A stretch of DNA of 64,000 bases, from assembly GCF_014200595.1 (NCBI RefSeq), contig NZ_JACHCG010000001.1:1302001-1366000 (forward strand). Reading direction: 5' to 3'. Position 1 is the first letter of the stretch. Each line of letters starts with the position of its first letter. Made by a program: the position numbers and the translations under genes. Of the stretch, positions 1 through 64,000 are shown piece by piece. Origin of the DNA: Pedobacter cryoconitis. GTDB taxonomy: Bacteria > Bacteroidota > Bacteroidia > Sphingobacteriales > Sphingobacteriaceae. The notes under the pieces are model-generated. The model did not search any database, was not told the origin of the DNA, and was given only the letters and a program-made list of their open reading frames with translations.

Positions 1-1950
1 TGGATAAACAGAACCCTGTCTGATCTTGAAATCCGGACGCTCAATATAACTTTGAGCAAAGGTGATATTCAGTGATAAACCAAGAGTAAGTGCCTTGTTT
101 GCTACAAAGGCGTAATCATTGCCTGTAGTAGGATATGGATTGTTTGCTGTAAATTCTTTATCCGGAAAGTCTTTAATTGTTCTGAAAGAAGTATTCAACA
201 AGGGAGTTCTGCTGGCATATTCCAGGCTACCCGAAAGATATAATCCATTACTAAGTTCTCTGCCCGAATTGATATTTACAAAATCTTTTTTGTAAAGTTT
301 TAAGATATTGTTCTTATCAAATAACGTACTGATCGTATTGAACAAGGCAGGTATCGCATCGTAGTTTGTGTTAAAATCGGCGTAGCTTGTTCCTCCGCGG
401 ATTCCGGCATAAGCATTGTGTTTCGGATCGTATCTGTAACTCAGGTTCGCGTTGGCACTTAACTTCTTATTTTCAAAACCGTAACGTGGATTCAGCTGCA
501 TCACTAATGAAGTACTGTCTTTCAGCGTTTTTCTATACGTTATTTTAGGATTATAAATCCAGCCTTCTACGGTATTATAGTTGATGTTTAAAAGCGGGCC
601 GCTGATGCCCCAATGTTCTTTCTCCTTCGTGTTTTGATAGCTATAACCTAAAAATAATGCCTTTAATGGCTTAAATTTATTCTCTTTTCTATCAATTGAA
701 TCGCGGTATTTATCAGAACCCCGTACCAGTTTGATACTGTCTTTTTTCACATAGTCTCTGCGTTCATCAGGGGTCAGCAGCATCGGACGGACTCCTGCCC
801 AATAGGTTGAATCTTTTTTATTGGCATCGGCATTGACTTTCATTACCCTGTTGGTAAAGAACTTTGGCGGAAAATTGGGCTCAATATTATAGTTGTTGAA
901 TACCCCTGTATAGGTACCCATAAATTTGAAGCCCAGCAGACCACCTGAATAGTCATAACGCTGACTGGCCAGCATCCATTTATCTTGATTGACCGGAATA
1001 AACTGTTGTTTGATATGCAGGGTATCAATACCTTCAATAATCGAATTGTTGGTGATTGCCAGATCTGCACTGTGGATGCGCCAGCTGTCATCAATGATAT
1101 AGATATAACCATTAAATACCTGGTCGTATTTACGGCGGGAAATTACTTGTATCTTGTTGATCCAGTCATTACCTTCTCTAAAAGTCCCAATAAATTTATA
1201 GCGGTAAAATAACATGGCGTTATCAGCTATAGGTGAGACAAAACCTACATTACTCAACTCTTTGATATCAATGGTGTTTTTATAAAAACTAATCAAAAAG
1301 TCTGTAGCCTGGTTAAAACTAAAACCATTACTGTTGCCGCTCACTTTTGAAGAAATCATTTCTTCATTGATTTTACCGGGCTGCTGAAAGTTAAATTTAG
1401 AAACCGATTCAGAAAGATAGAGTATCCCTCTTTTACCGGAATCGAGCCCTATGTTTTTAAGGTCATCCTGTACATTTCTGCCCATAAATTTCTTAGGTGC
1501 ATTTCTAAGTTTGGTTACTCCTTTGATATAAGTGTCACAAGAAAACGCTTGTACTTCAGTTAGGTGTTGTTTACGTTTTTTGATTGCATTTCTGATGATT
1601 TCGTAAGCGGGGTCTTCTGAATTCGCTTTAATCACCACATCCTTAAGCTGGTATACTTCGGCTTCCATAACAACAGACAGGTTCATGTCTGCACTGATAT
1701 CTATTTGTTTGATCAGCTGATTATAACCTACGGCTTTGAAAATTAAGGTATAATGCCCTTTTTCCAGTTTAAACTGATACTCCCCATTGGTATTGGCAGA
1801 AGTACCTTTAGTAGTGCCCTGAATATAAATACTGGTGAATGGAAGGGTGTTGTTTTGTTTGTCGGAGGTGACACCTTTAAGGATAAATTGCTGTCCAGAA
1901 ACGAGGTTTGCAGCAAAAAGGAATAGTAAGGAAAATAATAGTTTCTTCAT
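1..1950 (-). CDS. DUF5686 / carboxypeptidase-like regulatory domain outer-membrane protein (C-terminus outside window)
   Basis: The reading frame opens at ATG 1950-1948 and stays open to the window edge, so at least 650 residues are present and the C-terminus is missing. It starts with a signal peptide (MKKLLFSLLFLFAANLVSGQ), followed by a carboxypeptidase D regulatory-like beta-sandwich (about residues 22-105, with NTNGEYQF). Next comes a segment typical of DUF5686 (AYEIIRNAIKKRKQHL, then CDTYIKGVTKLRNAPKKFMG). The remainder looks like beta-barrel strands. Family members are predicted outer-membrane barrels of unknown substrate in Bacteroidota. Its upstream region (1951-2146) separates it from the fic operon and is AT-rich; I saw no distinct operator there. 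The family call is confident, the function is not known. Confidence 0.85.
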   Translation of the reverse strand, partial: MKKLLFSLLFLFAANLVSGQQFILKGVTSDKQNNTLPFTSIYIQGTTKGTSANTNGEYQFKLEKGHYTLIFKAVGYNQLIKQIDISADMNLSVVMEAEVYQLKDVVIKANSEDPAYEIIRNAIKKRKQHLTEVQAFSCDTYIKGVTKLRNAPKKFMGRNVQDDLKNIGLDSGKRGILYLSESVSKFNFQQPGKINEEMISSKVSGNSNGFSFNQATDFLISFYKNTIDIKELSNVGFVSPIADNAMLFYRYKFIGTFREGNDWINKIQVISRRKYDQVFNGYIYIIDDSWRIHSADLAITNNSIIEGIDTLHIKQQFIPVNQDKWMLASQRYDYSGGLLGFKFMGTYTGVFNNYNIEPNFPPKFFTNRVMKVNADANKKDSTYWAGVRPMLLTPDERRDYVKKDSIKLVRGSDKYRDSIDRKENKFKPLKALFLGYSYQNTKEKEHWGISGPLLNINYNTVEGWIYNPKITYRKTLKDSTSLVMQLNPRYGFENKKLSANANLSYRYDPKHNAYAGIRGGTSYADFNTNYDAIPALFNTISTLFDKNNILKLYKKDFVNINSGRELSNGLYLSGSLEYASRTPLLNTSFRTIKDFPDKEFTANNPYPTTGNDYAFVANKALTLGLSLNITFAQSYIERPDFKIRQGSVYP

Positions 1951-2146
1951 ATATAATAACTTATGACTAAGTTGGTTATATTATTTGTATAATATAATAT
2001 GCTAATAAGTTAAAATAAGTTAAATAATAAAGCTGCTGAGTGTTAGTTAGTAGTTATTTTCTTGTGTTGATAATTAATGGTGTATGTGGAAGGTCAGATA
2101 GTAAAATGAATTATTTTGAGTTCAAAATTATTGACCCGGTGAATGA

Positions 2147-2938
2147 TTAAATAATTTTATTTTCTAAATAAGCTGACATTCCATTTGCTAAAAACGTGAC
2201 AAGAGGGTCGTTTGAACTCTGATCTTCACAAGTCATGATAACATTTATATAACTCATCATATCAACGTTAGACAGGATACGCGCAAAAACAGGAGGGCAG
2301 TTATTTTTCATCATAATAGTTCCCATAATAATCCTGCAAACTCTTCCATTCCCATCTGCAAAAGGATGAATATCATTTAAAAATTTGTTATGAAAATATG
2401 CAAGTGCTGTAATTAAGTGTGTGTCGTCTTTTGAATTATCAATTGCATTGAATTTACGAGTGAAAAATTCAATATATGAAGACATTATGATCTCCAGATT
2501 ATAATGTGGATTATACTCCTTGTTTTCGTAAAATGGCTCTCTATAACCAATAACTTGAAAATTACGATAATTTCCCACTAATTCTTTTTTGAAATTACCG
2601 TTCCAGGAGAGTTCATTTCCCATTAAATCTCTGTGGATCTCTTTTATGGATTCTTCGGTTAATTCAAAATCTTCGTATCTCTCAATGATATTTTGCAGAA
2701 CCTCCTTGTGATTATTTATCTCAAAAAGGCTAATCAGATTCTCTTTTTCAACAAATTCATCATTTAAAAATTTGATGGTATCACCATACTCTAATCCTGG
2801 ATCTTCGATTTTAGAAGAATAAAACGCAAAGTCGTTAATTAAACTGTTTTTGAAAGATTCAGACCATTTTTCTTTAGGGAATTTATTTTGAAAACCTGAT
2901 AAGGCTTCGTTAAATCTTTGCAAATAAGGTTTCAGCAT
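2147..2938 (-). CDS. Fic family protein (predicted AMP/NMP-transferase)
   Basis: 263 residues. The Fic active-site motif is intact at residues 191-202 (HPFADGNGRVCR), with the catalytic His191 and the anion-binding GNGR loop, so transfer of a nucleotide moiety to a target hydroxyl is expected. Near the N-terminus, residues 41-46 read SSKIED, at the place where Fic proteins with an internal inhibitory helix carry S/T-x-x-x-E-G/N. Here the position after Glu is Asp instead of Gly/Asn, so the autoinhibitory helix may be present but altered. The gene starts 5 bp after the stop of a 70-residue gene and is almost surely cotranscribed with it. The target is unknown; it could be a housekeeping regulator or a toxin. 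Confidence 0.9.
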   Translation of the reverse strand: MLKPYLQRFNEALSGFQNKFPKEKWSESFKNSLINDFAFYSSKIEDPGLEYGDTIKFLNDEFVEKENLISLFEINNHKEVLQNIIERYEDFELTEESIKEIHRDLMGNELSWNGNFKKELVGNYRNFQVIGYREPFYENKEYNPHYNLEIIMSSYIEFFTRKFNAIDNSKDDTHLITALAYFHNKFLNDIHPFADGNGRVCRIIMGTIMMKNNCPPVFARILSNVDMMSYINVIMTCEDQSSNDPLVTFLANGMSAYLENKII

Positions 2939-2943
2939 AGAAA

Positions 2944-3156
2944 TTAATCTTTATCTCTAGCAAACAGTGTGCGAATCCATATTTTGATATCAGAGGGGTA
3001 AGCAAATAATTTGTTCTTCTCCCTGACAAGAGTCTTACCAAAAAAGAATGAGTTGAATTCTGTTTTAAATGAAGCAGGAATCTCTTCGACAGGCACTAAC
3101 TCTTCCAATGTGGAAAGACGTTTGAGTGTAGAAATATCTGATCTGCTAATTAACAT
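2944..3156 (-). CDS. Small unknown protein paired with Fic
   Basis: 70 residues, charged, no signal peptide, no cysteine motif and no recognisable domain. It lies immediately upstream of fic with a 5-bp gap. A pair of ATGTACAT palindromes sits 26-47 bp upstream of its start. Known Fic antitoxins (VbhA/FicA type) carry an S-x-A/x-I-E-G helix; this protein has no such motif. It could be a DNA-binding autoregulator, a partner of Fic, or a conserved companion of other function. The coding call rests on tight spacing and a plausible start. Confidence 0.6.
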   Translation of the reverse strand: MLISRSDISTLKRLSTLEELVPVEEIPASFKTEFNSFFFGKTLVREKNKLFAYPSDIKIWIRTLFARDKD

Positions 3157-3181
3157 TATGATCGAATTAATTTAGATATAA

Positions 3182-3203
3182 ATGTACATAAAAAAATGTA
3201 CAT
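3182..3203. promoter_or_regulatory. Candidate operator: two ATGTACAT palindromes
   Basis: Two copies of the self-complementary octamer ATGTACAT lie at 3182-3189 and 3196-3203, with centres 14 bp apart and an A-tract between. They are just upstream of the start of the 70-residue gene of the fic operon (3156). Twin palindromes ahead of a toxin-like operon are a common autoregulatory layout; the binding protein is not known. Confidence 0.45.
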
Positions 3204-3241
3204 GCAGTGCTTTCAACTTAGAAGGAATTGACTTTCAAACT

Positions 3242-3276
3242 AAAACAGGCAGGCATTTTTTATACCTGCCTGTTTT
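3242..3276 (-). terminator. Hairpin terminator after the M61 peptidase gene
   Basis: Perfect 12-bp stem AAAACAGGCAGG (3242-3253) with CCTGCCTGTTTT (3265-3276) and an 11-nt loop. It is 59 bp past the M61 stop codon in the direction of transcription; A/T runs at both stem ends allow either strand to use it. Confidence 0.75.
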
Positions 3277-3334
3277 AATTATTGTGCTTAATTGTCGTTA
3301 TTGAATTGATTTTACCAGAGTTGAGCGGTGTAAA

Positions 3335-5191
3335 CTAGTTTGAACTAGTATCCAGCCATGCTCTTCTTAATTCTTTCTGCGCAGCTGTCAGTTCAGGAAA
3401 TTCTTTCAATACATTGTATTTCTTTTCTTCCCGGACTTCAACAGGCTGGCTTAAAGTAACCTGATTGGCTTTTCCAGTTGCATCTTTTCTGGAAACTACG
3501 ATGGTCAGCTGATCACCCACTTTTAGGTTTTCACGTAAATTATTCAGGAACTCGTTGACTTCAGAAGCATCAGGTAAGTTTTTTCCATTAATGCTCACCA
3601 ACTCATCACCTTTCTGATAGCCCATTCTTTTACCGAAATCATTCATTCCGTTGATATCGGCAACAAAAAAGTTTTTACCATTATAACCTACGCCCATTTT
3701 ACCCAGGTCAGCTTTTTTAATGGTTATAACCGGTTCAAAACCTACACCTATACTAGCGAAAATCTCTTTGTAAGGTAGTTTCTCAGATCCGGAAACATAT
3801 TTATTCAGGAACTCACCGATTTCAGGATAAGTCAGTTTAGTAATGGTTGCAAACAGCTCATCATCATTAAAAGATTTTGTTTTACCATAGGTTTTTGATA
3901 AGTCGGCCATCAGATTCTGCGTACCGTATTTTCCATTTGATAACTGTCTGAGTTTAATGTCAAGACACAGCCCAATCAGGGCTCCCTTTTCGTAAACGTT
4001 TCCATACTGACTTTCGTAAGTGTCTAATACACCTTTAGACATTTTAGTGAATGCTAATGTATCATTATAACGCATCGCATTATCTAATTTGTCATTCTGA
4101 ACTTTCAGGTATTGTTTGAAGTCTATCAATCCATACTTTACCTGCATATGATGAGCGGCATATTCTGTAAGTCCTTCGTACATCCATAAATGTGCAGACA
4201 TTTTAGGATGATCGTAATCAAACTCTCCAACTTCATGGCTATGAATACTAAGTGGGGTTACAATATGAAAGAATTCATGAGATCCTGCATTTTTAATATT
4301 CTCGGCAAGTTTTGCCGGAGTAAAGTTTTCCGGAAGAAAATACAATGATGAATAAGAGTGTTCCAATGCGCCATAACTTCTTATTTTTGTATTGTCTGTT
4401 AAAGCGATTATAAAAGCATATTTATCAACAGGTAATTTTCCACCAAGATATGCCTTTTGAGCTTCTAATGTAGGTTTAAGCCCCTTTGCAAGATCTGCTG
4501 AGGTCGCTTTATGATTAGGTGAATAAAGAGAAACCAGGATTTCGGCGCCTCCGATATTTAAAGAAGTTGTATCCGGTTTATTATACATCATAGGCGCATC
4601 TGCCAGACTGTAATAATCAGGGACATTATATTTATCTGTAGTCGCATTCACATGATCCGCTGTCAGAGAAGTTGAACCATAAAAGTCTGCTGGTTTAGTG
4701 ATGGTGATCTCGAAAGGAATACTTTTCTGATCATCAAAATAACCAAAGAACCCAAAATTATTAATCACGAATAATTTGTCCTTATCAATATTCGTTCCTG
4801 CGGGCTGAAATATTTCTGCTCCTTTAATTTCCGGGCTGTCCCAGCTGTCATCTACCAGGTAAGTAACTTTTGTAAGTTTATCTGCATCAGAGATTTTCCA
4901 GGAGTTTGAGTCTGTCCGGTCAGTTTTTAATGGGTTCCCTTTTTGATCAAAGGCTTTCAGGTTTGAAATATAACGTCCGTAATCGGCAATTGCATAAGTG
5001 CCGGGAACCATTTTGGGAAGATGAAAAACAGTTTCACTGCCTTTTAACTTTGGCGTAAGCAGCGTTACCTGAAGCTTATCATCGGTCACGTTGTTTAAAT
5101 TGAGGCTATATTGGTAGTTAGAGCCACTTTTCTGTGCAAAAGCTGACCCAGCCGTTACCAGAAGAAGAAATTGAATAAAATACCTTTTCAT
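3335..5191 (-). CDS. M61 family metallopeptidase with PDZ domain
   Basis: 618 residues with an N-terminal signal peptide (MKRYFIQFLLLVTAGSAFAQ), so secreted to the periplasm or beyond. The order is an M61 N-terminal beta domain, then the catalytic M61 domain with the zinc motif HEFFH at residues 305-309 followed by the Glu-bearing EGLTEY segment, and a C-terminal PDZ-like domain (around KRMGYQKGDELVSINGKN). M61 enzymes are glycyl-type aminopeptidases; the metal ligands are intact, so it should be active. Length is normal for the family. It is the last gene before a strong hairpin and is preceded by an unrelated frameshifted gene. Confidence 0.9.
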   Translation of the reverse strand: MKRYFIQFLLLVTAGSAFAQKSGSNYQYSLNLNNVTDDKLQVTLLTPKLKGSETVFHLPKMVPGTYAIADYGRYISNLKAFDQKGNPLKTDRTDSNSWKISDADKLTKVTYLVDDSWDSPEIKGAEIFQPAGTNIDKDKLFVINNFGFFGYFDDQKSIPFEITITKPADFYGSTSLTADHVNATTDKYNVPDYYSLADAPMMYNKPDTTSLNIGGAEILVSLYSPNHKATSADLAKGLKPTLEAQKAYLGGKLPVDKYAFIIALTDNTKIRSYGALEHSYSSLYFLPENFTPAKLAENIKNAGSHEFFHIVTPLSIHSHEVGEFDYDHPKMSAHLWMYEGLTEYAAHHMQVKYGLIDFKQYLKVQNDKLDNAMRYNDTLAFTKMSKGVLDTYESQYGNVYEKGALIGLCLDIKLRQLSNGKYGTQNLMADLSKTYGKTKSFNDDELFATITKLTYPEIGEFLNKYVSGSEKLPYKEIFASIGVGFEPVITIKKADLGKMGVGYNGKNFFVADINGMNDFGKRMGYQKGDELVSINGKNLPDASEVNEFLNNLRENLKVGDQLTIVVSRKDATGKANQVTLSQPVEVREEKKYNVLKEFPELTAAQKELRRAWLDTSSN

Positions 5192-5268
5192 TGATTGTCT
5201 TTGTGCTATTTAAGGGATGCGGATTAATTGGTGTTCCTTCCATAAGAGTAACTAAACCGGAATTAGTT

Positions 5269-5292
5269 ACAGCGTCAGAGTGATGACGCTGT
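5269..5292. terminator. Hairpin at the end of the frameshifted membrane gene
   Basis: 9-bp stem ACAGCGTCA (5269-5277) with TGACGCTGT (5284-5292), followed on the plus strand by a run of T. It overlaps the minus-strand stop codon at 5275-5277, where the U-run would be on the wrong side, so its role for the minus-strand genes is uncertain. Confidence 0.35.
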
Positions 5293-5795
5293 TTTTTTAT
5301 AAGCATTGACCTGATCGAAAAGTTCTTCGGCGTTTATATCCAGAACTGAAGCAGTCATGTAAATGTGCAAATCCTGATCTTTATCCAGGGCCATTGAACT
5401 CAATTTTTTGCGGATCTTTGCCGAATACGGCTCAGAATTATTAATAATCAAAGCAACCAGTGTGTCCCCTCCAACTTTGTGAAGCTGTATATCATTAATA
5501 TCCTCCCATAAAATTAAACCAGCGGCTTTACTAACCGCAGTAACCTTCGCCGTGATTCCTTCTGGGGCCAGTACAATTAAAGGAGACTTGTCTGTCAAGG
5601 AGATCAGCGTTTTAATAATAATGATGGCTAATATTACACTGGCTATGGAAGAAAAAGCTATTCTTTGGCAATGACCCTGTCAGAAATCAGCCCACTGCTA
5701 TAAAGCAGGATCAGCAGCATGAGCACTAATACGCCTGATAGTATCAATAATAAGTTAACCGATTTCTTTCTGTTTCTGTAAAATTCCACTACCAT
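5275..5795 (-). pseudogene. Frameshifted small membrane protein gene (STM3941-like)
   Basis: Two frames together make one plausible protein of about 170 residues. Frame one starts with ATG at 5795 overlapping the end of the upstream lipoprotein gene, encodes MVVEFYRNRKKSVNLLLILS and a first membrane helix, and stops with TAG at 5660-5658. Frame two is open from 5679 to the TGA at 5275, and gives a second helix (SSIASVILAIIIIKTLIS) and a soluble domain containing LILWEDINDI. No good start exists in frame two; the nearest is TTG at 5598, after the second helix. A single-base loss between 5658 and 5679 would explain the break. The two-helix plus IpWedI layout resembles the STM3941-like family, from memory. 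It could also be a sequencing error. Confidence 0.55.
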
Positions 5796-6328
5796 TTGAC
5801 GTTCAGGTTATTTTCTTCTGCGAATGCTTTACCGTTTTCTAATAAAACAGCGTATTTCTTCTCAAATTCGGTATTGTATTTTTCTTCAATCGCCTTAATT
5901 AACTTATCTTTTTGTTCCTGTGAACCTTTTGCATCACATACTTTAGCATAGGCAGTATATTCATTTTTATAAACAGGCAGTACGTATTCGTACAATGCGA
6001 TAGCCTGGTCCTGGATTACTTTTCTTTCACCGCTTGCGCTTAATGCTTTGATGTCCTTCAGGGATTTTTCTATGTAGAGTATTTGATTTTTAACATAGGT
6101 AACGGCTTCATCACCTTTTTTCTTTGAAGAAGGGATATCCGGATATTCGATGGTCTGCCCATTGATTTCTTTCGCCATTGAAAGGGTCGCAAACCTGGAG
6201 ATGAAATTCGTGTTTAAGACCGCAATACCAAAAAATTTGTCTGCGGTTTCAGTACAGGATTGTAGAAATAAAACAAGGGTGGCGGCAACAGCTAATTTGG
6301 CAGCGGAATGTTTAAGAATGTTTGTCAT
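5789..6328 (-). CDS. Lipoprotein of unknown function
   Basis: 179 residues. The signal sequence ends in a lipobox (LVLFLQSC), so lipidation at Cys is expected. The mature part is helical and charged, with no catalytic motif I can name; it is loosely reminiscent of LIC11966-type surface proteins, but this is not a firm assignment. Its last codons overlap the ATG of the next (frameshifted) membrane gene, which suggests the two formed one transcript. Confidence 0.7.
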   Translation of the reverse strand: MTNILKHSAAKLAVAATLVLFLQSCTETADKFFGIAVLNTNFISRFATLSMAKEINGQTIEYPDIPSSKKKGDEAVTYVKNQILYIEKSLKDIKALSASGERKVIQDQAIALYEYVLPVYKNEYTAYAKVCDAKGSQEQKDKLIKAIEEKYNTEFEKKYAVLLENGKAFAEENNLNVKW

Positions 6329-6402
6329 TAAATTATTGATTGGTTAAATTTATTTTCCCCCTTCAATAATCAGGCCGGTCATCACTGTAAGTCCTGTAAG
6401 AA

Positions 6403-6446
6403 TCCTGCTTTCTCAGGATAAAAATCTATCGCCTGAGAAAGCAGGA
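6403..6446 (-). terminator. Hairpin after heme oxygenase gene
   Basis: Perfect 15-bp stem TCCTGCTTTCTCAGG (6403-6417) with CCTGAGAAAGCAGGA (6432-6446), just past the minus-strand stop at 6452. The U-run is weak, but the position fits transcript termination. Confidence 0.65.
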
Positions 6447-6451
6447 CTATA

Positions 6452-6994
6452 TTAAAATACTTTTGCGAAACAATTGAATGTTTCATTCGCGACTTCAACC
6501 GCTCTGTTTTCATCGTCTTCATTTTTGCCAGTCTGATCTAAAGCCTGTACAAATTTCCCCCACATGCTGCCGGTTTCTTCACCGTAGCCTGAAAAGAAAG
6601 AAACTCCTTTAGTAACCCCGCCTTTAGCAAGCATTTGTACAATGATCTTTCCACCCATAATAGAGCCTTCCATTACATATAAGGCCGCCATTGCGTCCAA
6701 TGCATTTTTGATTTCAGGTACTTCAATCCCTGTTGCTGCGGTAGCATCCCCACCCAGCTCTATAATGTCCTGTTTAATATAGGCAGAGTTCCTTCTCTGA
6801 GAAAAATCTGAAAGAATTTCTGTTGTAATATAAGGTGTTATCACATTTTCAAGTGCACTGAAATAGTCATTGAAATTTTTAAGAAGTGCTATATAATCTT
6901 CGTCACTGCGAATCGCTTTAAGTTTTAAAATAACTTCTTTTTCCAGTTTTTGATGTGCAGGCATGGTAGCCTCTTTGATTATTGAACTGATCAT
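6452..6994 (-). CDS. bphO: Biliverdin-producing heme oxygenase
   Basis: 180 residues, cytoplasmic, typical length for bacterial heme oxygenase. The N-terminal helix has the proximal heme-ligand context EATMPAHQKLE with His14, and the distal helix region contains YVMEGSIMGGKI. The enzyme opens heme to biliverdin, iron and CO. The gene diverges from a bacteriophytochrome gene 176 bp away, and biliverdin is the chromophore of such phytochromes, so chromophore supply is its likely job. The pairing is well known in bacteria. Confidence 0.9.
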   Translation of the reverse strand: MISSIIKEATMPAHQKLEKEVILKLKAIRSDEDYIALLKNFNDYFSALENVITPYITTEILSDFSQRRNSAYIKQDIIELGGDATAATGIEVPEIKNALDAMAALYVMEGSIMGGKIIVQMLAKGGVTKGVSFFSGYGEETGSMWGKFVQALDQTGKNEDDENRAVEVANETFNCFAKVF

Positions 6995-7170
6995 AATGGT
7001 CTGTGTATGGCGGCTAAAATAGTAATTATTATACGGACAGTTTACAATTGAAACTTTAAAAATTCTAAATCAAAATCCGGAATTGGTATATTATTTGGTG
7101 AAGAAAAAAAACACACATAAAATACTTTACCTTGCTGAAGGTGTAATTAACCTCTGATTTTTAATTCAAG

Positions 7171-8697
7171 ATGACCGATAAAAAAAACTTTGATTCTGAC
7201 TTCTGCGGAAGTTTACCCTTACACCATATCAACTCTATACAAGACTACGGTTATTTATTAATTGTTGACAAAAAGCTGAATATTATACAGTTAAGTGAGA
7301 ATGTGGCTCAGTTGACGGGTAAACGGAATGAAGAGCTGATCAATAGTCCGCTGGCAGATTTTATCCGGCAGCAAGATCTTCTTAAAATAGAAGAACTATT
7401 AAAAAAAGGCCTGGCCAAAAGAATACCTCTTTATCTTCAGTTTCGTGAACAACAAGGGACAAATTTGTTTCTTGCCTTGTTACATGTTGAAGCAGATTAT
7501 ATCATTATTGAACTTGAAAAACAGGAAGAAAGCCGAAACAGAAGTTTCGCTGATGTCTATCAGGAAATAAAATATATCAGTACAGCTATTGATCAGGCTG
7601 ATAATGTACAAGAAGTTTGTAATATTGCTATTCATGAACTGCGTAAATTAGCCGGATTCGATGGGATTTTAATGTACCAGTTTGATAGTGACTGGAATGG
7701 AACTGTGATTGCGGAAGAAAAAGATGAACGTTTGGATCGTTATCTCGGACAAACTTTCCCTGCTTCTGATGTACCTAAACAGGCCAGGCAAATGTATTTG
7801 AAAAATCCTTACCGGTTAATATCTAACCGGGATTATGAAGCGATCAGGTTATACCCTGTAATCAACCCGGTCACCAATGCTTTTATTGATCTTTCTGATT
7901 GTAACCTGAGAGGGGTTGCGAAAGTTCATCTGGAATATATGAAAAACATGCATGTGAAAGCTTCTATGTCAATCAGGGTAATTTACAATGAGACTTTATG
8001 GGGTTTGATCTCTTGCCATCACCTGGAACCAAAATATCTGGGTTATGAATTATGCTCTATATTTGAATGGCTTTCTGAAGTGATCTCTACTAAAATTTCA
8101 TTGATCATTAACAAACAGGATTACAGAAATATTAAACAAATTCAGGAAAAGCGTGTTGCATTAGCTGATCAGATTTATGCCCATGAAGATATTGCTGCTG
8201 GTCTTTTAAAGGATGATTCCAGTGATATACTTCAATTGTTTAATGCTTCGGGAGTTTTCATCAGCATAAATGGCAGATCAGAAACAAAAGGGAATATTCC
8301 TGATAAAACTGATTTATATAATTTAATGCAGTGGCTGGAAAGTAGAAATTTAAATACAGTATATTCAACGAATTCATTGTCTGATGTATACGAGGACGCT
8401 GCGGAATATTCAGCTGTAGTAAGTGGCCTACTCTTTATACCAATAGATCAGACTACAGGCGATTTTCTGGTCTGTTTCAGACCAGAGGCTATCAGAAATA
8501 TTGATTGGGGAGGTGATCCTAACCAGGCGATCAATTTCACTGAGGATGGTAAAAAATATCATCCCAGAACTTCATTTGAGTTATGGAAACAAACGGTTGA
8601 GCGGCAGGCTTTACCATGGACTAAAAATGAACTGGAGGTTGCGGAATCTTTAAGGAGCTTCCTGTTCGAATTTACAATTAAACAAGCACAACAATAG
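7171..8697 (+). CDS. Bacteriophytochrome photosensory module (PAS-GAF-PHY, no output kinase)
   Basis: 508 residues. Cys12 lies in the N-terminal extension where bacteriophytochromes bind biliverdin. PAS about 20-110, GAF about 130-310 with FPASDVP (196-202, the conserved D-x-P Asp at 200), His253 in the VHLEYMKNM segment and SCHH (281-284). PHY about 320-500 with the tongue motif PRTSF at 465-469. All hallmark chromophore-pocket residues are present, so it should be a red/far-red sensor. It stops right after PHY: no histidine kinase or other output domain follows. The next gene, 29 bp downstream, is a large CheB-CheR-PAS-kinase, which probably receives the signal in trans. Confidence 0.92.
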   Translation: MTDKKNFDSDFCGSLPLHHINSIQDYGYLLIVDKKLNIIQLSENVAQLTGKRNEELINSPLADFIRQQDLLKIEELLKKGLAKRIPLYLQFREQQGTNLFLALLHVEADYIIIELEKQEESRNRSFADVYQEIKYISTAIDQADNVQEVCNIAIHELRKLAGFDGILMYQFDSDWNGTVIAEEKDERLDRYLGQTFPASDVPKQARQMYLKNPYRLISNRDYEAIRLYPVINPVTNAFIDLSDCNLRGVAKVHLEYMKNMHVKASMSIRVIYNETLWGLISCHHLEPKYLGYELCSIFEWLSEVISTKISLIINKQDYRNIKQIQEKRVALADQIYAHEDIAAGLLKDDSSDILQLFNASGVFISINGRSETKGNIPDKTDLYNLMQWLESRNLNTVYSTNSLSDVYEDAAEYSAVVSGLLFIPIDQTTGDFLVCFRPEAIRNIDWGGDPNQAINFTEDGKKYHPRTSFELWKQTVERQALPWTKNELEVAESLRSFLFEFTIKQAQQ

Positions 8698-8726
8698 AAA
8701 AGCAAAAAATACAAAAGAAGACCGAT

Positions 8727-11700
8727 ATGCGGGATCAGCAAGAGCACAGTTATTCAAAAGAAGATGCACAATATATTGTCGCCATAGGCGCCTCTGCGGG
8801 TGGATTGGAGGCAATACATGAGTTTTTTGATAACATGCCTCAAAGTTCAGATTTTGCATTTGTTGTAATTCAGCACCTCTCTTCAGACCATAAGAGTTTA
8901 TTAGTAGAATTAGTCTCCAAGCATACGCAAATGCAGGTGATTGAGGCGGCCCATAATATGCTGATACAGCAGGGCTTTGTCTATATTATTCCCAATAATA
9001 AATTGATGACGGTGAGTAAAGGCCGTTTAAAACTTGCTGATAAATCAAAAATCAAAGCGCCTAATATGGCGGTTGATGTGTTCCTGCACACGCTGGCAAA
9101 AGACAAAAAAGAAAGGGCTATCGCTATTATTCTTTCGGGTACGGGCACTGACGGCACTAAAGGAGTTCAAAGTATCAAAGAAAATGGCGGAATGGTGCTG
9201 ATTCAGGACCCGGTAACAGCCAAGTTTGATGGCATGCCTAATAGTGCGATCTCACTGGGAGAGGCAGATTATATTCTCTCTCCCGCAAAAATGTTCCAGG
9301 AATTGCTCAATCACGTCAATGAAGATCCATTAGAGGTACTTGATCATAACAATGTCGATGAAGGTATGCTGGACACCATTTTTAAAATGGTGCATGAGCA
9401 GAGTGGGAATAATTTTAATTTGTATAAAACACCCACAATCATCAGACGTATTGGGCGCCGGATGAATGAGAATGGTCTCCATACAGTGGAAAGTTATATC
9501 CGGTTTTTAAAAGATAATATCAATGAGGTTAAAATACTTGGTCAGGATTTCTTAATCGGGGTCACTAAGTTTTTCAGAGATAAAGATCATTTTGAGTTTT
9601 TGGAGAAAACTATATTACCGGATATTATCAGCAATAAGAAAGATAAGGAGATTTTAAAGGTTTGGGTTTGTGCTTGCAGTACTGGTCAGGAGGCTTATAC
9701 GATTGCCATTCTGATTAACGAATGTCTGGAACGGGCTGGGAAAACTTTGGAAGTGAAGGTTTTTGCTACAGATATTGATCAGAAAAGTATTGAAATAGCT
9801 TCAAAAAATAAGTATCCTGAAAATATAAGAAAAGAGGTTCCGGCTGCACTGTTTAAAAAGTATTTCATTCAGGAAGGTGATTTTTATAGTGTGAGCCCCG
9901 TGATCAGAAAACAGCTTGTTTTTGTGAAACATGATGTAATCAAATCACCACCTTTTATTAAAAATGACCTGGTGAGCTGCCGGAATATGCTGATTTATAT
10001 GAATAAGACGCTTCAGGAAAAAGTGCTTTCTACTTTGCATTTTTCACTCAATAAGGGCGGATATTTATTTCTGGGTTCCAGTGAAACTGCACATGTTTTA
10101 AAGGGGGGGATTTCTGAAAGTGCAGAGAAATGGAAAATTTATCAGAAATCAGGAGCGATCAATTATTCTTCGTTTAATACTTATAATACTTCCGGAAGGT
10201 TACTGACCTCGGAAGATAAAACAGGGAAAAATATACCTGAACCGGCTCAGACTCCAATAGAAAAACGCTTCAATAAATTTATTATCGATGAGCTGGGTTA
10301 TGCAGGTGTGTTTATTGATAAGGGATATATTATCAAAGAAGTTATCGGGAATTATAAGAACTTTTTATCCTTACCAGATCAGAAGATAGAATTGAACATT
10401 CTGAAAATGGTCCCTAAAGAAATAGCCGTTGTTCTGAATACTGCTTTAAGAAAAGTATGGAAAGAAAATACTGCTGTCCATTTAAATAAGCTGCGGATTA
10501 ACAGGAATGAAAATCCATCACTGCTCAACATAGCTATTCAACCACCTGATGAGGCTGGCTACACGATGCTTACTTTTACAGCGCATGCAGCTGACGCGGT
10601 TCCTGATAAAGATGATTCCAATAGTTCTCCACTGTCTTCAGTGCAGTACGACGAGTATGTGTTTGAACTCGAAGCAGAGCTGAATGAGAGCAGAAGTAAT
10701 CTTCAGCTGGCTATGGAAGAAATGGAGACGACCAATGAAGAACTCCAGTCTACCAATGAAGAATTGCTTTCGGCGAATGAGGAATTACAATCGGGGAATG
10801 AAGAATTACAATCCTTAAACGAAGAGCTTTATACGCTGAATACAGAACACCAGGTAAAGATTAAAGAGCTTGTTGAGTTGAATGACGACCTCGATAATTA
10901 TTTCAGGAGTACGGATATTGGCCAGGTGTTTCTGGACTCAAACCTTTACATCCGTAAATTTAATGCAGCTGCTATTCATATTATCAATATGATTGAAGCA
11001 GATATAGGCCGTTCTTTTGTGCAGATTTCTACTAATCTGATTGCGGAGAACCTGATTACAGATGTAAGTTCAGTTTTGTCGGGCGGGCCGGTCATTGAAA
11101 AAGAAGTGACACTTAAAAATGGCAAAAGAAGTTTGATGCGGATCATGCCCTATATCCGTAAGGATAAAAAGAGGGATGGGGCTGTAATCACTTTTGTAGA
11201 TATTACACATATTACGGAGCTGAATAATATTATTTCCGGTGTTTTTAATGCGAGTTTAAATGGTATCCTCGCCTTTACAGCTGTTCGGAATAAAGAGGGG
11301 ATTATTGTTGATTTTAAATGTACATCATTCAATGATTCAGCTTTAAAACTGCTTCAAAAAGATAAGATTGAACTGGAGAGTGCACTGCTGGTCAAACAGC
11401 TTCCTGAATTAATACAGGGAAGTTTGTTTACTAAATATATAAACCTCGTAGAAAAGGGGAAAAATATAGAAACCGAATTTCAGGATGCAGCTGGCAGCTG
11501 GTATAAAATTGTCGCTGTAAAAATGTCAGATGGTTTTGTGGCTACGCTGTCTGATATTACGGATCAGAAGGCTGCCGAAGACAGGCTGAAGAAGAATTAT
11601 AATGAACTGATCATTGCCAGGGAGAGTTTAAAAAGCCTGAATACTGAACTGGAAATCAAAGTTGCAGAACGTACAAGGGAATTGTCTGAGAGTGAAGAAC

Positions 11701-13559
11701 GGTTTAACCAGGTCTCCAGGGCAACCAATGATACGATCTGGGATTGGAGCCTTGTTCAGAATACGATGTGGAGGAGCGATAATTTTAACTCCATGTTCGG
11801 GTATGAATCTACGGGGGAGAGCAGCAATATCGGGTTCTGGTTTGAAAAAATACATCCGGAAGACAGAAAGGTTGTGCAGGATAGCGTTTATGAGGCTATT
11901 AACACGAATAAAAAACAATGGTCTGCACAATATAGGGTAAGAAAGATTGATGGAAGTTATGCTGTCATTCTGGATCGCGGATCAATTATGCACGATGATT
12001 TTGATACGCCTTACCGGATGGTCGGGTCAATGGTTGATGTGACCAAATTAATTGAAACTGAAGCAAAACTGACTTCCAGCGAAGAGAAATTTGAAAAAGT
12101 ATTTCATTCGAACATGATTGGAATGATGTTTTCAAATATTGATACCGGGTTGATCGCGGATGCGAATGATGTATTTCTGCGGATGATTGGTTATGGTAAG
12201 GAAGATCTGACTGACGGACTGGACTGGACTAAAATTACGCCTCCTGAATATAACCAGGTTACTGAAGAGGCGATGTCAAGGTTGAGGACCGAAGGAGTTT
12301 GCCCGCCTTATGAAAAAGAATACATCTGTAAAGATGGAAGCCGGATTTTTGTGATGATTGGTTCGGCCCTGTTAGGCAAGGATGCCGAGACAGTTACTTA
12401 TATTATTGATATTACAGAGCAGAAGATAGCGGAACAAAAAAGAGCAGAGCTTCAGCTTCAGGTTAAGAATCAGCAGGAAGAATTTTACAGGATCTTCAAA
12501 AATGCGCCGGCATTAATTACGATCCGCAGGGGTAAAGACCTGGTTTATGAATTTACAAACAATAAGTTTAACGAGTTTGTAGGCGCAGAAGACTTTATTG
12601 GGCAGGCTTCGGCTGTTGCGCATCCTAAATATGTTGGCTCACCAATAGCTGAAATTGAACAGCAGGTACTAAGGACCGGGGAGACCTATATTGCCAAATC
12701 TTTTAATATCAAATATAAACATCCAGGTTATGGGGTGGCTGAACATTGGTTTGATTTTACTTTTATACCTGTTTACACAGCTAATGGCCTGGTAGATGGA
12801 ATTGCATTCTTTGGTTTTGATGTAACAGATTTGCTTAAAGCGCAGCAGACCACCAAAGAACTGATGCATAAAAAAGATGAATTCATGAGTATTGCAAGTC
12901 ATGAATTGAAAACTCCGATTACCAGTATCAAAGGGTTCTTACAGCTGGCGCTAAGGTTTGCAGAGAAAACTCAGCAGAATAATCAGATGCTGACGTTGAT
13001 TGGCAAGGCAGAGAAACAGATTGGCAATTTAACCTCACTGGTTAATGATCTGCTGGATGTAACCAAGATACAAGCGGGAAAAATGCAGTTTAATTATAAG
13101 CATTTTAATATCAAGAGTACTTTAGAAGAGTGTATTGATGATATCAGGCATACCGAAGATTATGAAATTATTATTGACCATATTGATGATATCCAGGTTT
13201 ATGGAGATCAGCATAGAATAGAGCAGGTCGTTAACAATTTCTTGTCCAATGCGATTAAATATTCTCCAAAACGCAGAACTGCAAGAGTATACACAGAATT
13301 GATTGGAGATGATTTAAAGTTAACAGTTAAAGATTTCGGAATTGGCATACCTCAGGATAAAATTGAGAATGTATTTGATCGTTTTTTCAGGGTTGATGCG
13401 GTTTCTGCTATGTTTTCGGGCTTAGGATTGGGACTATATATCTGTGCAGAGATTATCAGAAGACATGGTGGGCAGATCGGTGTTGACAGTGTTGAAAATG
13501 AAGGTTCTGAATTTTGGTTCCAGATACCGGTAAAAGGGGCGGAGAAGAAGAATGAGTAA
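8727..13559 (+). CDS. CheB-CheR-PAS-histidine kinase fusion
   Basis: 1610 residues. CheB methylesterase about 15-190 with the catalytic triad visible as Ser23 (GASAGG), His50 (IQHLSSDH) and Asp142 (SGTGTDG). CheR methyltransferase about 205-470 with the SAM-site segment CACSTGQEAYT. Then a coiled coil of repeated NEEL units about 660-720, several PAS domains, and a C-terminal kinase: HisKA with phospho-acceptor His1392 (SIASHELKTP), and HATPase_c with N, G1 and G2 boxes (NNFLSNAIKYSP, DFGIGIP, GLGLGLYI). No receiver domain. Such fusions act as soluble multi-input sensors; the methylation targets are unclear since no chemoreceptor is nearby. It sits in an apparent operon with the phytochrome and a Crp-like gene. 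Confidence 0.92.
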   Translation: MRDQQEHSYSKEDAQYIVAIGASAGGLEAIHEFFDNMPQSSDFAFVVIQHLSSDHKSLLVELVSKHTQMQVIEAAHNMLIQQGFVYIIPNNKLMTVSKGRLKLADKSKIKAPNMAVDVFLHTLAKDKKERAIAIILSGTGTDGTKGVQSIKENGGMVLIQDPVTAKFDGMPNSAISLGEADYILSPAKMFQELLNHVNEDPLEVLDHNNVDEGMLDTIFKMVHEQSGNNFNLYKTPTIIRRIGRRMNENGLHTVESYIRFLKDNINEVKILGQDFLIGVTKFFRDKDHFEFLEKTILPDIISNKKDKEILKVWVCACSTGQEAYTIAILINECLERAGKTLEVKVFATDIDQKSIEIASKNKYPENIRKEVPAALFKKYFIQEGDFYSVSPVIRKQLVFVKHDVIKSPPFIKNDLVSCRNMLIYMNKTLQEKVLSTLHFSLNKGGYLFLGSSETAHVLKGGISESAEKWKIYQKSGAINYSSFNTYNTSGRLLTSEDKTGKNIPEPAQTPIEKRFNKFIIDELGYAGVFIDKGYIIKEVIGNYKNFLSLPDQKIELNILKMVPKEIAVVLNTALRKVWKENTAVHLNKLRINRNENPSLLNIAIQPPDEAGYTMLTFTAHAADAVPDKDDSNSSPLSSVQYDEYVFELEAELNESRSNLQLAMEEMETTNEELQSTNEELLSANEELQSGNEELQSLNEELYTLNTEHQVKIKELVELNDDLDNYFRSTDIGQVFLDSNLYIRKFNAAAIHIINMIEADIGRSFVQISTNLIAENLITDVSSVLSGGPVIEKEVTLKNGKRSLMRIMPYIRKDKKRDGAVITFVDITHITELNNIISGVFNASLNGILAFTAVRNKEGIIVDFKCTSFNDSALKLLQKDKIELESALLVKQLPELIQGSLFTKYINLVEKGKNIETEFQDAAGSWYKIVAVKMSDGFVATLSDITDQKAAEDRLKKNYNELIIARESLKSLNTELEIKVAERTRELSESEERFNQVSRATNDTIWDWSLVQNTMWRSDNFNSMFGYESTGESSNIGFWFEKIHPEDRKVVQDSVYEAINTNKKQWSAQYRVRKIDGSYAVILDRGSIMHDDFDTPYRMVGSMVDVTKLIETEAKLTSSEEKFEKVFHSNMIGMMFSNIDTGLIADANDVFLRMIGYGKEDLTDGLDWTKITPPEYNQVTEEAMSRLRTEGVCPPYEKEYICKDGSRIFVMIGSALLGKDAETVTYIIDITEQKIAEQKRAELQLQVKNQQEEFYRIFKNAPALITIRRGKDLVYEFTNNKFNEFVGAEDFIGQASAVAHPKYVGSPIAEIEQQVLRTGETYIAKSFNIKYKHPGYGVAEHWFDFTFIPVYTANGLVDGIAFFGFDVTDLLKAQQTTKELMHKKDEFMSIASHELKTPITSIKGFLQLALRFAEKTQQNNQMLTLIGKAEKQIGNLTSLVNDLLDVTKIQAGKMQFNYKHFNIKSTLEECIDDIRHTEDYEIIIDHIDDIQVYGDQHRIEQVVNNFLSNAIKYSPKRRTARVYTELIGDDLKLTVKDFGIGIPQDKIENVFDRFFRVDAVSAMFSGLGLGLYICAEIIRRHGGQIGVDSVENEGSEFWFQIPVKGAEKKNE

Positions 13560-13562
13560 CAA

Positions 13563-14126
13563 ATGACAGCGCTTGAAAAACATATTATAGCCTATTTTGG
13601 TAAGGTTGAGGGAGATGATTTGAAAAAAATCAGTTCATTGTTCAAGCCTTCAACTCTGAAAAAAGGGGATTACTTTCTATCGGCAGGTAAGTCTGCCGAT
13701 AAATTGAGTTTCGTACAATCCGGTCTGTTAAGGATTTTTGCTGTTACGCCTGAGAAAGAGGTAACGCAGTGGATTTCTACAAAGGGGTACTTTATAACCG
13801 ATCTGGCAGGGTTTATTTTTGATGTTCCTGCGCGCTGGAATATACAGGCATTAACCGAAGTGGTATTGTATACAATCAGCAGAGCTGATTATAACCGGAT
13901 AGGGAAAATAGTCCCCAAATGGCGGGAGCTGGAAAAGTTATTTATTACCCGTTGTTTTACTACTTTGGAAGACCGGGTTTTTGCGCATCTCTCGATGACG
14001 GCAGAAGAGCGGTACAATTTATTTTTTGAGCAGAATAAGGAACTTTTTAACCAGGTTCCTTTACAATATATTGCTTCTATGTTAGGGATGACGCCCGAAA
14101 CATTTAGCCGGATACGTAAAAAGTAA
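13563..14126 (+). CDS. Crp/Fnr family cyclic-nucleotide-binding-fold regulator
   Basis: 187 residues. The N-terminal two thirds are a cNMP-binding beta-roll (KKGDYFLSAGKSADKLSFV; SGLLRIFAV), and the C-terminus carries a short helix-turn-helix (PLQYIASMLGMTPETFSRIR). The HTH ends abruptly with RKK, as is common in the Bacteroidota branch of this family. The gene begins 3 bp after the kinase stop, so it is cotranscribed with the phytochrome module and is a candidate transcriptional output of light sensing. The ligand is unknown; the phosphate-binding cassette of true Crp is not obvious. Confidence 0.85.
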   Translation: MTALEKHIIAYFGKVEGDDLKKISSLFKPSTLKKGDYFLSAGKSADKLSFVQSGLLRIFAVTPEKEVTQWISTKGYFITDLAGFIFDVPARWNIQALTEVVLYTISRADYNRIGKIVPKWRELEKLFITRCFTTLEDRVFAHLSMTAEERYNLFFEQNKELFNQVPLQYIASMLGMTPETFSRIRKK

Positions 14127-14172
14127 CTTTTGTAAGTGCCAGACTTTTATTAAAACTATATATTCGTTGTTA

Positions 14173-14216
14173 AATTTCAGATCAGCCTTACAGTAATAAG
14201 ACTGATCATTGAAATT
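14173..14216 (+). terminator. Candidate terminator after the phytochrome operon
   Basis: Long imperfect stem: AATTTCAGATCAGCCTTA (14173-14190) pairs with TAAGACTGATCATTGAAATT (14197-14216), with one mismatch and a 2-nt bulge, followed by CTTT. It lies 47 bp past the stop codon of the Crp-like gene. Confidence 0.5.
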
Positions 14217-14241
14217 CTTTGAGCTGAAAAAATCAGCTTAG

Positions 14242-14324
14242 ATGCAGAGGAAGGAATCGAACCTTCTGGTGCTGCCATCATTCAGCCCCCTGCTTTTGAG
14301 AGTAGCACTTGTACTTCGGGTGCA
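14242..14324 (-). other. tRNA-like fragment, probably degenerate
   Basis: On the minus strand there is a canonical T arm (GAAGG-TTCGATT-CCTTC), preceded by a possible class II variable arm (GCTG...CAGC) and a CTCAAAA stretch that resembles an anticodon loop. The 3' acceptor strand CTCTGCA has no matching 7-nt 5' strand, and a D loop with GG is absent. It may be a decayed Leu/Ser-type tRNA, or chance. Not called as a functional tRNA. Confidence 0.25.
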
Positions 14325-14904
14325 AAGATAAGCGTCATATTAAGGATTTATAGAGGTGGAGTATGATTTAACAAAAGCTTAATACTTACATTTTGCACTT
14401 CACCAGGCAATGAAAAATAATAAAACGATTAAACTGCTGATTAATAGCTGTTTTTTCTCTTTTTTTATACTAGCGAAAAGTATATTTCTTATCCATATAT
14501 GGAATTGTATTATCAAATGATTTTGACCTCCGCTTTATAATTATCTCAATTTTTCTTAGCTAAAAGTTATTAATAGTGAGTGATGCACGTAGAAAATTAT
14601 GTGCTTTTAAGGTTTTAGCCTGAGATTCGCATTCAGGCTTTATATTGTAAAGCGAGTTTTTGGTTGCTTTTTGCAGGCTTTTCAATGAGCTATTGCTTGT
14701 TTTTGGCTATAAACTGAAAATTATAAACAGTAACTTTACTGATACTTTAGCGTGATGACTTCTTTGTTAACAGGTCTTTGTCTGGGCGCATGTGTTTGAC
14801 TGTTAGTGAATTATTATCCTTAATTAATCTAAATAATTATTCTTTTTGATTGAAATGTTCTAATATTGCAGATAATTAAGACTGAATCTTAACAAGAGAA
14901 GTCA

Positions 14905-17343
14905 ATGCCTAAAATATTAATAATGATTTCAACACCGGTACTGTTCAAGGGTAGGTTTCTCCCTTGTGTTTTACGTTTTTTATTAGTTACCCTGCTAATA
15001 GCAAATAGTTTAAATTCAACCGCACAAAATACCAATGGAACAATTTCAGGTCAGGTGCTTAACAATGAAAGTCAGCCTGTACCGGGCGCTTCAGTTTCCT
15101 TAAAAGGTGTACCGGGCAAAAAGCAATCTGACGAATCTGGTCATTTCCAGTTAACTGCACCAGCAGGAAATTATGAACTGAATATATCTTTTGTAGGCTA
15201 TGGTAAGAAAAAGCTTAAAGTAACGATCAATGCCGGGGCGAACACCTTAATTGATAACCTGGTCCTGTCAGATCTCAACGAGATGAAAGAAGTTAGTGTT
15301 GTTGGGAAAACAGAGGTGAAAAAGGCAAAAGAAAAGGCCTTTAGCTTAAATGTGATTGACACTAAACAATTGTATAACACCTCTGCTGATTTAAACCAGG
15401 TGATGAACAGAACTTCTGGTGTACGCATCCGGGAAGATGGCGGAGTAGGTTCCAACTTCAATTTTTCTTTAAACGGCTTTTCCGGTAAACAGGTAAAATT
15501 CTTTCTGGATGGTATTCCGATTGATAATTTAGGATCTTCTTTAACGCTGAACAATTTTCCTGTAAATATGGCCGAGAGGATTGAGGTTTATAAAGGCGTA
15601 ACCCCGATTAGTCTTGGTGGTGATGCACTGGGAGGAGCAGTTAATATTGTGACCAGGAGTAATCCTAATTATATCGATGCTTCTTATGGCTTTGGTTCAT
15701 TTAATACGCATAGACCATCCTTTAACGCAGCTTATACAAATGCTAAAACCGGATTTACTGTGCGCACGAATATGTTTTATAACTATTCGGATAATGATTA
15801 TAAAGTAGATGTGCAGCCAATTGATCTGATCACCGGACAAAGAGGGGCATATCAGCGGGTTAAACGTTTCCATGATAAATATGAGTCCGGAACAGCGCAG
15901 GTTGAAGTGGGCGTTACAGGTAAAAAATATGCAGATAAATTGTTGTTTGGTGTAATTGCTTCGGGTAATGAAAAAGATATACAAACAGGTGTGACCATGG
16001 AGCAGGTATTTGGTGCGCGTACAACCAGATCATCCTCGGTAATCCCTACTTTAAAGTATAAAAAAACTGATCTTCTTATCAAAGGATTAGATCTGAGTAT
16101 TTATGGTGCTTATAATATGTCTCAAAATAGATTTATAGATACCACCAGGCTAAAATATAATTGGTTACAGCAAACCATCCCTACTACATCTGCCGAGCTA
16201 ATCAGGACGCAGCTTAAAAATAAAGACAATGAAGGTTTGGCCACAGCCAACCTGGCTTATAAAATCAATGCACATCAGGCAGTTTCTTATAACTATGTAT
16301 TAACTGATTTTAAAAGGAAATCAAGTGATGCGGAAAACCCGGACAACCCGGTGTTTTTATACCCTCAAAAATTAGCTAAACAGGTTATGGGACTGGCATG
16401 GCAAACTGATTACGAAGGCTTTACGGCAACATTATTTACCAAATTATATCTACTGAACGCTAAATCATTTGAACAGCAAACCACAAAGGAAGGGGTAACG
16501 AGCTATCAGCAATCATCGCTGAGTACCAGTAATTTGGGATATGGTGCTGCTGCTGCTTATTTCATCCTGACTGGTTTACAAGCGAAAGCCTCTTTTGAGC
16601 ATACTTTCAGATTGCCTGAGGCGACAGAATTACTAGGAGACGGCTTATATGTGAGAAGAAATTCTGCACTTAAGCCAGAAAGCAGTAACAACCTTAACTT
16701 AGGCGCTTTATATAAACTGCCGCTGCAAGGTGATCATAAAGTTGGAATAGAAGGTAACTTTATCTATAGAAAATCGCAGAATTTTATCCGCCTTGATCAG
16801 GCACAAGCAGCACCTATTGACAGGCAATATATCAATGTTGGTGATGTACTGACCACTGGTGTAGAGGGAGAAGTAAAGTACACCTGGAAAGATAAGATTT
16901 TTGTGAGTGCGAATATGACTTATCAGAATATCGTTGATAAGCAAAAGACGATTACGACCACTAATTTTACAGGCACCAATACTTCTGCAAACTTTTATTA
17001 TAACAGCCGCCTGCCTAATATGCCTTTCCTTTTTGGGAACGCAGATATCGGAACGGTATTCAAACAGGTTGGTGCTGCTGAGAATTCTTTAAGTATCAGC
17101 TATAGCCTGAATTATGTACAAAAATACTTTTTGACTTCTACGGCTTTGGGTGCTGACAACCAGGATATTATTCCTCAGCAGTTCTCTCATAACCTGATGG
17201 CTGGCTATTCGATAAAGAATGGAAAGTATAACATCGCTTTGGAAGGAAGAAATCTGGCAGACAACAGGTTATTTGATAACTATTTGCTGCAAAAGCCGGG
17301 ACGTTCTTTCTTTATCAAACTCAGATATTTTATCAGTAAATAA
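14905..17343 (+). CDS. TonB-dependent receptor (XusA-like, putative siderophore uptake)
   Basis: 812 residues. An N-terminal signal region ends near NSTAQ, then comes a carboxypeptidase regulatory-like domain (about 45-125), a plug domain (LNQVMNRTSGVRIREDGG; IERIEVYKG-type segment; GGAVNIVTR) and a 22-strand-type barrel ending in a terminal aromatic-rich strand (FFIKLRYFISK). Plug and barrel are complete. The gene directly downstream (35 bp) is a DUF4374 lipoprotein. In Bacteroides thetaiotaomicron a TonB receptor plus DUF4374 lipoprotein form XusA/XusB for uptake of foreign siderophores, so the same role is inferred here. A PepSY reductase like XusC is not in the window. Confidence 0.85.
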   Translation: MPKILIMISTPVLFKGRFLPCVLRFLLVTLLIANSLNSTAQNTNGTISGQVLNNESQPVPGASVSLKGVPGKKQSDESGHFQLTAPAGNYELNISFVGYGKKKLKVTINAGANTLIDNLVLSDLNEMKEVSVVGKTEVKKAKEKAFSLNVIDTKQLYNTSADLNQVMNRTSGVRIREDGGVGSNFNFSLNGFSGKQVKFFLDGIPIDNLGSSLTLNNFPVNMAERIEVYKGVTPISLGGDALGGAVNIVTRSNPNYIDASYGFGSFNTHRPSFNAAYTNAKTGFTVRTNMFYNYSDNDYKVDVQPIDLITGQRGAYQRVKRFHDKYESGTAQVEVGVTGKKYADKLLFGVIASGNEKDIQTGVTMEQVFGARTTRSSSVIPTLKYKKTDLLIKGLDLSIYGAYNMSQNRFIDTTRLKYNWLQQTIPTTSAELIRTQLKNKDNEGLATANLAYKINAHQAVSYNYVLTDFKRKSSDAENPDNPVFLYPQKLAKQVMGLAWQTDYEGFTATLFTKLYLLNAKSFEQQTTKEGVTSYQQSSLSTSNLGYGAAAAYFILTGLQAKASFEHTFRLPEATELLGDGLYVRRNSALKPESSNNLNLGALYKLPLQGDHKVGIEGNFIYRKSQNFIRLDQAQAAPIDRQYINVGDVLTTGVEGEVKYTWKDKIFVSANMTYQNIVDKQKTITTTNFTGTNTSANFYYNSRLPNMPFLFGNADIGTVFKQVGAAENSLSISYSLNYVQKYFLTSTALGADNQDIIPQQFSHNLMAGYSIKNGKYNIALEGRNLADNRLFDNYLLQKPGRSFFIKLRYFISK

Positions 17344-17378
17344 TCCGCAAACAAAACACACAATTATATTCGATTCTT

Positions 17379-18605
17379 ATGTATTCAATTAAACAACTAT
17401 TTAAAACAACCCTTTTTGCAGGGTTAGCGCTTGCCGCTGTTTCTTGTAGTAAAGATAAAGGTACTGACACACCAGCTGTAGGTAGTGGTGATCATGTTTA
17501 TACTTTAGGACTAGGTATTGATGGTACCGGGGGAACAACAAATTATGTAGCACAGGCGAGTGACCTGATGAGCGGCACAATTAATGCAAAAGCGGCTTTA
17601 TTACAAACGGGATATCGTGATTATGCTTTTGGTGGTTCTACGTTTTTTAGTATTGGAGGCCTTGGTGTAACTGATGCTAATGCAATTACATTAGGTTCAG
17701 ATAATAAACTGGTTTCAAAAACGGGGCTTACTTTTGAAACTGATAACAGTGAGCTGGTCAATGTGGATGCAAACACAATGGTTGGCGCGTCATTCCCTTC
17801 ATCAAGTACAGTAGGGCTGAATGCGAAATTTTATACCTTGAATATTGCTTCCAATACTTTGTCTAACAAGGCTGAGGTTCCTATGAACAAGCTTTTCTCT
17901 AAAGACTGGTTGTTTTACACTGGGATGCAGGTAAGAGGGAATCAATTATTCCAGACATTTTATCCGGTTAACCAGACTACGTATGCAACACTTTATACAG
18001 ATACAAATTATGTAGCTGTATATTCTTACCCTGGTTTTGTATTACAAAAAGTTATCAAAGATACCCGTACAGGACCTTCAGGTGCATTCAATACCAGATC
18101 TGGTATTGTTCAGACAGAAAGTGGAGATCTTTATACCATTTCTAACAGCAGTTTTGCCAATGGTTACAGTCAGTCTACTAAGCCGGCAGGTATTTTAAGA
18201 ATTAAAGCAGGTGCAACTGATTTTGACCCAACTTATTTCTTCAACACGGATACAGCACCTAATGGTGGTAAAATTGCACATGCTAAATATATCGGTAATG
18301 GCTTGATATTCGCAGCAATCACTACTCAGGTCCCTGTTTTAGCTGACCGCTGGAGTGACAATTATTTAAGACTGGCTATTATCAATCTGACCAATAACAC
18401 AATTACTTTAGTTGCGAATGCACCTGTTTTCAAAGGAAATGGTGGCAGAAGTTTCGCAGCATTATTGGATGGTGGAAAGGTTTATACGGCACTAAGTTCT
18501 GGTGGGGTGGTTAACATTTACCAGGTTGATGTAGCTAGTGCTACTGCTGTTAAAGGAGCAGTTGTAGAAGCTACTTTTGTAGGTGGTATTGCAAAAATGA
18601 AATAA
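17379..18605 (+). CDS. DUF4374 lipoprotein (XusB-like siderophore-binding surface protein)
   Basis: 408 residues. The signal sequence ends in a lipobox (LAAVSC), so it should be surface or outer-membrane anchored. The mature part has the repeated beta-propeller-like pattern of DUF4374 proteins. It follows the TonB receptor after 35 bp and ends at a strong terminator, so the two form a two-gene operon. The characterised XusB of Bacteroides binds ferric catechol siderophores; ligand binding here is inferred from family and gene order only. Confidence 0.8.
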   Translation: MYSIKQLFKTTLFAGLALAAVSCSKDKGTDTPAVGSGDHVYTLGLGIDGTGGTTNYVAQASDLMSGTINAKAALLQTGYRDYAFGGSTFFSIGGLGVTDANAITLGSDNKLVSKTGLTFETDNSELVNVDANTMVGASFPSSSTVGLNAKFYTLNIASNTLSNKAEVPMNKLFSKDWLFYTGMQVRGNQLFQTFYPVNQTTYATLYTDTNYVAVYSYPGFVLQKVIKDTRTGPSGAFNTRSGIVQTESGDLYTISNSSFANGYSQSTKPAGILRIKAGATDFDPTYFFNTDTAPNGGKIAHAKYIGNGLIFAAITTQVPVLADRWSDNYLRLAIINLTNNTITLVANAPVFKGNGGRSFAALLDGGKVYTALSSGGVVNIYQVDVASATAVKGAVVEATFVGGIAKMK

Positions 18606-18634
18606 GAATATAAATTGCTTTTATGCAATTGCAG

Positions 18635-18664
18635 AAGCCTGGTGAATTCATTTTCATCAGGCTT
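18635..18664 (+). terminator. Rho-independent terminator after XusB-like gene
   Basis: Stem AAGCCTGGTGAA (18635-18646) with TTCATCAGGCTT (18653-18664), 12 pairs with one G-U, 6-nt loop, followed by a T-run. Confidence 0.9.
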
Positions 18665-18758
18665 TTTTTATGCAGCTTATTGATAACATAATGTTTAATT
18701 TCTCTTCATATGAGTTGTTGAACTTTAGCCTGCTTATCAATTAGACAGGCAGGTTAAT

Positions 18759-19325
18759 ATGGAACAACAGCAAGTACAAGATATAGTAGATCAAATATTC
18801 GGTTTATATGAGACCCTTGGTGGGGAGGAATATGGTGAAAGTGTGAGTATGACGATGCATATGATGCAATGTGCACAACTCGCACAACAAGCTGGTGAAG
18901 CCGATGAAGTAGTACTTGCAGCTTTCCTTCATGATATCGGCCATTTTCTGGAAGGTGATGAAAAGATGGATATTTATGGTACGCAGAATCATGATGATCT
19001 GGGTGGCCGGTTTTTAGTAGATCTTGGTTTTCCGCAAAGGATGGCCGATCTGGTGTCAAGCCATGTTGCTGCGAAGAAATACCTGGTTTATGCGGAGCCC
19101 GCTTATTATGATGCACTTTCTGAAGTGAGTAAGATCACACTCGAATTCCAGGGTGGAAAAATGACTGCTGAAGAGGCTGCTGAATTTGAAAAAGATCCGC
19201 TGTTGCCCTTATATGTTAAAATACGGAAATGGGACGATCTGGGAAAGGACGCAGATAAACCAGTATTAGCTGAGGAAATTCAGCTGATGAAAGAAAAAAC
19301 GCATAATTATTTGATGAACTTATAA
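18759..19325 (+). CDS. HD-domain protein resembling PhnZ-type mixed-valent diiron oxygenases
   Basis: 188 residues. The HD ligand set is complete: His34, His58-Asp59 (FLHDIGH), His62 nearby, His78, His102 and an Asp at 159/160 (KWDD). The segment YGESVSMTMHMMQCA and the spacing of the ligands match what I recall of PhnZ (ligands at 34, 58, 59, 80, 104, 161; Tyr24/Glu27 near the iron); here Glu27 is present and the Tyr is shifted to 25. PhnZ cleaves hydroxylated aminophosphonate. No other phosphonate gene is nearby, so the substrate is open; a plain phosphohydrolase is the alternative. It stands alone between a terminator and the rhamnose locus. Confidence 0.7.
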   Translation: MEQQQVQDIVDQIFGLYETLGGEEYGESVSMTMHMMQCAQLAQQAGEADEVVLAAFLHDIGHFLEGDEKMDIYGTQNHDDLGGRFLVDLGFPQRMADLVSSHVAAKKYLVYAEPAYYDALSEVSKITLEFQGGKMTAEEAAEFEKDPLLPLYVKIRKWDDLGKDADKPVLAEEIQLMKEKTHNYLMNL

Positions 19326-19345
19326 TCTTTATTATTTCTGCATAA

Positions 19346-19362
19346 ATTTAGGGTAGAGCAGG
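19346..19362 (+). promoter_or_regulatory. Shared promoter-proximal motif upstream of rhaT
   Basis: The segment ATTTAGGGTAGAGCAGG ends 70 bp before the rhaT start. A nearly identical one, ATTTACAGGATAGAGCAGG, is at 28146-28164, before the SusC gene of the same locus. ATTTA could be part of a Bacteroidota -7 element, and the common TAGAGCAGG could be a regulator site or common leader. Both first genes of the two putative rhamnose transcripts carry it. Confidence 0.4.
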
Positions 19363-19432
19363 ACAGTTAATAACAGTTAGCTGATTATAAAGCGGTATTA
19401 TCGCTTATTATTCTAACCAGATATATAAATTT

Positions 19433-20509
19433 ATGCAGATTATCTTTGGAGTTATATTCCATTTTATCGGGGGCTTTGCCTCTGGCAGCTTTTACATCCC
19501 TTATAAAAAAGTTAAGGGCTGGGCCTGGGAGAGCTACTGGATCGTTGGTGGGATCTTTTCCTGGCTGATTGTACCGCCTTTGGCAGCTTATTTAACCATT
19601 CCTGATTTTGCTGAAATTATCAAACATACCAGTGCTGCAATTATAGGATTAACTTATTTTTTTGGCGTATTGTGGGGAATAGGAGGGCTTACTTTCGGGC
19701 TTGGCGTACGCTATCTCGGGGTATCGTTAGGCAGCTCGATTATATTAGGGATGAGCTCTGTATTCGGCGCATTAATGCCCTCAATTTATTATGACTTTTA
19801 TCCTAAAGCGGGCAAAGATACTTTTACTGAAATTATTACGAGTCCGTGGGGGCAACTGGTCATTATAGGTTTAATCGTTTGTATAGCAGGAATTATCATT
19901 TGCGGAAAAGCCGGAATGATGAAAGAAAAAGATCTTTCTGCACAGAAGCAGACCAAAGAAAGCGCTGAATTCAAAATAGGACTGGGTTTAACAGTGGCCG
20001 TAATTTCAGGCATACTCAGTTCTTGTTTCGCCTTTGGTATTGATGCAGGAAAGGATATGGCGCATGAAGCAAATCATTTGTGGAAAGCACTTCATCCGGG
20101 GCAGGGAGAATTCCTTTTCCAAAATAATGTAACTTATATCGTGATTTTATGGGGAGGCTTAACCACTAATTTTATCTGGTGTATGCTGCTGAATGCTAAA
20201 AATAAAACCTTCAAAGATTATACGAATAAAGAAGCCCCATTGCTTAAGAATTATATCTTTTCGGCATTAGCAGGGATCACCTGGTTTCTACAGTTCTTTT
20301 TTTACGGAATGGGCGAAAGCAAACTAGGCAATGGCGCGAGTTCATGGATTTTGCATATGGCCTTTATTATCCTGGTTGCCAATGTTTGGGGATTGGTACT
20401 GAATGAATGGAAAGCTGTATCAAAGAAAACATTCAGGACTGTGCTGGTTGGTATTGTATTTATTATCGCTTCTATCCTGATTGTAGGGTATGGAAATTCA
20501 ATTAAATAG
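19433..20509 (+). CDS. rhaT: L-rhamnose/proton symporter
   Basis: 358 residues with about ten membrane helices. The opening (IFHFIGGFASGSFYIPYKKV) and the GWAWESYWIVGGIFSW segment are characteristic of RhaT. It brings L-rhamnose across the inner membrane with a proton. It is the first gene of the catabolic transcript: the aldolase/dehydrogenase start follows after 22 bp. The function agrees with the isomerase, kinase and aldolase genes downstream. Confidence 0.93.
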   Translation: MQIIFGVIFHFIGGFASGSFYIPYKKVKGWAWESYWIVGGIFSWLIVPPLAAYLTIPDFAEIIKHTSAAIIGLTYFFGVLWGIGGLTFGLGVRYLGVSLGSSIILGMSSVFGALMPSIYYDFYPKAGKDTFTEIITSPWGQLVIIGLIVCIAGIIICGKAGMMKEKDLSAQKQTKESAEFKIGLGLTVAVISGILSSCFAFGIDAGKDMAHEANHLWKALHPGQGEFLFQNNVTYIVILWGGLTTNFIWCMLLNAKNKTFKDYTNKEAPLLKNYIFSALAGITWFLQFFFYGMGESKLGNGASSWILHMAFIILVANVWGLVLNEWKAVSKKTFRTVLVGIVFIIASILIVGYGNSIK

Positions 20510-20531
20510 TCACAAAAAAATATTCAATAAT

Positions 20532-22652
20532 ATGTTCGACGAAAGAGATCGTTTTAAACACGTAAGTTATTTATGGGATGAAACAGAAGCTGCTAAGTTA
20601 GCAGGAGATGAGGTTGCTTTATTACTTTACCGTTCAAATTTATTAGGTGCAGATTTACGGCTTACCAATTATGGCGGTGGAAATACTTCGTGCAAAGCGG
20701 ATGCAATTGATCCGCTAACCGGCGAGACTACCGAAATTATGTGGATCAAAGGTTCAGGAGGAGATATTGGTACATTAAAACGTAATGGTTTGGCTGCGTT
20801 ATATGCAGACCGCCTCAGAGCTTTAAAAAATATCTACAAAGGTTTAGATCAGGAAGATGAAATGGTAGAGCTTTTTAACCATTGTATTTATGATTTAAAC
20901 TCCAAAGCACCCTCAATTGATACACCTTTACATGGATTTCTCCCTTTTAAACATATTGACCACCTGCATCCTGATGCGGCAATTGCAATTGCAGCAGCGA
21001 AAGATGGAAAGCAGATTACGCACGATTTGTTTAAAGGTAAAATTGGCTGGGTAGACTGGCAGAAGCCTGGGTTTGACCTGGGATTACAATTGAAGCAGTG
21101 TCTGGACGAAAATCCGGGGATCCGCGGGATTATGCTGGGATCTCATGGGTTATTTACCTGGGGAGATACCGCTTATGAAAGTTACCTGAACACGCTGGAA
21201 GTCATAGAGATTTGTGCAGATTATCTGGAAACTAACTATGGAAAAAAAGGGCCTGTATTCGGTGGTCAGAAAATCGCTTCGCCTCAACAACCGGTAAGGG
21301 AAAGCCAGGCAGCGCTATTGTCACCAATCTTACGCGGATTTTGTTCTTCAGAGCGTCATATGATCGGGCACTTTACAGATGATGCCAGGGTATTGGAGTT
21401 TATCAACTCGAATGATCTGGCAAGACTTGCCCCACTGGGAACAAGTTGCCCGGACCACTTTTTACGCACCAAAATAAGTCCGCTGGTTTTAACGCTGGAT
21501 GCAGAAGAAGATCTGAGCGATACAGAACGCCTTAAAGCTTTGCTTGCCCCGGTTTTTGTCGCTTACCGGGAAATGTATGCAGATTACTATCAAACATGTA
21601 AACATGATAACAGTCCGGCAATGCGGGATGCGAACCCGGTTATTATCCTTTATCCGGGAATTGGCCTGTTCTCTTTCTCCAAAGATAAACAGACTGCACG
21701 TGTGGCAGCAGAGTTTTATATCAATGCAATTAATGTGATGAAAGGCGCAGAAGCAATTTCCTCTTATACTTCATTGCCACGTCAGGAGGCATTTAATATC
21801 GAATACTGGCTGCTTGAAGAAGCAAAGCTGCAACGAATGCCAAAACCGAAAGCGTTAACAGGTAAAATTGCACTGGTTACTGGCAGCGCAGGAGGAATTG
21901 GTAAGGCGATCGCCAGAAAGTTTGTAGAGGAGGGGGCTGTAGTTATTGTCAATGACAATGATAACGGACGTTTAGAGCAAGCAGCTCAGGAGTTTAGCCA
22001 GTTATATGGAAAAGATGCTTATACAACCGCATTGCTGGATGTCACTCAGAACGAAGCGATACAGGATGCTTTTAATACAGCTGCGCTGGCTTTTGGCGGA
22101 GTAGATATTGTGGTCAATTGTGCTGGATTATCTATTTCAAAACCGATCGAAGAACATACCGATAAAGATTGGGATTTGTTATATGATGTGCTGGTCAAAG
22201 GGCAGTTTAAAATCACACAAACAGCTGTAATAATGATGCGCAAACAGGCAATTGGTGGAGATATCCTAAATATTGTCAGTAAAAATGCGTTAGTTTCAGG
22301 TCCTAATAATGCGGGATATGGATCAGCTAAAGCCGCACAACTTCACCTGAGCAGATTAAATGCTGCGGAATTAGGAAAAGATCAGATCAGGGTCAACGTA
22401 GTTAACCCGGATGCGGTAATTTCGGATAGTAAAATATGGGAAGGAGACTGGGCTGCCGGCCGTGCAAAAGCATACGGTGTCAAAGTAGAAGAATTGCCTG
22501 CTTTTTATGCAAAGAGAACTTTGCTGGATAAGATTATCCTTCCGGAAGATATTGCAAATGCTTGTTTAGTTTTTGTAGGTGGACTTTTAAATAAATCTAC
22601 CGGGAATGTATTAAATGTAGACGGTGGCGTGGCTATGGCTTTCGTCAGATAA
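20532..22652 (+). CDS. rhaEW: Bifunctional L-rhamnulose-1-phosphate aldolase / lactaldehyde dehydrogenase
   Basis: 706 residues from the ATG at 20532 (MFDERDRFKHVSYLWDE); an upstream ATG at 20490 lies inside rhaT and is less likely. The N-terminal about 430 residues are a class II aldolase/adducin domain (NYGGGNTSCKA; GSHGLFTW), and the C-terminal part is a short-chain dehydrogenase with the nucleotide-binding GSAGGIG (about 458-464 region) and the active-site YGSAKAA. It splits rhamnulose-1-phosphate into DHAP and L-lactaldehyde and oxidises the aldehyde to lactate. This fusion is known from Bacteroidota and other phyla. The isomerase gene follows after 10 bp. Confidence 0.9.
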   Translation: MFDERDRFKHVSYLWDETEAAKLAGDEVALLLYRSNLLGADLRLTNYGGGNTSCKADAIDPLTGETTEIMWIKGSGGDIGTLKRNGLAALYADRLRALKNIYKGLDQEDEMVELFNHCIYDLNSKAPSIDTPLHGFLPFKHIDHLHPDAAIAIAAAKDGKQITHDLFKGKIGWVDWQKPGFDLGLQLKQCLDENPGIRGIMLGSHGLFTWGDTAYESYLNTLEVIEICADYLETNYGKKGPVFGGQKIASPQQPVRESQAALLSPILRGFCSSERHMIGHFTDDARVLEFINSNDLARLAPLGTSCPDHFLRTKISPLVLTLDAEEDLSDTERLKALLAPVFVAYREMYADYYQTCKHDNSPAMRDANPVIILYPGIGLFSFSKDKQTARVAAEFYINAINVMKGAEAISSYTSLPRQEAFNIEYWLLEEAKLQRMPKPKALTGKIALVTGSAGGIGKAIARKFVEEGAVVIVNDNDNGRLEQAAQEFSQLYGKDAYTTALLDVTQNEAIQDAFNTAALAFGGVDIVVNCAGLSISKPIEEHTDKDWDLLYDVLVKGQFKITQTAVIMMRKQAIGGDILNIVSKNALVSGPNNAGYGSAKAAQLHLSRLNAAELGKDQIRVNVVNPDAVISDSKIWEGDWAAGRAKAYGVKVEELPAFYAKRTLLDKIILPEDIANACLVFVGGLLNKSTGNVLNVDGGVAMAFVR

Positions 22653-22662
22653 ACTGAAGAAA

Positions 22663-23937
22663 ATGGAAATAGAAAAATATCAGATAGATGCGCACAACCA
22701 GGAGCTGGAAACTGAACATCAGCGCAGATTCGATTTTGCGGCGGCAGAAAATCCGCAGGTTGAAAGTATAATTTCTAAGTTGATCCAATTCCAGATTGGG
22801 ATTCCAAGCTGGGCACTAGGGACTGGTGGAACACGTTTCGGCCGCTTTTCTGGCGGGGGGGAACCACGTAGCCTGGAAGAGAAAATAGAGGATATCGGGC
22901 TGATCCATCGGTTAAATCAATCAAGCGGGGCAGTTTCCCTGCATATCCCATGGGATAAAACTGAGGATTACGAAGGCGTTAAGAGACTAGCTCATCATCA
23001 TGGGCTTCGTTTTGATGCGATGAACTCTAATACTTTTCAAGACCAGCCGGGTCAGGCACATAGTTATAAGTTCGGTTCTTTACAGCATGTCAATAAAGCG
23101 GTACGCAAACAGGCAATTGCACACAATATTGAAGTGATCCGTCAGGGTGTAGCCTTTGGGTCGGACGCGTTAACGGTCTGGCTGGCTGATGGCTCCTGTT
23201 TTCCGGGACAGTTAAATTTCAGAAAAGCCTTTCAGAATACCCTGGAAAGCCTGGAAGAAATTTATGCAGCTTTGCCAGAAAAATGGAAATTATTTGTGGA
23301 GTATAAGGCTTTTGAACCGAACTTTTATTCGACTACAGTTGGAGATTGGGGACAGTCTTTGTTATTCGCCAGTAAACTGGGGCCTAAAGCTTATACACTG
23401 GTTGATCTGGGTCATCATTTACCGAACGCAAATATTGAGCAGATTGTCTCTCTTTTACTGATGGAAGGCAAATTGGGTGGTTTTCACTTTAATGACTCGA
23501 AGTATGGAGACGATGATTTAACTGCGGGAAGTATGAAGCCATATCAATTGTTTCTTATTTTTAATGAATTGATAGAGGGGATGGATGCAAAAGGTATAGA
23601 TCATGCTACAGGTTTAGGCTGGATGATTGACGCTTCGCACAACGTGAAAGATCCTTTAGAAGATTTGCTGCAATCTGTAGAAGCAATTATGCTGGCTTAT
23701 ACGCAGGCATTGCTGGTAGATAAAGAAGCTTTGTCTATAGCACAGCAGGAAAATGATACCGTTAGGTGTCAGGAGATTTTGCAAAATGCTTTCCGTACAG
23801 ATGCACGCGCAATTGTACAGGAAGCAAGGTTAAGAAGTGGAGGAGCTGCGAAGCCTTTAGCGTTATACCGCCAGCTGAAAGTCAGAGAAAAGCTGATTGC
23901 AGCAAGGGGAGCGAAAACCATAGCAACAGGTTTATAA
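22663..23937 (+). CDS. rhaI: L-rhamnose isomerase (RhaI-type TIM barrel)
   Basis: 424 residues from ATG 22663 (MEIEKYQIDAHNQEL); an in-frame ATG at 22624 lies within the previous gene. The protein is of the xylose-isomerase-like TIM-barrel kind found in Pseudomonas stutzeri RhaI, not the E. coli RhaA kind. Metal/substrate segments visible include FVEYKAFEPNFYS, LVDLGHH and GFHFNDSKYGDDD. It converts L-rhamnose to L-rhamnulose. Its stop overlaps the kinase start by one base (TAATG), indicating translational coupling. Confidence 0.9.
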   Translation: MEIEKYQIDAHNQELETEHQRRFDFAAAENPQVESIISKLIQFQIGIPSWALGTGGTRFGRFSGGGEPRSLEEKIEDIGLIHRLNQSSGAVSLHIPWDKTEDYEGVKRLAHHHGLRFDAMNSNTFQDQPGQAHSYKFGSLQHVNKAVRKQAIAHNIEVIRQGVAFGSDALTVWLADGSCFPGQLNFRKAFQNTLESLEEIYAALPEKWKLFVEYKAFEPNFYSTTVGDWGQSLLFASKLGPKAYTLVDLGHHLPNANIEQIVSLLLMEGKLGGFHFNDSKYGDDDLTAGSMKPYQLFLIFNELIEGMDAKGIDHATGLGWMIDASHNVKDPLEDLLQSVEAIMLAYTQALLVDKEALSIAQQENDTVRCQEILQNAFRTDARAIVQEARLRSGGAAKPLALYRQLKVREKLIAARGAKTIATGL

Positions 23938-25325
23938 TGAGTGCAATTCCAGTTATTGTCGTTTTTGATGTAGGAAAAACTAATAAAAAGATTTTCCTCT
24001 TTGATGAAGACTATAAAATAGTTTTTGAACGCTCAGCCCGTTTTATAGAAATGTATGACGAGGATGGAGATCTGTGTGAAAACCTGGAAAGTTTAAGGCT
24101 TTCTGTTTTCGATTCTTTGCGAGAAATATTGAAGCGCAAAGAGTTTGAGATTAAGGCCATTAACTTCTCTACTTATGGGGCCAGTTTTGTATACATTGAT
24201 GAATATGGAAAACCGCTGGCCCCGTTATATAATTATCTAAAGGCTTATCCTGAAGAACTGGAAGCTAGTTTTTATGCTGCTTATGGTGGCCGGGAAACTA
24301 TTTCTGCGGAAACGGCTTCACCTGTTTTGGGGAGCCTTAATTCAGGGATGCAGTTGTACCGGATTAAAAAAGAAAAGCCGGATTTATATAAACAGATCAG
24401 GTATGCGCTGCATCTTCCTCAATACCTGAGTTATCTGGTTTCTGGTGTAGAATATTCAGATCTGACCAGTATTGGCTGCCATACGCAGCTTTGGGATTTT
24501 AAGCAAAATGATTACCATGAATGGGTTAAAAAGGAGGGACTAGATCAGAAATTAGCACCTATTGCCTCGGCCGACCAGGTATTTCCTTCGGAGTTTCCGG
24601 GCAATCAGTATCAGGTGGGCATTGGTTTGCATGATAGTTCTGCGGCATTGATCCCGTATCTGATTAACTTTCATGAACCATTTGTGCTGATTTCTACCGG
24701 AACGTGGTGTATCACAATGAACCCTTTTAATACCGCTGCACTTACCCCGGCAGAGCTGGCACAAGACTGTCTTTGTTATTTGCAATATAAAGGGAAACCT
24801 GTCAAAGCATCCCGGATTTTCGCAGGTTACGAGCATGAACAGCAGGTGAAACGTATTGCTGCTCATTTCAAGCAGAATATTGGCCGTTACCGGCATATGA
24901 AATATGAGGCAAATATCACTGAAGAGTTGCTGAAAGTGATGAAAGAAAGACAGGAACTGGATCTGCCTCTGGGTAAAGAGTCTGCTTTTTCTAAGCGTGA
25001 TCTAGCCTCTTTTCCATCAGATACTTTTGCCTATCACCAGTTTATTCTGGACCTCACTTTACAACAAAAAGCATCTTCCAGCTTAGTGATGGCTAACGAA
25101 AAGGTAAAAAGGATTTTTGTAGATGGAGGTTTTAGCAAGAATACAATTTATATGAATATGTTAGCGCTATTGTTTCCTGAGCTGGAAGTTTTTGCTGCTT
25201 CTATGGCACAGGCTACAGCAATTGGGACTGCGCTGGCAATACATCAGTGCTGGAATAGCAAGCCAATTCCGAATGACCTGATTGAATTAAAATATTATAC
25301 AACACATACGAACCAAGAATTATGA
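23937..25325 (+). CDS. rhaB: Rhamnulokinase (FGGY family)
   Basis: 462 residues from the ATG at 23937 (MSAIPVIVVFDVGKTNKK), which overlaps the isomerase stop; a longer frame beginning at 23766 runs inside the isomerase gene and is rejected. N-terminal phosphate loop DVGKTNKK; FGGY-fold segments STYGASFVYID and STGTWC; C-terminal FVDGGFSKN. It phosphorylates L-rhamnulose at C1. The stop overlaps the next start as ATGA, so the rhamnosidase is translated from the same message. Confidence 0.88.
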   Translation: MSAIPVIVVFDVGKTNKKIFLFDEDYKIVFERSARFIEMYDEDGDLCENLESLRLSVFDSLREILKRKEFEIKAINFSTYGASFVYIDEYGKPLAPLYNYLKAYPEELEASFYAAYGGRETISAETASPVLGSLNSGMQLYRIKKEKPDLYKQIRYALHLPQYLSYLVSGVEYSDLTSIGCHTQLWDFKQNDYHEWVKKEGLDQKLAPIASADQVFPSEFPGNQYQVGIGLHDSSAALIPYLINFHEPFVLISTGTWCITMNPFNTAALTPAELAQDCLCYLQYKGKPVKASRIFAGYEHEQQVKRIAAHFKQNIGRYRHMKYEANITEELLKVMKERQELDLPLGKESAFSKRDLASFPSDTFAYHQFILDLTLQQKASSSLVMANEKVKRIFVDGGFSKNTIYMNMLALLFPELEVFAASMAQATAIGTALAIHQCWNSKPIPNDLIELKYYTTHTNQEL

Positions 25326-28018
25326 AGCTTTATCAGAAAATAAGTAGTAGCCCTTCCCTGTTTTTAATTTTTGGTTTGAGTTTAAGTCAGCTTGTTTTTA
25401 GTCAGGTTGCTTTTAGTAATGAAATTGTATCGCCGGCAGGCTTACAGTGTGAACATTTAGTCAATCCTATTGGCATTGATGCGCCAAAACCAAGGTTGTC
25501 GTGGTTGCTTTCTGATGCGCGGCAAGGCGCAAAGCAAACGGCTTACCGGGTAACAGTCGGTACAGATTCTGCTGCATTGCTTCAGCAAAAAAAGGTTTTG
25601 TGGAATACGGGAAAGGTTAGCTCTGCCGCCGCATTACTTCTTTATAATGGAGATTTATTAAAACCATTTACCAGGTATTTCTGGCAGGTAGAGGTCTGGG
25701 ATAAAGATGGAAAAAAAGGGGTGGCTAAGATCGCCAGTTTTGAAACCGGAATGGTGAAAATGTCCAATTGGAAAGGGACGTGGATCAGTGACCGGAACGA
25801 TGTGAATATATTACCTGCGCCGTATTTCAGAAAAGTGTTTGAGAGCCCGAAAAAGATAAAATCTGCCAGAGCATATATTGCAGCAGCAGGATTGTATGAA
25901 TTATATCTGAATGGTAAAAAAGTTGGTAATCATCGTCTTGATCCGATGTATACCCGGTTTGACAGGAGGAATTTATATGTAAGTTATGACGTGACAGCCA
26001 ATTTACAGGCTGGTAAAAATGCCATTGGTGTTTTACTTGGAAATGGTTGGTATAATCACCAGTCTTTAGCAGTATGGAATTTTGATAAAGCACCGTGGCG
26101 GGCAAGACCAGCGTTTTGCCTGGATCTGCGGATTACTTATCAGGATGGCTCTGAAGAAACCGTAACTTCTGATGGCAGCTGGAAAACACATAGCGGGCCA
26201 TTGGTTTTTAACAGCATTTATACTGCTGAACATTATGATGCACGTTTGGAACAACCGGGATGGAATAAGGTAGATTTTGATGCCAGTAAATGGGGAGATG
26301 TGACCTTGCGTGCAGCACCTTCGGAAAATATTGTCAGCCAGGCGATGCACCCAATCCGTAGTATTGAAACTATTCCGGCAGTATCGGTGAAGAAGTTTAA
26401 CGATACAACTTATGTTTTTGATCTGGGCAGAAATATCGCCGGGGTCAGCAAGATTAAAGTAAAAGGTGAAAGTGGAACAATAATACAGATTAAACACGGA
26501 GAAAGACTATATCCGGACGGCCGTCTTGATCTTTCCAATATTGATGTTTACCATCGTCCGAAAGATAAAAAAGATCCTTTTCAAACGGATATTTTAATCT
26601 TAAATGGTAAGGGGGACGAAGAATTTATGGCCAGGTTCAACTACAAAGGATTTCAATACGTAGAGGTGGTCAGCAGTAAGCCTGTGGAGTTGAAAAAGGA
26701 AAGTATTACCGGATATTTTATGCATAGTGATGTTCCGGTAGCTGGTCAGATCAGTTCTTCTAATCCTTTGATTGATAAGTTATGGTGGGCGACAAATAAT
26801 TCTTACTTATCAAATTTATATGGTTATCCTACAGATTGCCCGCAACGGGAAAAGAATGGCTGGACCGGGGACGGACATTTTGCTGTAGAAACGGGTTTGT
26901 ATAATTTTGACGGCATTACTATTTATGAGAAATGGCTTGCTGATCATCGGGACGAGCAGCAGCCGAATGGAGTATTGCCTGATATCATTCCTACAGGTGG
27001 ATGGGGATATGGAACAGCCAACGGAACAGACTGGACGAGTACAATCGCTATTATTCCCTGGGATATTTACCAATTTTATGGGGATTCCAAATTATTAGAG
27101 GCTTGTTATGACAATATCAAGAGCTATGTGAATTATGTGACGCAAATTAGTCCTTCGGGGTTAACGAGTTATGGCAGAGGAGACTGGGTTCCTGTTAAGT
27201 CCTCTTCTCCTTTAGAATACACTTCTTCAGTTTATTATTATGTAGATGCTCATATTCTCGCCAAAACGGCAAAGCTGTTTGGTAAAACGGAGGATGCTCA
27301 ACATTATAGTGCACTGGCTGATAAAATTAAAAAAGCTATCAATGATAAATATCTGAATCAATCTACCGGGATTTATGGTAGTGGTTTGCAAACGGAATTA
27401 AGTGTTGCGTTGCAGTGGGGGATAGTTCCACCAGAGCTTCAGGATAAAGTAGCTTCCAACCTGGCAAAAAGAGTGGCCGCAGACGGGATGCATCTTGATG
27501 TTGGTGTCTTGGGAGCTAAAGCAATTCTGAATGCATTGAGTGATCATGGTCAGGCAGAAACTGCTTACAAACTGGCTGCGCAGGATACTTATCCTTCATG
27601 GGGCTGGTGGATTGTTAATGGGGCAACCACGCTTTATGAGAATTGGAACATTCAAGCGGAACGCGATATTTCTTTAAATCACATGATGTTTGGAGAAATA
27701 GGTGGTTGGTTTTTCAAAGGTCTTGGCGGGATTAAAGTCGATGAATTACAACCGGGCTTTAAAAATGTGATCCTGGCGCCAAATTTCGTTACCGGGTTAA
27801 CACATTTTGAAGCGAGCCATGACGGGCCGTATGGGAAAATCGTTTCTTCGTGGAAAAGAAAAGGGGACGCAGTTATTTATGACGTGACCATTCCCGCGAA
27901 TAGTAGTTCGACAATTTCTTTTCCAATATCGGATACTCAGGCTGTTTATTATAAGGGTAAAAAGATCAGCCGGATTTATAAAACCGAATCTGGTAAATAT
28001 CAGTTCGAAATCCGGTAA
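25322..28018 (+). CDS. GH78 alpha-L-rhamnosidase (CPQREK subgroup)
   Basis: 898 residues with a signal peptide, followed by the GH78 order of N-terminal Fn3-like and beta domains, (alpha/alpha)6 catalytic barrel and C-terminal beta domain. The acid-site region reads DCPQREKNGWTGDGH, one residue shorter than the usual CPQRDERLGWTGD and with Glu-Lys in place of Asp-Glu; this form is seen in some other Bacteroidota GH78 proteins. It should release L-rhamnose from plant or microbial glycans in the periplasm. It is the last gene of the rhaT transcript: ATGA overlap with rhaB, and a strong terminator follows. Confidence 0.9.
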   Translation: MKLYQKISSSPSLFLIFGLSLSQLVFSQVAFSNEIVSPAGLQCEHLVNPIGIDAPKPRLSWLLSDARQGAKQTAYRVTVGTDSAALLQQKKVLWNTGKVSSAAALLLYNGDLLKPFTRYFWQVEVWDKDGKKGVAKIASFETGMVKMSNWKGTWISDRNDVNILPAPYFRKVFESPKKIKSARAYIAAAGLYELYLNGKKVGNHRLDPMYTRFDRRNLYVSYDVTANLQAGKNAIGVLLGNGWYNHQSLAVWNFDKAPWRARPAFCLDLRITYQDGSEETVTSDGSWKTHSGPLVFNSIYTAEHYDARLEQPGWNKVDFDASKWGDVTLRAAPSENIVSQAMHPIRSIETIPAVSVKKFNDTTYVFDLGRNIAGVSKIKVKGESGTIIQIKHGERLYPDGRLDLSNIDVYHRPKDKKDPFQTDILILNGKGDEEFMARFNYKGFQYVEVVSSKPVELKKESITGYFMHSDVPVAGQISSSNPLIDKLWWATNNSYLSNLYGYPTDCPQREKNGWTGDGHFAVETGLYNFDGITIYEKWLADHRDEQQPNGVLPDIIPTGGWGYGTANGTDWTSTIAIIPWDIYQFYGDSKLLEACYDNIKSYVNYVTQISPSGLTSYGRGDWVPVKSSSPLEYTSSVYYYVDAHILAKTAKLFGKTEDAQHYSALADKIKKAINDKYLNQSTGIYGSGLQTELSVALQWGIVPPELQDKVASNLAKRVAADGMHLDVGVLGAKAILNALSDHGQAETAYKLAAQDTYPSWGWWIVNGATTLYENWNIQAERDISLNHMMFGEIGGWFFKGLGGIKVDELQPGFKNVILAPNFVTGLTHFEASHDGPYGKIVSSWKRKGDAVIYDVTIPANSSSTISFPISDTQAVYYKGKKISRIYKTESGKYQFEIR

Positions 28019-28078
28019 CACGGGTATAAAACCGAATAAAATCAATTCTAAATTCATCTCTTCATTTCAAAAATCAGT

Positions 28079-28112
28079 AAAAGGGGAAGTCATTAATTTG
28101 GCTTCCCCTTTT
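28079..28112 (+). terminator. Rho-independent terminator ending the rhaT transcript
   Basis: Stem AAAAGGGGAAG (28079-28089) with CTTCCCCTTTT (28102-28112), perfect, 12-nt loop, in a T-rich context. It separates the catabolic genes from the SusC/SusD transcript. Confidence 0.9.
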
Positions 28113-28145
28113 TAATTAAAACCTTTTAAATGTAAATAAAAGCCG

Positions 28146-28164
28146 ATTTACAGGATAGAGCAGG
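28146..28164 (+). promoter_or_regulatory. Second copy of the rhamnose-locus promoter motif
   Basis: ATTTACAGGATAGAGCAGG, 53 bp before the SusC start. It matches the sequence ahead of rhaT (19346-19362) except for two extra bases and one change. It probably reflects common control, perhaps by the GntR-type regulator encoded at 37390-38421. Confidence 0.4.
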
Positions 28165-28217
28165 TTGCCGATCAGCAGGGGTTGGTTTACTTTAGAACAA
28201 CCAAATATAAAACACAT

Positions 28218-31200
28218 ATGACAATGGAGAGAAATTTACAAAAGTTCTTTTCTGCGCTGATTTGTGTACTGTTGTTCACACTTTACAATAGTACAAATGT
28301 CTTTTCTCAGCAGAAAACTGTGACTGGTAAAGTCACAGATCAAAGTGATGGCAGCCCATTACCGGGAGTGACGATCAAGGTGTCAGGATCTGCTGCCGGA
28401 ACCACCACCAATTCAAATGGAGAATATTCTTTAAAAGCTGCGGAAAATGCGGTACTTGTTTTTAGCTATATCGGTTATACAGAAACCAGGCTGACTTTTA
28501 CAGGTAATCCTACGCTGAATGCACAGCTTGTTTCTAATAATCAGAAGTTGGACGAAGTAGTGGTTATTGGCTATGGAACAACGACAAAAAAAGATGCTAC
28601 AGGTGCTGTGGCTACGGTTTCGGCAGCACAAATTAAAGACTTGCCTGTAAGTTCTGTGGATCAGAAGTTGAAAGGCCAGATTCCCGGGGTTCAGATTAGT
28701 ACAACTACGGGAACCCCGGGTGGTGGTACATCTATTAAAATCAGGGGATCAGGTTCTATTGGCGCAGGAGATAATCCATTATTTGTAGTGGATGGTTATC
28801 CGATTTCAAATACATCAGGACAGGTTTCTAATCCTTTGAATGTGATTAACCCGAATGATATTGAATCAATTACTGTATTGAAAGATGCATCCTCGACTGC
28901 TATTTATGGGTCAAGGGGCTCTAACGGGGTAATTGTGATTACAACTAAACAAGGCGTAAAAGGCACTCCGGTAGTCAATATCAGTGCTTATACGGGGATT
29001 CAGCAGGTTCCTCAGAAAGGGAGGCCGCAAATGCTGAACGGAACTGAGTTTGCTCAATTCAGAAAAGATATAATTGTGGATGATTTTGCTTCCAGAGGTT
29101 TGGTCGCTACTGATGCAGATATTCCAGAAGCTTTTCGTAACCCTTCACAATACGGTGCTGGTACAAACTGGTACAATGAAATTATCCATGATGCGCCAAT
29201 GAGCAATCTGGATGCAAGTATTAGTGGAGGTTCTGAAAATACGAAATATAACTTTTCCCTTGGTTATTTGAATCAGGAAGGAACGATCCGTTATACCGGC
29301 TTTCAGCGCTATGCAGTCCGGATAAACACAGAAACTAAATTGGGTAAGAAATTAAAAATAGGATTTAACCTTGCACCCACCAATAGTGTCAGGGACCTGA
29401 ATAATTTTGAAAACGAGTTTGTAGATGTGTTAAGCAGAAGTTTGTGGTTAAGCCCGTTGGTCCCTTTAACAGATGCGAATGGAAACCGCACGCCTTATGT
29501 AAGTTCTCCGGGGATGTATGCTGGCCCCAATCCATTGAATAGTCTGGAATATGGAGGTACAAGATCAAAGGATTTCAGAGGTCTGGGAACTGCTTTCGCT
29601 GAATATCAAATTCTGGATGGTCTGAAGTTGAGATATAGTTTTAATGTAGATTATACAAATAGCTCTTCGTTTGTTTTTAACCCTTCCTTTGTTGGTGGCG
29701 TAAATTCACCTCCGCCAACGGTCCCAAATTCTACGACCAATAAATCAACAAGTTTCAACTGGTTATCTGAGGCAGTACTGACCTATGATAAATCGTTCGG
29801 TAAAGATCACCGCCTGAATGTAGTGGTCGGTTATAGTGCGCAAAAAGAACGTGCAGAAAGTTTGTATCTATTTGCAGATAATTATCCGGATGATAAAATA
29901 CAGACGATCAATGCAGCTTCTATTATCAGCGGATATAATGCTGATGTACAAAAGTGGTCTATCATTTCTTATCTGGCACGTGCTAATTATTCTTATAAAG
30001 ATAAGTACCTGTTTACGGCTACGGTACGTACAGATGGTTCGTCACGTTTTGGAAGCAACAAAAGATATGGAACATTCCCTTCAGCTGCTTTTGCATGGAG
30101 AGCTTCGGAAGAGGAATTCCTGAAAAAAGCAACCTGGATCAGTGATTTGAAATTGAGAGCAACTTATGGTTTATCTGGTAATTACAACATTGGAAATTAT
30201 ACATATATCACGAATATTGGTTCATCGAATTATGTGTTTGGCGGTCAGATTTCCAGCGGCCGTGTCCCAACTTCTTTAAATAATCCAAACTTAACATGGG
30301 AAGAATCTTCACAACTGGATGCAGGTATTGATTTAGGGATCTTAAAGAACCGTTTATCATTTAATCTGGATTACTATAAAAGGATAACTAAAGGGATGTT
30401 ATATAACAGTGAGATTCCTTTATCGTCTGGTTATTCAAATGCAATCATTAACTCTGGTAAGATTCAGAACCAGGGATTTGAATTCGGGTTGACTTCTAAA
30501 AATCTGGAAGGCGCATTTACGTGGAGTACCAGTGGTAACATCGCTTTTAACAGAAACAAGGTATTAGCCTTAAATGAAAATAACGACCCGATTTACAGCG
30601 GCAGAAGCGGGGAAGGTTCTTACCAGCATATTACGCAGGTAGGGCATCCTGTGGGTGAATTTTACGGATATATCCTGGAAGGTATTTACAAAGATCAGGC
30701 AGATTTGAACAACTCACCTAAACATGTGACTTCCGTAGTTGGCTCTGTAAAATATAAGGATGTGGATGGCAACGGGATTATTGAGCCCGTGAAAGATTTC
30801 GCGGTGATCGGATCACCTCAGCCCAATTTTACCTGGGGTTTGACCAATACTTTTGGTTATAAGGGGTTTGACCTGAATATTTTATTGGTAGGTTCTCAGG
30901 GCGGACAGATTTTAAAAACAGCGAATCAGTATTTGCTGAATATTGACGGTATTTTCAATGTAGACAGAAAGGTGCTGAACAGATATCGTTCACCGGAAAA
31001 TCCAGGCGATGGAGTTACCCCAACTACCAATGGATCAAGGGTGATTTATCGGGACGTGAATTCTTCGTGGGTAGAAAGTGCGAGTTATATGCGTATTCAG
31101 AATATAACTTTCGGTTACCGGTTTGGGGAAAGATTGCTGCGGGCTTCCAAAGTGATTAAAGGTGCGAGAATTTATTCCAGCATTCAGAACCTGGCAACTT

Positions 31201-31346
31201 TTACCAAATATAGTGGTGCGAACCCAGAAGTGAGCCGGAACACAATTTCAGGAAATGCAGTAAGCAGTGCATTGGTTCCGGGAGAGGATTTTACGAATTA
31301 TCCGCTGCCAAGAACGTTTACGCTGGGTCTGAACTTAACATTTTAA
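28218..31346 (+). CDS. SusC/RagA-type TonB-linked outer-membrane transporter
   Basis: 1042 residues from ATG 28218 (a second ATG at 28224 is equally possible; an upstream frame start at 28182 lacks a signal sequence at its head). Signal peptide, carboxypeptidase regulatory-like domain, SusC signature region (LDEVVVIGYGTTTKKDATGA), plug (GDNPLFVVDGYPI; SSTAIYGSRGSNGVI) and barrel. It imports oligosaccharides with its SusD partner, 13 bp downstream. Given the rhamnosidases around it, the cargo is likely a rhamnose-containing glycan. Confidence 0.93.
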   Translation: MTMERNLQKFFSALICVLLFTLYNSTNVFSQQKTVTGKVTDQSDGSPLPGVTIKVSGSAAGTTTNSNGEYSLKAAENAVLVFSYIGYTETRLTFTGNPTLNAQLVSNNQKLDEVVVIGYGTTTKKDATGAVATVSAAQIKDLPVSSVDQKLKGQIPGVQISTTTGTPGGGTSIKIRGSGSIGAGDNPLFVVDGYPISNTSGQVSNPLNVINPNDIESITVLKDASSTAIYGSRGSNGVIVITTKQGVKGTPVVNISAYTGIQQVPQKGRPQMLNGTEFAQFRKDIIVDDFASRGLVATDADIPEAFRNPSQYGAGTNWYNEIIHDAPMSNLDASISGGSENTKYNFSLGYLNQEGTIRYTGFQRYAVRINTETKLGKKLKIGFNLAPTNSVRDLNNFENEFVDVLSRSLWLSPLVPLTDANGNRTPYVSSPGMYAGPNPLNSLEYGGTRSKDFRGLGTAFAEYQILDGLKLRYSFNVDYTNSSSFVFNPSFVGGVNSPPPTVPNSTTNKSTSFNWLSEAVLTYDKSFGKDHRLNVVVGYSAQKERAESLYLFADNYPDDKIQTINAASIISGYNADVQKWSIISYLARANYSYKDKYLFTATVRTDGSSRFGSNKRYGTFPSAAFAWRASEEEFLKKATWISDLKLRATYGLSGNYNIGNYTYITNIGSSNYVFGGQISSGRVPTSLNNPNLTWEESSQLDAGIDLGILKNRLSFNLDYYKRITKGMLYNSEIPLSSGYSNAIINSGKIQNQGFEFGLTSKNLEGAFTWSTSGNIAFNRNKVLALNENNDPIYSGRSGEGSYQHITQVGHPVGEFYGYILEGIYKDQADLNNSPKHVTSVVGSVKYKDVDGNGIIEPVKDFAVIGSPQPNFTWGLTNTFGYKGFDLNILLVGSQGGQILKTANQYLLNIDGIFNVDRKVLNRYRSPENPGDGVTPTTNGSRVIYRDVNSSWVESASYMRIQNITFGYRFGERLLRASKVIKGARIYSSIQNLATFTKYSGANPEVSRNTISGNAVSSALVPGEDFTNYPLPRTFTLGLNLTF

Positions 31347-31359
31347 TCTTTTGTCAATC

Positions 31360-32874
31360 ATGAGGAATTATACAAAATATATAATAACCGGGGTACTGCT
31401 GATCAGTTTGTCGGTGTCGGGTTGTAAAAAGGCTTTTCTGGATCAAACTCCGGAAGCTTCTTTACCAGGCGTTAATTTTTACAAAACAGAAGCAGATTTT
31501 AAACAAGCAGTGAGTGGCGCTTATTCTTCTATAAGTGATATGGGAAGAGTGAATTACTGGCTATTTGGTGAAATGAGATCTGATAATACAACTTATCAAT
31601 ATAATCCGGCAGACCGGGGTTCTGAACAGCGCGAATTCATGGATCAGTTTCTGATCGGGGCAACGGCCGAACCTTTGCAGGGCTATTGGCAGCAAAATTA
31701 TACCGGCATTTTACGTTGCAATGAAATTCTGGCCAGAATAGATGGGGTAACAATGTCTGCCGATATTAAAAATCAGTTTACAGGAGAGGCCTTGTTTTTA
31801 AGAGCTTTCCATTATTTCAATTTAGTGAGACAGTTTGGAGGAGTGCCTTTAAGGCTCGTTCCAAGTCAGTCTCCGGCAGATGCACGTTCCAAAGGAAGAG
31901 CTTCTGTAGAAGATGTGTATACACAAATCGTTACTGATCTGACAGCTGCCGTTACTAAGTTACCTGTTAAATATACAAGCATAGAGGCCGGAAGAGCTAC
32001 TCAGGGTGCAGCCTTAGCTTTACTGGCTAAATTATACATGACGCAAAAGAAATTTGCCGAGGCACTGGTTCCTTTGAGAAAGGTACAGCAACTGGGTTAT
32101 AGTCTTGTCCCTGTGTACAAGGATATTTTTCTGCCTGCAAATAAAAACAACAGTGAATCTGTTTTTGAGATTCAGTATCTTGGATCACAGCCTGGTTTGT
32201 CGAGTGATTTTATGTATCAGTTTGCTCCGTGGAATTCCGGGAGTGTGATTACGGGAGATCCGGCGACTTCATTGAATGGGAGTAGTGGCTGGAATATTCC
32301 TACGCAGGATATGATTGATGCTTATGAAACTGGTGATTTACGAAAAGATGCTTCTTTAGCCGTAGGCTTTACGGATGCAGGAGGGAAGTTTGTAAACATT
32401 CCTTACGTTAAAAAATATAACCATGGGATTATTGACAGGGGACGCACGAATGATAACTTTCCTGTGATCAGGTATGCAGATGTATTGCTGATGATTGCGG
32501 AATGTTTAAATGAACAGGGTTTTGCAGCAGGCGGGGAACAGTTTACTTTGTTAAATCAAATCCGTACCAGGGCTGGATTGCCTGCAAAGACTCCTGGAAA
32601 TGCTGTTGCAGCTTTAAGTGTGGATAGTCAGCAGGCTTTCAGGGATGCTATTTTACAAGAAAGAAGGGTGGAACTGGCTTTTGAAAATCATAGGTGGTAT
32701 GATCTGGTACGTTCCGGTAAAGCAGTGGAAGTGATGGCGGCGCACGGGAAATATGAAATTGCGCATAAACCGAATATCCCTTCTGGTTCTTATATTTTAA
32801 ACGCAAATAAACTCTTGTTACCGATCCCTCAAAGAGAGGTAAATCTGGATAATCTAACTCAAAACCCTCAATAA
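31360..32874 (+). CDS. SusD/RagB family glycan-binding lipoprotein
   Basis: 504 residues from the ATG at 31360; the in-frame TTG at 31351 is less likely. Lipobox SLSVSGC gives surface anchoring. TPR-like SusD fold segments (EALFLRAFHYFNLVRQFGGVPL, written here only in part) and the C-terminal QERRVELAFENHRWYDLVR are typical. It captures the glycan over the SusC pore. The gene is followed after 6 bp by a rhamnosidase. Confidence 0.93.
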   Translation: MRNYTKYIITGVLLISLSVSGCKKAFLDQTPEASLPGVNFYKTEADFKQAVSGAYSSISDMGRVNYWLFGEMRSDNTTYQYNPADRGSEQREFMDQFLIGATAEPLQGYWQQNYTGILRCNEILARIDGVTMSADIKNQFTGEALFLRAFHYFNLVRQFGGVPLRLVPSQSPADARSKGRASVEDVYTQIVTDLTAAVTKLPVKYTSIEAGRATQGAALALLAKLYMTQKKFAEALVPLRKVQQLGYSLVPVYKDIFLPANKNNSESVFEIQYLGSQPGLSSDFMYQFAPWNSGSVITGDPATSLNGSSGWNIPTQDMIDAYETGDLRKDASLAVGFTDAGGKFVNIPYVKKYNHGIIDRGRTNDNFPVIRYADVLLMIAECLNEQGFAAGGEQFTLLNQIRTRAGLPAKTPGNAVAALSVDSQQAFRDAILQERRVELAFENHRWYDLVRSGKAVEVMAAHGKYEIAHKPNIPSGSYILNANKLLLPIPQREVNLDNLTQNPQ

Positions 32875-32880
32875 TCAACC

Positions 32881-35616
32881 ATGAAAAATTACTATATAGG
32901 AATTGCAATAGGTTGCTGTCTGCTTGATTTATCGGCAGCTGCCCAAAAACTAGGCGTTACGGATTTGAGAACGGAATACCTGAAAAATCCAATGGGCATT
33001 GAGGCGGCTGCACCGCGTTTAAGCTGGAAGATGAATTCTGCACAGCGTAATGTAATGCAAAGTGCTTATCAGATCAGGGTAGGTACGGATTCTGCTGGTT
33101 TGTTAAAAGGTCAGTCATCGGTATGGGATAGTGGAACCCAGAAAAGTGACGCCTCTGTTTTTTTACGGTATGCGGGTAAACAGTTAAAGTCTGATACACG
33201 CTATTACTGGCAGGTTAAAATCAAAGATAACCAGGGAAATGAGTCTGGATGGAGTGCAATTAGTTCCTGGCATACGGGTTTGCTGAATCCGGATCAATGG
33301 TCTGCCCAGTGGATCACAAGTTCTCTGGCAGATACAGTTGAGGGGCCAAGTCCTATCTTCAGAAAGGTATTTGCTACAGATGGAAAAGTAAAATCAGCTG
33401 TGCTTTATATTTCTGCGCATGGTTTATATGAGGCGCAGATTAACGGGAAAAGGGTGAGTCATGATCATTTGGCTCCGGGCTGGACGAGTTATCATAAGCG
33501 TTTGTTATATCAAAGTTATGAGGTGACAAATTTGCTGAAGGATGGTCAGAATGCAATAGGTTTTACGCTTGGTGATGGCTGGTACCGCGGTTATCTTGCT
33601 TTTGACGGTAAACGCGGGCTTTATGGCAAACATTTAAGCGGTTTGGTCCAGTTGGTTTTAGAGTATACTGATGGAACGAAAAAAGTGATCAATAGTGATG
33701 GCAGCTGGAAATACAGTACCGGGCCTATTCGTTTTTCCGATCTGTATAATGGAGAAATTTATGACGCCAAGTTTGAAAAACCGGGTTGGGCAACTGTGAA
33801 TTATAAGGACACAGGCTGGAAAAATGCGCAGATTATTGCGCCTGGTAAAGAGGTTTTAGAGAGCAGTATTAGTCCGCTTGCAACTGAACATGAGAAGTTT
33901 AGCGTGGTTAAAGTGATTAAAACCCCGAAAGGTGAAACTGTGCTTGACTTTGGCCAGAATGTAGTCGGTTGGGTTTCCTTTAAATTGAGTGGCAAAGCAG
34001 GATCTTTTATCCAGCTGGAACATGGAGAAGTACTGGATAAGGCGGGCAATTTTTATGATGCTAATTTAAGAAGGGCTAAACAGCATGTGAAATATATTTT
34101 TAAAGGGGCTGGTGTGGAAAGTTATGAACCTCATTTTACATATCAGGGTTTCCGCTATGTGAAATTGACTGGTAATACTGCGAACATTGATCCTTCGGCT
34201 TTTAAAGCGATCGCTGTTTATTCGGATATGGACCCGACAGGAACGTTTACGAGTTCAAATCCACTGTTAAATCAATTGCAGCATAATATACAGTGGGGAC
34301 AGAAAGGTAATTTTATGGATGTACCTACGGATTGTCCGCAACGTGATGAGCGTTTGGGCTGGACGGGAGATGCGCAGGTGTTTTTCCGTACTGCTGCTTT
34401 TAATATGGATGTAGCTGGTTTTTTTACGAAGTGGATGAAAGATGTGGCCTCAGATCAGCTGGCTAATGGAAGTATTCCTTTTGTGGTACCTAATGTGTTA
34501 ACTCAAAATGATGCCGGTTCAACGGGTTGGGGAGATGTAGCTACGATTATACCGTGGAATATGTATGTCGCTTATGGCGATAAACAGGTTTTGGCTACGC
34601 AGTATCCAAGTATGAAAGGCTGGGTAGATTTTATGACGAGCAAGAGTAAAAATGACCTTTGGAACACAGGTTTCCATTTTGGCGACTGGCTGTTTTATCG
34701 TCCGGAAGATGACAATGATGGCCGTTCAGCAATTACTGATAAATATTTGATTGCACAGGCTTTTTATGCCCATTCTACGCAACTGCTGGTGAATACGGCG
34801 AAAGTGTTGGGTAAGAAAGATGATGAAGAAAAGTATACGGAGTTATTAGACCGTATCAAAAAGGCATTCCTTAAGGAATATATTACACCAAATGGCCGGT
34901 TGGTTTCGGGTTCTCAAACGGCTTATGTGCTCGCTTTGAATTTTGATATGCTACCGGAGAATTTAAGACAGCAAGCAGTAGACTTTCTGGTGAAAAATAT
35001 AGAGAGTTATGGTAATCATTTAACAACCGGATTTTTAGGTACGCCATACCTTTGCCATGTACTCACACGCTTTGGCCGTACAGATGTGGCTTATAACCTG
35101 CTGTTGCAAGAAACATATCCTTCCTGGTTATATCCCGTAAAAATGGGCGCTACAACCATCTGGGAACGCTGGGATGGAATTAAACCTGATGGCAGTTTCC
35201 AAACTACAGGGATGAATTCATTTAACCATTATGCTTATGGCGCGATTGGGGACTGGATGTACAGGGTAATGGCTGGTTTAGATACGGACGAGTCTGAGCC
35301 TGGTTATAAAAAGATAATTATCGCTCCGCAACCTGGCGGGAAGATTACGCAGGCAGCTGCAAAGCTTGAAACTTTATATGGTTTGACAGTAAGTGACTGG
35401 AAAATAGAAGGCGGACAGTTTAAGTTAAAAGTGGTTATTCCTCCAAATGCAACTGCACTGATCAGGTTGCCTGGTGCTGCTGAGGCTGCGGTTACGGAAA
35501 GTGGAACTGCGTTGAAGGAGGTTAAGGGGCTGAGCAAGGTTTCTAAGCAAGGGGATAATATAGAGTTCAATGCGGGCTCAGGAACTTATCAGTTTGAATA
35601 CGCGGTAAAGTTATAA
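32881..35616 (+). CDS. GH78 alpha-L-rhamnosidase (canonical)
   Basis: 911 residues with a signal peptide ending near LSAAAQ. The acid-site motif is canonical (CPQRDERLGWTGDAQ), with the Asp, Glu and second Asp of characterised GH78 enzymes present, in an (alpha/alpha)6 barrel flanked by beta domains; a late Glu near TTIWERWDG fits the second catalytic acid/base region. It hydrolyses terminal alpha-L-rhamnosyl bonds. Position within the SusC/SusD transcript makes it part of a polysaccharide utilisation locus. Confidence 0.93.
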   Translation: MKNYYIGIAIGCCLLDLSAAAQKLGVTDLRTEYLKNPMGIEAAAPRLSWKMNSAQRNVMQSAYQIRVGTDSAGLLKGQSSVWDSGTQKSDASVFLRYAGKQLKSDTRYYWQVKIKDNQGNESGWSAISSWHTGLLNPDQWSAQWITSSLADTVEGPSPIFRKVFATDGKVKSAVLYISAHGLYEAQINGKRVSHDHLAPGWTSYHKRLLYQSYEVTNLLKDGQNAIGFTLGDGWYRGYLAFDGKRGLYGKHLSGLVQLVLEYTDGTKKVINSDGSWKYSTGPIRFSDLYNGEIYDAKFEKPGWATVNYKDTGWKNAQIIAPGKEVLESSISPLATEHEKFSVVKVIKTPKGETVLDFGQNVVGWVSFKLSGKAGSFIQLEHGEVLDKAGNFYDANLRRAKQHVKYIFKGAGVESYEPHFTYQGFRYVKLTGNTANIDPSAFKAIAVYSDMDPTGTFTSSNPLLNQLQHNIQWGQKGNFMDVPTDCPQRDERLGWTGDAQVFFRTAAFNMDVAGFFTKWMKDVASDQLANGSIPFVVPNVLTQNDAGSTGWGDVATIIPWNMYVAYGDKQVLATQYPSMKGWVDFMTSKSKNDLWNTGFHFGDWLFYRPEDDNDGRSAITDKYLIAQAFYAHSTQLLVNTAKVLGKKDDEEKYTELLDRIKKAFLKEYITPNGRLVSGSQTAYVLALNFDMLPENLRQQAVDFLVKNIESYGNHLTTGFLGTPYLCHVLTRFGRTDVAYNLLLQETYPSWLYPVKMGATTIWERWDGIKPDGSFQTTGMNSFNHYAYGAIGDWMYRVMAGLDTDESEPGYKKIIIAPQPGGKITQAAAKLETLYGLTVSDWKIEGGQFKLKVVIPPNATALIRLPGAAEAAVTESGTALKEVKGLSKVSKQGDNIEFNAGSGTYQFEYAVKL

Positions 35617-35631
35617 CTAGTTTATTTTAAG

Positions 35632-37344
35632 ATGAAGCAGACCTTTATAGTTGCCATTTTGCTATTGATGACTACGGTTGTTCATGCGCAGAAAGATCCC
35701 CGGGTTCGGGAGTATCTTTCACCAAAGCGTGTTTTATGGCAATCTGATCAGACCGGGAAATATGTAAATAATGCAAAATGTTTGCTGAAACAGGGCAATG
35801 GGCAGGCAGAACTGATCAACAAGGACATGCTTGTTTTGAAAAGTTCTGCCGGCCAGTTACCCGGTATCTTATTGGATTATGGGAAGGAGCTGCATGGAGG
35901 TATACAGCTGGTTACAGGCATCATGGAGAAACATGGCCCGGTGAAGGTGCGTATCCGTTTTGGCGAATCGGCGAGTGAAGCAATGGCTGATATTGATACG
36001 CTAAAAGGGGCAACGAATGATCATGCGATTCGCGATCTTATCGTTGAATTGCCCTGGCTTGGTGGTTTGGAGTTCGGTAATACAGGATTTCGCTTTGTGC
36101 GGATAGATCTTGTAGAACCTGGTTCTGAATTGATTTTGAAAGAAGCCAGGGCAGTTTCTATTTATCGGGATATTCCTTATGTGGGTTCTTTTCACAGTAG
36201 TGATGAACGGTTAAACAAGATTTGGGCTACGGGTGCTTATACCGTTCATTTAAATATGCAGCAGTTTTTGTGGGATGGTATTAAAAGAGACAGGTTAGTT
36301 TGGGTTGGTGATATGCACCCTGAAGTGATGACTATCAATACTGTATTTGGCTATAATGAGGTTGTACCTCAAAGTCTGGATCTGATTAAAAAAGTAACGC
36401 CATTGCCGGAATGGATGAATGGAATAAGTTCGTATTCAATGTGGTGGGTACGTATTCAAAGAGACTGGTATCAGTATCAGGGGAATCTGGAATATTTAAA
36501 GCAGCAGCGTAGTTATCTTGTTGGTTTGTTAAATCATTTGATAACCAAGGTGAAAGGCAATGAAGAAAATCTGGACGGAATGCGTTTTATGGATTGGCCT
36601 TCTTATGCGAATAAACCGGCGGTACATGCGGGGTTACAAGCTATGATGGTGATGACTTTGAACGATGGTGCAGAGCTTTGCCATATTCTTGGAGAAGAAG
36701 TTACAGCGAGCAAGTGTGAGTCCGTTGTGAAAAGGCTGAGAAAGAGTGTGCCCGATGCCGGGAATAACAAGCAGGCAGCCGCCCTTTTAGCTTTAGCTGG
36801 TTTAATGCCTGCGGAAAAAGCGAATACTGATATCATTGCAGTGGGTGGTACTGCTGATTTTTCTACTTTTTATGGATATTATATGTTACAGGCGAAGGCT
36901 AAAGCGGGAGATTATCAGGGGGCGATTAATAATATCAGGGATTATTGGGGTGGAATGATTGAGTTGGGTGCAACCAGTTTCTGGGAAGATTTTGATTTGG
37001 GCTGGATGAAAAATGCAGGTCGTATTGATGAGCTTGTACCATCAGATAAGGTGGATGTCCATGCAAGTTATGGGGCTTATAGCTATAAAAAATTACGCCA
37101 TAGCCTGGCCCATGGATGGGCTTCAGGACCAACTTCATGGCTTACTGAGCATGTTTTGGGTGTACAAGTGATTGCTCCGGGCTGTAAGGTAATTAAGATA
37201 GAACCACATCTGGGAGATTTGAAATTTGTGGAAGGCACTTTTCCAACTCCTTATGGGGTAGTAAAGATTAAGCATATAAAGATGAACAGTGGAGAAGTGA
37301 AGACGGAGGTTGACGCGCCTAAAGAGGTCAGGGTAATCAGATAA
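35632..37344 (+). CDS. GH78-like six-hairpin glycosidase, shorter form
   Basis: 570 residues with a signal peptide (MKQTFIVAILLLMTTVVHAQ). It keeps the rhamnosidase six-hairpin catalytic barrel, with KRDRLVWVGD where full-length enzymes have the RDERLGWTGD motif, and GATSFWEDFDLGW in the late catalytic region. It lacks the extra N-terminal beta domains, hence the smaller size. It may act on a different rhamnoside or related deoxysugar linkage. It follows the previous rhamnosidase after 15 bp and is probably the last structural gene of the transcript. Confidence 0.82.
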   Translation: MKQTFIVAILLLMTTVVHAQKDPRVREYLSPKRVLWQSDQTGKYVNNAKCLLKQGNGQAELINKDMLVLKSSAGQLPGILLDYGKELHGGIQLVTGIMEKHGPVKVRIRFGESASEAMADIDTLKGATNDHAIRDLIVELPWLGGLEFGNTGFRFVRIDLVEPGSELILKEARAVSIYRDIPYVGSFHSSDERLNKIWATGAYTVHLNMQQFLWDGIKRDRLVWVGDMHPEVMTINTVFGYNEVVPQSLDLIKKVTPLPEWMNGISSYSMWWVRIQRDWYQYQGNLEYLKQQRSYLVGLLNHLITKVKGNEENLDGMRFMDWPSYANKPAVHAGLQAMMVMTLNDGAELCHILGEEVTASKCESVVKRLRKSVPDAGNNKQAAALLALAGLMPAEKANTDIIAVGGTADFSTFYGYYMLQAKAKAGDYQGAINNIRDYWGGMIELGATSFWEDFDLGWMKNAGRIDELVPSDKVDVHASYGAYSYKKLRHSLAHGWASGPTSWLTEHVLGVQVIAPGCKVIKIEPHLGDLKFVEGTFPTPYGVVKIKHIKMNSGEVKTEVDAPKEVRVIR

Positions 37345-37389
37345 GTGTTCTATTATCACTAAAAGGTTTTATATTTATTTTTTGTACTA

Positions 37390-38421
37390 ATGAAAACAGC
37401 CGATTTTTTCAAGTTTATACACGTAGATGAATATTCTGCAACGCCTAAGTATTTACAACTTAGTGATTCTATTATTGAAGCGATAGAGGATGGTATATTG
37501 AATAAGAATGATATCCTTCCTTCTATCAATGAATTGAGCAGTGTGCTGGAGATTTCCCGTGATACGGCAGAGAAAGGGTATAAGTATCTGAAAAAACAGG
37601 GGGTAATCTTATCTGTTCCTGGAAAGGGGTTTTATATTGATAATACAGAGTTCAAGAAAAAGATAAAAATATTCTTATTATTTAATAAGCTGTCTGTGCA
37701 TAAAAAGATCATTTATGATTCTTTTGTGGCTGCACTGGGGGATGATGCGCTGATTGATTTTTACATTTATAACAATGATTTTTCAATCTTTAAAAAGCTG
37801 ATACTGAATAAAAGGACTGAATATTCTCATTATGTGATCATTCCGCATTTTGTAGAGGGAGGGGAAGATGCGCATCAGATTATAAATACGATCCCTACAG
37901 AGAAGTTGATTTTATTGGATAAAAAAGTACCGGGTGTGGTTGGTAATTATTCTGCGGTTTATGAGAATTTTGAGAAGGATATTTACAGAGCTTTGATCCA
38001 GGCGAAGGAACAACTGGAAAAGTATCATACTTTAAAGTTGATATTTCCTCAAAAGAGTTATTTTCCAAATGAGATTATAGATGGATTCAGAAGATTCTGT
38101 CAGCAATACGCTTTTAATCATTTGGTAGTTAGCGATGTGGAAAATGAAGTTATTCAATCTGGTGAGGCTTATATCAATTTGATGGAGGATGACCTGGTCG
38201 TTTTGATTGAAAGGATTTTATCAATGGATTTGCAGATGGGAAAAGATGTGGGGGTAATTTCTTACAATGAAACGCCACTGAAGAAGTTTTTGCTGAACGG
38301 CATTACAACGATTTCTACTGATTTTAAAATGATGGGGACTATTGCAGCAGAGATCATTAAGAGTCAGAACAGGCAGGATCAGGAAGCTCCGTTTTATTTG
38401 ACGTTAAGGCCTTCGTTGTAA
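37390..38421 (+). CDS. rhaR: GntR-type regulator with sugar-binding-like domain (likely rhamnose regulator)
   Basis: 343 residues. N-terminal GntR winged helix (about 10-85: LSDSIIEAIEDGILNKNDIL, PSINELSSVLEISRDTAEK), then a domain resembling periplasmic-binding-protein-type LacI effector domains. GntR proteins of this build regulate rhamnose and related sugar loci in several Bacteroidota. It sits 45 bp after the last rhamnosidase gene, on the same strand. Binding sites are not proven; the shared motif at 19346-19362 and 28146-28164 is a candidate. Confidence 0.8.
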   Translation: MKTADFFKFIHVDEYSATPKYLQLSDSIIEAIEDGILNKNDILPSINELSSVLEISRDTAEKGYKYLKKQGVILSVPGKGFYIDNTEFKKKIKIFLLFNKLSVHKKIIYDSFVAALGDDALIDFYIYNNDFSIFKKLILNKRTEYSHYVIIPHFVEGGEDAHQIINTIPTEKLILLDKKVPGVVGNYSAVYENFEKDIYRALIQAKEQLEKYHTLKLIFPQKSYFPNEIIDGFRRFCQQYAFNHLVVSDVENEVIQSGEAYINLMEDDLVVLIERILSMDLQMGKDVGVISYNETPLKKFLLNGITTISTDFKMMGTIAAEIIKSQNRQDQEAPFYLTLRPSL

Positions 38422-38575
38422 TTGGTGTTTGTTTTTTCTTTTTTTTTATGCCAATTGTTTTAAGGTTGTATTAATATATGATTAATTAATATTGTAATTT
38501 ATTTCTGTTTTGGAACGATAATTGGTTCGTGTGGATTACCAAATATTTAATCTGCTGAGAGGCAGCGCTCGAAAC

Positions 38576-40357
38576 ATGGAAAATAATTTAATCAAGGAGA
38601 TCAGTATAGGGGATAAGACTATTTCTCATTTTAGCTCTTTCACTCTTCAACAACATTTTAATGCGCATCATTATTTTGAACTCAGGTTTAATCATGATGA
38701 AATGGGTGCGCCAGGGTTAATTAATCTGGACAATAGCAGGGACTTTGTGGGTAAGACATTAAGCGCATCTTTTGGCTATGTGCTTGGCAAACAACAGGTT
38801 TTTGCTGGTTTAGTCACCAAGGTTGAATTGACACAAAGTAATGGATATCATGGTGTATTGGTTGTAAGTGGATATAGCCCGACTATACTAATTGACCGCG
38901 GGCCTGATTTAGGCTCTTATCTGGATAAGGATTTAAGCACGATTGTGCAGTTAGCTACACATGATACTCCTGCCAATGATTTGCGGATAGTTACCAATGC
39001 AACCAGGAAAAACCCGATAGATTATGTGATTCAGTATCGTGAGAGTGATTTTGAGTTTTTGAACCGGCTGAGTGGCGAATACCATGAGTGGTTTTTCTAC
39101 GATGGTATGAGCCTTAATTTCGGTAAACCGGATACGCAGAAGGAAGTGAGTTTGTTTTATGGAAGGGATGTGAATAGTTTGCAGTATGCGATGGAAGTTG
39201 CGCCGATAAAGAATAAAAGGTTTGCTTATAATCCAAAGCAGGACGAGATGCTGCAAAGCGAAAGTTCTGGTAAAGCTGATGGCAGGCCGGATCTGGTTCA
39301 TGCGATTAATGCTTCAAATACGACCTATAGTAAGACTTTTAATCAACCTTCTTTGGTTAGGGTTGATAATGGAAGTGATATTAAGAATTTGGTGGATAAT
39401 GAGGAAAAAGCGAATATCAGCCAACTGTTGAAAATAAGTGCGAGTGGTGATAATCCGGAAGTTTCGCTGGGAGCGATCGTAGATATCACCATGAGCCTCA
39501 GGCAAGAAGTGTCCTTTATAACAGAAAGTCTGGGTAAATTTCTAATCACCTCGGTGAATCATACGATTGATGACAGGGGACATTATGTAAATACTTTTGA
39601 GGGGTTAGTTTCTACCACAGAGCGTCTGGTTGTTAAGAATTATAAAAGACCTGATCCGGATATGCAGCTTGCTGATGTGCTGGATAATGATGATCCGCAA
39701 GGGCAGGGCAGAGTGAAGGTAAAGTTTAAGTGGGCTTGCCAGACCAATGATCCGAGTGAGTGGTTAAGGGTGATGAGCCCGAATGCAGGGAGTGGGGATA
39801 CAGGTTCGAATCGTGGTTTTCATGTGATCCCTGAAAAGGGCGACCAGGTTATGATTGCTTTTGAGGAAGGGAATATTGCAAGGCCGGTTGTGTTAGGAAG
39901 TGTTTATCATGGCAAAAATGGCGATAGTAAAGGGTTTAAGAATAGTAATGTGAAGGGATTGAGTTCGAGGATGGGGAGTTGTTTGACTTTTGACGATTTG
40001 AATCATGCGCTTCATTTGGGAACTGATGGTTCTAATTTTATTGATATTAAGAATGGAAATAAGCTGGTTGAGATAGTAGCGGGTGAGAAAGTTATTATCA
40101 GATCAGGGGAAAGTAGTATTACGCTCAATTCTAATGGTACAATTGATTTGATTGGAAAGATTATCAATATTCAAGGTACCGATGCTATTAATGCGAACGC
40201 TGATCCGTTGAAAGGGGCAAAAGTTAGTATTGGGTCTTTTGATAACACTGAAATAGAAATTAAATCTAGTAAGCAAACCACTAAGTCGAGCGGCGAAATA
40301 ATCAGTGGAGCTTTGGGTGAACAAAAAATTGAAGGACAACCTGTAAATATAAATTAA
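38576..40357 (+). CDS. VgrG-like type VI secretion spike protein
   Basis: 593 residues from the ATG at 38576 (MENNLIKEISIGDKTISHF); an upstream frame start at 38522 gives an unlikely leader. The N-terminal part is gp27-like (late-control-gene-D domain, about 20-370), then a gp5 OB fold (about 375-465: DNDDPQGQGRVKVKFKWA; GDQVMIAFEEG), then a beta-helix-like spike tail. In Bacteroidota this goes with the subtype iii T6SS. No structural T6SS genes are in the window, so this is an orphan vgrG-type effector cassette. The next gene starts 1 bp after the stop. Confidence 0.88.
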   Translation: MENNLIKEISIGDKTISHFSSFTLQQHFNAHHYFELRFNHDEMGAPGLINLDNSRDFVGKTLSASFGYVLGKQQVFAGLVTKVELTQSNGYHGVLVVSGYSPTILIDRGPDLGSYLDKDLSTIVQLATHDTPANDLRIVTNATRKNPIDYVIQYRESDFEFLNRLSGEYHEWFFYDGMSLNFGKPDTQKEVSLFYGRDVNSLQYAMEVAPIKNKRFAYNPKQDEMLQSESSGKADGRPDLVHAINASNTTYSKTFNQPSLVRVDNGSDIKNLVDNEEKANISQLLKISASGDNPEVSLGAIVDITMSLRQEVSFITESLGKFLITSVNHTIDDRGHYVNTFEGLVSTTERLVVKNYKRPDPDMQLADVLDNDDPQGQGRVKVKFKWACQTNDPSEWLRVMSPNAGSGDTGSNRGFHVIPEKGDQVMIAFEEGNIARPVVLGSVYHGKNGDSKGFKNSNVKGLSSRMGSCLTFDDLNHALHLGTDGSNFIDIKNGNKLVEIVAGEKVIIRSGESSITLNSNGTIDLIGKIINIQGTDAINANADPLKGAKVSIGSFDNTEIEIKSSKQTTKSSGEIISGALGEQKIEGQPVNIN

Positions 40358-40358
40358 C

Positions 40359-41294
40359 ATGAGCAGATTTACTTTTTTCGGTACAGAAAATACGAATATC
40401 CCAGAAAAGGTTGAAGTTGTCGATGTTCAACCACTCAATAATAATATACTTTTTAAAGAGGGTGAAGCAAAGTACAGAAGTGTACAGCTTGCAGTAATTA
40501 AAATGAATGGTATTATTGAAAACCATGTAGAAACAAAACTAGAATACCACGTTAAAAAATATATTAACATTGGTAAATTGATGGTTAGAGTTACTCTTGC
40601 AGATCAAATAGTTGCGATTCAACCTTCATATTTGCAGGAAAATTTGGATCTGATGAGCAAAATTGATGTGATTAAAAGTAATGCATTGGTGGTTGTGAGT
40701 CCAGAAACAGGAAAGATATTACGGATTGATAATATGGATGAAATTAAAGCGAACTGGCTGGCTTTTAAAAATGAAGTAAAGTCCAGTACATCGTTTGTGA
40801 AGTCACCAGAAATGAGAGCCAATATTGATACTTTTCTAGTTAACGTGGAACAACAAATGACTGAAGAGAATATTCTCCTTGATTTTCAGGTTCGTCCATT
40901 TTTCGATCTGTTTTTTGATAACTATCTGGTAAATGATCAATTTATAATGAAGCCGTTTACTAAACTTTATTATTCTCAGTTATTTGATCGGCTGCCTGTT
41001 GACTTTAAGGTCACAGAGGAGATTGTTGATGAAACACCTACTTCAATCAGCATTTTAAAAGATGGACGATTAGTAGAAGGTAATCCTCATCTCGTTGATT
41101 TTGAAAAGATTTATGATTCAAGGTATAAGCCCAGTATTGGTTATAAGTTTTCTGGCTATGATTATAATCACGAGACAAGGGTTATATATGATTTGAACGA
41201 AAATATGCTGAGTGATGCTAATATGGTAATTACTGAGGAAGTGAAAAATAATATTGAATTATTTGTGGATTATAAGTTACAAAGAATAAAATAA
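40359..41294 (+). CDS. Unknown protein between VgrG-like and PAAR-like genes
   Basis: 311 residues, no signal peptide, no membrane helix, no domain I recognise. The body is mixed alpha/beta with many acidic residues. It is coupled on both sides: 1 bp after the VgrG-like stop, and its own stop overlaps the ATG of the PAAR-like gene (TAATG). By position it could be an effector chaperone/adaptor loading the next protein on the spike, which is inference only. Confidence 0.7.
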   Translation: MSRFTFFGTENTNIPEKVEVVDVQPLNNNILFKEGEAKYRSVQLAVIKMNGIIENHVETKLEYHVKKYINIGKLMVRVTLADQIVAIQPSYLQENLDLMSKIDVIKSNALVVVSPETGKILRIDNMDEIKANWLAFKNEVKSSTSFVKSPEMRANIDTFLVNVEQQMTEENILLDFQVRPFFDLFFDNYLVNDQFIMKPFTKLYYSQLFDRLPVDFKVTEEIVDETPTSISILKDGRLVEGNPHLVDFEKIYDSRYKPSIGYKFSGYDYNHETRVIYDLNENMLSDANMVITEEVKNNIELFVDYKLQRIK

Positions 41295-42451
41295 TGGGAA
41301 GCTCATATTTACCATCTGGTGTAATGATCAATTGCACCTTAATGACTGTAACTAAGCCTCAGAATCTTGGAGTTGTCAGGTCTAATAAAACTGTAATTAA
41401 TACTAAACGTGCAGCATGGCTGAATATTGATGATAAAAAAGTCAGTGTAAGTTTTGTCTGTAAGTCTCCGGCTAAATTCTGGGGAGGTTTGGGAGCAATG
41501 TTAGTTGGAATTGCCGTAGGGATTATTTGTATTGCTGTTGCTGTAGTAGTGGTTGCAGCAATTGTAGGTACAGGTGGAGTTGCTGGGGTTATTTTGGCTG
41601 GAATGGCTGCATCTGTAACTGGTGCTACTACGGTAATTGCTGGAGTAGTTGCAATTGCTGGTGCTGTATCCATAGCAATAGGGGAATATAAAGTGGCGCA
41701 TGAATGTGACTGTTCGTTGGAAGCAGGATCTGAGTGGACGTTACCTCATAATAAGGTTACATTCAATCAAAAAAAAGCTCTCCTTCAAAGTTCCATTTTA
41801 AAATGTGTAAAAGGAGGAATGATACAACCTTTTATTAGCCCTGTTATAGCTCATAAGGCCGCGGTTAAATTTTCATCGAATAATAAAGAAGAAGTTGATC
41901 AACATCTCAAACAGCAGGCTTGGATGGGCTTTGTGAGTGGTTTAAGTGGTTTGGGTGATCCAATAGGAACAGGAATTGGTGTTGGTTTTGCGGGGTGGGA
42001 ATATGTTGAAGGTAATGATGATAAAACATTAGCAAACGAAGGCAGTACTGCTGATGAAGACTATAAAACAGACGTAGGTAATACGGTTAGAGATAATAGT
42101 GTTGGGACAGCTGTGGGGGCTGGAAAAGGAACTGCCGATGTTGTGAAAACTATGACTACCCAAAATCAAACTATTATCAGAGAGTTGATGGAGCAGGGGG
42201 CAACCTATGATCAGGCAGCTGCATTTTCCAGATTTGGTGAAAAGACTTTTAAAGGAGAATTCTCAAAAATGGGTGCAGGTTTAGGTGTTGGACTAGGCGT
42301 TGGACTAGCTGGTTCTGTTGCCAATCACTATATTGCTAAAAGTTATAAGGAAAATAAGGTAAAGCTAATAGAAGATACTTTGAAGAATGCACGTAATATG
42401 CGTAGTGAAGATAGTGAAAATAATGAAAATGTTATCGCAAGTAAATCTTAA
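41294..42451 (+). CDS. PAAR-like (DUF4280-type) protein with hydrophobic insert, putative T6SS membrane effector
   Basis: 385 residues. Residues 1-60 (YLPSGVMINCTL; FVCKSPAKFW) and 135-180 (HECDCSLEAGSEW; LLQSSILKCVKGGMI) look like the two halves of a Cys-rich PAAR-like DUF4280 tip, with Cys at 14, 56, 138, 140 and 171. Between them, residues 64-130 form a long Gly/Ala/Val hydrophobic region, enough for two or more helices. The C-terminal half has further Gly-rich segments (GAGLGVGLGVGLAGS). I infer a spike-borne effector acting on membranes; no enzymatic motif is seen. The small membrane proteins downstream are candidate immunity proteins. Confidence 0.65.
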   Translation: MGSSYLPSGVMINCTLMTVTKPQNLGVVRSNKTVINTKRAAWLNIDDKKVSVSFVCKSPAKFWGGLGAMLVGIAVGIICIAVAVVVVAAIVGTGGVAGVILAGMAASVTGATTVIAGVVAIAGAVSIAIGEYKVAHECDCSLEAGSEWTLPHNKVTFNQKKALLQSSILKCVKGGMIQPFISPVIAHKAAVKFSSNNKEEVDQHLKQQAWMGFVSGLSGLGDPIGTGIGVGFAGWEYVEGNDDKTLANEGSTADEDYKTDVGNTVRDNSVGTAVGAGKGTADVVKTMTTQNQTIIRELMEQGATYDQAAAFSRFGEKTFKGEFSKMGAGLGVGLGVGLAGSVANHYIAKSYKENKVKLIEDTLKNARNMRSEDSENNENVIASKS

Positions 42452-42459
42452 TATTAAAT

Positions 42460-43122
42460 ATGAAAAAAATACTGCAAATCTCCAGTGTTAGCCTTCTCGC
42501 AGTAGGACTGATTTTTGGTAGATATATTGGCCGTTGGTTAGTTAATATCTTTGATAATCCAGATACAAGTATAAATGATGGACGTTTGCATCTTGATGAA
42601 TATCTGTCAAAGTGCGACACAGTTAGTTTAAATATAAAAAAATACACTGACTCAACAAGTTATTTTGAAGTAAAGGCTAAATTTAATCCTTCGTCGGCTG
42701 ACAACACTGCTTTCGCTTATAAAAATGAAATTACTTTTTATAGTGATTCTCTACATAAATATTTTTCTATTTTTTATTTTTTCAGCAATCCTGAATTACA
42801 TCATCTATTTGGTTTCTATTATACAAGCGCTATTAAGAATCCAGGTGGTGATATTATTGCCACTGTGAATAAACTGGATTTTAATGATGCCTCTTATGGG
42901 ACTAAAGAGAAACCAATACCAATAATTTACTTCCAATTGAAGGAAGGAGAATCAAATACATTTTATAGTATGGCTAAAGGAAATAATAAGAGTGATTTTC
43001 ATGGTTCTGAAGCTGATTTTAAGAAGTATATATTAAATTCCAATGCAGGTTATTACCTGTCTTATGTGAAAAGTAAAGAAGATTTTGAAAAGATGTTCGG
43101 TAAAGAAAAGAAGGTTAAATAG
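42460..43122 (+). CDS. Small membrane-anchored protein, family copy 1 (putative immunity)
   Basis: 220 residues. An N-terminal membrane anchor (ILQISSVSLLAVGLIFG) is followed by RWLVNIFDNPDTSINDG and a soluble domain with the signature SYGTKEKPIPIIYF. It starts 8 bp after the PAAR-like gene. The first about 110 nt are nearly identical to those of the copy at 44431. The domain is unknown to me. Position after an effector gene and the local multiplication suggest an immunity protein. Confidence 0.7.
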   Translation: MKKILQISSVSLLAVGLIFGRYIGRWLVNIFDNPDTSINDGRLHLDEYLSKCDTVSLNIKKYTDSTSYFEVKAKFNPSSADNTAFAYKNEITFYSDSLHKYFSIFYFFSNPELHHLFGFYYTSAIKNPGGDIIATVNKLDFNDASYGTKEKPIPIIYFQLKEGESNTFYSMAKGNNKSDFHGSEADFKKYILNSNAGYYLSYVKSKEDFEKMFGKEKKVK

Positions 43123-43203
43123 TTTTGAGATAGCTAATAATTTTTATGTTACGTTATTAAAGGTGTAATTATCTGATGTTGTTATTGACAGTGAAAGAAA
43201 ACA

Positions 43204-43755
43204 ATGACTAAAAATAATCGTAACTCTTATTCAGGTGTCTGGGGTTTGTTTCTGGCTCCTTTTCTGATATATGGAATATCTTTGTTATTCTCCCCTTTGA
43301 ACCCTACTGAACAAGAATTAAATAAATATATTAAAGGATCGGACAGTTTGACCTTAAAAATCGATAGGTTAGTCATCTTCCATTTTGGTGACGGAAAGAA
43401 GAAAATAAATAATTCTATTCCTTATTTTACAAACTTCCGTAAGAACCGATATAAAGATTATACAGAAATCTATTCTTCTACCTACAATAAATATTTTGTG
43501 GCTGAAAACTATAATAATAATGGACAATCTTTATTTAGCATAAGAGAATTTAAAACTATTTCTGGAATGATAAATCTAGATGAGCTTAAAGATTCTTCAT
43601 TTGGTACTCGTGAAAAACCTATTCCAATATTATGGATAACTGGCGATTCCAGTTTTTCTGAATCTGGTTATAAATATAATGTAAGCGAGTATTTAAAGTT
43701 TTTTAAAGACAGACAAAAGTTTGATAAAGAGCCTTGTATGGTTTGTGCTTTTTAG
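43204..43755 (+). CDS. Small membrane-anchored protein, family copy 2
   Basis: 183 residues with a single N-terminal helix (FLAPFLIYGISLLFSPLNP). The soluble domain shares with copy 1 the Y-x-K-x-x-D-(S/T)-x-x-L-x-(I/L)-K/D pattern and the signature SFGTREKPIPILW. It ends in CMVCAF. It is closest to the next gene (copy 3), of which it is a tandem duplicate. Function unknown, immunity-like by context. Confidence 0.7.
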   Translation: MTKNNRNSYSGVWGLFLAPFLIYGISLLFSPLNPTEQELNKYIKGSDSLTLKIDRLVIFHFGDGKKKINNSIPYFTNFRKNRYKDYTEIYSSTYNKYFVAENYNNNGQSLFSIREFKTISGMINLDELKDSSFGTREKPIPILWITGDSSFSESGYKYNVSEYLKFFKDRQKFDKEPCMVCAF

Positions 43756-43783
43756 TTTAACATCTTAATCTCTAACAAAGCTA

Positions 43784-44332
43784 ATGATTAAAAAGAATCG
43801 AGGTGTAAATTCATATTCTTTGGGGATTTTTTTAGCTCCTTTCACAATATATGGAATAGCTACGCTTTTTTCTCCAGCTAGCCCATCAGAAGAGCGAATC
43901 AACGATTATATTAAAAGATCAGATAGTTTGTATTTAAAAATTGATAGGCTTGTGGTATTTGATTTTGGAGGCGGAAAAAAGAGAATTGATAATTTTATGC
44001 CATATTTTACCAATTTTAGGAAGAATAGGTATAAGAATTATGTTGAGTTCTACTCGTCTACTTATAATAAATATTTTGTGGCCGAGAATTATACTAAAAC
44101 ACAATCTTTAGGGATTGTAAGTGATGCTAGCCATATTTCTGGAATGATTAATTTAGATGAGCTAAAAGATTCTTCATTTGGTTCCCGAGAAAAGCCTGTT
44201 CCAATATTATGGTTAAGAGGTGGAACTAATTTTTATGAGTCTGATTACAGATTTAATGTAAATGAATACTTAAGGTTTTTCAAAGAGCGAAAACCGTTTA
44301 ATAATGAGCGGTGCATGGTTTGCATCTTTTAG
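43784..44332 (+). CDS. Small membrane-anchored protein, family copy 3
   Basis: 182 residues and clearly paralogous to copy 2 along its whole length (FLAPFTIYGIATLFSPASPS; PYFTNFRKNRYKNY; SSTYNKYFVAENY; SFGSREKPVPILW; CMVCIF). It starts 28 bp after copy 2. Both copies are intact, which suggests selection for variants rather than decay. Function unknown. Confidence 0.7.
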   Translation: MIKKNRGVNSYSLGIFLAPFTIYGIATLFSPASPSEERINDYIKRSDSLYLKIDRLVVFDFGGGKKRIDNFMPYFTNFRKNRYKNYVEFYSSTYNKYFVAENYTKTQSLGIVSDASHISGMINLDELKDSSFGSREKPVPILWLRGGTNFYESDYRFNVNEYLRFFKERKPFNNERCMVCIF

Positions 44333-44430
44333 TTTTCCTTGACAATTTATAAGTTTAAAATTGACAGTATATGTGTTTTGTATAGAAATGATTAATTGAA
44401 ATTTTGTGTCATAAAATACCAAGTCCGCCT

Positions 44431-45092
44431 ATGAAAAAAATACTGCAAATCTCCAGTGTTAGCCTTCTCGCAATAGGACTGATTTTTGGTAGATATATTG
44501 GCCGTTGGTTAGTGAATATCTTTGATAATCCGGATACTGGTATAAATGATGGACATTTGTATATTAACCAATACTTGTCAAAATGTGATACAATCACGCT
44601 AAATGTGAAAAATTTTGCTGACTCAGCGAGTTATTTTGAAGTGAAAGCTAAATTTAACCCGTCTTCAGCAGATAACATGGCTATTGTTTACAAGCATGAG
44701 ATTAAGTTTTACAGTGACTCTCTTCATAAATATTTTTCTATTTTCTATTTTTTTAAATATTCTTCCATGGATGAAGTGTTTGGAATGTACTTAGTTAGAG
44801 CAATTAAAGATTCTGGAGGAAAAATTATTGCAACTGTTAATAAACAGGAACTTGCAGATAGTACTTATGGGACTAAAGAAAAACCTATACCAATAGTTTA
44901 TTTTCGTCTGTTAAAAGACGAGTCTTATACGTTTTATAGCCTGATTAAAGGTGAGGGTAAAGGTGATTTTCCTGGAAGTGAGGATGATTTAAGAAATATA
45001 TGCTAAACTATAACATAAGTCATTATTTGTCATATGCAAAAAGTAAACAAGATTTTGAAAAGATGTTTGGAAAGCAAAAGAAGCTTGAATAG
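44431..45092 (+). pseudogene. Family copy 4, frameshifted near the 3' end
   Basis: From ATG 44431 the frame matches copy 1 closely (ILQISSVSLLAIGLIFG, RWLVNIFDNPDTGINDG, STYGTKEKPIPIVYF) but stops at 45004-45006 after DLRNIC. In the next frame the sequence continues with the rest of copy 1: KKYMLNYNISHYLSYAKSK, then QDFEKMFGKQKKLE and a stop at 45090-45092. Loss of one T in GATGATTTAAG (copy 1 equivalent has four T) accounts for the break. The truncated form would be about 191 residues and might still be made; it could also be a sequencing error in a homopolymer. Confidence 0.7.
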
Positions 45093-45102
45093 AAATGGAT
45101 AA

Positions 45103-45341
45103 ATGAAAAGAGTTCTGCAAATTGTAAGTATATGCATTCTCGCACTCTCGGTCTTGTTTTCAGAAGATACGTAAGCCGTTGGTTATTAAATGTATTTGAT
45201 AGTCCCAATACGAGTATTAATGATGGTTATTCGAATCTTACTAGTTATTTATCAAAATTTGATACTATTGATGACGGTTCACTTTTAGCACTCATCCCGT
45301 TTTATGTTATGGTTCTTACATTATTAACTTTATTTATATGA
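45103..45341 (+). pseudogene. Family copy 5, frameshifted and truncated remnant
   Basis: Starts with ATG 45103 (MKRVLQIVSICILALSVLFS) then stops, while the other frame continues the family pattern: LGLVFRRYVSRWLLNVFDS, then PNTSINDGY and YLSKFDTI. After that the match ends and the frame runs into unrelated residues to a stop at 45339-45341. The signature domain is missing. This is the decayed end of the tandem array. Confidence 0.65.
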
Positions 45342-45724
45342 AAAAAATATTAATAGGAATATTATGTGCTGTCTTTTTAGTAGCTGTTGTTAAAATCTGT
45401 TATAATATGTTTGATAGCAAGAATGACAGTACAAATCCATTAGCACTTCAGGATGAATTGGAGTCTGGAAAATCCGACTATAATCTAGGGACTGAAGCAA
45501 TGAATAAAAATCAGTTTCAAGAAGGTGAAAAAAGATTTCTTGAAGTTCTAAAAAGAAAGGATAAACTTGAAAAAGACGTTTATTTAAATACACTCGTAAA
45601 TTTGGGGATTTGTTATGTCAGACAAGCTAAATATGACCAAGCCAAAATTTATTGGACACAGGCAGCTAATTTAGGGGATCGGGATGCAATTGATAATTTG
45701 AAGAAATTAGAAATTAGAAAATAG
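45338..45724 (+). CDS. Membrane-anchored TPR-like protein
   Basis: 128 residues: one N-terminal helix (ILIGILCAVFLVAVVKICY), a linker, then two or three tetratricopeptide-like helix pairs (NLGTEAMNKNQFQEGEKRFL; LVNLGICYVRQAKYDQAKI). It overlaps the remnant copy 5 by 4 bp (ATGA). TPR proteins serve in protein contacts; here it could be part of the immunity module. No assigned function. Confidence 0.65.
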   Translation: MKKILIGILCAVFLVAVVKICYNMFDSKNDSTNPLALQDELESGKSDYNLGTEAMNKNQFQEGEKRFLEVLKRKDKLEKDVYLNTLVNLGICYVRQAKYDQAKIYWTQAANLGDRDAIDNLKKLEIRK

Positions 45725-45903
45725 AAGCGATAAATAGATCCTGTTGCTGCTAAAAATCAGACTAAAATATCATTAGGTATTATTAGTGAAGCAAACTGCA
45801 TTTTTGTCTAATTGTAATTAGATTTTTAATTTATGGGAATACAGTATGCATATACTGGTGGCTTTTTCATTTTTGTAAAAGGGAAATTTGATACAATTAT
45901 GTA

Positions 45904-46488
45904 TTACAGCAGGATAATTAAGAGAAAAGATGCTATAAAAGCAAGTACTGTTTTTAATATAGTTAAAGCGCGATGCATATGACTTTTAACGGTGTGCTCT
46001 GAAAGGCCGAGTTCTATTGCTATTTGTTTTCTGTTAAGATTGCTTTTTCTGCTAAGTTCAAAAACCTGGCGCATTTTAACAGGAAGGGTAGCTATTTCAG
46101 ATTCGATTAAACCTGACATATTATTATGACGTAACAAATAGTCTGAATCAGTCTGATAAGATACCAGACTTGAAAAACGTTCTATATATAGGTTAGAAAC
46201 CTTTTTATGTCTGAACAAGTCAAAGATCTTATTCTTTAATACAAAATATAGATATGCCGAAGGCTCTGAGGAGATTTTGAGTTCTGCTCGTTTTTCCCAA
46301 AGCATACTAAATACCTCATGTATGAGATCTTGTGCTTCTTCTTCACTACCCGTTTTTCTGCAGGCAAAAATGAATAAACTGTTCTGATATCGATGGTAAA
46401 TCTCAGTATAAGCCTTTCTATCCCCTGTTTTCAGGTGGTGAAATAATTCATTATCGCTAGTCTTAGAGAATTTTAGAGCTTTATCCAA
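45904..46488 (-). CDS. ECF-type RNA polymerase sigma factor
   Basis: 194 residues. Region 2 (GDRKAYTEIYHRYQNSLFIF; EAQDLIHEVFSMLWEKR) and region 4 (VFELSRKSNLNRKQIAIELG; SEHTVKSHMHRAL) are both clear. The protein ends in an unusual hydrophobic tail (LAFIASFLLIILL) that could hold it at the membrane. There is no FecR-type anti-sigma gene beside it. It diverges from the outer-membrane barrel gene at 46850, and control of that gene and the peptide cluster is plausible. Confidence 0.88.
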   Translation of the reverse strand: MDKALKFSKTSDNELFHHLKTGDRKAYTEIYHRYQNSLFIFACRKTGSEEEAQDLIHEVFSMLWEKRAELKISSEPSAYLYFVLKNKIFDLFRHKKVSNLYIERFSSLVSYQTDSDYLLRHNNMSGLIESEIATLPVKMRQVFELSRKSNLNRKQIAIELGLSEHTVKSHMHRALTILKTVLAFIASFLLIILL

Positions 46489-46849
46489 TTTATTTAAATT
46501 TTATTTTTAAAGTTTTGGCACTTCTATGCCAGAATTGTAATCGATCAGTTTGATCAGATCAATCGATAACTTATAATTTCAAGTATAATGTATTTGTTAT
46601 AGAATTGTGTTTTTATTACGCGAACCTTCGTTTTTTTTAGGTAAACACATACATTATACATATTATGTTAATTTTCTAGTTTTTATTGGTTAAATTTTTT
46701 ATCATTTATATAATTTTAATTGTTGTAATGTTTGTTTTTATTGCACCCTTACATCTTAATTAAACGTTATGTATTAAAAAGGGACTAATTGCTGGCGCTA
46801 AATAAATAGTGAAGTATATTTTATCTCCCTGTAATTGGAGAAGGAATAC
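46489..46849. other. Divergent intergenic region with palindromes
   Basis: About 360 bp, strongly AT-rich, between the sigma factor and the outer-membrane receptor; both promoters must lie here. Visible features are a palindrome TTGATC-A-GATCAA (46550-46562) flanked by ATCGAT at 46540-46545 and 46562-46567, and a short inverted repeat TTGGCA/TGCCAGA near 46515-46533. No ORF or RNA gene is seen. Confidence 0.5.
46540..46567. promoter_or_regulatory. Candidate operator palindrome near the sigma factor gene
   Basis: TTGATC-A-GATCAA inside an outer ATCGAT pair, about 52-79 bp upstream of the ECF sigma start. The symmetry suggests a dimeric regulator; nothing else supports it. Confidence 0.3.
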
Positions 46850-49252
46850 ATGATAAAAGGATATATTTTCATTTGTTTGCTGTTTTTTTTAACTGCTGGT
46901 AATGTATACGCACAATCACATGTCAAAGGGCAAGTTAAAGATTTGAATGATCGGCCAATTGAGCTTATAGAGGTTTTGCTTCAAAGTAAAGACTCCATAA
47001 TTGTAAAAAATGAACTCACAAATATAGATGGCAAGTTTAGCTTAACAGTTGAAAAAGGAGTTTATCTGCTGTCTATTAGACAATTGGGGTCGATTCTATA
47101 TCGTAAAGAGATTGATTTAAATCAAAATATTGATTTATCTGTCATAAAAATAAGTGAAACTCAGCGCCAGCTTAAAGAGATTGCTGTTATCTCTAAAAAG
47201 AAAATAATAGAGAGAAGAGTCGACAGAATAATCTTTAATGTCGAAAACAGTATTTCCGCCAGTGGGGGAGATGCGATTGATGCTCTAAAAATCACTCCCT
47301 CCATTAAAGTACAGAACGAGTCAATTACAATGATTGGTAAAAATAAAATGTCTGTAATGATAGATGATCGTTTGATAGATCTTTCAGGGGATGATCTGAT
47401 TAACTTTCTGAAAACAATTAGAACAGATGATATTAAAGCTATTGAGGTAATTACGAATCCACCAGCCAAATATGATGCAGAAGGAAATAGTGGATTAGTA
47501 AATATCAAATTGAAAAAAGCAAAGTCAGACAGCTGGAATGCTTCCCTCAATAGTAGTTATAAACAATCAACTTATGCAACTTCAAGTAATGGAGGTAGTT
47601 TTAATTATCAAAAGAAAAGACTTTCATTCTTTACAAATCTGAATTATGTTAACGGATCAAAAAGAGGTATAGAACAAGAAGAAATAATCTATTCTTCGCA
47701 AACCTGGAACAATGAATTTAAGAGACATGTTTATACAAATATCTTCAGTGGCAGAGCCGGATTAGATTATAAGTTATCTGATAACTGGACTATTGGAGCT
47801 CAGTACCTGGGTAGCCTTAACAAGCCGCGAACAAATCAAGATGATCATACTATAATTACCAATAATGCCAGTCGAAAAGTGGATTCTTTGATTAATTCAA
47901 TATCAAATGACTCTAAGAGAAACAATTCTAATTCTATCAATATACATTCTTTGGTCAAGTTGGATAGTTCGGGTAAGAATATTTCATTTGATCTGGATTA
48001 TTTTAATTTAAATAATCATATTGACAGAGATTTTCAAACGCAAAATAGTTATTCTGATTTCACTCCAACGCCGGGTGGTTATAAATCTGCTACAAATTCA
48101 GGGTTTCAGGATATAAATATTTATTCGGCGAAAATTGATATAACTGATCCTCTAAAATGGATTAAATTAAGTTACGGGGCTAAAATATATTTCTCCAAAA
48201 CAAACTATGATAATAACTATTTTGATACTTCTACGGGTGTCCCGGTATTTCAAAGCAACCAGAGTAATGCTTTTCAGTATTCAGAAAACACTCAGGCATT
48301 ATATATTTCCGGGAATAAAAAACTTGCAGATAAGTGGGAATTAAAGCTGGGGTTAAGGGTTGAAAATACGCAAACAAAAGGGAATTCATTAACGCTCAGC
48401 CAGGTAAATACAAATAATTATATTCAATTTTTTCCGACAACCTATATCCAATATACATCAAGTGAGAACCACTCTTTTTCGCTGAATTTTGGAAGACGAT
48501 TAGCAAGGCCAAGGTATAATGAACTTAATCCATTTAAAGTTTATTATAATCCTTATAGCTATACGCAAGGTAATCCATTTCTATCCCCTTCATATACCAA
48601 TAATATTGAGTTTCAACATTCATATAAAGATGTATTATTTACTTCCCTGTCATTTTCTAATACCACAAACGGTATAGGGAATCCTCCTTTTTTTAATGAG
48701 GATACTAAAATTCAATATTTATTGGATTTGAATTATTATACAGCTAATAGTTATAACATAAGTGAAACTTATGTATTTAATAAACTTAAATGGTGGGAAA
48801 GTGAGAATCAGGGAAATCTATTCTATAAGACTACTCATATCACAAGAGAGCTCAATCTGAAAGGGAATAAGGGGTTTGGCGCATATTTTTCAACAAATAA
48901 TAGTTTCACAATTAATAAAAATAAAACTATAAAAGGTGAAATAAATTTTTGGTATCAAACGCCCAGATATGAAGATATATATAAAACAGAATCTACTTCC
49001 AGTCTGGATTTAGGAATGAAATTTTTACTGCTGAATAATAGTTTGCAATTAGCAGTGATCGCCCAGGATATCTTCAAAAATGATATAACTAAATCTAAAA
49101 CAGTATCCAGTAGTATTAACTATGGTTTTTCTGATTATAACGACAGCCGATATTTTAGGATTTCAGCATCTTATAAGTTTGGCAGCCGTAAGTTGAATCT
49201 TAAGCAAAGGAATTTTGGTAATGAAGAAGAAAAAAGAAGAGCGGACCAATAA
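46850..49252 (+). CDS. TonB-type outer-membrane beta-barrel protein (OMP_b-brl_3-like)
   Basis: 800 residues from ATG 46850, which has a good ribosome site (GGAGAAGG); an in-frame TTG at 46835 is rejected. Signal peptide (MIKGYIFICLLFFLTAGNVY), carboxypeptidase regulatory-like domain (about 25-105), a plug-like domain (ALKITPSIKVQNESITMIGK; NPPAKYDAEGNSGLVNIKLK) and a barrel. No SusD partner. It ends 90 bp before the first His-rich peptide gene and may be cotranscribed with it; uptake or export of the mature peptide or its metal complex is a reasonable but unproved role. Confidence 0.85.
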   Translation: MIKGYIFICLLFFLTAGNVYAQSHVKGQVKDLNDRPIELIEVLLQSKDSIIVKNELTNIDGKFSLTVEKGVYLLSIRQLGSILYRKEIDLNQNIDLSVIKISETQRQLKEIAVISKKKIIERRVDRIIFNVENSISASGGDAIDALKITPSIKVQNESITMIGKNKMSVMIDDRLIDLSGDDLINFLKTIRTDDIKAIEVITNPPAKYDAEGNSGLVNIKLKKAKSDSWNASLNSSYKQSTYATSSNGGSFNYQKKRLSFFTNLNYVNGSKRGIEQEEIIYSSQTWNNEFKRHVYTNIFSGRAGLDYKLSDNWTIGAQYLGSLNKPRTNQDDHTIITNNASRKVDSLINSISNDSKRNNSNSINIHSLVKLDSSGKNISFDLDYFNLNNHIDRDFQTQNSYSDFTPTPGGYKSATNSGFQDINIYSAKIDITDPLKWIKLSYGAKIYFSKTNYDNNYFDTSTGVPVFQSNQSNAFQYSENTQALYISGNKKLADKWELKLGLRVENTQTKGNSLTLSQVNTNNYIQFFPTTYIQYTSSENHSFSLNFGRRLARPRYNELNPFKVYYNPYSYTQGNPFLSPSYTNNIEFQHSYKDVLFTSLSFSNTTNGIGNPPFFNEDTKIQYLLDLNYYTANSYNISETYVFNKLKWWESENQGNLFYKTTHITRELNLKGNKGFGAYFSTNNSFTINKNKTIKGEINFWYQTPRYEDIYKTESTSSLDLGMKFLLLNNSLQLAVIAQDIFKNDITKSKTVSSSINYGFSDYNDSRYFRISASYKFGSRKLNLKQRNFGNEEEKRRADQ

Positions 49253-49342
49253 AATGTAAATAGTACATATTAACTCAAAAAGGAAGAAACTGATGCCTAC
49301 GTACAAAGAAAGTTAATCAATCAATTTCTAAAACATTAAAAA

Positions 49343-49498
49343 ATGCTAGAAGAACAAATTAAAAAAGCGGCAGACTTCTTAGGAGTCAAAGTATTAAACA
49401 CGCTTGAAGAAAAGTCTGTAGTTGGTGGAACCTTACCTCCGGCAGATCACCATGATCACACCGATGAGGGAAGACATCACTCTCACCATGACAGCTAG
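49343..49498 (+). CDS. His-rich double-glycine leader peptide 1 (RiPP precursor)
   Basis: 51 residues, below common ORF cut-offs. The leader EEQIKKAADFLGVKVLNTLE is followed by EKSVVGG with the Gly-Gly at 28-29, the classic cleavage site for C39 peptidases. The 22-residue C-terminus has seven His, four Asp, one Glu and a PP pair; it contains DHHDH and RHHSHHD. Two paralogs follow and a C39 exporter lies in the same cluster. Strong conservation of the leader with a changing core marks it as a modified-peptide precursor. The modification is inferred from neighbours. Confidence 0.85.
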   Translation: MLEEQIKKAADFLGVKVLNTLEEKSVVGGTLPPADHHDHTDEGRHHSHHDS

Positions 49499-49502
49499 AG
49501 CT

Positions 49503-49529
49503 TTTATAATATCTGAACGATATTATAAA
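49503..49529 (+). terminator. Hairpin after peptide gene 1
   Basis: Perfect 11-bp stem TTTATAATATC (49503-49513) with GATATTATAAA (49519-49529), loop TGAAC, 5 bp past the stop of peptide 1. AT-rich, so a weak terminator or a 3' end stabilising element. Confidence 0.45.
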
Positions 49530-49685
49530 TTAATGGAAGTGAAATAATTTCCACTCCCATATCCGGTTTTTCAGATTAAAATTAAGATCTAATTAGAAGT
49601 CGTTGCATGAAAGCTAATAGATTCTTAATATTTCATCTGTAATTACAAGTCTAAAAAAATCAATTTACATTAAAACCTAAAAGCA

Positions 49686-49844
49686 ATGCAAGAAGAAAAA
49701 ATTAAAAAAGCAATCGATTTCCTGGGCGTAAAAGTATTAAATACCCTTGAAGAAAAAGCAGTAGTTGGCGGAAATATTCTTCCTCCTGAAAGCCATGATC
49801 ATACTGATGAAGGAAGACATCATTCTCATCACGATCATCCATAG
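49686..49844 (+). CDS. His-rich double-glycine leader peptide 2 (RiPP precursor)
   Basis: 52 residues, paralog of peptide 1. Leader EEKIKKAIDFLGVKVLNTLE then EKAVVGG with Gly-Gly again at 28-29. The 23-residue core starts NILPPESHDH, keeps TDEGRHHSHHD and ends DHP; it has seven His. Leader and the TDEGRHHSHHD part are nearly the same as in peptide 1, while the start and end differ. Own ribosome site; 187 bp from peptide 1. Confidence 0.85.
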   Translation: MQEEKIKKAIDFLGVKVLNTLEEKAVVGGNILPPESHDHTDEGRHHSHHDHP

Positions 49845-49942
49845 ATTTTAGCTGTCTTTATCACTGTTTCTAAAAGATAATTTTGACGAATATGTTATGA
49901 CAGTTAATTACAGTCATTTTATTAATAAAAAATTTTAAGAAA

Positions 49943-50104
49943 ATGGAAGAAGATCAAGTTAAAAAGGCTGCTGACTTTTTGGGTGTGAAATTTTTGACAC
50001 CACTCGAGCAAGCTGCAATAGCCGGCGGAATTGAACATCCAAAAGATTACCATTATCATCATGGAAATCATCATGCGGATCATACCTACGGCGATAAAGA
50101 TTAA
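49943..50104 (+). CDS. His-rich double-glycine leader peptide 3 (RiPP precursor)
   Basis: 53 residues. Leader EEDQVKKAADFLGVKFLTPLE then QAAIAGG, Gly-Gly at 28-29 as in the others. The 24-residue core is quite different (IEHPKDYHYHHGNHHADH start, then TYGDKD) but still has exactly seven His, plus three Tyr. This shows that the leader and the His content are kept while the core order is free, typical of peptide substrates of one promiscuous pathway. Confidence 0.85.
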   Translation: MEEDQVKKAADFLGVKFLTPLEQAAIAGGIEHPKDYHYHHGNHHADHTYGDKD

Positions 50105-50109
50105 GTTTC

Positions 50110-50138
50110 GCTACTCCGTAATTTAATTACGGAGTAGC
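50110..50138 (+). terminator. Strong hairpin between precursor genes and enzyme genes
   Basis: Perfect 13-bp stem GCTACTCCGTAAT (50110-50122) with ATTACGGAGTAGC (50126-50138), 3-nt loop, followed by a T-rich stretch. It is 5 bp past the stop of peptide 3 and 30 bp before the first oxygenase gene. It probably lets most transcripts end after the precursors, with read-through to the enzymes. Confidence 0.7.
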
Positions 50139-50168
50139 TTATTTTAAATTAACTCAGCTTAAATCAAC

Positions 50169-51446
50169 ATGATAACAACTACTGAAATTGAAAATTATAG
50201 TACGGAATGGTGGGATGGGTTCCTGGTTAAAACTAAAAACCTTACTGAAACCTCTGTATTCAAAGATTGCATGGTTAAGCAAGAAACAAAGTTATTAAGG
50301 ACATATATCCTTCAGATTATTCAGACACTGGCCAAATTGCGTACAAATAAATATGGATATAGAGTCTATATAGATGGTAAACTGCTGGACAGAGTGGAGA
50401 TGAACAGAATATATGATGCTCCACCACATGATAATGAAGAAGTAGAGGATTGGGTAGAAAGAGTTTTTGGTGATAAGAAATTTGGTATGATACTAAATTT
50501 AGGTGAAAAATTTAATCTGGATCTTTCAAAGAATATAGCTTTAAAAACTCAACCGTATTTAGAAAAAGTCGGTTTCCCCAGAGAGGGTATAAACTTCTCT
50601 ATTTTTATTGGAAACTATGATAAAACGCCTTTGGGTATCCATAAAGATCCTCCAGGACAGGATGTTATGCATTTTCATTTAGGGCCTGGTGATAAAACAA
50701 TGTATACCTGGGGTAAAGACGAATATGAAAATCTGACCACAAATTTGAAATTTGAAAAACAAGATATTGACGGACTATTGCCATACTCAACTGAGTTCTC
50801 TTTCAAAGAAGGTGATATGTATTTTATGCCTGAGGGAGAATATCATATTGGTAAACAAGATGGTTTATCTATGGCACTTACCTTATGGAGATATAACCAT
50901 ACTAAAGATAAGCTGGCTAAAAAGCTTCAAAATGTGATTTTTAGTCAATTCCTCAAACAAAATGATGACTTACTTTTATCTGATAAAAATGACTTAAACA
51001 ATGTGGATGGTCTGGAAGAAACGCTTGAAGTTTTTGATATTCCAGGTGAAATGGAAAATTTGAATTTTAAAGATTTAATGAGAGAGGCCTATAAGGATCT
51101 GAGATATTCTATTCACAGTAATGCAGGATATCGAACAAGTCCATTTCCTTTAGATCATGATATTTTGTTTAAAATGGATGATGAAATTATACTGGAGAAA
51201 CCTTATAAGATTTTGTATAAACTTTCACTGAACCAGGAAAAGATCCATATGTATGTAAGGGGTATTAAGCTCGAACTAAATAATTTTGATGGCATTATTT
51301 CTTTACTTAACCGGATAAATATTGGTAAAAAGGAAAGGGTCAGCGATTTGTTGAGCATTTTAGATCAAACGTGGGATCAGGAAACCGGACTTTATATATT
51401 GAATCTGATCTATAAAAATCATGGGATTACAATCATAAAAAATTAG
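50169..51446 (+). CDS. JmjC/cupin-like Fe(II)-dependent oxygenase 1, putative peptide hydroxylase
   Basis: 425 residues, soluble. A cupin core is visible: H-x-D at His158-Asp160 (TPLGIHKDPPG), then HFHLGPGDKTMYTW, and the distal His226 in FMPEGEYHIGKQDG, giving the two-His-one-Asp facial triad of 2-oxoglutarate oxygenases. The N-terminal about 110 residues (ILQIIQTLAKLRTNKYGYRV) may be a substrate-binding part, and the C-terminal about 150 residues are separate and helical, like the dimer/winged-helix part of JmjC ribosomal oxygenases. It lies between the precursors and the exporter and has a paralog 5 bp downstream. Hydroxylation of core His or Asp is inferred, not shown. Confidence 0.7.
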   Translation: MITTTEIENYSTEWWDGFLVKTKNLTETSVFKDCMVKQETKLLRTYILQIIQTLAKLRTNKYGYRVYIDGKLLDRVEMNRIYDAPPHDNEEVEDWVERVFGDKKFGMILNLGEKFNLDLSKNIALKTQPYLEKVGFPREGINFSIFIGNYDKTPLGIHKDPPGQDVMHFHLGPGDKTMYTWGKDEYENLTTNLKFEKQDIDGLLPYSTEFSFKEGDMYFMPEGEYHIGKQDGLSMALTLWRYNHTKDKLAKKLQNVIFSQFLKQNDDLLLSDKNDLNNVDGLEETLEVFDIPGEMENLNFKDLMREAYKDLRYSIHSNAGYRTSPFPLDHDILFKMDDEIILEKPYKILYKLSLNQEKIHMYVRGIKLELNNFDGIISLLNRINIGKKERVSDLLSILDQTWDQETGLYILNLIYKNHGITIIKN

Positions 51447-51451
51447 GGCCA

Positions 51452-52726
51452 ATGCTTATTAACGAAGAAAATAAATTTAATTCTGATTGGTGGGATAATT
51501 TTTTATCGACCACACAACAGATGACACAAACGTCTGTGCTTAAGAATTGTATGCCTAAAGATGAAACGTCTTTAATGCAAACTTATATATTGGAAATATT
51601 AGCTGATTTAGCAAGGCTCAGGACTAATAAATTTGGCTATAGAGTATATGTAGATGGTGTTCAGCTTGAGAGTAATGAGATGATCCAGATCTATGATTCT
51701 CCGCCAGAAAAAGGTGAAACACTTGAGGCATGGACTAAAAGGACATTTGGAGATAGAAAGTTCGGTATGATTATTAATCAGGGAGAGAAATTCAATCTGA
51801 ACCTTTCTAAAATGATTGCACTTAAACTTGAACCATTATTGGCGAAAATAGGCATGCCAACAGAAGGTATCATCTTTACATTATTTATTGGAAATTATGA
51901 TAGTACACCTTTAGGGATCCATTTGGACTTACCTGGTAAGAGTGTTTTACATTTTCATTTAGGTCCGGGCAGCAAAACTATGTATACCTGGGAAACTGCT
52001 AAATATCTTGAATTGGTAGGGGAAGAAAAGTATAATAATCAAAATATACAAAAGTATTTACCCTATGCAAATAAGTATCAGTTTGATGAGGGAGATATTT
52101 ATTTTATGCCTGAAGATACTTACCATGTCGGGACTCAGGATGGACTTTCAATGGCAATTGCCTGTTGGTTTTATAATCGTTCAAATCAGGATTTTGCACA
52201 CAGACTTCAGTCTTTATTGCTGGAACAATATATAAAGACAACTGATGAGAATCTGAAACCTGATAATAATGCTATTCAGGATGTAAGTGCTGTCGATAAA
52301 ACTCTGGATTTATTTGATATGCCAGAGGAACTTGAAAAACTGAATTTCAAAGATCTGATGAAAGAAACTTATAGAGATCTTAGGTATTCTTTGTATAGTA
52401 ATGCCGGTTACAGGACAAGCCCATTTCTGAAAACAGAGCAAATTTCTTTTGATCCCGATGACATCATTGAAGTAGAAAGGCCATACAAAATCCTTTATAA
52501 AGAATCTTTGGATACGGAAAAGCTGCAACTCTTTATCCGGGGAATTAAGTTTGAGCTTAATAATTTTGAAAGTATAAAAACTCTTGTCGATGAAATAAAT
52601 AATGATAAACCTATTGTTGTAAAAGATGCACTGTCATTGTTGGATGAGAAATGGGATAAAGATATCGGGCTATATATATTGTCAGTTTTATACCAGCACA
52701 ATGGTATTAACATAATTAAAAATTAA
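51452..52726 (+). CDS. JmjC/cupin-like Fe(II)-dependent oxygenase 2, putative peptide hydroxylase
   Basis: 424 residues, full-length paralog of the previous gene. Triad residues are kept: His157-x-Asp159 (TPLGIHLDLPG), HFHLGPGSKTMYTW, His225 (MPEDTYHVGTQDG). Both copies end in the same way (LYIL-x-x-(L/I)Y-x-x-(H/N)G-I-x-IIKN). The stop overlaps the exporter start by one base (TAATG), so the two enzymes and the exporter are one translational unit. Two intact copies suggest two different sites or two residue types on the peptide, or a heterodimer. Confidence 0.7.
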   Translation: MLINEENKFNSDWWDNFLSTTQQMTQTSVLKNCMPKDETSLMQTYILEILADLARLRTNKFGYRVYVDGVQLESNEMIQIYDSPPEKGETLEAWTKRTFGDRKFGMIINQGEKFNLNLSKMIALKLEPLLAKIGMPTEGIIFTLFIGNYDSTPLGIHLDLPGKSVLHFHLGPGSKTMYTWETAKYLELVGEEKYNNQNIQKYLPYANKYQFDEGDIYFMPEDTYHVGTQDGLSMAIACWFYNRSNQDFAHRLQSLLLEQYIKTTDENLKPDNNAIQDVSAVDKTLDLFDMPEELEKLNFKDLMKETYRDLRYSLYSNAGYRTSPFLKTEQISFDPDDIIEVERPYKILYKESLDTEKLQLFIRGIKFELNNFESIKTLVDEINNDKPIVVKDALSLLDEKWDKDIGLYILSVLYQHNGINIIKN

Positions 52727-54924
52727 TGCGGTTTATATACCAGCTTGACCGGATGGACTGTGGGCCAGCGTGTTTGTGTATGGTCGCAAGTAAGTATGGA
52801 AAAAAATATTCTTTACAATATCTTAGAGAAAACTCCTTTCTAAGCAGGGAAGGAGTTTCTCTTTCTGGAATGCGTGAGGCGAGCCAGAAAATAGGATTTG
52901 AAGTAATTACCACACAACAGGATCTTGATGTTTTACAAAAACAGCATGATTTTTTTCCATGTATTTTGCATTGGAATAGTAACCATTTTGTTGTGCTTTT
53001 AAATGTGAAAAAAAATATCTTCACCAAAAAGATATCCTATGAAATTGCAGATCCTGCGCATGGTATAATTACACTGAATGAAGATACTTTTAAAAAGGGA
53101 TGGTTATCGGATGAAAATAATGGGATAGTTTTATTTTTAACTCCAACTGAAGAGTTTTACAGCAAAAATCCAGTTGAAGATAACCTGGTTACCCTAAAAC
53201 ATGTTATCAGCTATCTTAAGCCTTATAGAAAGCAATTTGCAACTATGTTTTTATTACTTCTGATTGGGAGTTGTATAACATTGGTTTTTCCTTTTCTGAC
53301 TCAACAACTAATTGATAAAGGGGTCAATGCAAAAAACCTTCATTTTATAACAATTATACTTTTGGCCCAATTGGGTTTATTTGTTGGGTCCTCAATAATT
53401 GAAATTATCCGCAATTGGATTATGTTATTTATAGGTACTAAAATAAGTATAACCATTATTTCAGATTTTCTAAAAAAACTGTTGCAGTTACCTATCAAGT
53501 TTTTTGAGACTAAAATGATAGGTGATTTTAATCAGAGAATAAAAGACAATGAAAAAATAGATTCATTTTTAACAAGCCAAAGTATCACGACTTTATTTTC
53601 GATCATTACTTTTTCTGTGTTTTTTGGTGTGCTCTGGTATTATGATTTTAAAATATTATTCGTGTATTTTACGCTAACGGGCCTGGCTGTTGGATGGTCT
53701 TACTACTGGCTCAGAAAACGTAAAAGCCTGGATTATTTCCGGTTTCAAAATCGTAGTGAAAATCAAGAGTCGATATATGAGATCCTGAATGGCGTTACTG
53801 AAATGAAATTGAATCAATTTGAGGATTTCAAGCGCAAAGAATGGGAAGTAATACAACAAAAGCTCTTTAAAATAAACATACGGATATTAAAACTCGATCA
53901 GGTTCAGCTCACAGGATTTGAATTTATCAATCAATTGAAAAATATCCTGGTTACTTTTTTCGCAGCTACATATGTTGTTAAAGGAAGTATGACACTTGGA
54001 GAACTTTTAAGTGTTTCTTATATAATAGGACAAATGAATTCTCCGGTAAATCAGTTGATTAGTTTTTTCAGATCATTACAAGATGCTAAATTAAGCCTGG
54101 AACGTTTAAATGAGGTGCAAAATCATGCCATTGAAGAACGAGAAAGTCAAATTTCAATTCCAACATTCCCGCATTCCCGGGATAATTCAGGAATAAGTTT
54201 AAAGAATGTTTACTTCCAGTACGAAAGTTTAAATTCTCCATATATCCTGAAAAACATCAATCTCTTTATTCCTAAAGGTAAAATAACAGCCATTGTGGGA
54301 GCAAGCGGAAGTGGAAAGACAACATTGATGAAAATGTTATTGAAGTTTTATGAACCAACAGGGGGAGAGATATCTTTCAATTCAATATCGATGGATCATA
54401 TTTCACCTAATAGTCTGAGGGAAAATTGTGGTGTTGTTATGCAGGATGGTTTTATTTTTTCTGACTCAATTAAAAGAAATATTGTCACAGGGGATGAGAA
54501 TATTTGTGAGAAAAAACTTAAAAATGCTATTGAAATATCTAATATCAATGGTTTTATTGAATCCTTACCCTTAAAATACAATACAAAAATAGGTACATCG
54601 GGCAATGGTATTTCCGGGGGACAAAAACAGAGGATACTAATTGCCAGGGCAGTTTATAAAGATCCTCACTATCTATTCTTTGACGAAGCAACAAGTGCGC
54701 TGGATGCAGAAAATGAAAAGGTAATCCATGAGAATCTTCAACAGTTTTTTAAAGGAAAAACAGTCCTTATAATTGCACATCGTCTTTCAACAGTCAAAAA
54801 TGCTGACCAGATTGTTGTACTCAAAAATGGAGAAATAGTAGAGACTGGAAGTCATAATGATTTGGTAAGAAGTAAGGGAGATTACTATAATCTTATAAAA
54901 AATCAGTTAGAATTAGGGAACTAA
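52726..54924 (+). CDS. Peptidase-containing ABC transporter (C39, double-glycine peptide processing and export)
   Basis: 732 residues. C39 peptidase about 1-130 with catalytic Cys12 (MDCGPACLCM), Gln6, His87 (NSNHFVV) and Asp109 (ADPAHG). Membrane domain about 155-440, six helices. Nucleotide-binding domain with Walker A GASGSGKTT (about 525-533), signature GISGGQKQR, Walker B LFFDEA and H-loop IIAHRLST. It cuts leaders after Gly-Gly and exports the core. All motifs are intact. The three precursors with Gly-Gly at 28-29 are the obvious substrates. No HlyD-type adaptor or TolC gene is in the window, so the route over the outer membrane is open. Confidence 0.93.
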   Translation: MRFIYQLDRMDCGPACLCMVASKYGKKYSLQYLRENSFLSREGVSLSGMREASQKIGFEVITTQQDLDVLQKQHDFFPCILHWNSNHFVVLLNVKKNIFTKKISYEIADPAHGIITLNEDTFKKGWLSDENNGIVLFLTPTEEFYSKNPVEDNLVTLKHVISYLKPYRKQFATMFLLLLIGSCITLVFPFLTQQLIDKGVNAKNLHFITIILLAQLGLFVGSSIIEIIRNWIMLFIGTKISITIISDFLKKLLQLPIKFFETKMIGDFNQRIKDNEKIDSFLTSQSITTLFSIITFSVFFGVLWYYDFKILFVYFTLTGLAVGWSYYWLRKRKSLDYFRFQNRSENQESIYEILNGVTEMKLNQFEDFKRKEWEVIQQKLFKINIRILKLDQVQLTGFEFINQLKNILVTFFAATYVVKGSMTLGELLSVSYIIGQMNSPVNQLISFFRSLQDAKLSLERLNEVQNHAIEERESQISIPTFPHSRDNSGISLKNVYFQYESLNSPYILKNINLFIPKGKITAIVGASGSGKTTLMKMLLKFYEPTGGEISFNSISMDHISPNSLRENCGVVMQDGFIFSDSIKRNIVTGDENICEKKLKNAIEISNINGFIESLPLKYNTKIGTSGNGISGGQKQRILIARAVYKDPHYLFFDEATSALDAENEKVIHENLQQFFKGKTVLIIAHRLSTVKNADQIVVLKNGEIVETGSHNDLVRSKGDYYNLIKNQLELGN

Positions 54925-55161
54925 CATTATTCTTTTTCCGCCGCCGCAAATTTTATTTAACTGAAATGTTCTAAATACAGTATACTAAAACGATTAAAAT
55001 GCTTTTTTATCATTATTGATTATAAATATGTAAAAATGTGTATTTTTAATGATTAATAGTGACTGTTTTTAATCTAAAATAAATATTATGCTTTGGTATT
55101 TGTAATCTTATCTATAGTTTTTACTACTTTAATCTTATCATTGAATCACTAATTCTCTTTA

Positions 55162-55407
55162 ATGGCTTCATGTTTTTATTGTGGACAACCAGATGCAAGA
55201 TACCCCAGAAATGTTGTTACAGGCACTTCTAAGGATAACTGGCGTGGCAGACATTCTTCAGGAACAAATACCAGGACCTATTATGCAACGAAGTTGTTGT
55301 GCGAACAATGCGATGCAAATATTAGAATCAGAAAAACGAAATCCAGTTGCTGGGTTCTCTTCCTTATAGCCCTTTTTTTAAGTCTTATTTTAATAGGTAT
55401 ACTATGA
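55162..55407 (+). CDS. Zinc-ribbon protein with C-terminal membrane helix
   Basis: 81 residues. Two Cys pairs, C4-x-x-C7 and C47-x-x-C50, form a likely zinc ribbon; a C-terminal hydrophobic helix follows (VLFLIALFLSLILIGIL). Its stop overlaps the ATG of the DnaJ-domain gene (ATGA), so the two are coupled. Function unknown. Confidence 0.65.
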   Translation: MASCFYCGQPDARYPRNVVTGTSKDNWRGRHSSGTNTRTYYATKLLCEQCDANIRIRKTKSSCWVLFLIALFLSLILIGIL

Positions 55408-56180
55408 GTAATCACTATAATACATTAGGTGTCCCTCGAAACGCAACACCCGAAGAGATTAGAAAAGCCTATAAAAAGCTTTGTCTTGAATTTCATCCTG
55501 ACAAAAATGGAGGTAGTGACTTTTATACTGAAAAGTTTAAGGAGATTAATAATGCTTATGAAATATTAGGGGACGCAGTTAAGCGTGAGGAATATGATTT
55601 ATCACTTCCCAGTACTACTCCTGTAAAGAAAAAGGAACCTGAATACCAGGGAAAAAAGAAAGGTCAACGCTGGGAGAAAAATGAATATCCGGAAGAAGAT
55701 GAGGCTGATTACACAGAGGTGAAATTTGATAACTACTTTGACAGGAAGGGAGCTAAATATCAGGAGGAGAAAAGGGCCCGGGAAAATGCACAAAATTGGG
55801 AAAGGCAAAGAAGGTCTTTTGAAATAAATAACCGCGTTCGCTTCTGGAATAAGGTAAGAAGTATATTGATTTTCGTGGTTATTGTATTATTCGGTTTAAT
55901 ATTTCTGGTGATTTCCAGGACTCCAAAGAAACCAGAAAAGATAGTCGCTGAGCATAGTCTAGTTAAAGAGAAAAAGCACAAAAAGAATAGAAAGAAACGT
56001 AAAAAACACGCTGTTGATCAGAATATTCCTGCTGACCAGAATGTTCCTGAAGTGAACCAGGTTAAAGAAGAAGATCACGATAGTCTTATTCTTTTGAAGC
56101 GTTCAAACTCAATTGAAGGGTTAAGGATTGTAGATACCTTACATGTTAATGGCAAAAAACAAGATTCAAGTAGTCAATAA
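55404..56180 (+). CDS. DnaJ-domain membrane protein
   Basis: 258 residues from ATG 55404 (MSNHYNTLGVPRNATPEEIR). J domain 1-65 with the HPD motif (FHPDKNGG), so it can stimulate a DnaK-type chaperone. A charged linker, a membrane helix (ILIFVVIVLFGLIFLVI, about 153-170) and a very Lys-rich tail follow. No zinc-finger or substrate domains of DnaJ proper, so it is a specialised co-chaperone. The client may be linked to the zinc-ribbon partner. Upstream frame extension to 55347 overlaps the previous gene and is rejected. Confidence 0.8.
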   Translation: MSNHYNTLGVPRNATPEEIRKAYKKLCLEFHPDKNGGSDFYTEKFKEINNAYEILGDAVKREEYDLSLPSTTPVKKKEPEYQGKKKGQRWEKNEYPEEDEADYTEVKFDNYFDRKGAKYQEEKRARENAQNWERQRRSFEINNRVRFWNKVRSILIFVVIVLFGLIFLVISRTPKKPEKIVAEHSLVKEKKHKKNRKKRKKHAVDQNIPADQNVPEVNQVKEEDHDSLILLKRSNSIEGLRIVDTLHVNGKKQDSSSQ

Positions 56181-56234
56181 TTATCATGATCTCTTGATCA
56201 GAATCTGATTGTAAAAAAGAAGTATACCTGGCTT

Positions 56235-57149
56235 ATGAAAACTCAAAATATATCCTCGCAAGCGCTTATTGCTTTAAAAGATGCATTAGCTAAAGTCTAT
56301 TGGAAAAAAACAGAATTAAAGCAGTTTATAGAGCTGACTATAGATAATTCAAGCATTGTTTCAACGATAAATTGGAAGGATAACCAAAAGGCTGAGAGCG
56401 TCTCAGAATTAATAGACCGGATGGTAGCCAGAAAGGATATCTATCTGACTGATCTATTGAAATTATTAAAAGAAACATCGGATTTTAATGATTTCAGCCA
56501 TCTTAAGTATTGGGATGAAAGTGGTGATATCACAAAAAGGGCAGTAGAAGCTGTTGCCAAACTTCGCAATCAAACGAAAGGTTATTTTGAGGCACTGGAG
56601 GATTTAGCAAAGGGTGAGGAAAACAGGCTCAATAACCAGGAGAAATTGAAGAAAGCAATAGATTTTTCCGAAAAACTGGAAGCGTTGAAAAAGAAATTTT
56701 TTGAAATTGCTATAGAGCAAAACCCTCAGAAAAGAGGATATGATTTTGAAAGGATTTTGAATGAGTTATTTAATTTATTCGAATTGAAAGCAAAGGGGCC
56801 ATTTAAGACGCTGGGCGAGCAGATTGATGGTTCGTTTACTTTTGAAAGTCAGGATTTTATTCTGGAGGCTAAATGGCAGAAGCAATTAGTGAACGCTGCA
56901 GATTTGTATGTGTTTGGTGGTAAGATTTCCGGGAGGCTGAAAAATACGCTGGGGTTATTTATTTCTCTGGATGGTTTTGCAAAGGATTGTACAGAAACTG
57001 GAAGTTCTATTCTTAAATCAATGATATTAATGGATGGCCAGGATCTGATGTTTGTGCTGGAAGGCAGAATTAGTTTAGGTGAATTGATTTTTCAGAAGAG
57101 AAGACATGCTTCTGATACGGGAGAGATTTATCATAGGATCAGGTTATAA
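56235..57149 (+). CDS. PD-(D/E)XK nuclease-like protein
   Basis: 304 residues. The N-terminal half is helical, with a CAP/effector-like first 90 residues and a coiled-coil (KKAIDFSEKLEALKKKFFEI). The C-terminal half has a restriction-endonuclease core: GYDFERILNELF (about 168-179), IDGSF (about 197) and the LEAKW motif (Glu about 210, Lys about 212). These are the acidic and Lys residues of PD-(D/E)XK enzymes. It may be a restriction or defence nuclease. It converges on an HNH-type gene with a 6-bp overlap of the 3' ends. Confidence 0.7.
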   Translation: MKTQNISSQALIALKDALAKVYWKKTELKQFIELTIDNSSIVSTINWKDNQKAESVSELIDRMVARKDIYLTDLLKLLKETSDFNDFSHLKYWDESGDITKRAVEAVAKLRNQTKGYFEALEDLAKGEENRLNNQEKLKKAIDFSEKLEALKKKFFEIAIEQNPQKRGYDFERILNELFNLFELKAKGPFKTLGEQIDGSFTFESQDFILEAKWQKQLVNAADLYVFGGKISGRLKNTLGLFISLDGFAKDCTETGSSILKSMILMDGQDLMFVLEGRISLGELIFQKRRHASDTGEIYHRIRL

Positions 57150-58220
57150 GTTGTCTGAAGAGTGCATATACTCAAAACCATTATTTGCAGCGATAGTAAT
57201 TAAAGGATGAATATTATCCTTAAATCTATTTTTAAGATCTTCTTTACTCAAACTATTCAATACTGATAAATCGGGTAGAATTGTCAGGTAGTCCAGGAGC
57301 AATTTGTTTTTAGGAGAATAGCTAAATACAGCTTTTATCGCTAGTTCCTGCAGCTCAAAATAATCATCAAAATATCTGTCGAAAATGGGGAGCTTGTCTG
57401 ATTTGCTACAGTTGAAGCTCTTATCTGAGGGGATAAGGTTCCAGATCAAATCATGTGACACAAATGCAAAGGGTACAAAGTGATCAACTGCGTATTCATT
57501 AACATGCAGCAAGTTCTTTGTATATATACATTTTATCGGACCAGTTTTTTCAATAACAATATCCCAAAACTCCTTTCTGGGTTTTAACAGGCTATTTCTG
57601 TGAGGTGGTTTAAATAACTTGTTTGCAATATCTGGTACGTTTGGATTACGTTTTTGTACGTAAAGACATAAATGCCAGTAGCAGAATGCTTTTAAGATTC
57701 CGCTATTTTCTGTTAAGTATGAAATCCATTTTGGATTGATAATGACCGAGTGCTTATCTACAGCGTAGAGACAGTCATTAGTAAAGGACTGAGAAGATTT
57801 ATAGATTTCTTGTTTATACCCCTTGATATTACTAAACCAGGGACTCAGAAAACGATAAGGAACCTCGCCGTCGAAATGTCTCAATGTTTTAATTGTTTCT
57901 CTTCTCTCGGAGGATATTAATTTATAGACTATTTTATCTTTTTTTTCATCTACAGCCAGACCTTCTGCTTCAATAATTTGTTTGATAGCATTTTGGAACT
58001 GATCCTGCACACCAAAAGAGAGATTGAAATAGTTAACTGTATACCATGCATTCGCTACCATGCGGGCAAAGAGCGATTGTTTGTCAATTATATGATTACC
58101 TTTTTCAATAGATTCGATAATTGAAATGAACCAATAAAATTTATAGGTGGCTACAGTATTCTTAAAACAAGAAGCCAGAATGTGAATTGGCAAAGCCTTA
58201 TCAGCAGGTAAGTTATTCAT
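57144..58220 (-). CDS. HNH endonuclease-domain protein
   Basis: 358 residues, no signal peptide. An HNH-like core lies around residues 225-275: CIYTKNLLHVNEYAVDH then FVPFAF, HDLIWNLIPSD, FNCSKSDKLP. The D-H-x-x-P-F, N-L-x-P and N-x-x-K spacing is that of HNH_4-type domains. The N-terminal about 220 residues are helical and unknown. Its 3' end overlaps the nuclease gene at 56235-57149 on the other strand. It could be a stand-alone defence gene; no methylase is near. Confidence 0.7.
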   Translation of the reverse strand: MNNLPADKALPIHILASCFKNTVATYKFYWFISIIESIEKGNHIIDKQSLFARMVANAWYTVNYFNLSFGVQDQFQNAIKQIIEAEGLAVDEKKDKIVYKLISSERRETIKTLRHFDGEVPYRFLSPWFSNIKGYKQEIYKSSQSFTNDCLYAVDKHSVIINPKWISYLTENSGILKAFCYWHLCLYVQKRNPNVPDIANKLFKPPHRNSLLKPRKEFWDIVIEKTGPIKCIYTKNLLHVNEYAVDHFVPFAFVSHDLIWNLIPSDKSFNCSKSDKLPIFDRYFDDYFELQELAIKAVFSYSPKNKLLLDYLTILPDLSVLNSLSKEDLKNRFKDNIHPLITIAANNGFEYMHSSDNL

Positions 58221-58269
58221 TAAAATATGGCGGGTTAACGCTATTTGTGAATATAATCAAAATTCTGAT

Positions 58270-58352
58270 AGGGATTCTATCCCGGCATGTAGCAATAAGT
58301 CAAGATTCACTGGACCATCCTTTATTCTCTTGCTGGTCCATTTAGAATCCCT
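58270..58352. promoter_or_regulatory. Nested inverted repeats upstream of AhpD-like gene
   Basis: Outer pair AGGGATTCT (58270-58278) / AGAATCCCT (58344-58352), inner pair TGGACCA (58311-58317) / TGGTCCA (58334-58340). The innermost part ends 65 bp before the start codon at 58405. Candidate operator or structured leader for the downstream gene. Confidence 0.4.
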
Positions 58353-58404
58353 GTCATTACTTTAATTTTGCAGCAACAAATAAATTATTGTAAATCACTT
58401 AGAT

Positions 58405-58839
58405 ATGAAAACACGGATTAACATAGAGAAACTGGAGCCAGCTGGATACAAAGCTATTCTTGGACTGGAAAAATTCATTGAAAGCACTTCATTGACAAGA
58501 ACCCATAAAGACCTGATTAAAATCAGAGCTTCACAAATAAATGGATGTGCTTTTTGTATTAATATGCATACTAAAGATGCGCGTAAAGCTGGCGAAACGG
58601 AACAGCGTATTTATGCGTTGAATGCTTGGCGTGATACTCCATTTTTTTCGGAAGAAGAACGCGCAATATTAGCCCTGACTGAGGAGGTTACTTTAATCAG
58701 TAATCATGTAAAAGATGAAACCTATGAACAAGCTGCTAAAATATTGGATGAAACTTACCTGGCACAAGTGATATTAGCCATTATTACTATTAATGCATGG
58801 AATAGAATTGGTATTTCTACTAACCTAATTCCAGCTTAA
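58405..58839 (+). CDS. Carboxymuconolactone decarboxylase family (AhpD-like) protein
   Basis: 144 residues. The core INGCAFCINMHTKDARKAGE contains the Cys-x-x-Cys and downstream His of AhpD-like alkylhydroperoxidases, so it can probably act as a thiol-based peroxide reductant. Single gene, followed by a strong terminator. Inverted repeats lie upstream. Confidence 0.88.
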   Translation: MKTRINIEKLEPAGYKAILGLEKFIESTSLTRTHKDLIKIRASQINGCAFCINMHTKDARKAGETEQRIYALNAWRDTPFFSEEERAILALTEEVTLISNHVKDETYEQAAKILDETYLAQVILAIITINAWNRIGISTNLIPA

Positions 58840-58905
58840 GTTTGAGATAGGAAATTAAATAATATAATACAGAATTCTATTGGGATTTTAAATTTTTTAG
58901 TTCTA

Positions 58906-58932
58906 CAAAAGCCTTCATATTGAAGGCTTTTG
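58906..58932 (+). terminator. Rho-independent terminator after AhpD-like gene
   Basis: Perfect 12-bp stem CAAAAGCCTTCA (58906-58917) with TGAAGGCTTTTG (58921-58932), loop TAT, 67 bp past the stop. Confidence 0.85.
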
Positions 58933-59045
58933 CCATTTATAAATATTCAGGGAGTACAGAATAAACTATTAAAAAGATCGCTTTGTTTAGCAAAATAAAT
59001 TGTGTTATTTCGCCGCTAATTAGATTTAGTATAAATAAACAATAT

Positions 59046-61487
59046 ATGAAAAAACCTTTACGCCCAAATAATTTAATCCATAACCTGCAAAAAGAAAAAC
59101 TACCAGTCAGGTTAAGAGCTTTCTGGACCTTAACTTGTTTAACCCTGGTTTTCCTATTCTCTTTTTCACAAAATGTACAGGCTCAAAAAATAAAGTCGTT
59201 AACAGGGGAAATAACTGGTCTCATTACCACTAATGAAGGAATAGAAGCTCAGGGAGTGACTGTAAAGTTAAAGGAGCTTAAAAAAACTACAAAAACGAAC
59301 TCCGCAGGTAGTTTTGAATTTACGAAGGTGCCTTTAGGAAATTATACGATAGAGGTTGTTATGATTGGGTACAAAACTTACAGTACCAAGGTCGACCTTA
59401 CAGACAGTAAACAATCTGATACTGTTGAGATCAAGCTAAACTCTTCAACTCAGAATCTCGAAGAAGTAATTATTCAAACAGGCGGTAACCGTTTTGCTAA
59501 AAAGGAAAGCGATGACGTTTCTAAAATGCCCTTAAAGAATATAGAAAATCCACAAGTTTATACTATTGTAAGTAAAGAGCTTATGAAAGAGCAGATTGTA
59601 ACAGATTACAATAGTGCCTTTAAGAATGTTCCTGGAGCTGGTATTGCCGAAGTAAGGAACCAGGGAAGAACAACCTCTATTTCCAGAGGTTTTCCTACAC
59701 CACAGGTTGTGCGGAATGGGGTAGGGAGCTTTACCTATGCAACTGTAGACCCGGCGAATCTGGAGCGTATTGAAGTGATTAAAGGCCCTTCTGCTACCTT
59801 ATTCGGAAGTACTCTGTCTTCATTTGGTGGGTTGTTTAATAGGGTGACCAAAAAGCCATTCGATACTTTCAAAGGCGAAATCTCTTATTCGGCAGCCAGT
59901 TGGGATCTGAACCGTTTAACGGCCGATATCAATACACCTTTAAATGCCGATAAAACTGCTCTATTAAGGATTAATACTTCTTTACACAGTGAAAGGAGCT
60001 TTCAGGATGCGGGGTTCAATAAGAACTTCTTATTTGCGCCAAGCTTTTCTTATGCTGTTAATGACAGGCTGACTATTTTAGTTGATGTGGAATGGGGAGG
60101 ATTTAAGGGGACTTCACCTACGCGTTTAACACCTTATATAAATCCAAAAGCTAAAGCAAGAAGTATTACAGAAATGGGTATTCCTTATAACTTGTCTTTC
60201 GCTAACAATACGGTCAATTATACCAGCCAGCAATATAATATCTTCACACAGTTAAAGTATAAGATTTCTGATCAATGGAATTCGCAGACAGTAATTTCGC
60301 GGACAAGATCTTCATCTGATGGCTATGTGGTATCGCTTGCTGCGGTAAGTGATTCGACATTAAGGCAATCAGTTACCAACCAGGAATATCCTTATTATGG
60401 AACTAATATTCAGCAGAATTTTACAGGTAATTTTAAAATAGGGAGACTTAGAAACAGAGTTGTTGCTGGTTTGGATTTTTACAGCTTGCGGGCGACAAGA
60501 AACGATGCTATTGTTAACATGCCGGATTTGAATTATAAGAAACCGGGCCTTGCATACAATAACTTCAACTACTCGAAAATATCACCATTATTCTCAGCAA
60601 TTGACGTGAAGAAAATCACGAATTTTGTCACTAACAATGAGAATACATATAGTGCGTATGTGTCTGATATGTTGAATGTTACTGACAGGTTATTAGCAAT
60701 GGCCAGTTTGCGTGTTGACAGGTATTTCAACAAAGGAAGTTATTATGCAAACGTAGACTCTACAGCTGGTAAGTTTAACCAGACAGCTTTATCTCCAAAA
60801 TTCGGACTTGTTTACCAGGTTGTGAAAGATAAAGTATCCCTGTTTGGTAATTACATGAACGGTTTTAACAATGTGAGTGGTTCAGATTTTAATGGGAATA
60901 CATTTAAGCCGAACCAGGCTAATCAAATGGAAGGTGGTGTAAAGCTTGATTTGAGTAAAATCACAGCTACATTCAGTTACTATAATATCAAAGTAACCAA
61001 TATGCTTATTGATGATCTTAATCACCCTAATTTTTCAATTCAGGACGGTACGCAGTTAAGTAAAGGTTTTGAAGCTGAGATTATTACTAATCCTTTCCCT
61101 GGATTGAATATTGTAGCTGGATATACTTATAATGATAGCAAATTCGCAAACGCTAATGCATCCATTCAGGGATTGCGTCCAACAACTGCGGGTTCTCCAA
61201 GAACGGCAAACTTCTGGGCGAGTTACCGGGTGATCAGAGGACCAGTTCAAGGTCTGGGTTTAGGGATTGGCGGGATTTATGGTAGTGAATACTATCAAAC
61301 GAATACGTCAACTTTTAAGTTCAGCATTCCTTCTTATACTGTACTGGATGCTTCTGTTTTTTATGACAGGCCAACGTTTAGAATTGGTGTAAAAGTAGAT
61401 AATCTGACCAATGAGAAATACTGGTCTTATAGACTGGCGGCTCAGAATCCTACAAGAGTTACTGGAAATATAACGTTGAAATTTTAA
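59046..61487 (+). CDS. TonB-dependent siderophore receptor
   Basis: 813 residues from ATG 59046 (MKKPLRPNNLIHNLQKEKLP); the frame is open upstream to 58983, but that start gives no signal sequence at its head. Signal-like helix (LTCLTLVFLFSFSQNVQAQ), carboxypeptidase regulatory-like domain (about 55-140), FepA/FhuA-like plug (IVSKELMKEQIVTDYNSAFK; RIEVIKGPSATLFGS) and barrel to the terminal aromatic residue (GNITLKF). Plug segments are those of ferric siderophore receptors. Monocistronic by the flanking terminators. Confidence 0.88.
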   Translation: MKKPLRPNNLIHNLQKEKLPVRLRAFWTLTCLTLVFLFSFSQNVQAQKIKSLTGEITGLITTNEGIEAQGVTVKLKELKKTTKTNSAGSFEFTKVPLGNYTIEVVMIGYKTYSTKVDLTDSKQSDTVEIKLNSSTQNLEEVIIQTGGNRFAKKESDDVSKMPLKNIENPQVYTIVSKELMKEQIVTDYNSAFKNVPGAGIAEVRNQGRTTSISRGFPTPQVVRNGVGSFTYATVDPANLERIEVIKGPSATLFGSTLSSFGGLFNRVTKKPFDTFKGEISYSAASWDLNRLTADINTPLNADKTALLRINTSLHSERSFQDAGFNKNFLFAPSFSYAVNDRLTILVDVEWGGFKGTSPTRLTPYINPKAKARSITEMGIPYNLSFANNTVNYTSQQYNIFTQLKYKISDQWNSQTVISRTRSSSDGYVVSLAAVSDSTLRQSVTNQEYPYYGTNIQQNFTGNFKIGRLRNRVVAGLDFYSLRATRNDAIVNMPDLNYKKPGLAYNNFNYSKISPLFSAIDVKKITNFVTNNENTYSAYVSDMLNVTDRLLAMASLRVDRYFNKGSYYANVDSTAGKFNQTALSPKFGLVYQVVKDKVSLFGNYMNGFNNVSGSDFNGNTFKPNQANQMEGGVKLDLSKITATFSYYNIKVTNMLIDDLNHPNFSIQDGTQLSKGFEAEIITNPFPGLNIVAGYTYNDSKFANANASIQGLRPTTAGSPRTANFWASYRVIRGPVQGLGLGIGGIYGSEYYQTNTSTFKFSIPSYTVLDASVFYDRPTFRIGVKVDNLTNEKYWSYRLAAQNPTRVTGNITLKF

Positions 61488-61497
61488 TCTTTACCAG

Positions 61498-61538
61498 ATA
61501 CCTTCATTGATCATTTCTATTCTGATCAATGAAGGTAT
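61498..61538. terminator. Bidirectional terminator between receptor and DoxX genes
   Basis: Perfect 16-bp stem ATACCTTCATTGATCA (61498-61513) with TGATCAATGAAGGTAT (61523-61538), 9-nt loop, T-runs on both sides; it serves the converging genes. Confidence 0.9.
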
Positions 61539-61548
61539 TTTATTCATT

Positions 61549-61995
61549 TTAATTTATAGTTGGTTGTACTAAGTTATCAATGCTCCAATTGTAAATTGGA
61601 ATTGTAGCAAGCAGCAAGCTACCTGTACAAGTTGAAAATACTGCAAAGTTGATTGGTGCTTTTATTCCAAGGAATAATGTCATTGCTATTGCAAAAGTAA
61701 GTGTCAGTAAACAACTACCAATTGCAGCTAACCTTGTTTTATATCCGATAAGCAGGAGAATCCCTATTATAGCTTCAGCTAAAGTGGCAATGCTACCCAT
61801 AATGTTCACAGCTGGTCTATCCAGAAAAGGCATAAGTGTCGCTGTATATTTTATAAAGTTATCCCAGTTACCCCATTCGATATTGTTAGTTCCCATCGGG
61901 CCTAAAAGACCTGATCTGTCTGCTACAGTGGTTAGGAAACCTATGCCTAATGCAATACGTAAAAGAAGCTGAGGGACTGTAAATGAGTTTTTCAT
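61549..61995 (-). CDS. DoxX family membrane protein
   Basis: 148 residues, four membrane helices (LLLRIALGIGFLTTVADRSG; IATLAEAIIGILLLIGY; ALNRLAAIGSCLLTLTFAI-like; NFAVFSTCTGSLLLATIPIY). Length and pattern fit DoxX. Family members have been tied to quinone or thiol redox in the membrane. It diverges from the MocR-type gene; the shared upstream region has three CAGCCCAG boxes, so control by that regulator is likely. Confidence 0.82.
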   Translation of the reverse strand: MKNSFTVPQLLLRIALGIGFLTTVADRSGLLGPMGTNNIEWGNWDNFIKYTATLMPFLDRPAVNIMGSIATLAEAIIGILLLIGYKTRLAAIGSCLLTLTFAIAMTLFLGIKAPINFAVFSTCTGSLLLATIPIYNWSIDNLVQPTIN

Positions 61996-62038
61996 GTGTT
62001 ATATCATTAATAATTTATAGTACAAATTTAGTTCAATC

Positions 62039-62174
62039 CTGGGCTGTTTTTGTAGGCCAGTTTTGAGAAATATACCAGCCCAGATTTAACTGTTCAAGCG
62101 CCGTTATGGTAATATTATATGAAAATATTGGGGTAGATTTGTATTTCTATTTTCATGTAAACCACAGCCCAGAT
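62039..62174. promoter_or_regulatory. Three CAGCCCAG boxes in the DoxX/MocR intergenic region
   Basis: CTGGGCTG at 62039-62046 (the inverse), CAGCCCAGAT at 62076-62085, and CAGCCCAGAT at 62165-62174, the last one running into the ATG of the regulator (62173). One inverted pair and one direct pair, in the only region between two divergent genes. MocR-type regulators bind repeated boxes of this kind, so an autoregulatory operator is inferred. Confidence 0.55.
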
Positions 62175-63636
62175 GTTACCTTATAAATCATTAATTCAGG
62201 TTGATCGGAAATCTTCTGTAACACTATATATCCAGGTGTGCAATACTTTTATATCATTGATCACGAATGGTACGCTTAAGCCGTCTGATATATTACCAAG
62301 CTCCCGCGTACTTGCAGAATTGATAGGTATTAATAGAAATACGGTGAAGTTGGCATATGAGGAATTAATTAGCCAGGGATGGGCTGAATCTATTGAGCGC
62401 CAGGGAGTATTTGTTCTTTCTAAATTACCTGTGCTTTCTAAAACCAGAATACCCGAAGTCAATAAAAATAATAGTTCTCAGGAGTCTTTTATCTGGACTA
62501 ATCATTTTGAAAAAGCAATACCCAGTGATAATTTTCAGAAAAATATTCTAACTATTGATGATGGATTTCCTGATGTGCGCTTAGCTCCGGTAGATAATTT
62601 GATGCGCGAGTATCGTAGCCTTTCCAGAAAATTCTTCGGTAAAAACTTTCTGAAATATGGCAGCTCCAAAGGATCAGAGCATCTTCGCGAATCTATTGCT
62701 AATTATCTCTCGAATACCAGGGGATTAGTTGTTCCTTCTGAAAATATAATGATTACAAAGGGCAGCCAGATGGGGATTTATTTAGCAGCTCAATTGCTGC
62801 TCGGGCCTTCTTACAATATCGCAGTTGGAGTTTCAAATTACCGTTCTGCTGATGATACTTTCATTTATGCTGGTGCTAATCTTATACGGATCCCTGTAGA
62901 TGAGAATGGGATGGATATTGATTATTTGGAAGAGATTTTAAAGAAGAAGAGTTTAAAGGCAGTATATATTATACCGCATCATCACTTTCCAACAACTGTA
63001 ACAATGAGCATGGAAAGAAGGTTAAAACTGTTAAATCTGGCTAAAGAATACCGTTTTGCAATTATTGAAGACGACTATGATTTTGATTTCCATTATGATA
63101 ATAAGCCTTATGTACCGTTGGCAAGTATTGATCACAATCATAACGTAATTTATATTGGTTCGATTACGAAAACTTTTGCCCCTGGGTTGAGAACTGGGTT
63201 TATGATTGGGCCTTTGGCTTTTGTTGATGCTGCATCTTCATTGAGACAGCTGATAGATAAGCAAGGGGATACATTGTTGGAAGAAGCTTTTGCCGTGTTG
63301 TTTGACAATGGGGAAATGGAAAGGCATTTCAGGAAGTCGCTGAAGATTTATAAGCAGCGGAGAAATCTTTTCTGTGAGCTACTTAAGTCTGATTTTAGTG
63401 AGGAAATAAAGTTTAAAGTTCCGGAAGGAGGGCTGGCAGTGTGGACGAACTTTGATAAAAAGATTGATCTGGTTAAAATGTCTGAAGAAGCATTGAAAAA
63501 GGGGGTATATATTGGCAATGGGAGTTTTTATAAGAATGAGTTATTTGTTACCAATGGGTTGAGGATGGGGTTCGCTTCGCTGGAGGAAAATGAGATGGTA
63601 AAAGCAATGGGGATTCTGAAACAGGTGTTGCTTTAG
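62173..63636 (+). CDS. MocR/PdxR-type transcriptional regulator (GntR HTH fused to aminotransferase fold)
   Basis: 487 residues. N-terminal GntR winged helix (about 10-80: LYIQVCNTFISLITNGTL; LPSSRVLAELIGINRNTVKL), then a fold-type I aminotransferase domain (about 130-487) with IIEDDYDFDFHYDN (PLP pyridine Asp) and SITKTFAPGLR holding the PLP Lys. Such proteins sense PLP or amino compounds. It diverges from doxX. The target is unknown; overlapping operator box suggests autocontrol. Confidence 0.88.
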   Translation: MLPYKSLIQVDRKSSVTLYIQVCNTFISLITNGTLKPSDILPSSRVLAELIGINRNTVKLAYEELISQGWAESIERQGVFVLSKLPVLSKTRIPEVNKNNSSQESFIWTNHFEKAIPSDNFQKNILTIDDGFPDVRLAPVDNLMREYRSLSRKFFGKNFLKYGSSKGSEHLRESIANYLSNTRGLVVPSENIMITKGSQMGIYLAAQLLLGPSYNIAVGVSNYRSADDTFIYAGANLIRIPVDENGMDIDYLEEILKKKSLKAVYIIPHHHFPTTVTMSMERRLKLLNLAKEYRFAIIEDDYDFDFHYDNKPYVPLASIDHNHNVIYIGSITKTFAPGLRTGFMIGPLAFVDAASSLRQLIDKQGDTLLEEAFAVLFDNGEMERHFRKSLKIYKQRRNLFCELLKSDFSEEIKFKVPEGGLAVWTNFDKKIDLVKMSEEALKKGVYIGNGSFYKNELFVTNGLRMGFASLEENEMVKAMGILKQVLL

Positions 63637-63842
63637 TTTTCAAGATTAGCTATGTTTTGCAATTGTTTTATTCAGTATTAACTATATATAATTAACTATA
63701 ATAATTATATATTGGGAAGTATACAGCGGTGATTTCGTGTTTTTGAAATTGTAATGTTTTTAATAGATTTCTTATTAATAATACTTTAAATGACATTATT
63801 GTTTAATTTGCAATACAATGTATAAACTTAGTAATTATTAAT

Positions 63843-64000
63843 ATGAAAAAAATGTTAGTTGCGATTTGCCTTTTATCCTTAGTTTGTCTGGGAAATAATG
63901 TTTCTGCCCAGCTAAAAGTGGGAAGAACTAAAGAACAAATTAATGAAGACAAAAAAAACATAACGCCCCAATTAATTGGATCGAACAATCCTATAACGCC
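63843..64000 (+). CDS. Start of a secreted protein (cut by window end)
   Basis: Frame open from ATG 63843 to the edge, 52 codons. Signal peptide MKKMLVAICLLSLVCLGNNV then SAQ, followed by a charged segment (LKVGRTKEQINEDKKNITPQ). Too short to assign. A 206-bp AT-rich gap precedes it. Confidence 0.65.
   Translation, partial: MKKMLVAICLLSLVCLGNNVSAQLKVGRTKEQINEDKKNITPQLIGSNNPIT

What the first reader, a model, noticed from the sequence alone, without database searches (positions are those of the whole stretch)
49343..54924. Candidate new RiPP pathway: His-rich double-glycine peptides, twin JmjC/cupin-like oxygenases and a C39 exporter
Directly seen: three small genes with conserved leaders and Gly-Gly at 28-29, then two paralogous proteins with an HxD...H triad, then an ABC exporter with an intact C39 protease; the last three genes are coupled (5 bp, then 1-base overlap). 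Known: C39 exporters cut after Gly-Gly, and JmjC ribosomal oxygenases (NO66, MINA53, YcfD) hydroxylate His or Arg side chains. Inferred: the oxygenases hydroxylate His and/or Asp of the core, and the product is exported. There is no lanthionine, radical SAM, YcaO or ATP-grasp enzyme in the cluster, so it is not a standard class. I do not know a described RiPP family of this make-up.
Basis: partly seen in the sequence, partly recalled or inferred. Interest (0 to 1): 0.92.

Follow-up and report, generated by a model that had tools for sequence, protein, structure and literature searches.

The report
Repetitive peptides with ribosomal-oxygenase-like enzymes
A bacterial gene cluster that most likely makes small exported peptides whose repetitive, here histidine-rich, ends are hydroxylated by two relatives of the enzymes that hydroxylate ribosomal proteins; related clusters elsewhere carry glutamine, lysine or valine repeats instead, so this looks like an undescribed family of modified peptides.

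Summary
The two enzymes reach no Pfam or NCBIfam cut-off, but a confident model (pLDDT 92.7) aligns along its whole length with ribosomal oxygenases YcfD, NO66 and MINA53. The metal triad HxD...H is invariant in 57 of 57 enzymes of the loci. The C-terminal domain resembles both the ribosomal-oxygenase wing and RiPP leader-binding domains. Of 46 close loci, 39 have a precursor with the same leader and 41 a C39 exporter; of 27 distant loci, 0 and 1. Cores are low-complexity: His/Asp here, elsewhere poly-Gln, Lys/Glu, Lys/Val, Val/Thr. Core type follows the enzyme tree: 10 changes against 31.1 in shuffles. So the RiPP reading is supported; 'His-rich' is one variant of a wider family, and an outer-membrane receptor upstream (46835-49252) probably belongs to it. 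Hydroxylation itself is inferred. JmjC hydroxylases in RiPP pathways are known (BipG, PbsQ); nine full-text searches found no description of this family.

The parts
46835..49252 (+). TonB-dependent-receptor-like outer-membrane beta-barrel protein (805 aa); probable outer-membrane partner of the exported peptide
   Evidence: Pfam OMP_b-brl_3 1.4e-87; same family within 6.5 kb in 27 of 39 close Bacteroidota loci and 0 of 7 close Pseudomonadota loci
49343..49498 (+). precursor peptide 1, 51 aa; leader 1-29 ending in GG, core TLPPADHHDHTDEGRHHSHHDS
49686..49844 (+). precursor peptide 2, 52 aa; core NILPPESHDHTDEGRHHSHHDHP
49943..50104 (+). precursor peptide 3, 53 aa; core IEHPKDYHYHHGNHHADHTYGDKD
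   Evidence: 83% identical homolog P0125
50110..50138 (+). perfect 13-bp hairpin followed by a T-rich stretch; possible partial terminator that keeps precursor transcripts in excess of enzyme transcripts
   Evidence: RNA fold z -5.2; a perfect stem of 10 bp or more at this place in 22 of 38 loci, 0.07 expected from shuffles
50169..51446 (+). ribosomal-oxygenase-like JmjC enzyme 1 (425 aa), triad H158/D160/H226; predicted hydroxylase
   Evidence: 54% identical to the modelled enzyme 2; triad
51153..51443 (+). C-terminal RRE-like winged-helix domain of enzyme 1
   Evidence: 53% identical to that of enzyme 2, which was modelled
51452..52726 (+). ribosomal-oxygenase-like JmjC enzyme 2 (424 aa), triad H157/D159/H225; predicted hydroxylase
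52433..52723 (+). C-terminal RRE-like winged-helix domain of enzyme 2; possible leader-binding part
   Evidence: separate model pLDDT 93.4; matches to MINA53 and NO66 wing parts and to ThcOx, MccB, PbtF, PqqD, TbiB1
52726..54924 (+). ABC exporter with N-terminal C39 double-glycine protease (732 aa); predicted to cut after GG and export the core
   Evidence: Pfam Peptidase_C39, ABC_membrane, ABC_tran; motifs

Best explanation
This is a RiPP pathway. (1) Three small precursors are made in excess; a hairpin after the third limits read-through into the enzyme genes (inferred from anatomy). (2) The shared leader (xxFLGxKxLxxLExxxxxGG) is held by the RRE-like winged-helix domain built into each enzyme (inferred from fold). 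(3) The repetitive core is fed in extended form to the Fe(II)/2-oxoglutarate site of the JmjC domain, which hydroxylates the recurrent residues; in this cluster His and/or Asp, in sister clusters Gln, Lys, or Val/Thr (fold and triad shown by computation; chemistry and site inferred). The two enzymes belong to two old subclades and probably hydroxylate different positions or residues. (4) The C39 domain cuts after Gly-Gly and the exporter moves the core to the periplasm (established for the domain family, inferred here). (5) The upstream TonB-type receptor carries the product across, or senses it at, the outer membrane (weakest step).
Confidence: 0.7

Rival explanations
1. Metal-handling peptides: the His/Asp cores are exported metal chelators (with or without hydroxylation; beta-hydroxy-Asp and beta-hydroxy-His are known Fe ligands, recalled) and the upstream TonB-type receptor brings the metal complex back.
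For: HxH and HDH patterns, 7 His in each window core; receptor upstream in the window and in both Chitinophaga loci L007 and L008.
Against: Enzymes of the same family, with the same leader and exporter type, carry poly-Gln, Lys/Val and Val/Thr cores that are poor chelators; receptors occur with those too. Among the L007, L008, L014 and L018 neighbours over 150 aa I recognised no metal-transport gene, but that was by eye from the first 50 residues, not a domain search.
Confidence: 0.15
2. The oxygenases do a different 2OG reaction on the core than simple hydroxylation: desaturation, ring or ether formation, or a cross-link between neighbouring side chains.
For: Fe/2OG enzymes are versatile (general knowledge); two or three enzymes per cluster in 15 of 46 loci would allow sequential steps.
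Against: The full-length fold neighbours YcfD, NO66 and MINA53 are titled side-chain hydroxylases (NO66 also a histone demethylase in entry 4e4h), and the JmjC RiPP enzyme BipG gives +16 Da (PMC12707348).
Confidence: 0.17
3. The enzymes act on something else (a host protein or the exporter) and the peptides are unmodified signals or bacteriocins that merely share the operon.
For: Ribosomal oxygenases act on ribosomal proteins; no modification has been seen here.
Against: Close enzymes occur with the precursors in 39 of 46 loci; core type follows enzyme clade; the enzyme has an RRE-like domain; a JmjC enzyme elsewhere modifies a RiPP precursor.
Confidence: 0.08
4. The low-complexity cores are replication-slippage noise or mis-called ORFs.
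For: Poly-Gln tracts can expand by slippage; some short tracts use one codon only (for example L013 and L015 His, L039 Lys).
Against: Conserved leader ahead of the cores; mixed CAA/CAG, AAA/AAG and GTA/GTT codons in most longer tracts; same core type kept across much enzyme divergence.
Confidence: 0.03

Closest known systems
Ribosomal oxygenases (ROX): YcfD/RoxA, NO66, MINA53
   Same: JmjC core with HxD...H, helical middle and C-terminal winged-helix domain, aligned over the full length
   Different: About 8-14% identity in the ROX rows shown; below the Pfam JmjC_2 cut-off; encoded beside small double-glycine peptides
JmjC/cupin-like RiPP hydroxylases BipG and PbsQ of the biphenomycin family (PMC12707348: passages and section 9 read; PMC12257519: 12 of 33 passages seen)
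   Same: JmjC-type enzyme that works on a ribosomal precursor peptide
   Different: Those act on one Orn among MNIO, arginase and B12-radical-SAM steps; here the JmjC enzymes are the only modifying enzymes recognised, the cores are repetitive, and leader and exporter are of double-glycine/C39 type. Their sequences were not compared here
RRE-fused JmjC proteins noted in PMC12710340 (section 6 read)
   Same: JmjC (PF08007) with a legitimate RRE-like fold; bacterial homologs said to lie in RiPP-like contexts
   Different: A short remark on fish and algal proteins; no precursors, core types, exporter or cluster in the section that I read. Whether its bacterial homologs are this family I could not tell
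Polytheonamide-type Fe/2OG hydroxylation (PoyI; recalled, no call)
   Same: Several side-chain hydroxylations on one ribosomal peptide
   Different: Different leader class and maturation (recalled)
Double-glycine / C39 exporter systems (PCAT)
   Same: GG leader and C39-ABC exporter above Pfam cut-offs
   Different: Accompanied by ROX-like enzymes; no lanthionine, radical-SAM or YcaO enzyme among the eight proteins scanned

Membership tests
RiPP | Gene-encoded precursor with conserved leader and variable core | tested here: met
   Leader HMM and alignment: L13, G28, G29 invariant, F12 and E22 nearly so in 21 rows; cores differ
RiPP | Modifying enzyme co-conserved with the precursor | tested here: met
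   39 of 46 close loci with precursor, 0 of 27 distant (HMM seeded from close loci)
RiPP | Core carries a post-translational modification | not testable with these tools
   needs mass spectrometry
C39 double-glycine exporter | Peptidase_C39 domain with Cys/His plus ABC transmembrane and ATPase domains | tested here: met
Ribosomal-oxygenase-type JmjC hydroxylase (by fold) | Full-length JmjC + helical + winged-helix architecture | tested here: met
Ribosomal-oxygenase-type JmjC hydroxylase (by fold) | HxD...H metal triad | tested here: met
   57 of 57
Ribosomal-oxygenase-type JmjC hydroxylase (by fold) | Basic residue that binds the 2OG carboxylate | tested here: inconclusive
   Lys175 invariant in 57 of 57 but its place in the pocket was not compared with a solved site
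Pfam JmjC_2 (PF08007) | Score above the curated cut-off | tested here: not met
   12.1 bits against 22 for one paralog, no match for the other; 10 of 27 aligned members have a match at E<=1, best E 0.0019, bits not shown. So not filed as a PF08007 member, although UniRef already names some relatives 'JmjC domain-containing protein'; the claim is fold and mode of action
RiPP recognition element (RRE) | Winged-helix fold, strands followed by three helices | tested here: met
RiPP recognition element (RRE) | Binds the leader peptide | not testable with these tools
   needs a binding assay
Biphenomycin-type pathway | MNIO, B12-radical-SAM and peptide arginase in the cluster | tested here: not met
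   none among the Pfam and NCBIfam hits of the eight proteins scanned from 46835 to 55407 (the exporter's lists were capped at 25 rows)
Graspetide | MvdC/MvdD-type ATP-grasp ligase | tested here: not met
   none among the eight window proteins scanned; three other JmjC loci (L043, L049, L052) hold one family, Pfam-tested for L052 only
Metallophore system | Metal binding and metal-regulated expression | not testable with these tools
   needs assay

The most novel reading that the evidence does not exclude
A RiPP class of poly-hydroxylated homopolymers and dipeptide repeats: one enzyme fold, with a built-in leader-binding domain, has split into clades that each hydroxylate a different residue (His/Asp, Gln, Lys, Val/Thr) repeatedly along a repetitive core. 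Since the wing domain of human NO66/MINA53 and bacterial YcfD matches the same leader-binding fold, the ribosomal oxygenases would be relatives of RiPP enzymes, their wing a former leader-binding domain.
Probability: 0.3. Interest if true: 0.92.

Novelty: new variant of a known kind. Interest (0 to 1): 0.8.

Why it matters
It would be a family of ribosomal peptides in which JmjC hydroxylases are the main or only tailoring enzymes, on cores that are close to homopolymers: poly-Gln, (EK)n, (KV)n, (TV)n, His/Asp. It would add hydroxylases with new residue choices (Gln repeats have no JmjC precedent that I know of; recalled), aimed by an exchangeable leader, and would tie the ribosomal oxygenases of animals and bacteria to peptide natural-product enzymes. 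It turns about 300 proteins that are mostly called hypothetical, some of them 'JmjC domain-containing' (171 enzyme hits; 127 precursor hits), into one testable system.

Tried and rejected
Sequence searches that gave nothing useful: Pfam and NCBIfam for enzymes and precursors (nothing credible; weak JmjC_2 and Cupin_8 matches of relatives, best E 0.0019 and 0.00073); solved structures by sequence (best E 0.024 to HepS, set aside as chance; none at E<=1); viral contigs (no relative).

Considered and set aside: His-rich as the defining feature (Gln, Lys, Val cores); graspetide (no ATP-grasp among the window proteins scanned); lanthipeptide or sactipeptide (no such enzyme in the hits; Cys 0.8% of core residues); slippage (mostly mixed codons). 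Enzyme columns that track core type were listed (positions 150/151, 221, 321 and others), but two rows labelled Gln keep the His-type letters there, so no specificity code is claimed.

Limits of the counts: close/distant is a cut at HMM score 280, chosen after seeing the table, and the leader HMM was seeded from peptides of the close loci. The 73 loci are L005-L076 plus the window; repeat fetches of the window's or own genome's genes (L001-L004, L077, L079-L081) and L078 (contig of the same length as that of L046) were left out. In one search labels were limited to H, Q, K, V by largest share, although Glu is commonest in L005 and L035; ties (L005 K/V, L029 Q/K) went to the first letter; L012 was labelled Q although its precursor lies in a run of N (reading of the flanking codons); L013 was split by hand into its two clusters; L014 was left as V there but relabelled H. 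That tree is the quick kind and warns of long branches (the two L048 rows joined to each other, L021_12618, L040, L029). One core, L042 9443, was cut at the wrong GG and corrected; 45 of 57 holds either way. The strict motif pattern failed for 12 of 41 exporters; the [DE]CG cysteine is there in 41 of 41. L082-L094 were fetched but not analysed; four of L088-L094 have the contig lengths of loci already counted. Rarity: 1 of 251 genomes of the own family, namely the window's own; 2 of 395 of the phylum, own included; 7 of 397 in the family of G182, one of them with stops inside and two with partial matches.

Not in print, as far as searched: (open-licence full text only; long lists were seen as listings). 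PMC8939145 and PMC10352776 were searched for JmjC, cupin and related terms with no occurrence.
Full report
What is there. The stretch 49343-54924 (+) holds three precursor-like ORFs of 51, 52 and 53 aa with Gly-Gly at 28-29, two paralogs of 425 and 424 aa, and a 732-aa exporter; the last three genes are spaced by 5 bp and a 1-base overlap. Its borders look too narrow: a TonB-type outer-membrane receptor (46835-49252, Pfam OMP_b-brl_3) ends 90 bp before the first precursor, and the same family is found within 6.5 kb in 27 of 39 close Bacteroidota loci (0 of 7 close Pseudomonadota loci). Between the third precursor and the first enzyme lies a perfect 13-bp hairpin with a T-rich tail (50110-50138; fold z -5.2). 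A perfect stem of at least 10 bp lies within about 160 nt after the last precursor in 22 of 38 loci, 0.07 expected from shuffles, which fits a partial terminator that favours the precursor message.

Neighbourhoods. One scan of genomes of 84,980 species gave 71 loci. With the window and a second cluster in its own genome, 73 loci were tabulated. At enzyme HMM score 280 or more (46 loci): precursor by leader HMM in 39, C39 exporter in 41, both in 37. Below that (27 loci: Photorhabdus, Photobacterium, Myxococcales, some Flavobacteriia and others): 0, 1 and 0. The leader HMM was built from peptides of close loci and the score cut was chosen after the fact, so the contrast is descriptive. Of the 7 close loci without an HMM precursor, two end at the enzyme, one has an N run where the precursor should be, one has broken enzyme frames, two have a divergent GG-leader ORF (L041, L043) and one (L047) has none that I could find. 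The cluster is rare: 1 of 251 genomes of the own family, the window's own; 2 of 395 across the phylum, own included; 7 of 397 in another family, three of those broken or partial.

The cores. Fifty-eight precursor genes (57 unique cores) share the leader and differ in the core. The window, Chitinophaga, Chromobacterium and Paucibacter have His/Asp-type cores (for example VGHHHDHDSVEAA, HTDEDHVHVHPSAS). Kordia, Altibacter, Riemerella, a Flavobacteriales MAG, one Chryseobacterium and one Aquimarina cluster have runs of 7-17 Gln. Niastella has EKEKEKEKEK; other Aquimarina have KVKVKVKVKIK; Tenacibaculum has KKEKKKEK and once KCKCKCKCK; Paenimyroides and Elizabethkingia have VTVETVVTTVVKVVTV; a Chryseobacterium group has cores such as VVVVRVVRVVQQVQ. 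Of 127 precursors in a wider search, the 120 listed sort as Lys 53, Val 33, Gln 30, His 2, unassigned 2. Entropy is below that of same-length pieces of neighbouring proteins (p<0.05) for 45 of 57 cores: Lys type 22 of 26, Gln 9 of 12, Val 9 of 10, His 5 of 9. Identity at lag 2 exceeds all 1000 shuffles for His-type (31 against 16.7) and Lys-type cores (133 against 67.4), at lag 3 for Val-type (69 against 34.5), and at lags 1-4 for Gln-type. Most longer tracts mix synonymous codons, which speaks for selection on the peptide; a few short ones use one codon.

Core type and enzyme tree. On a tree of 57 enzymes (quick IQ-TREE, SH-aLRT), four labels by dominant core residue need 10 changes; shuffles need 31.1 on average and none of 200 was as low. 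The twin enzymes of His-type clusters fall in two subclades, each spanning Bacteroidota and Betaproteobacteria, so the pair is probably old and travels together between phyla. The window's genome holds a His-type and a Glu/Lys-type cluster, and Aquimarina aggregata holds a Gln-type and a Lys/Val-type cluster, each with enzymes of the matching clade. Joint inheritance of linked genes, and near-copies among the rows, explain part of this; it is support for, not proof of, a substrate relation. Two Chromobacterium Gln-type enzymes sit within the His-type clade, so the rule has exceptions.

Mechanism. Shown by computation: leader, GG site, C39 exporter, ROX fold with intact triad, RRE-like wing, co-conservation. 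Inferred: leader binding by the wing; repeated side-chain hydroxylation of His and/or Asp here; cut and export by the C39 transporter; a role of the receptor at the outer membrane. The best precedent is BipG, a JmjC protein that hydroxylates ornithine in a RiPP precursor in vitro (PMC12707348 section 9), and PbsQ, a cupin-like Orn hydroxylase (PMC12257519 passages). In E. coli the ROX enzyme RoxA hydroxylates Arg81 of uL16 close to a residue that a YcaO enzyme thioamidates (PMC13063428 passages), another place where RiPP-type and ribosomal-protein modification meet.

Noticed in passing
own genome G000:C1:2862108-2864738 and flanks; L005 4136-14642: Second twin-JmjC cluster in the same genome: GG precursor with core TAESVEKETVKEHVKES, two enzymes, C39 exporter, HlyD protein, and a divergent ECF sigma, FecR and receptor.
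   Followed up: partly
L058-L063; and L065 13801-13971, L067 13500-13682, L069-L071, L073: Distant relatives: in Photorhabdus, Photobacterium and a Neisseriaceae genome twin JmjC-like genes with a roughly 620-aa ABC transporter without a C39 match (L058-L063); in other Photorhabdus loci and Ca. Paraburkholderia kirkii 600-700-aa JmjC-like ORFs with a different small ORF nearby that ends AVPRTLSGSEAGRV[LI]G[FW]GCRSC plus a short tail. Looks like another RiPP type.
   Followed up: no
L043, L049, L052 5901-6905: JmjC homologs beside an ATP-grasp family (F29; the L052 member hits Pfam ATPgraspMvdD): possible hydroxylated graspetides.
   Followed up: no
L030, L031, L034, L039, L042, L045, L046: A conserved trio next to Lys- and Val-type clusters: ThiF-family protein, LuxR-type regulator, and a protein with sub-threshold FeeM/autoinducer-synthase similarity; suggests signal control of the cluster.
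   Followed up: no
L009 11986-12354, L010 8822-9223, L011 9588-9962, L012 9600-9974, L019 9558-9989, L023 9658-10017, L033 11323-11673, L040 6471-6866: A family of about 120-aa, partly secreted-looking proteins (F4) in 8 loci, seven with Gln-type cores and L012 whose precursor is masked by N; not seen in the Chromobacterium Gln-type loci. Possible partner or immunity protein.
   Followed up: no
window 45904-46488 (-): ECF-type sigma factor gene divergent from the receptor gene; the family (F12) occurs in 4 of the loci tabulated, the window included.
   Followed up: no
L042 9650-9802: A precursor with a Cys-Lys repeat core (KCKCKCKCK) within a Lys-type cluster of six precursors.
   Followed up: no
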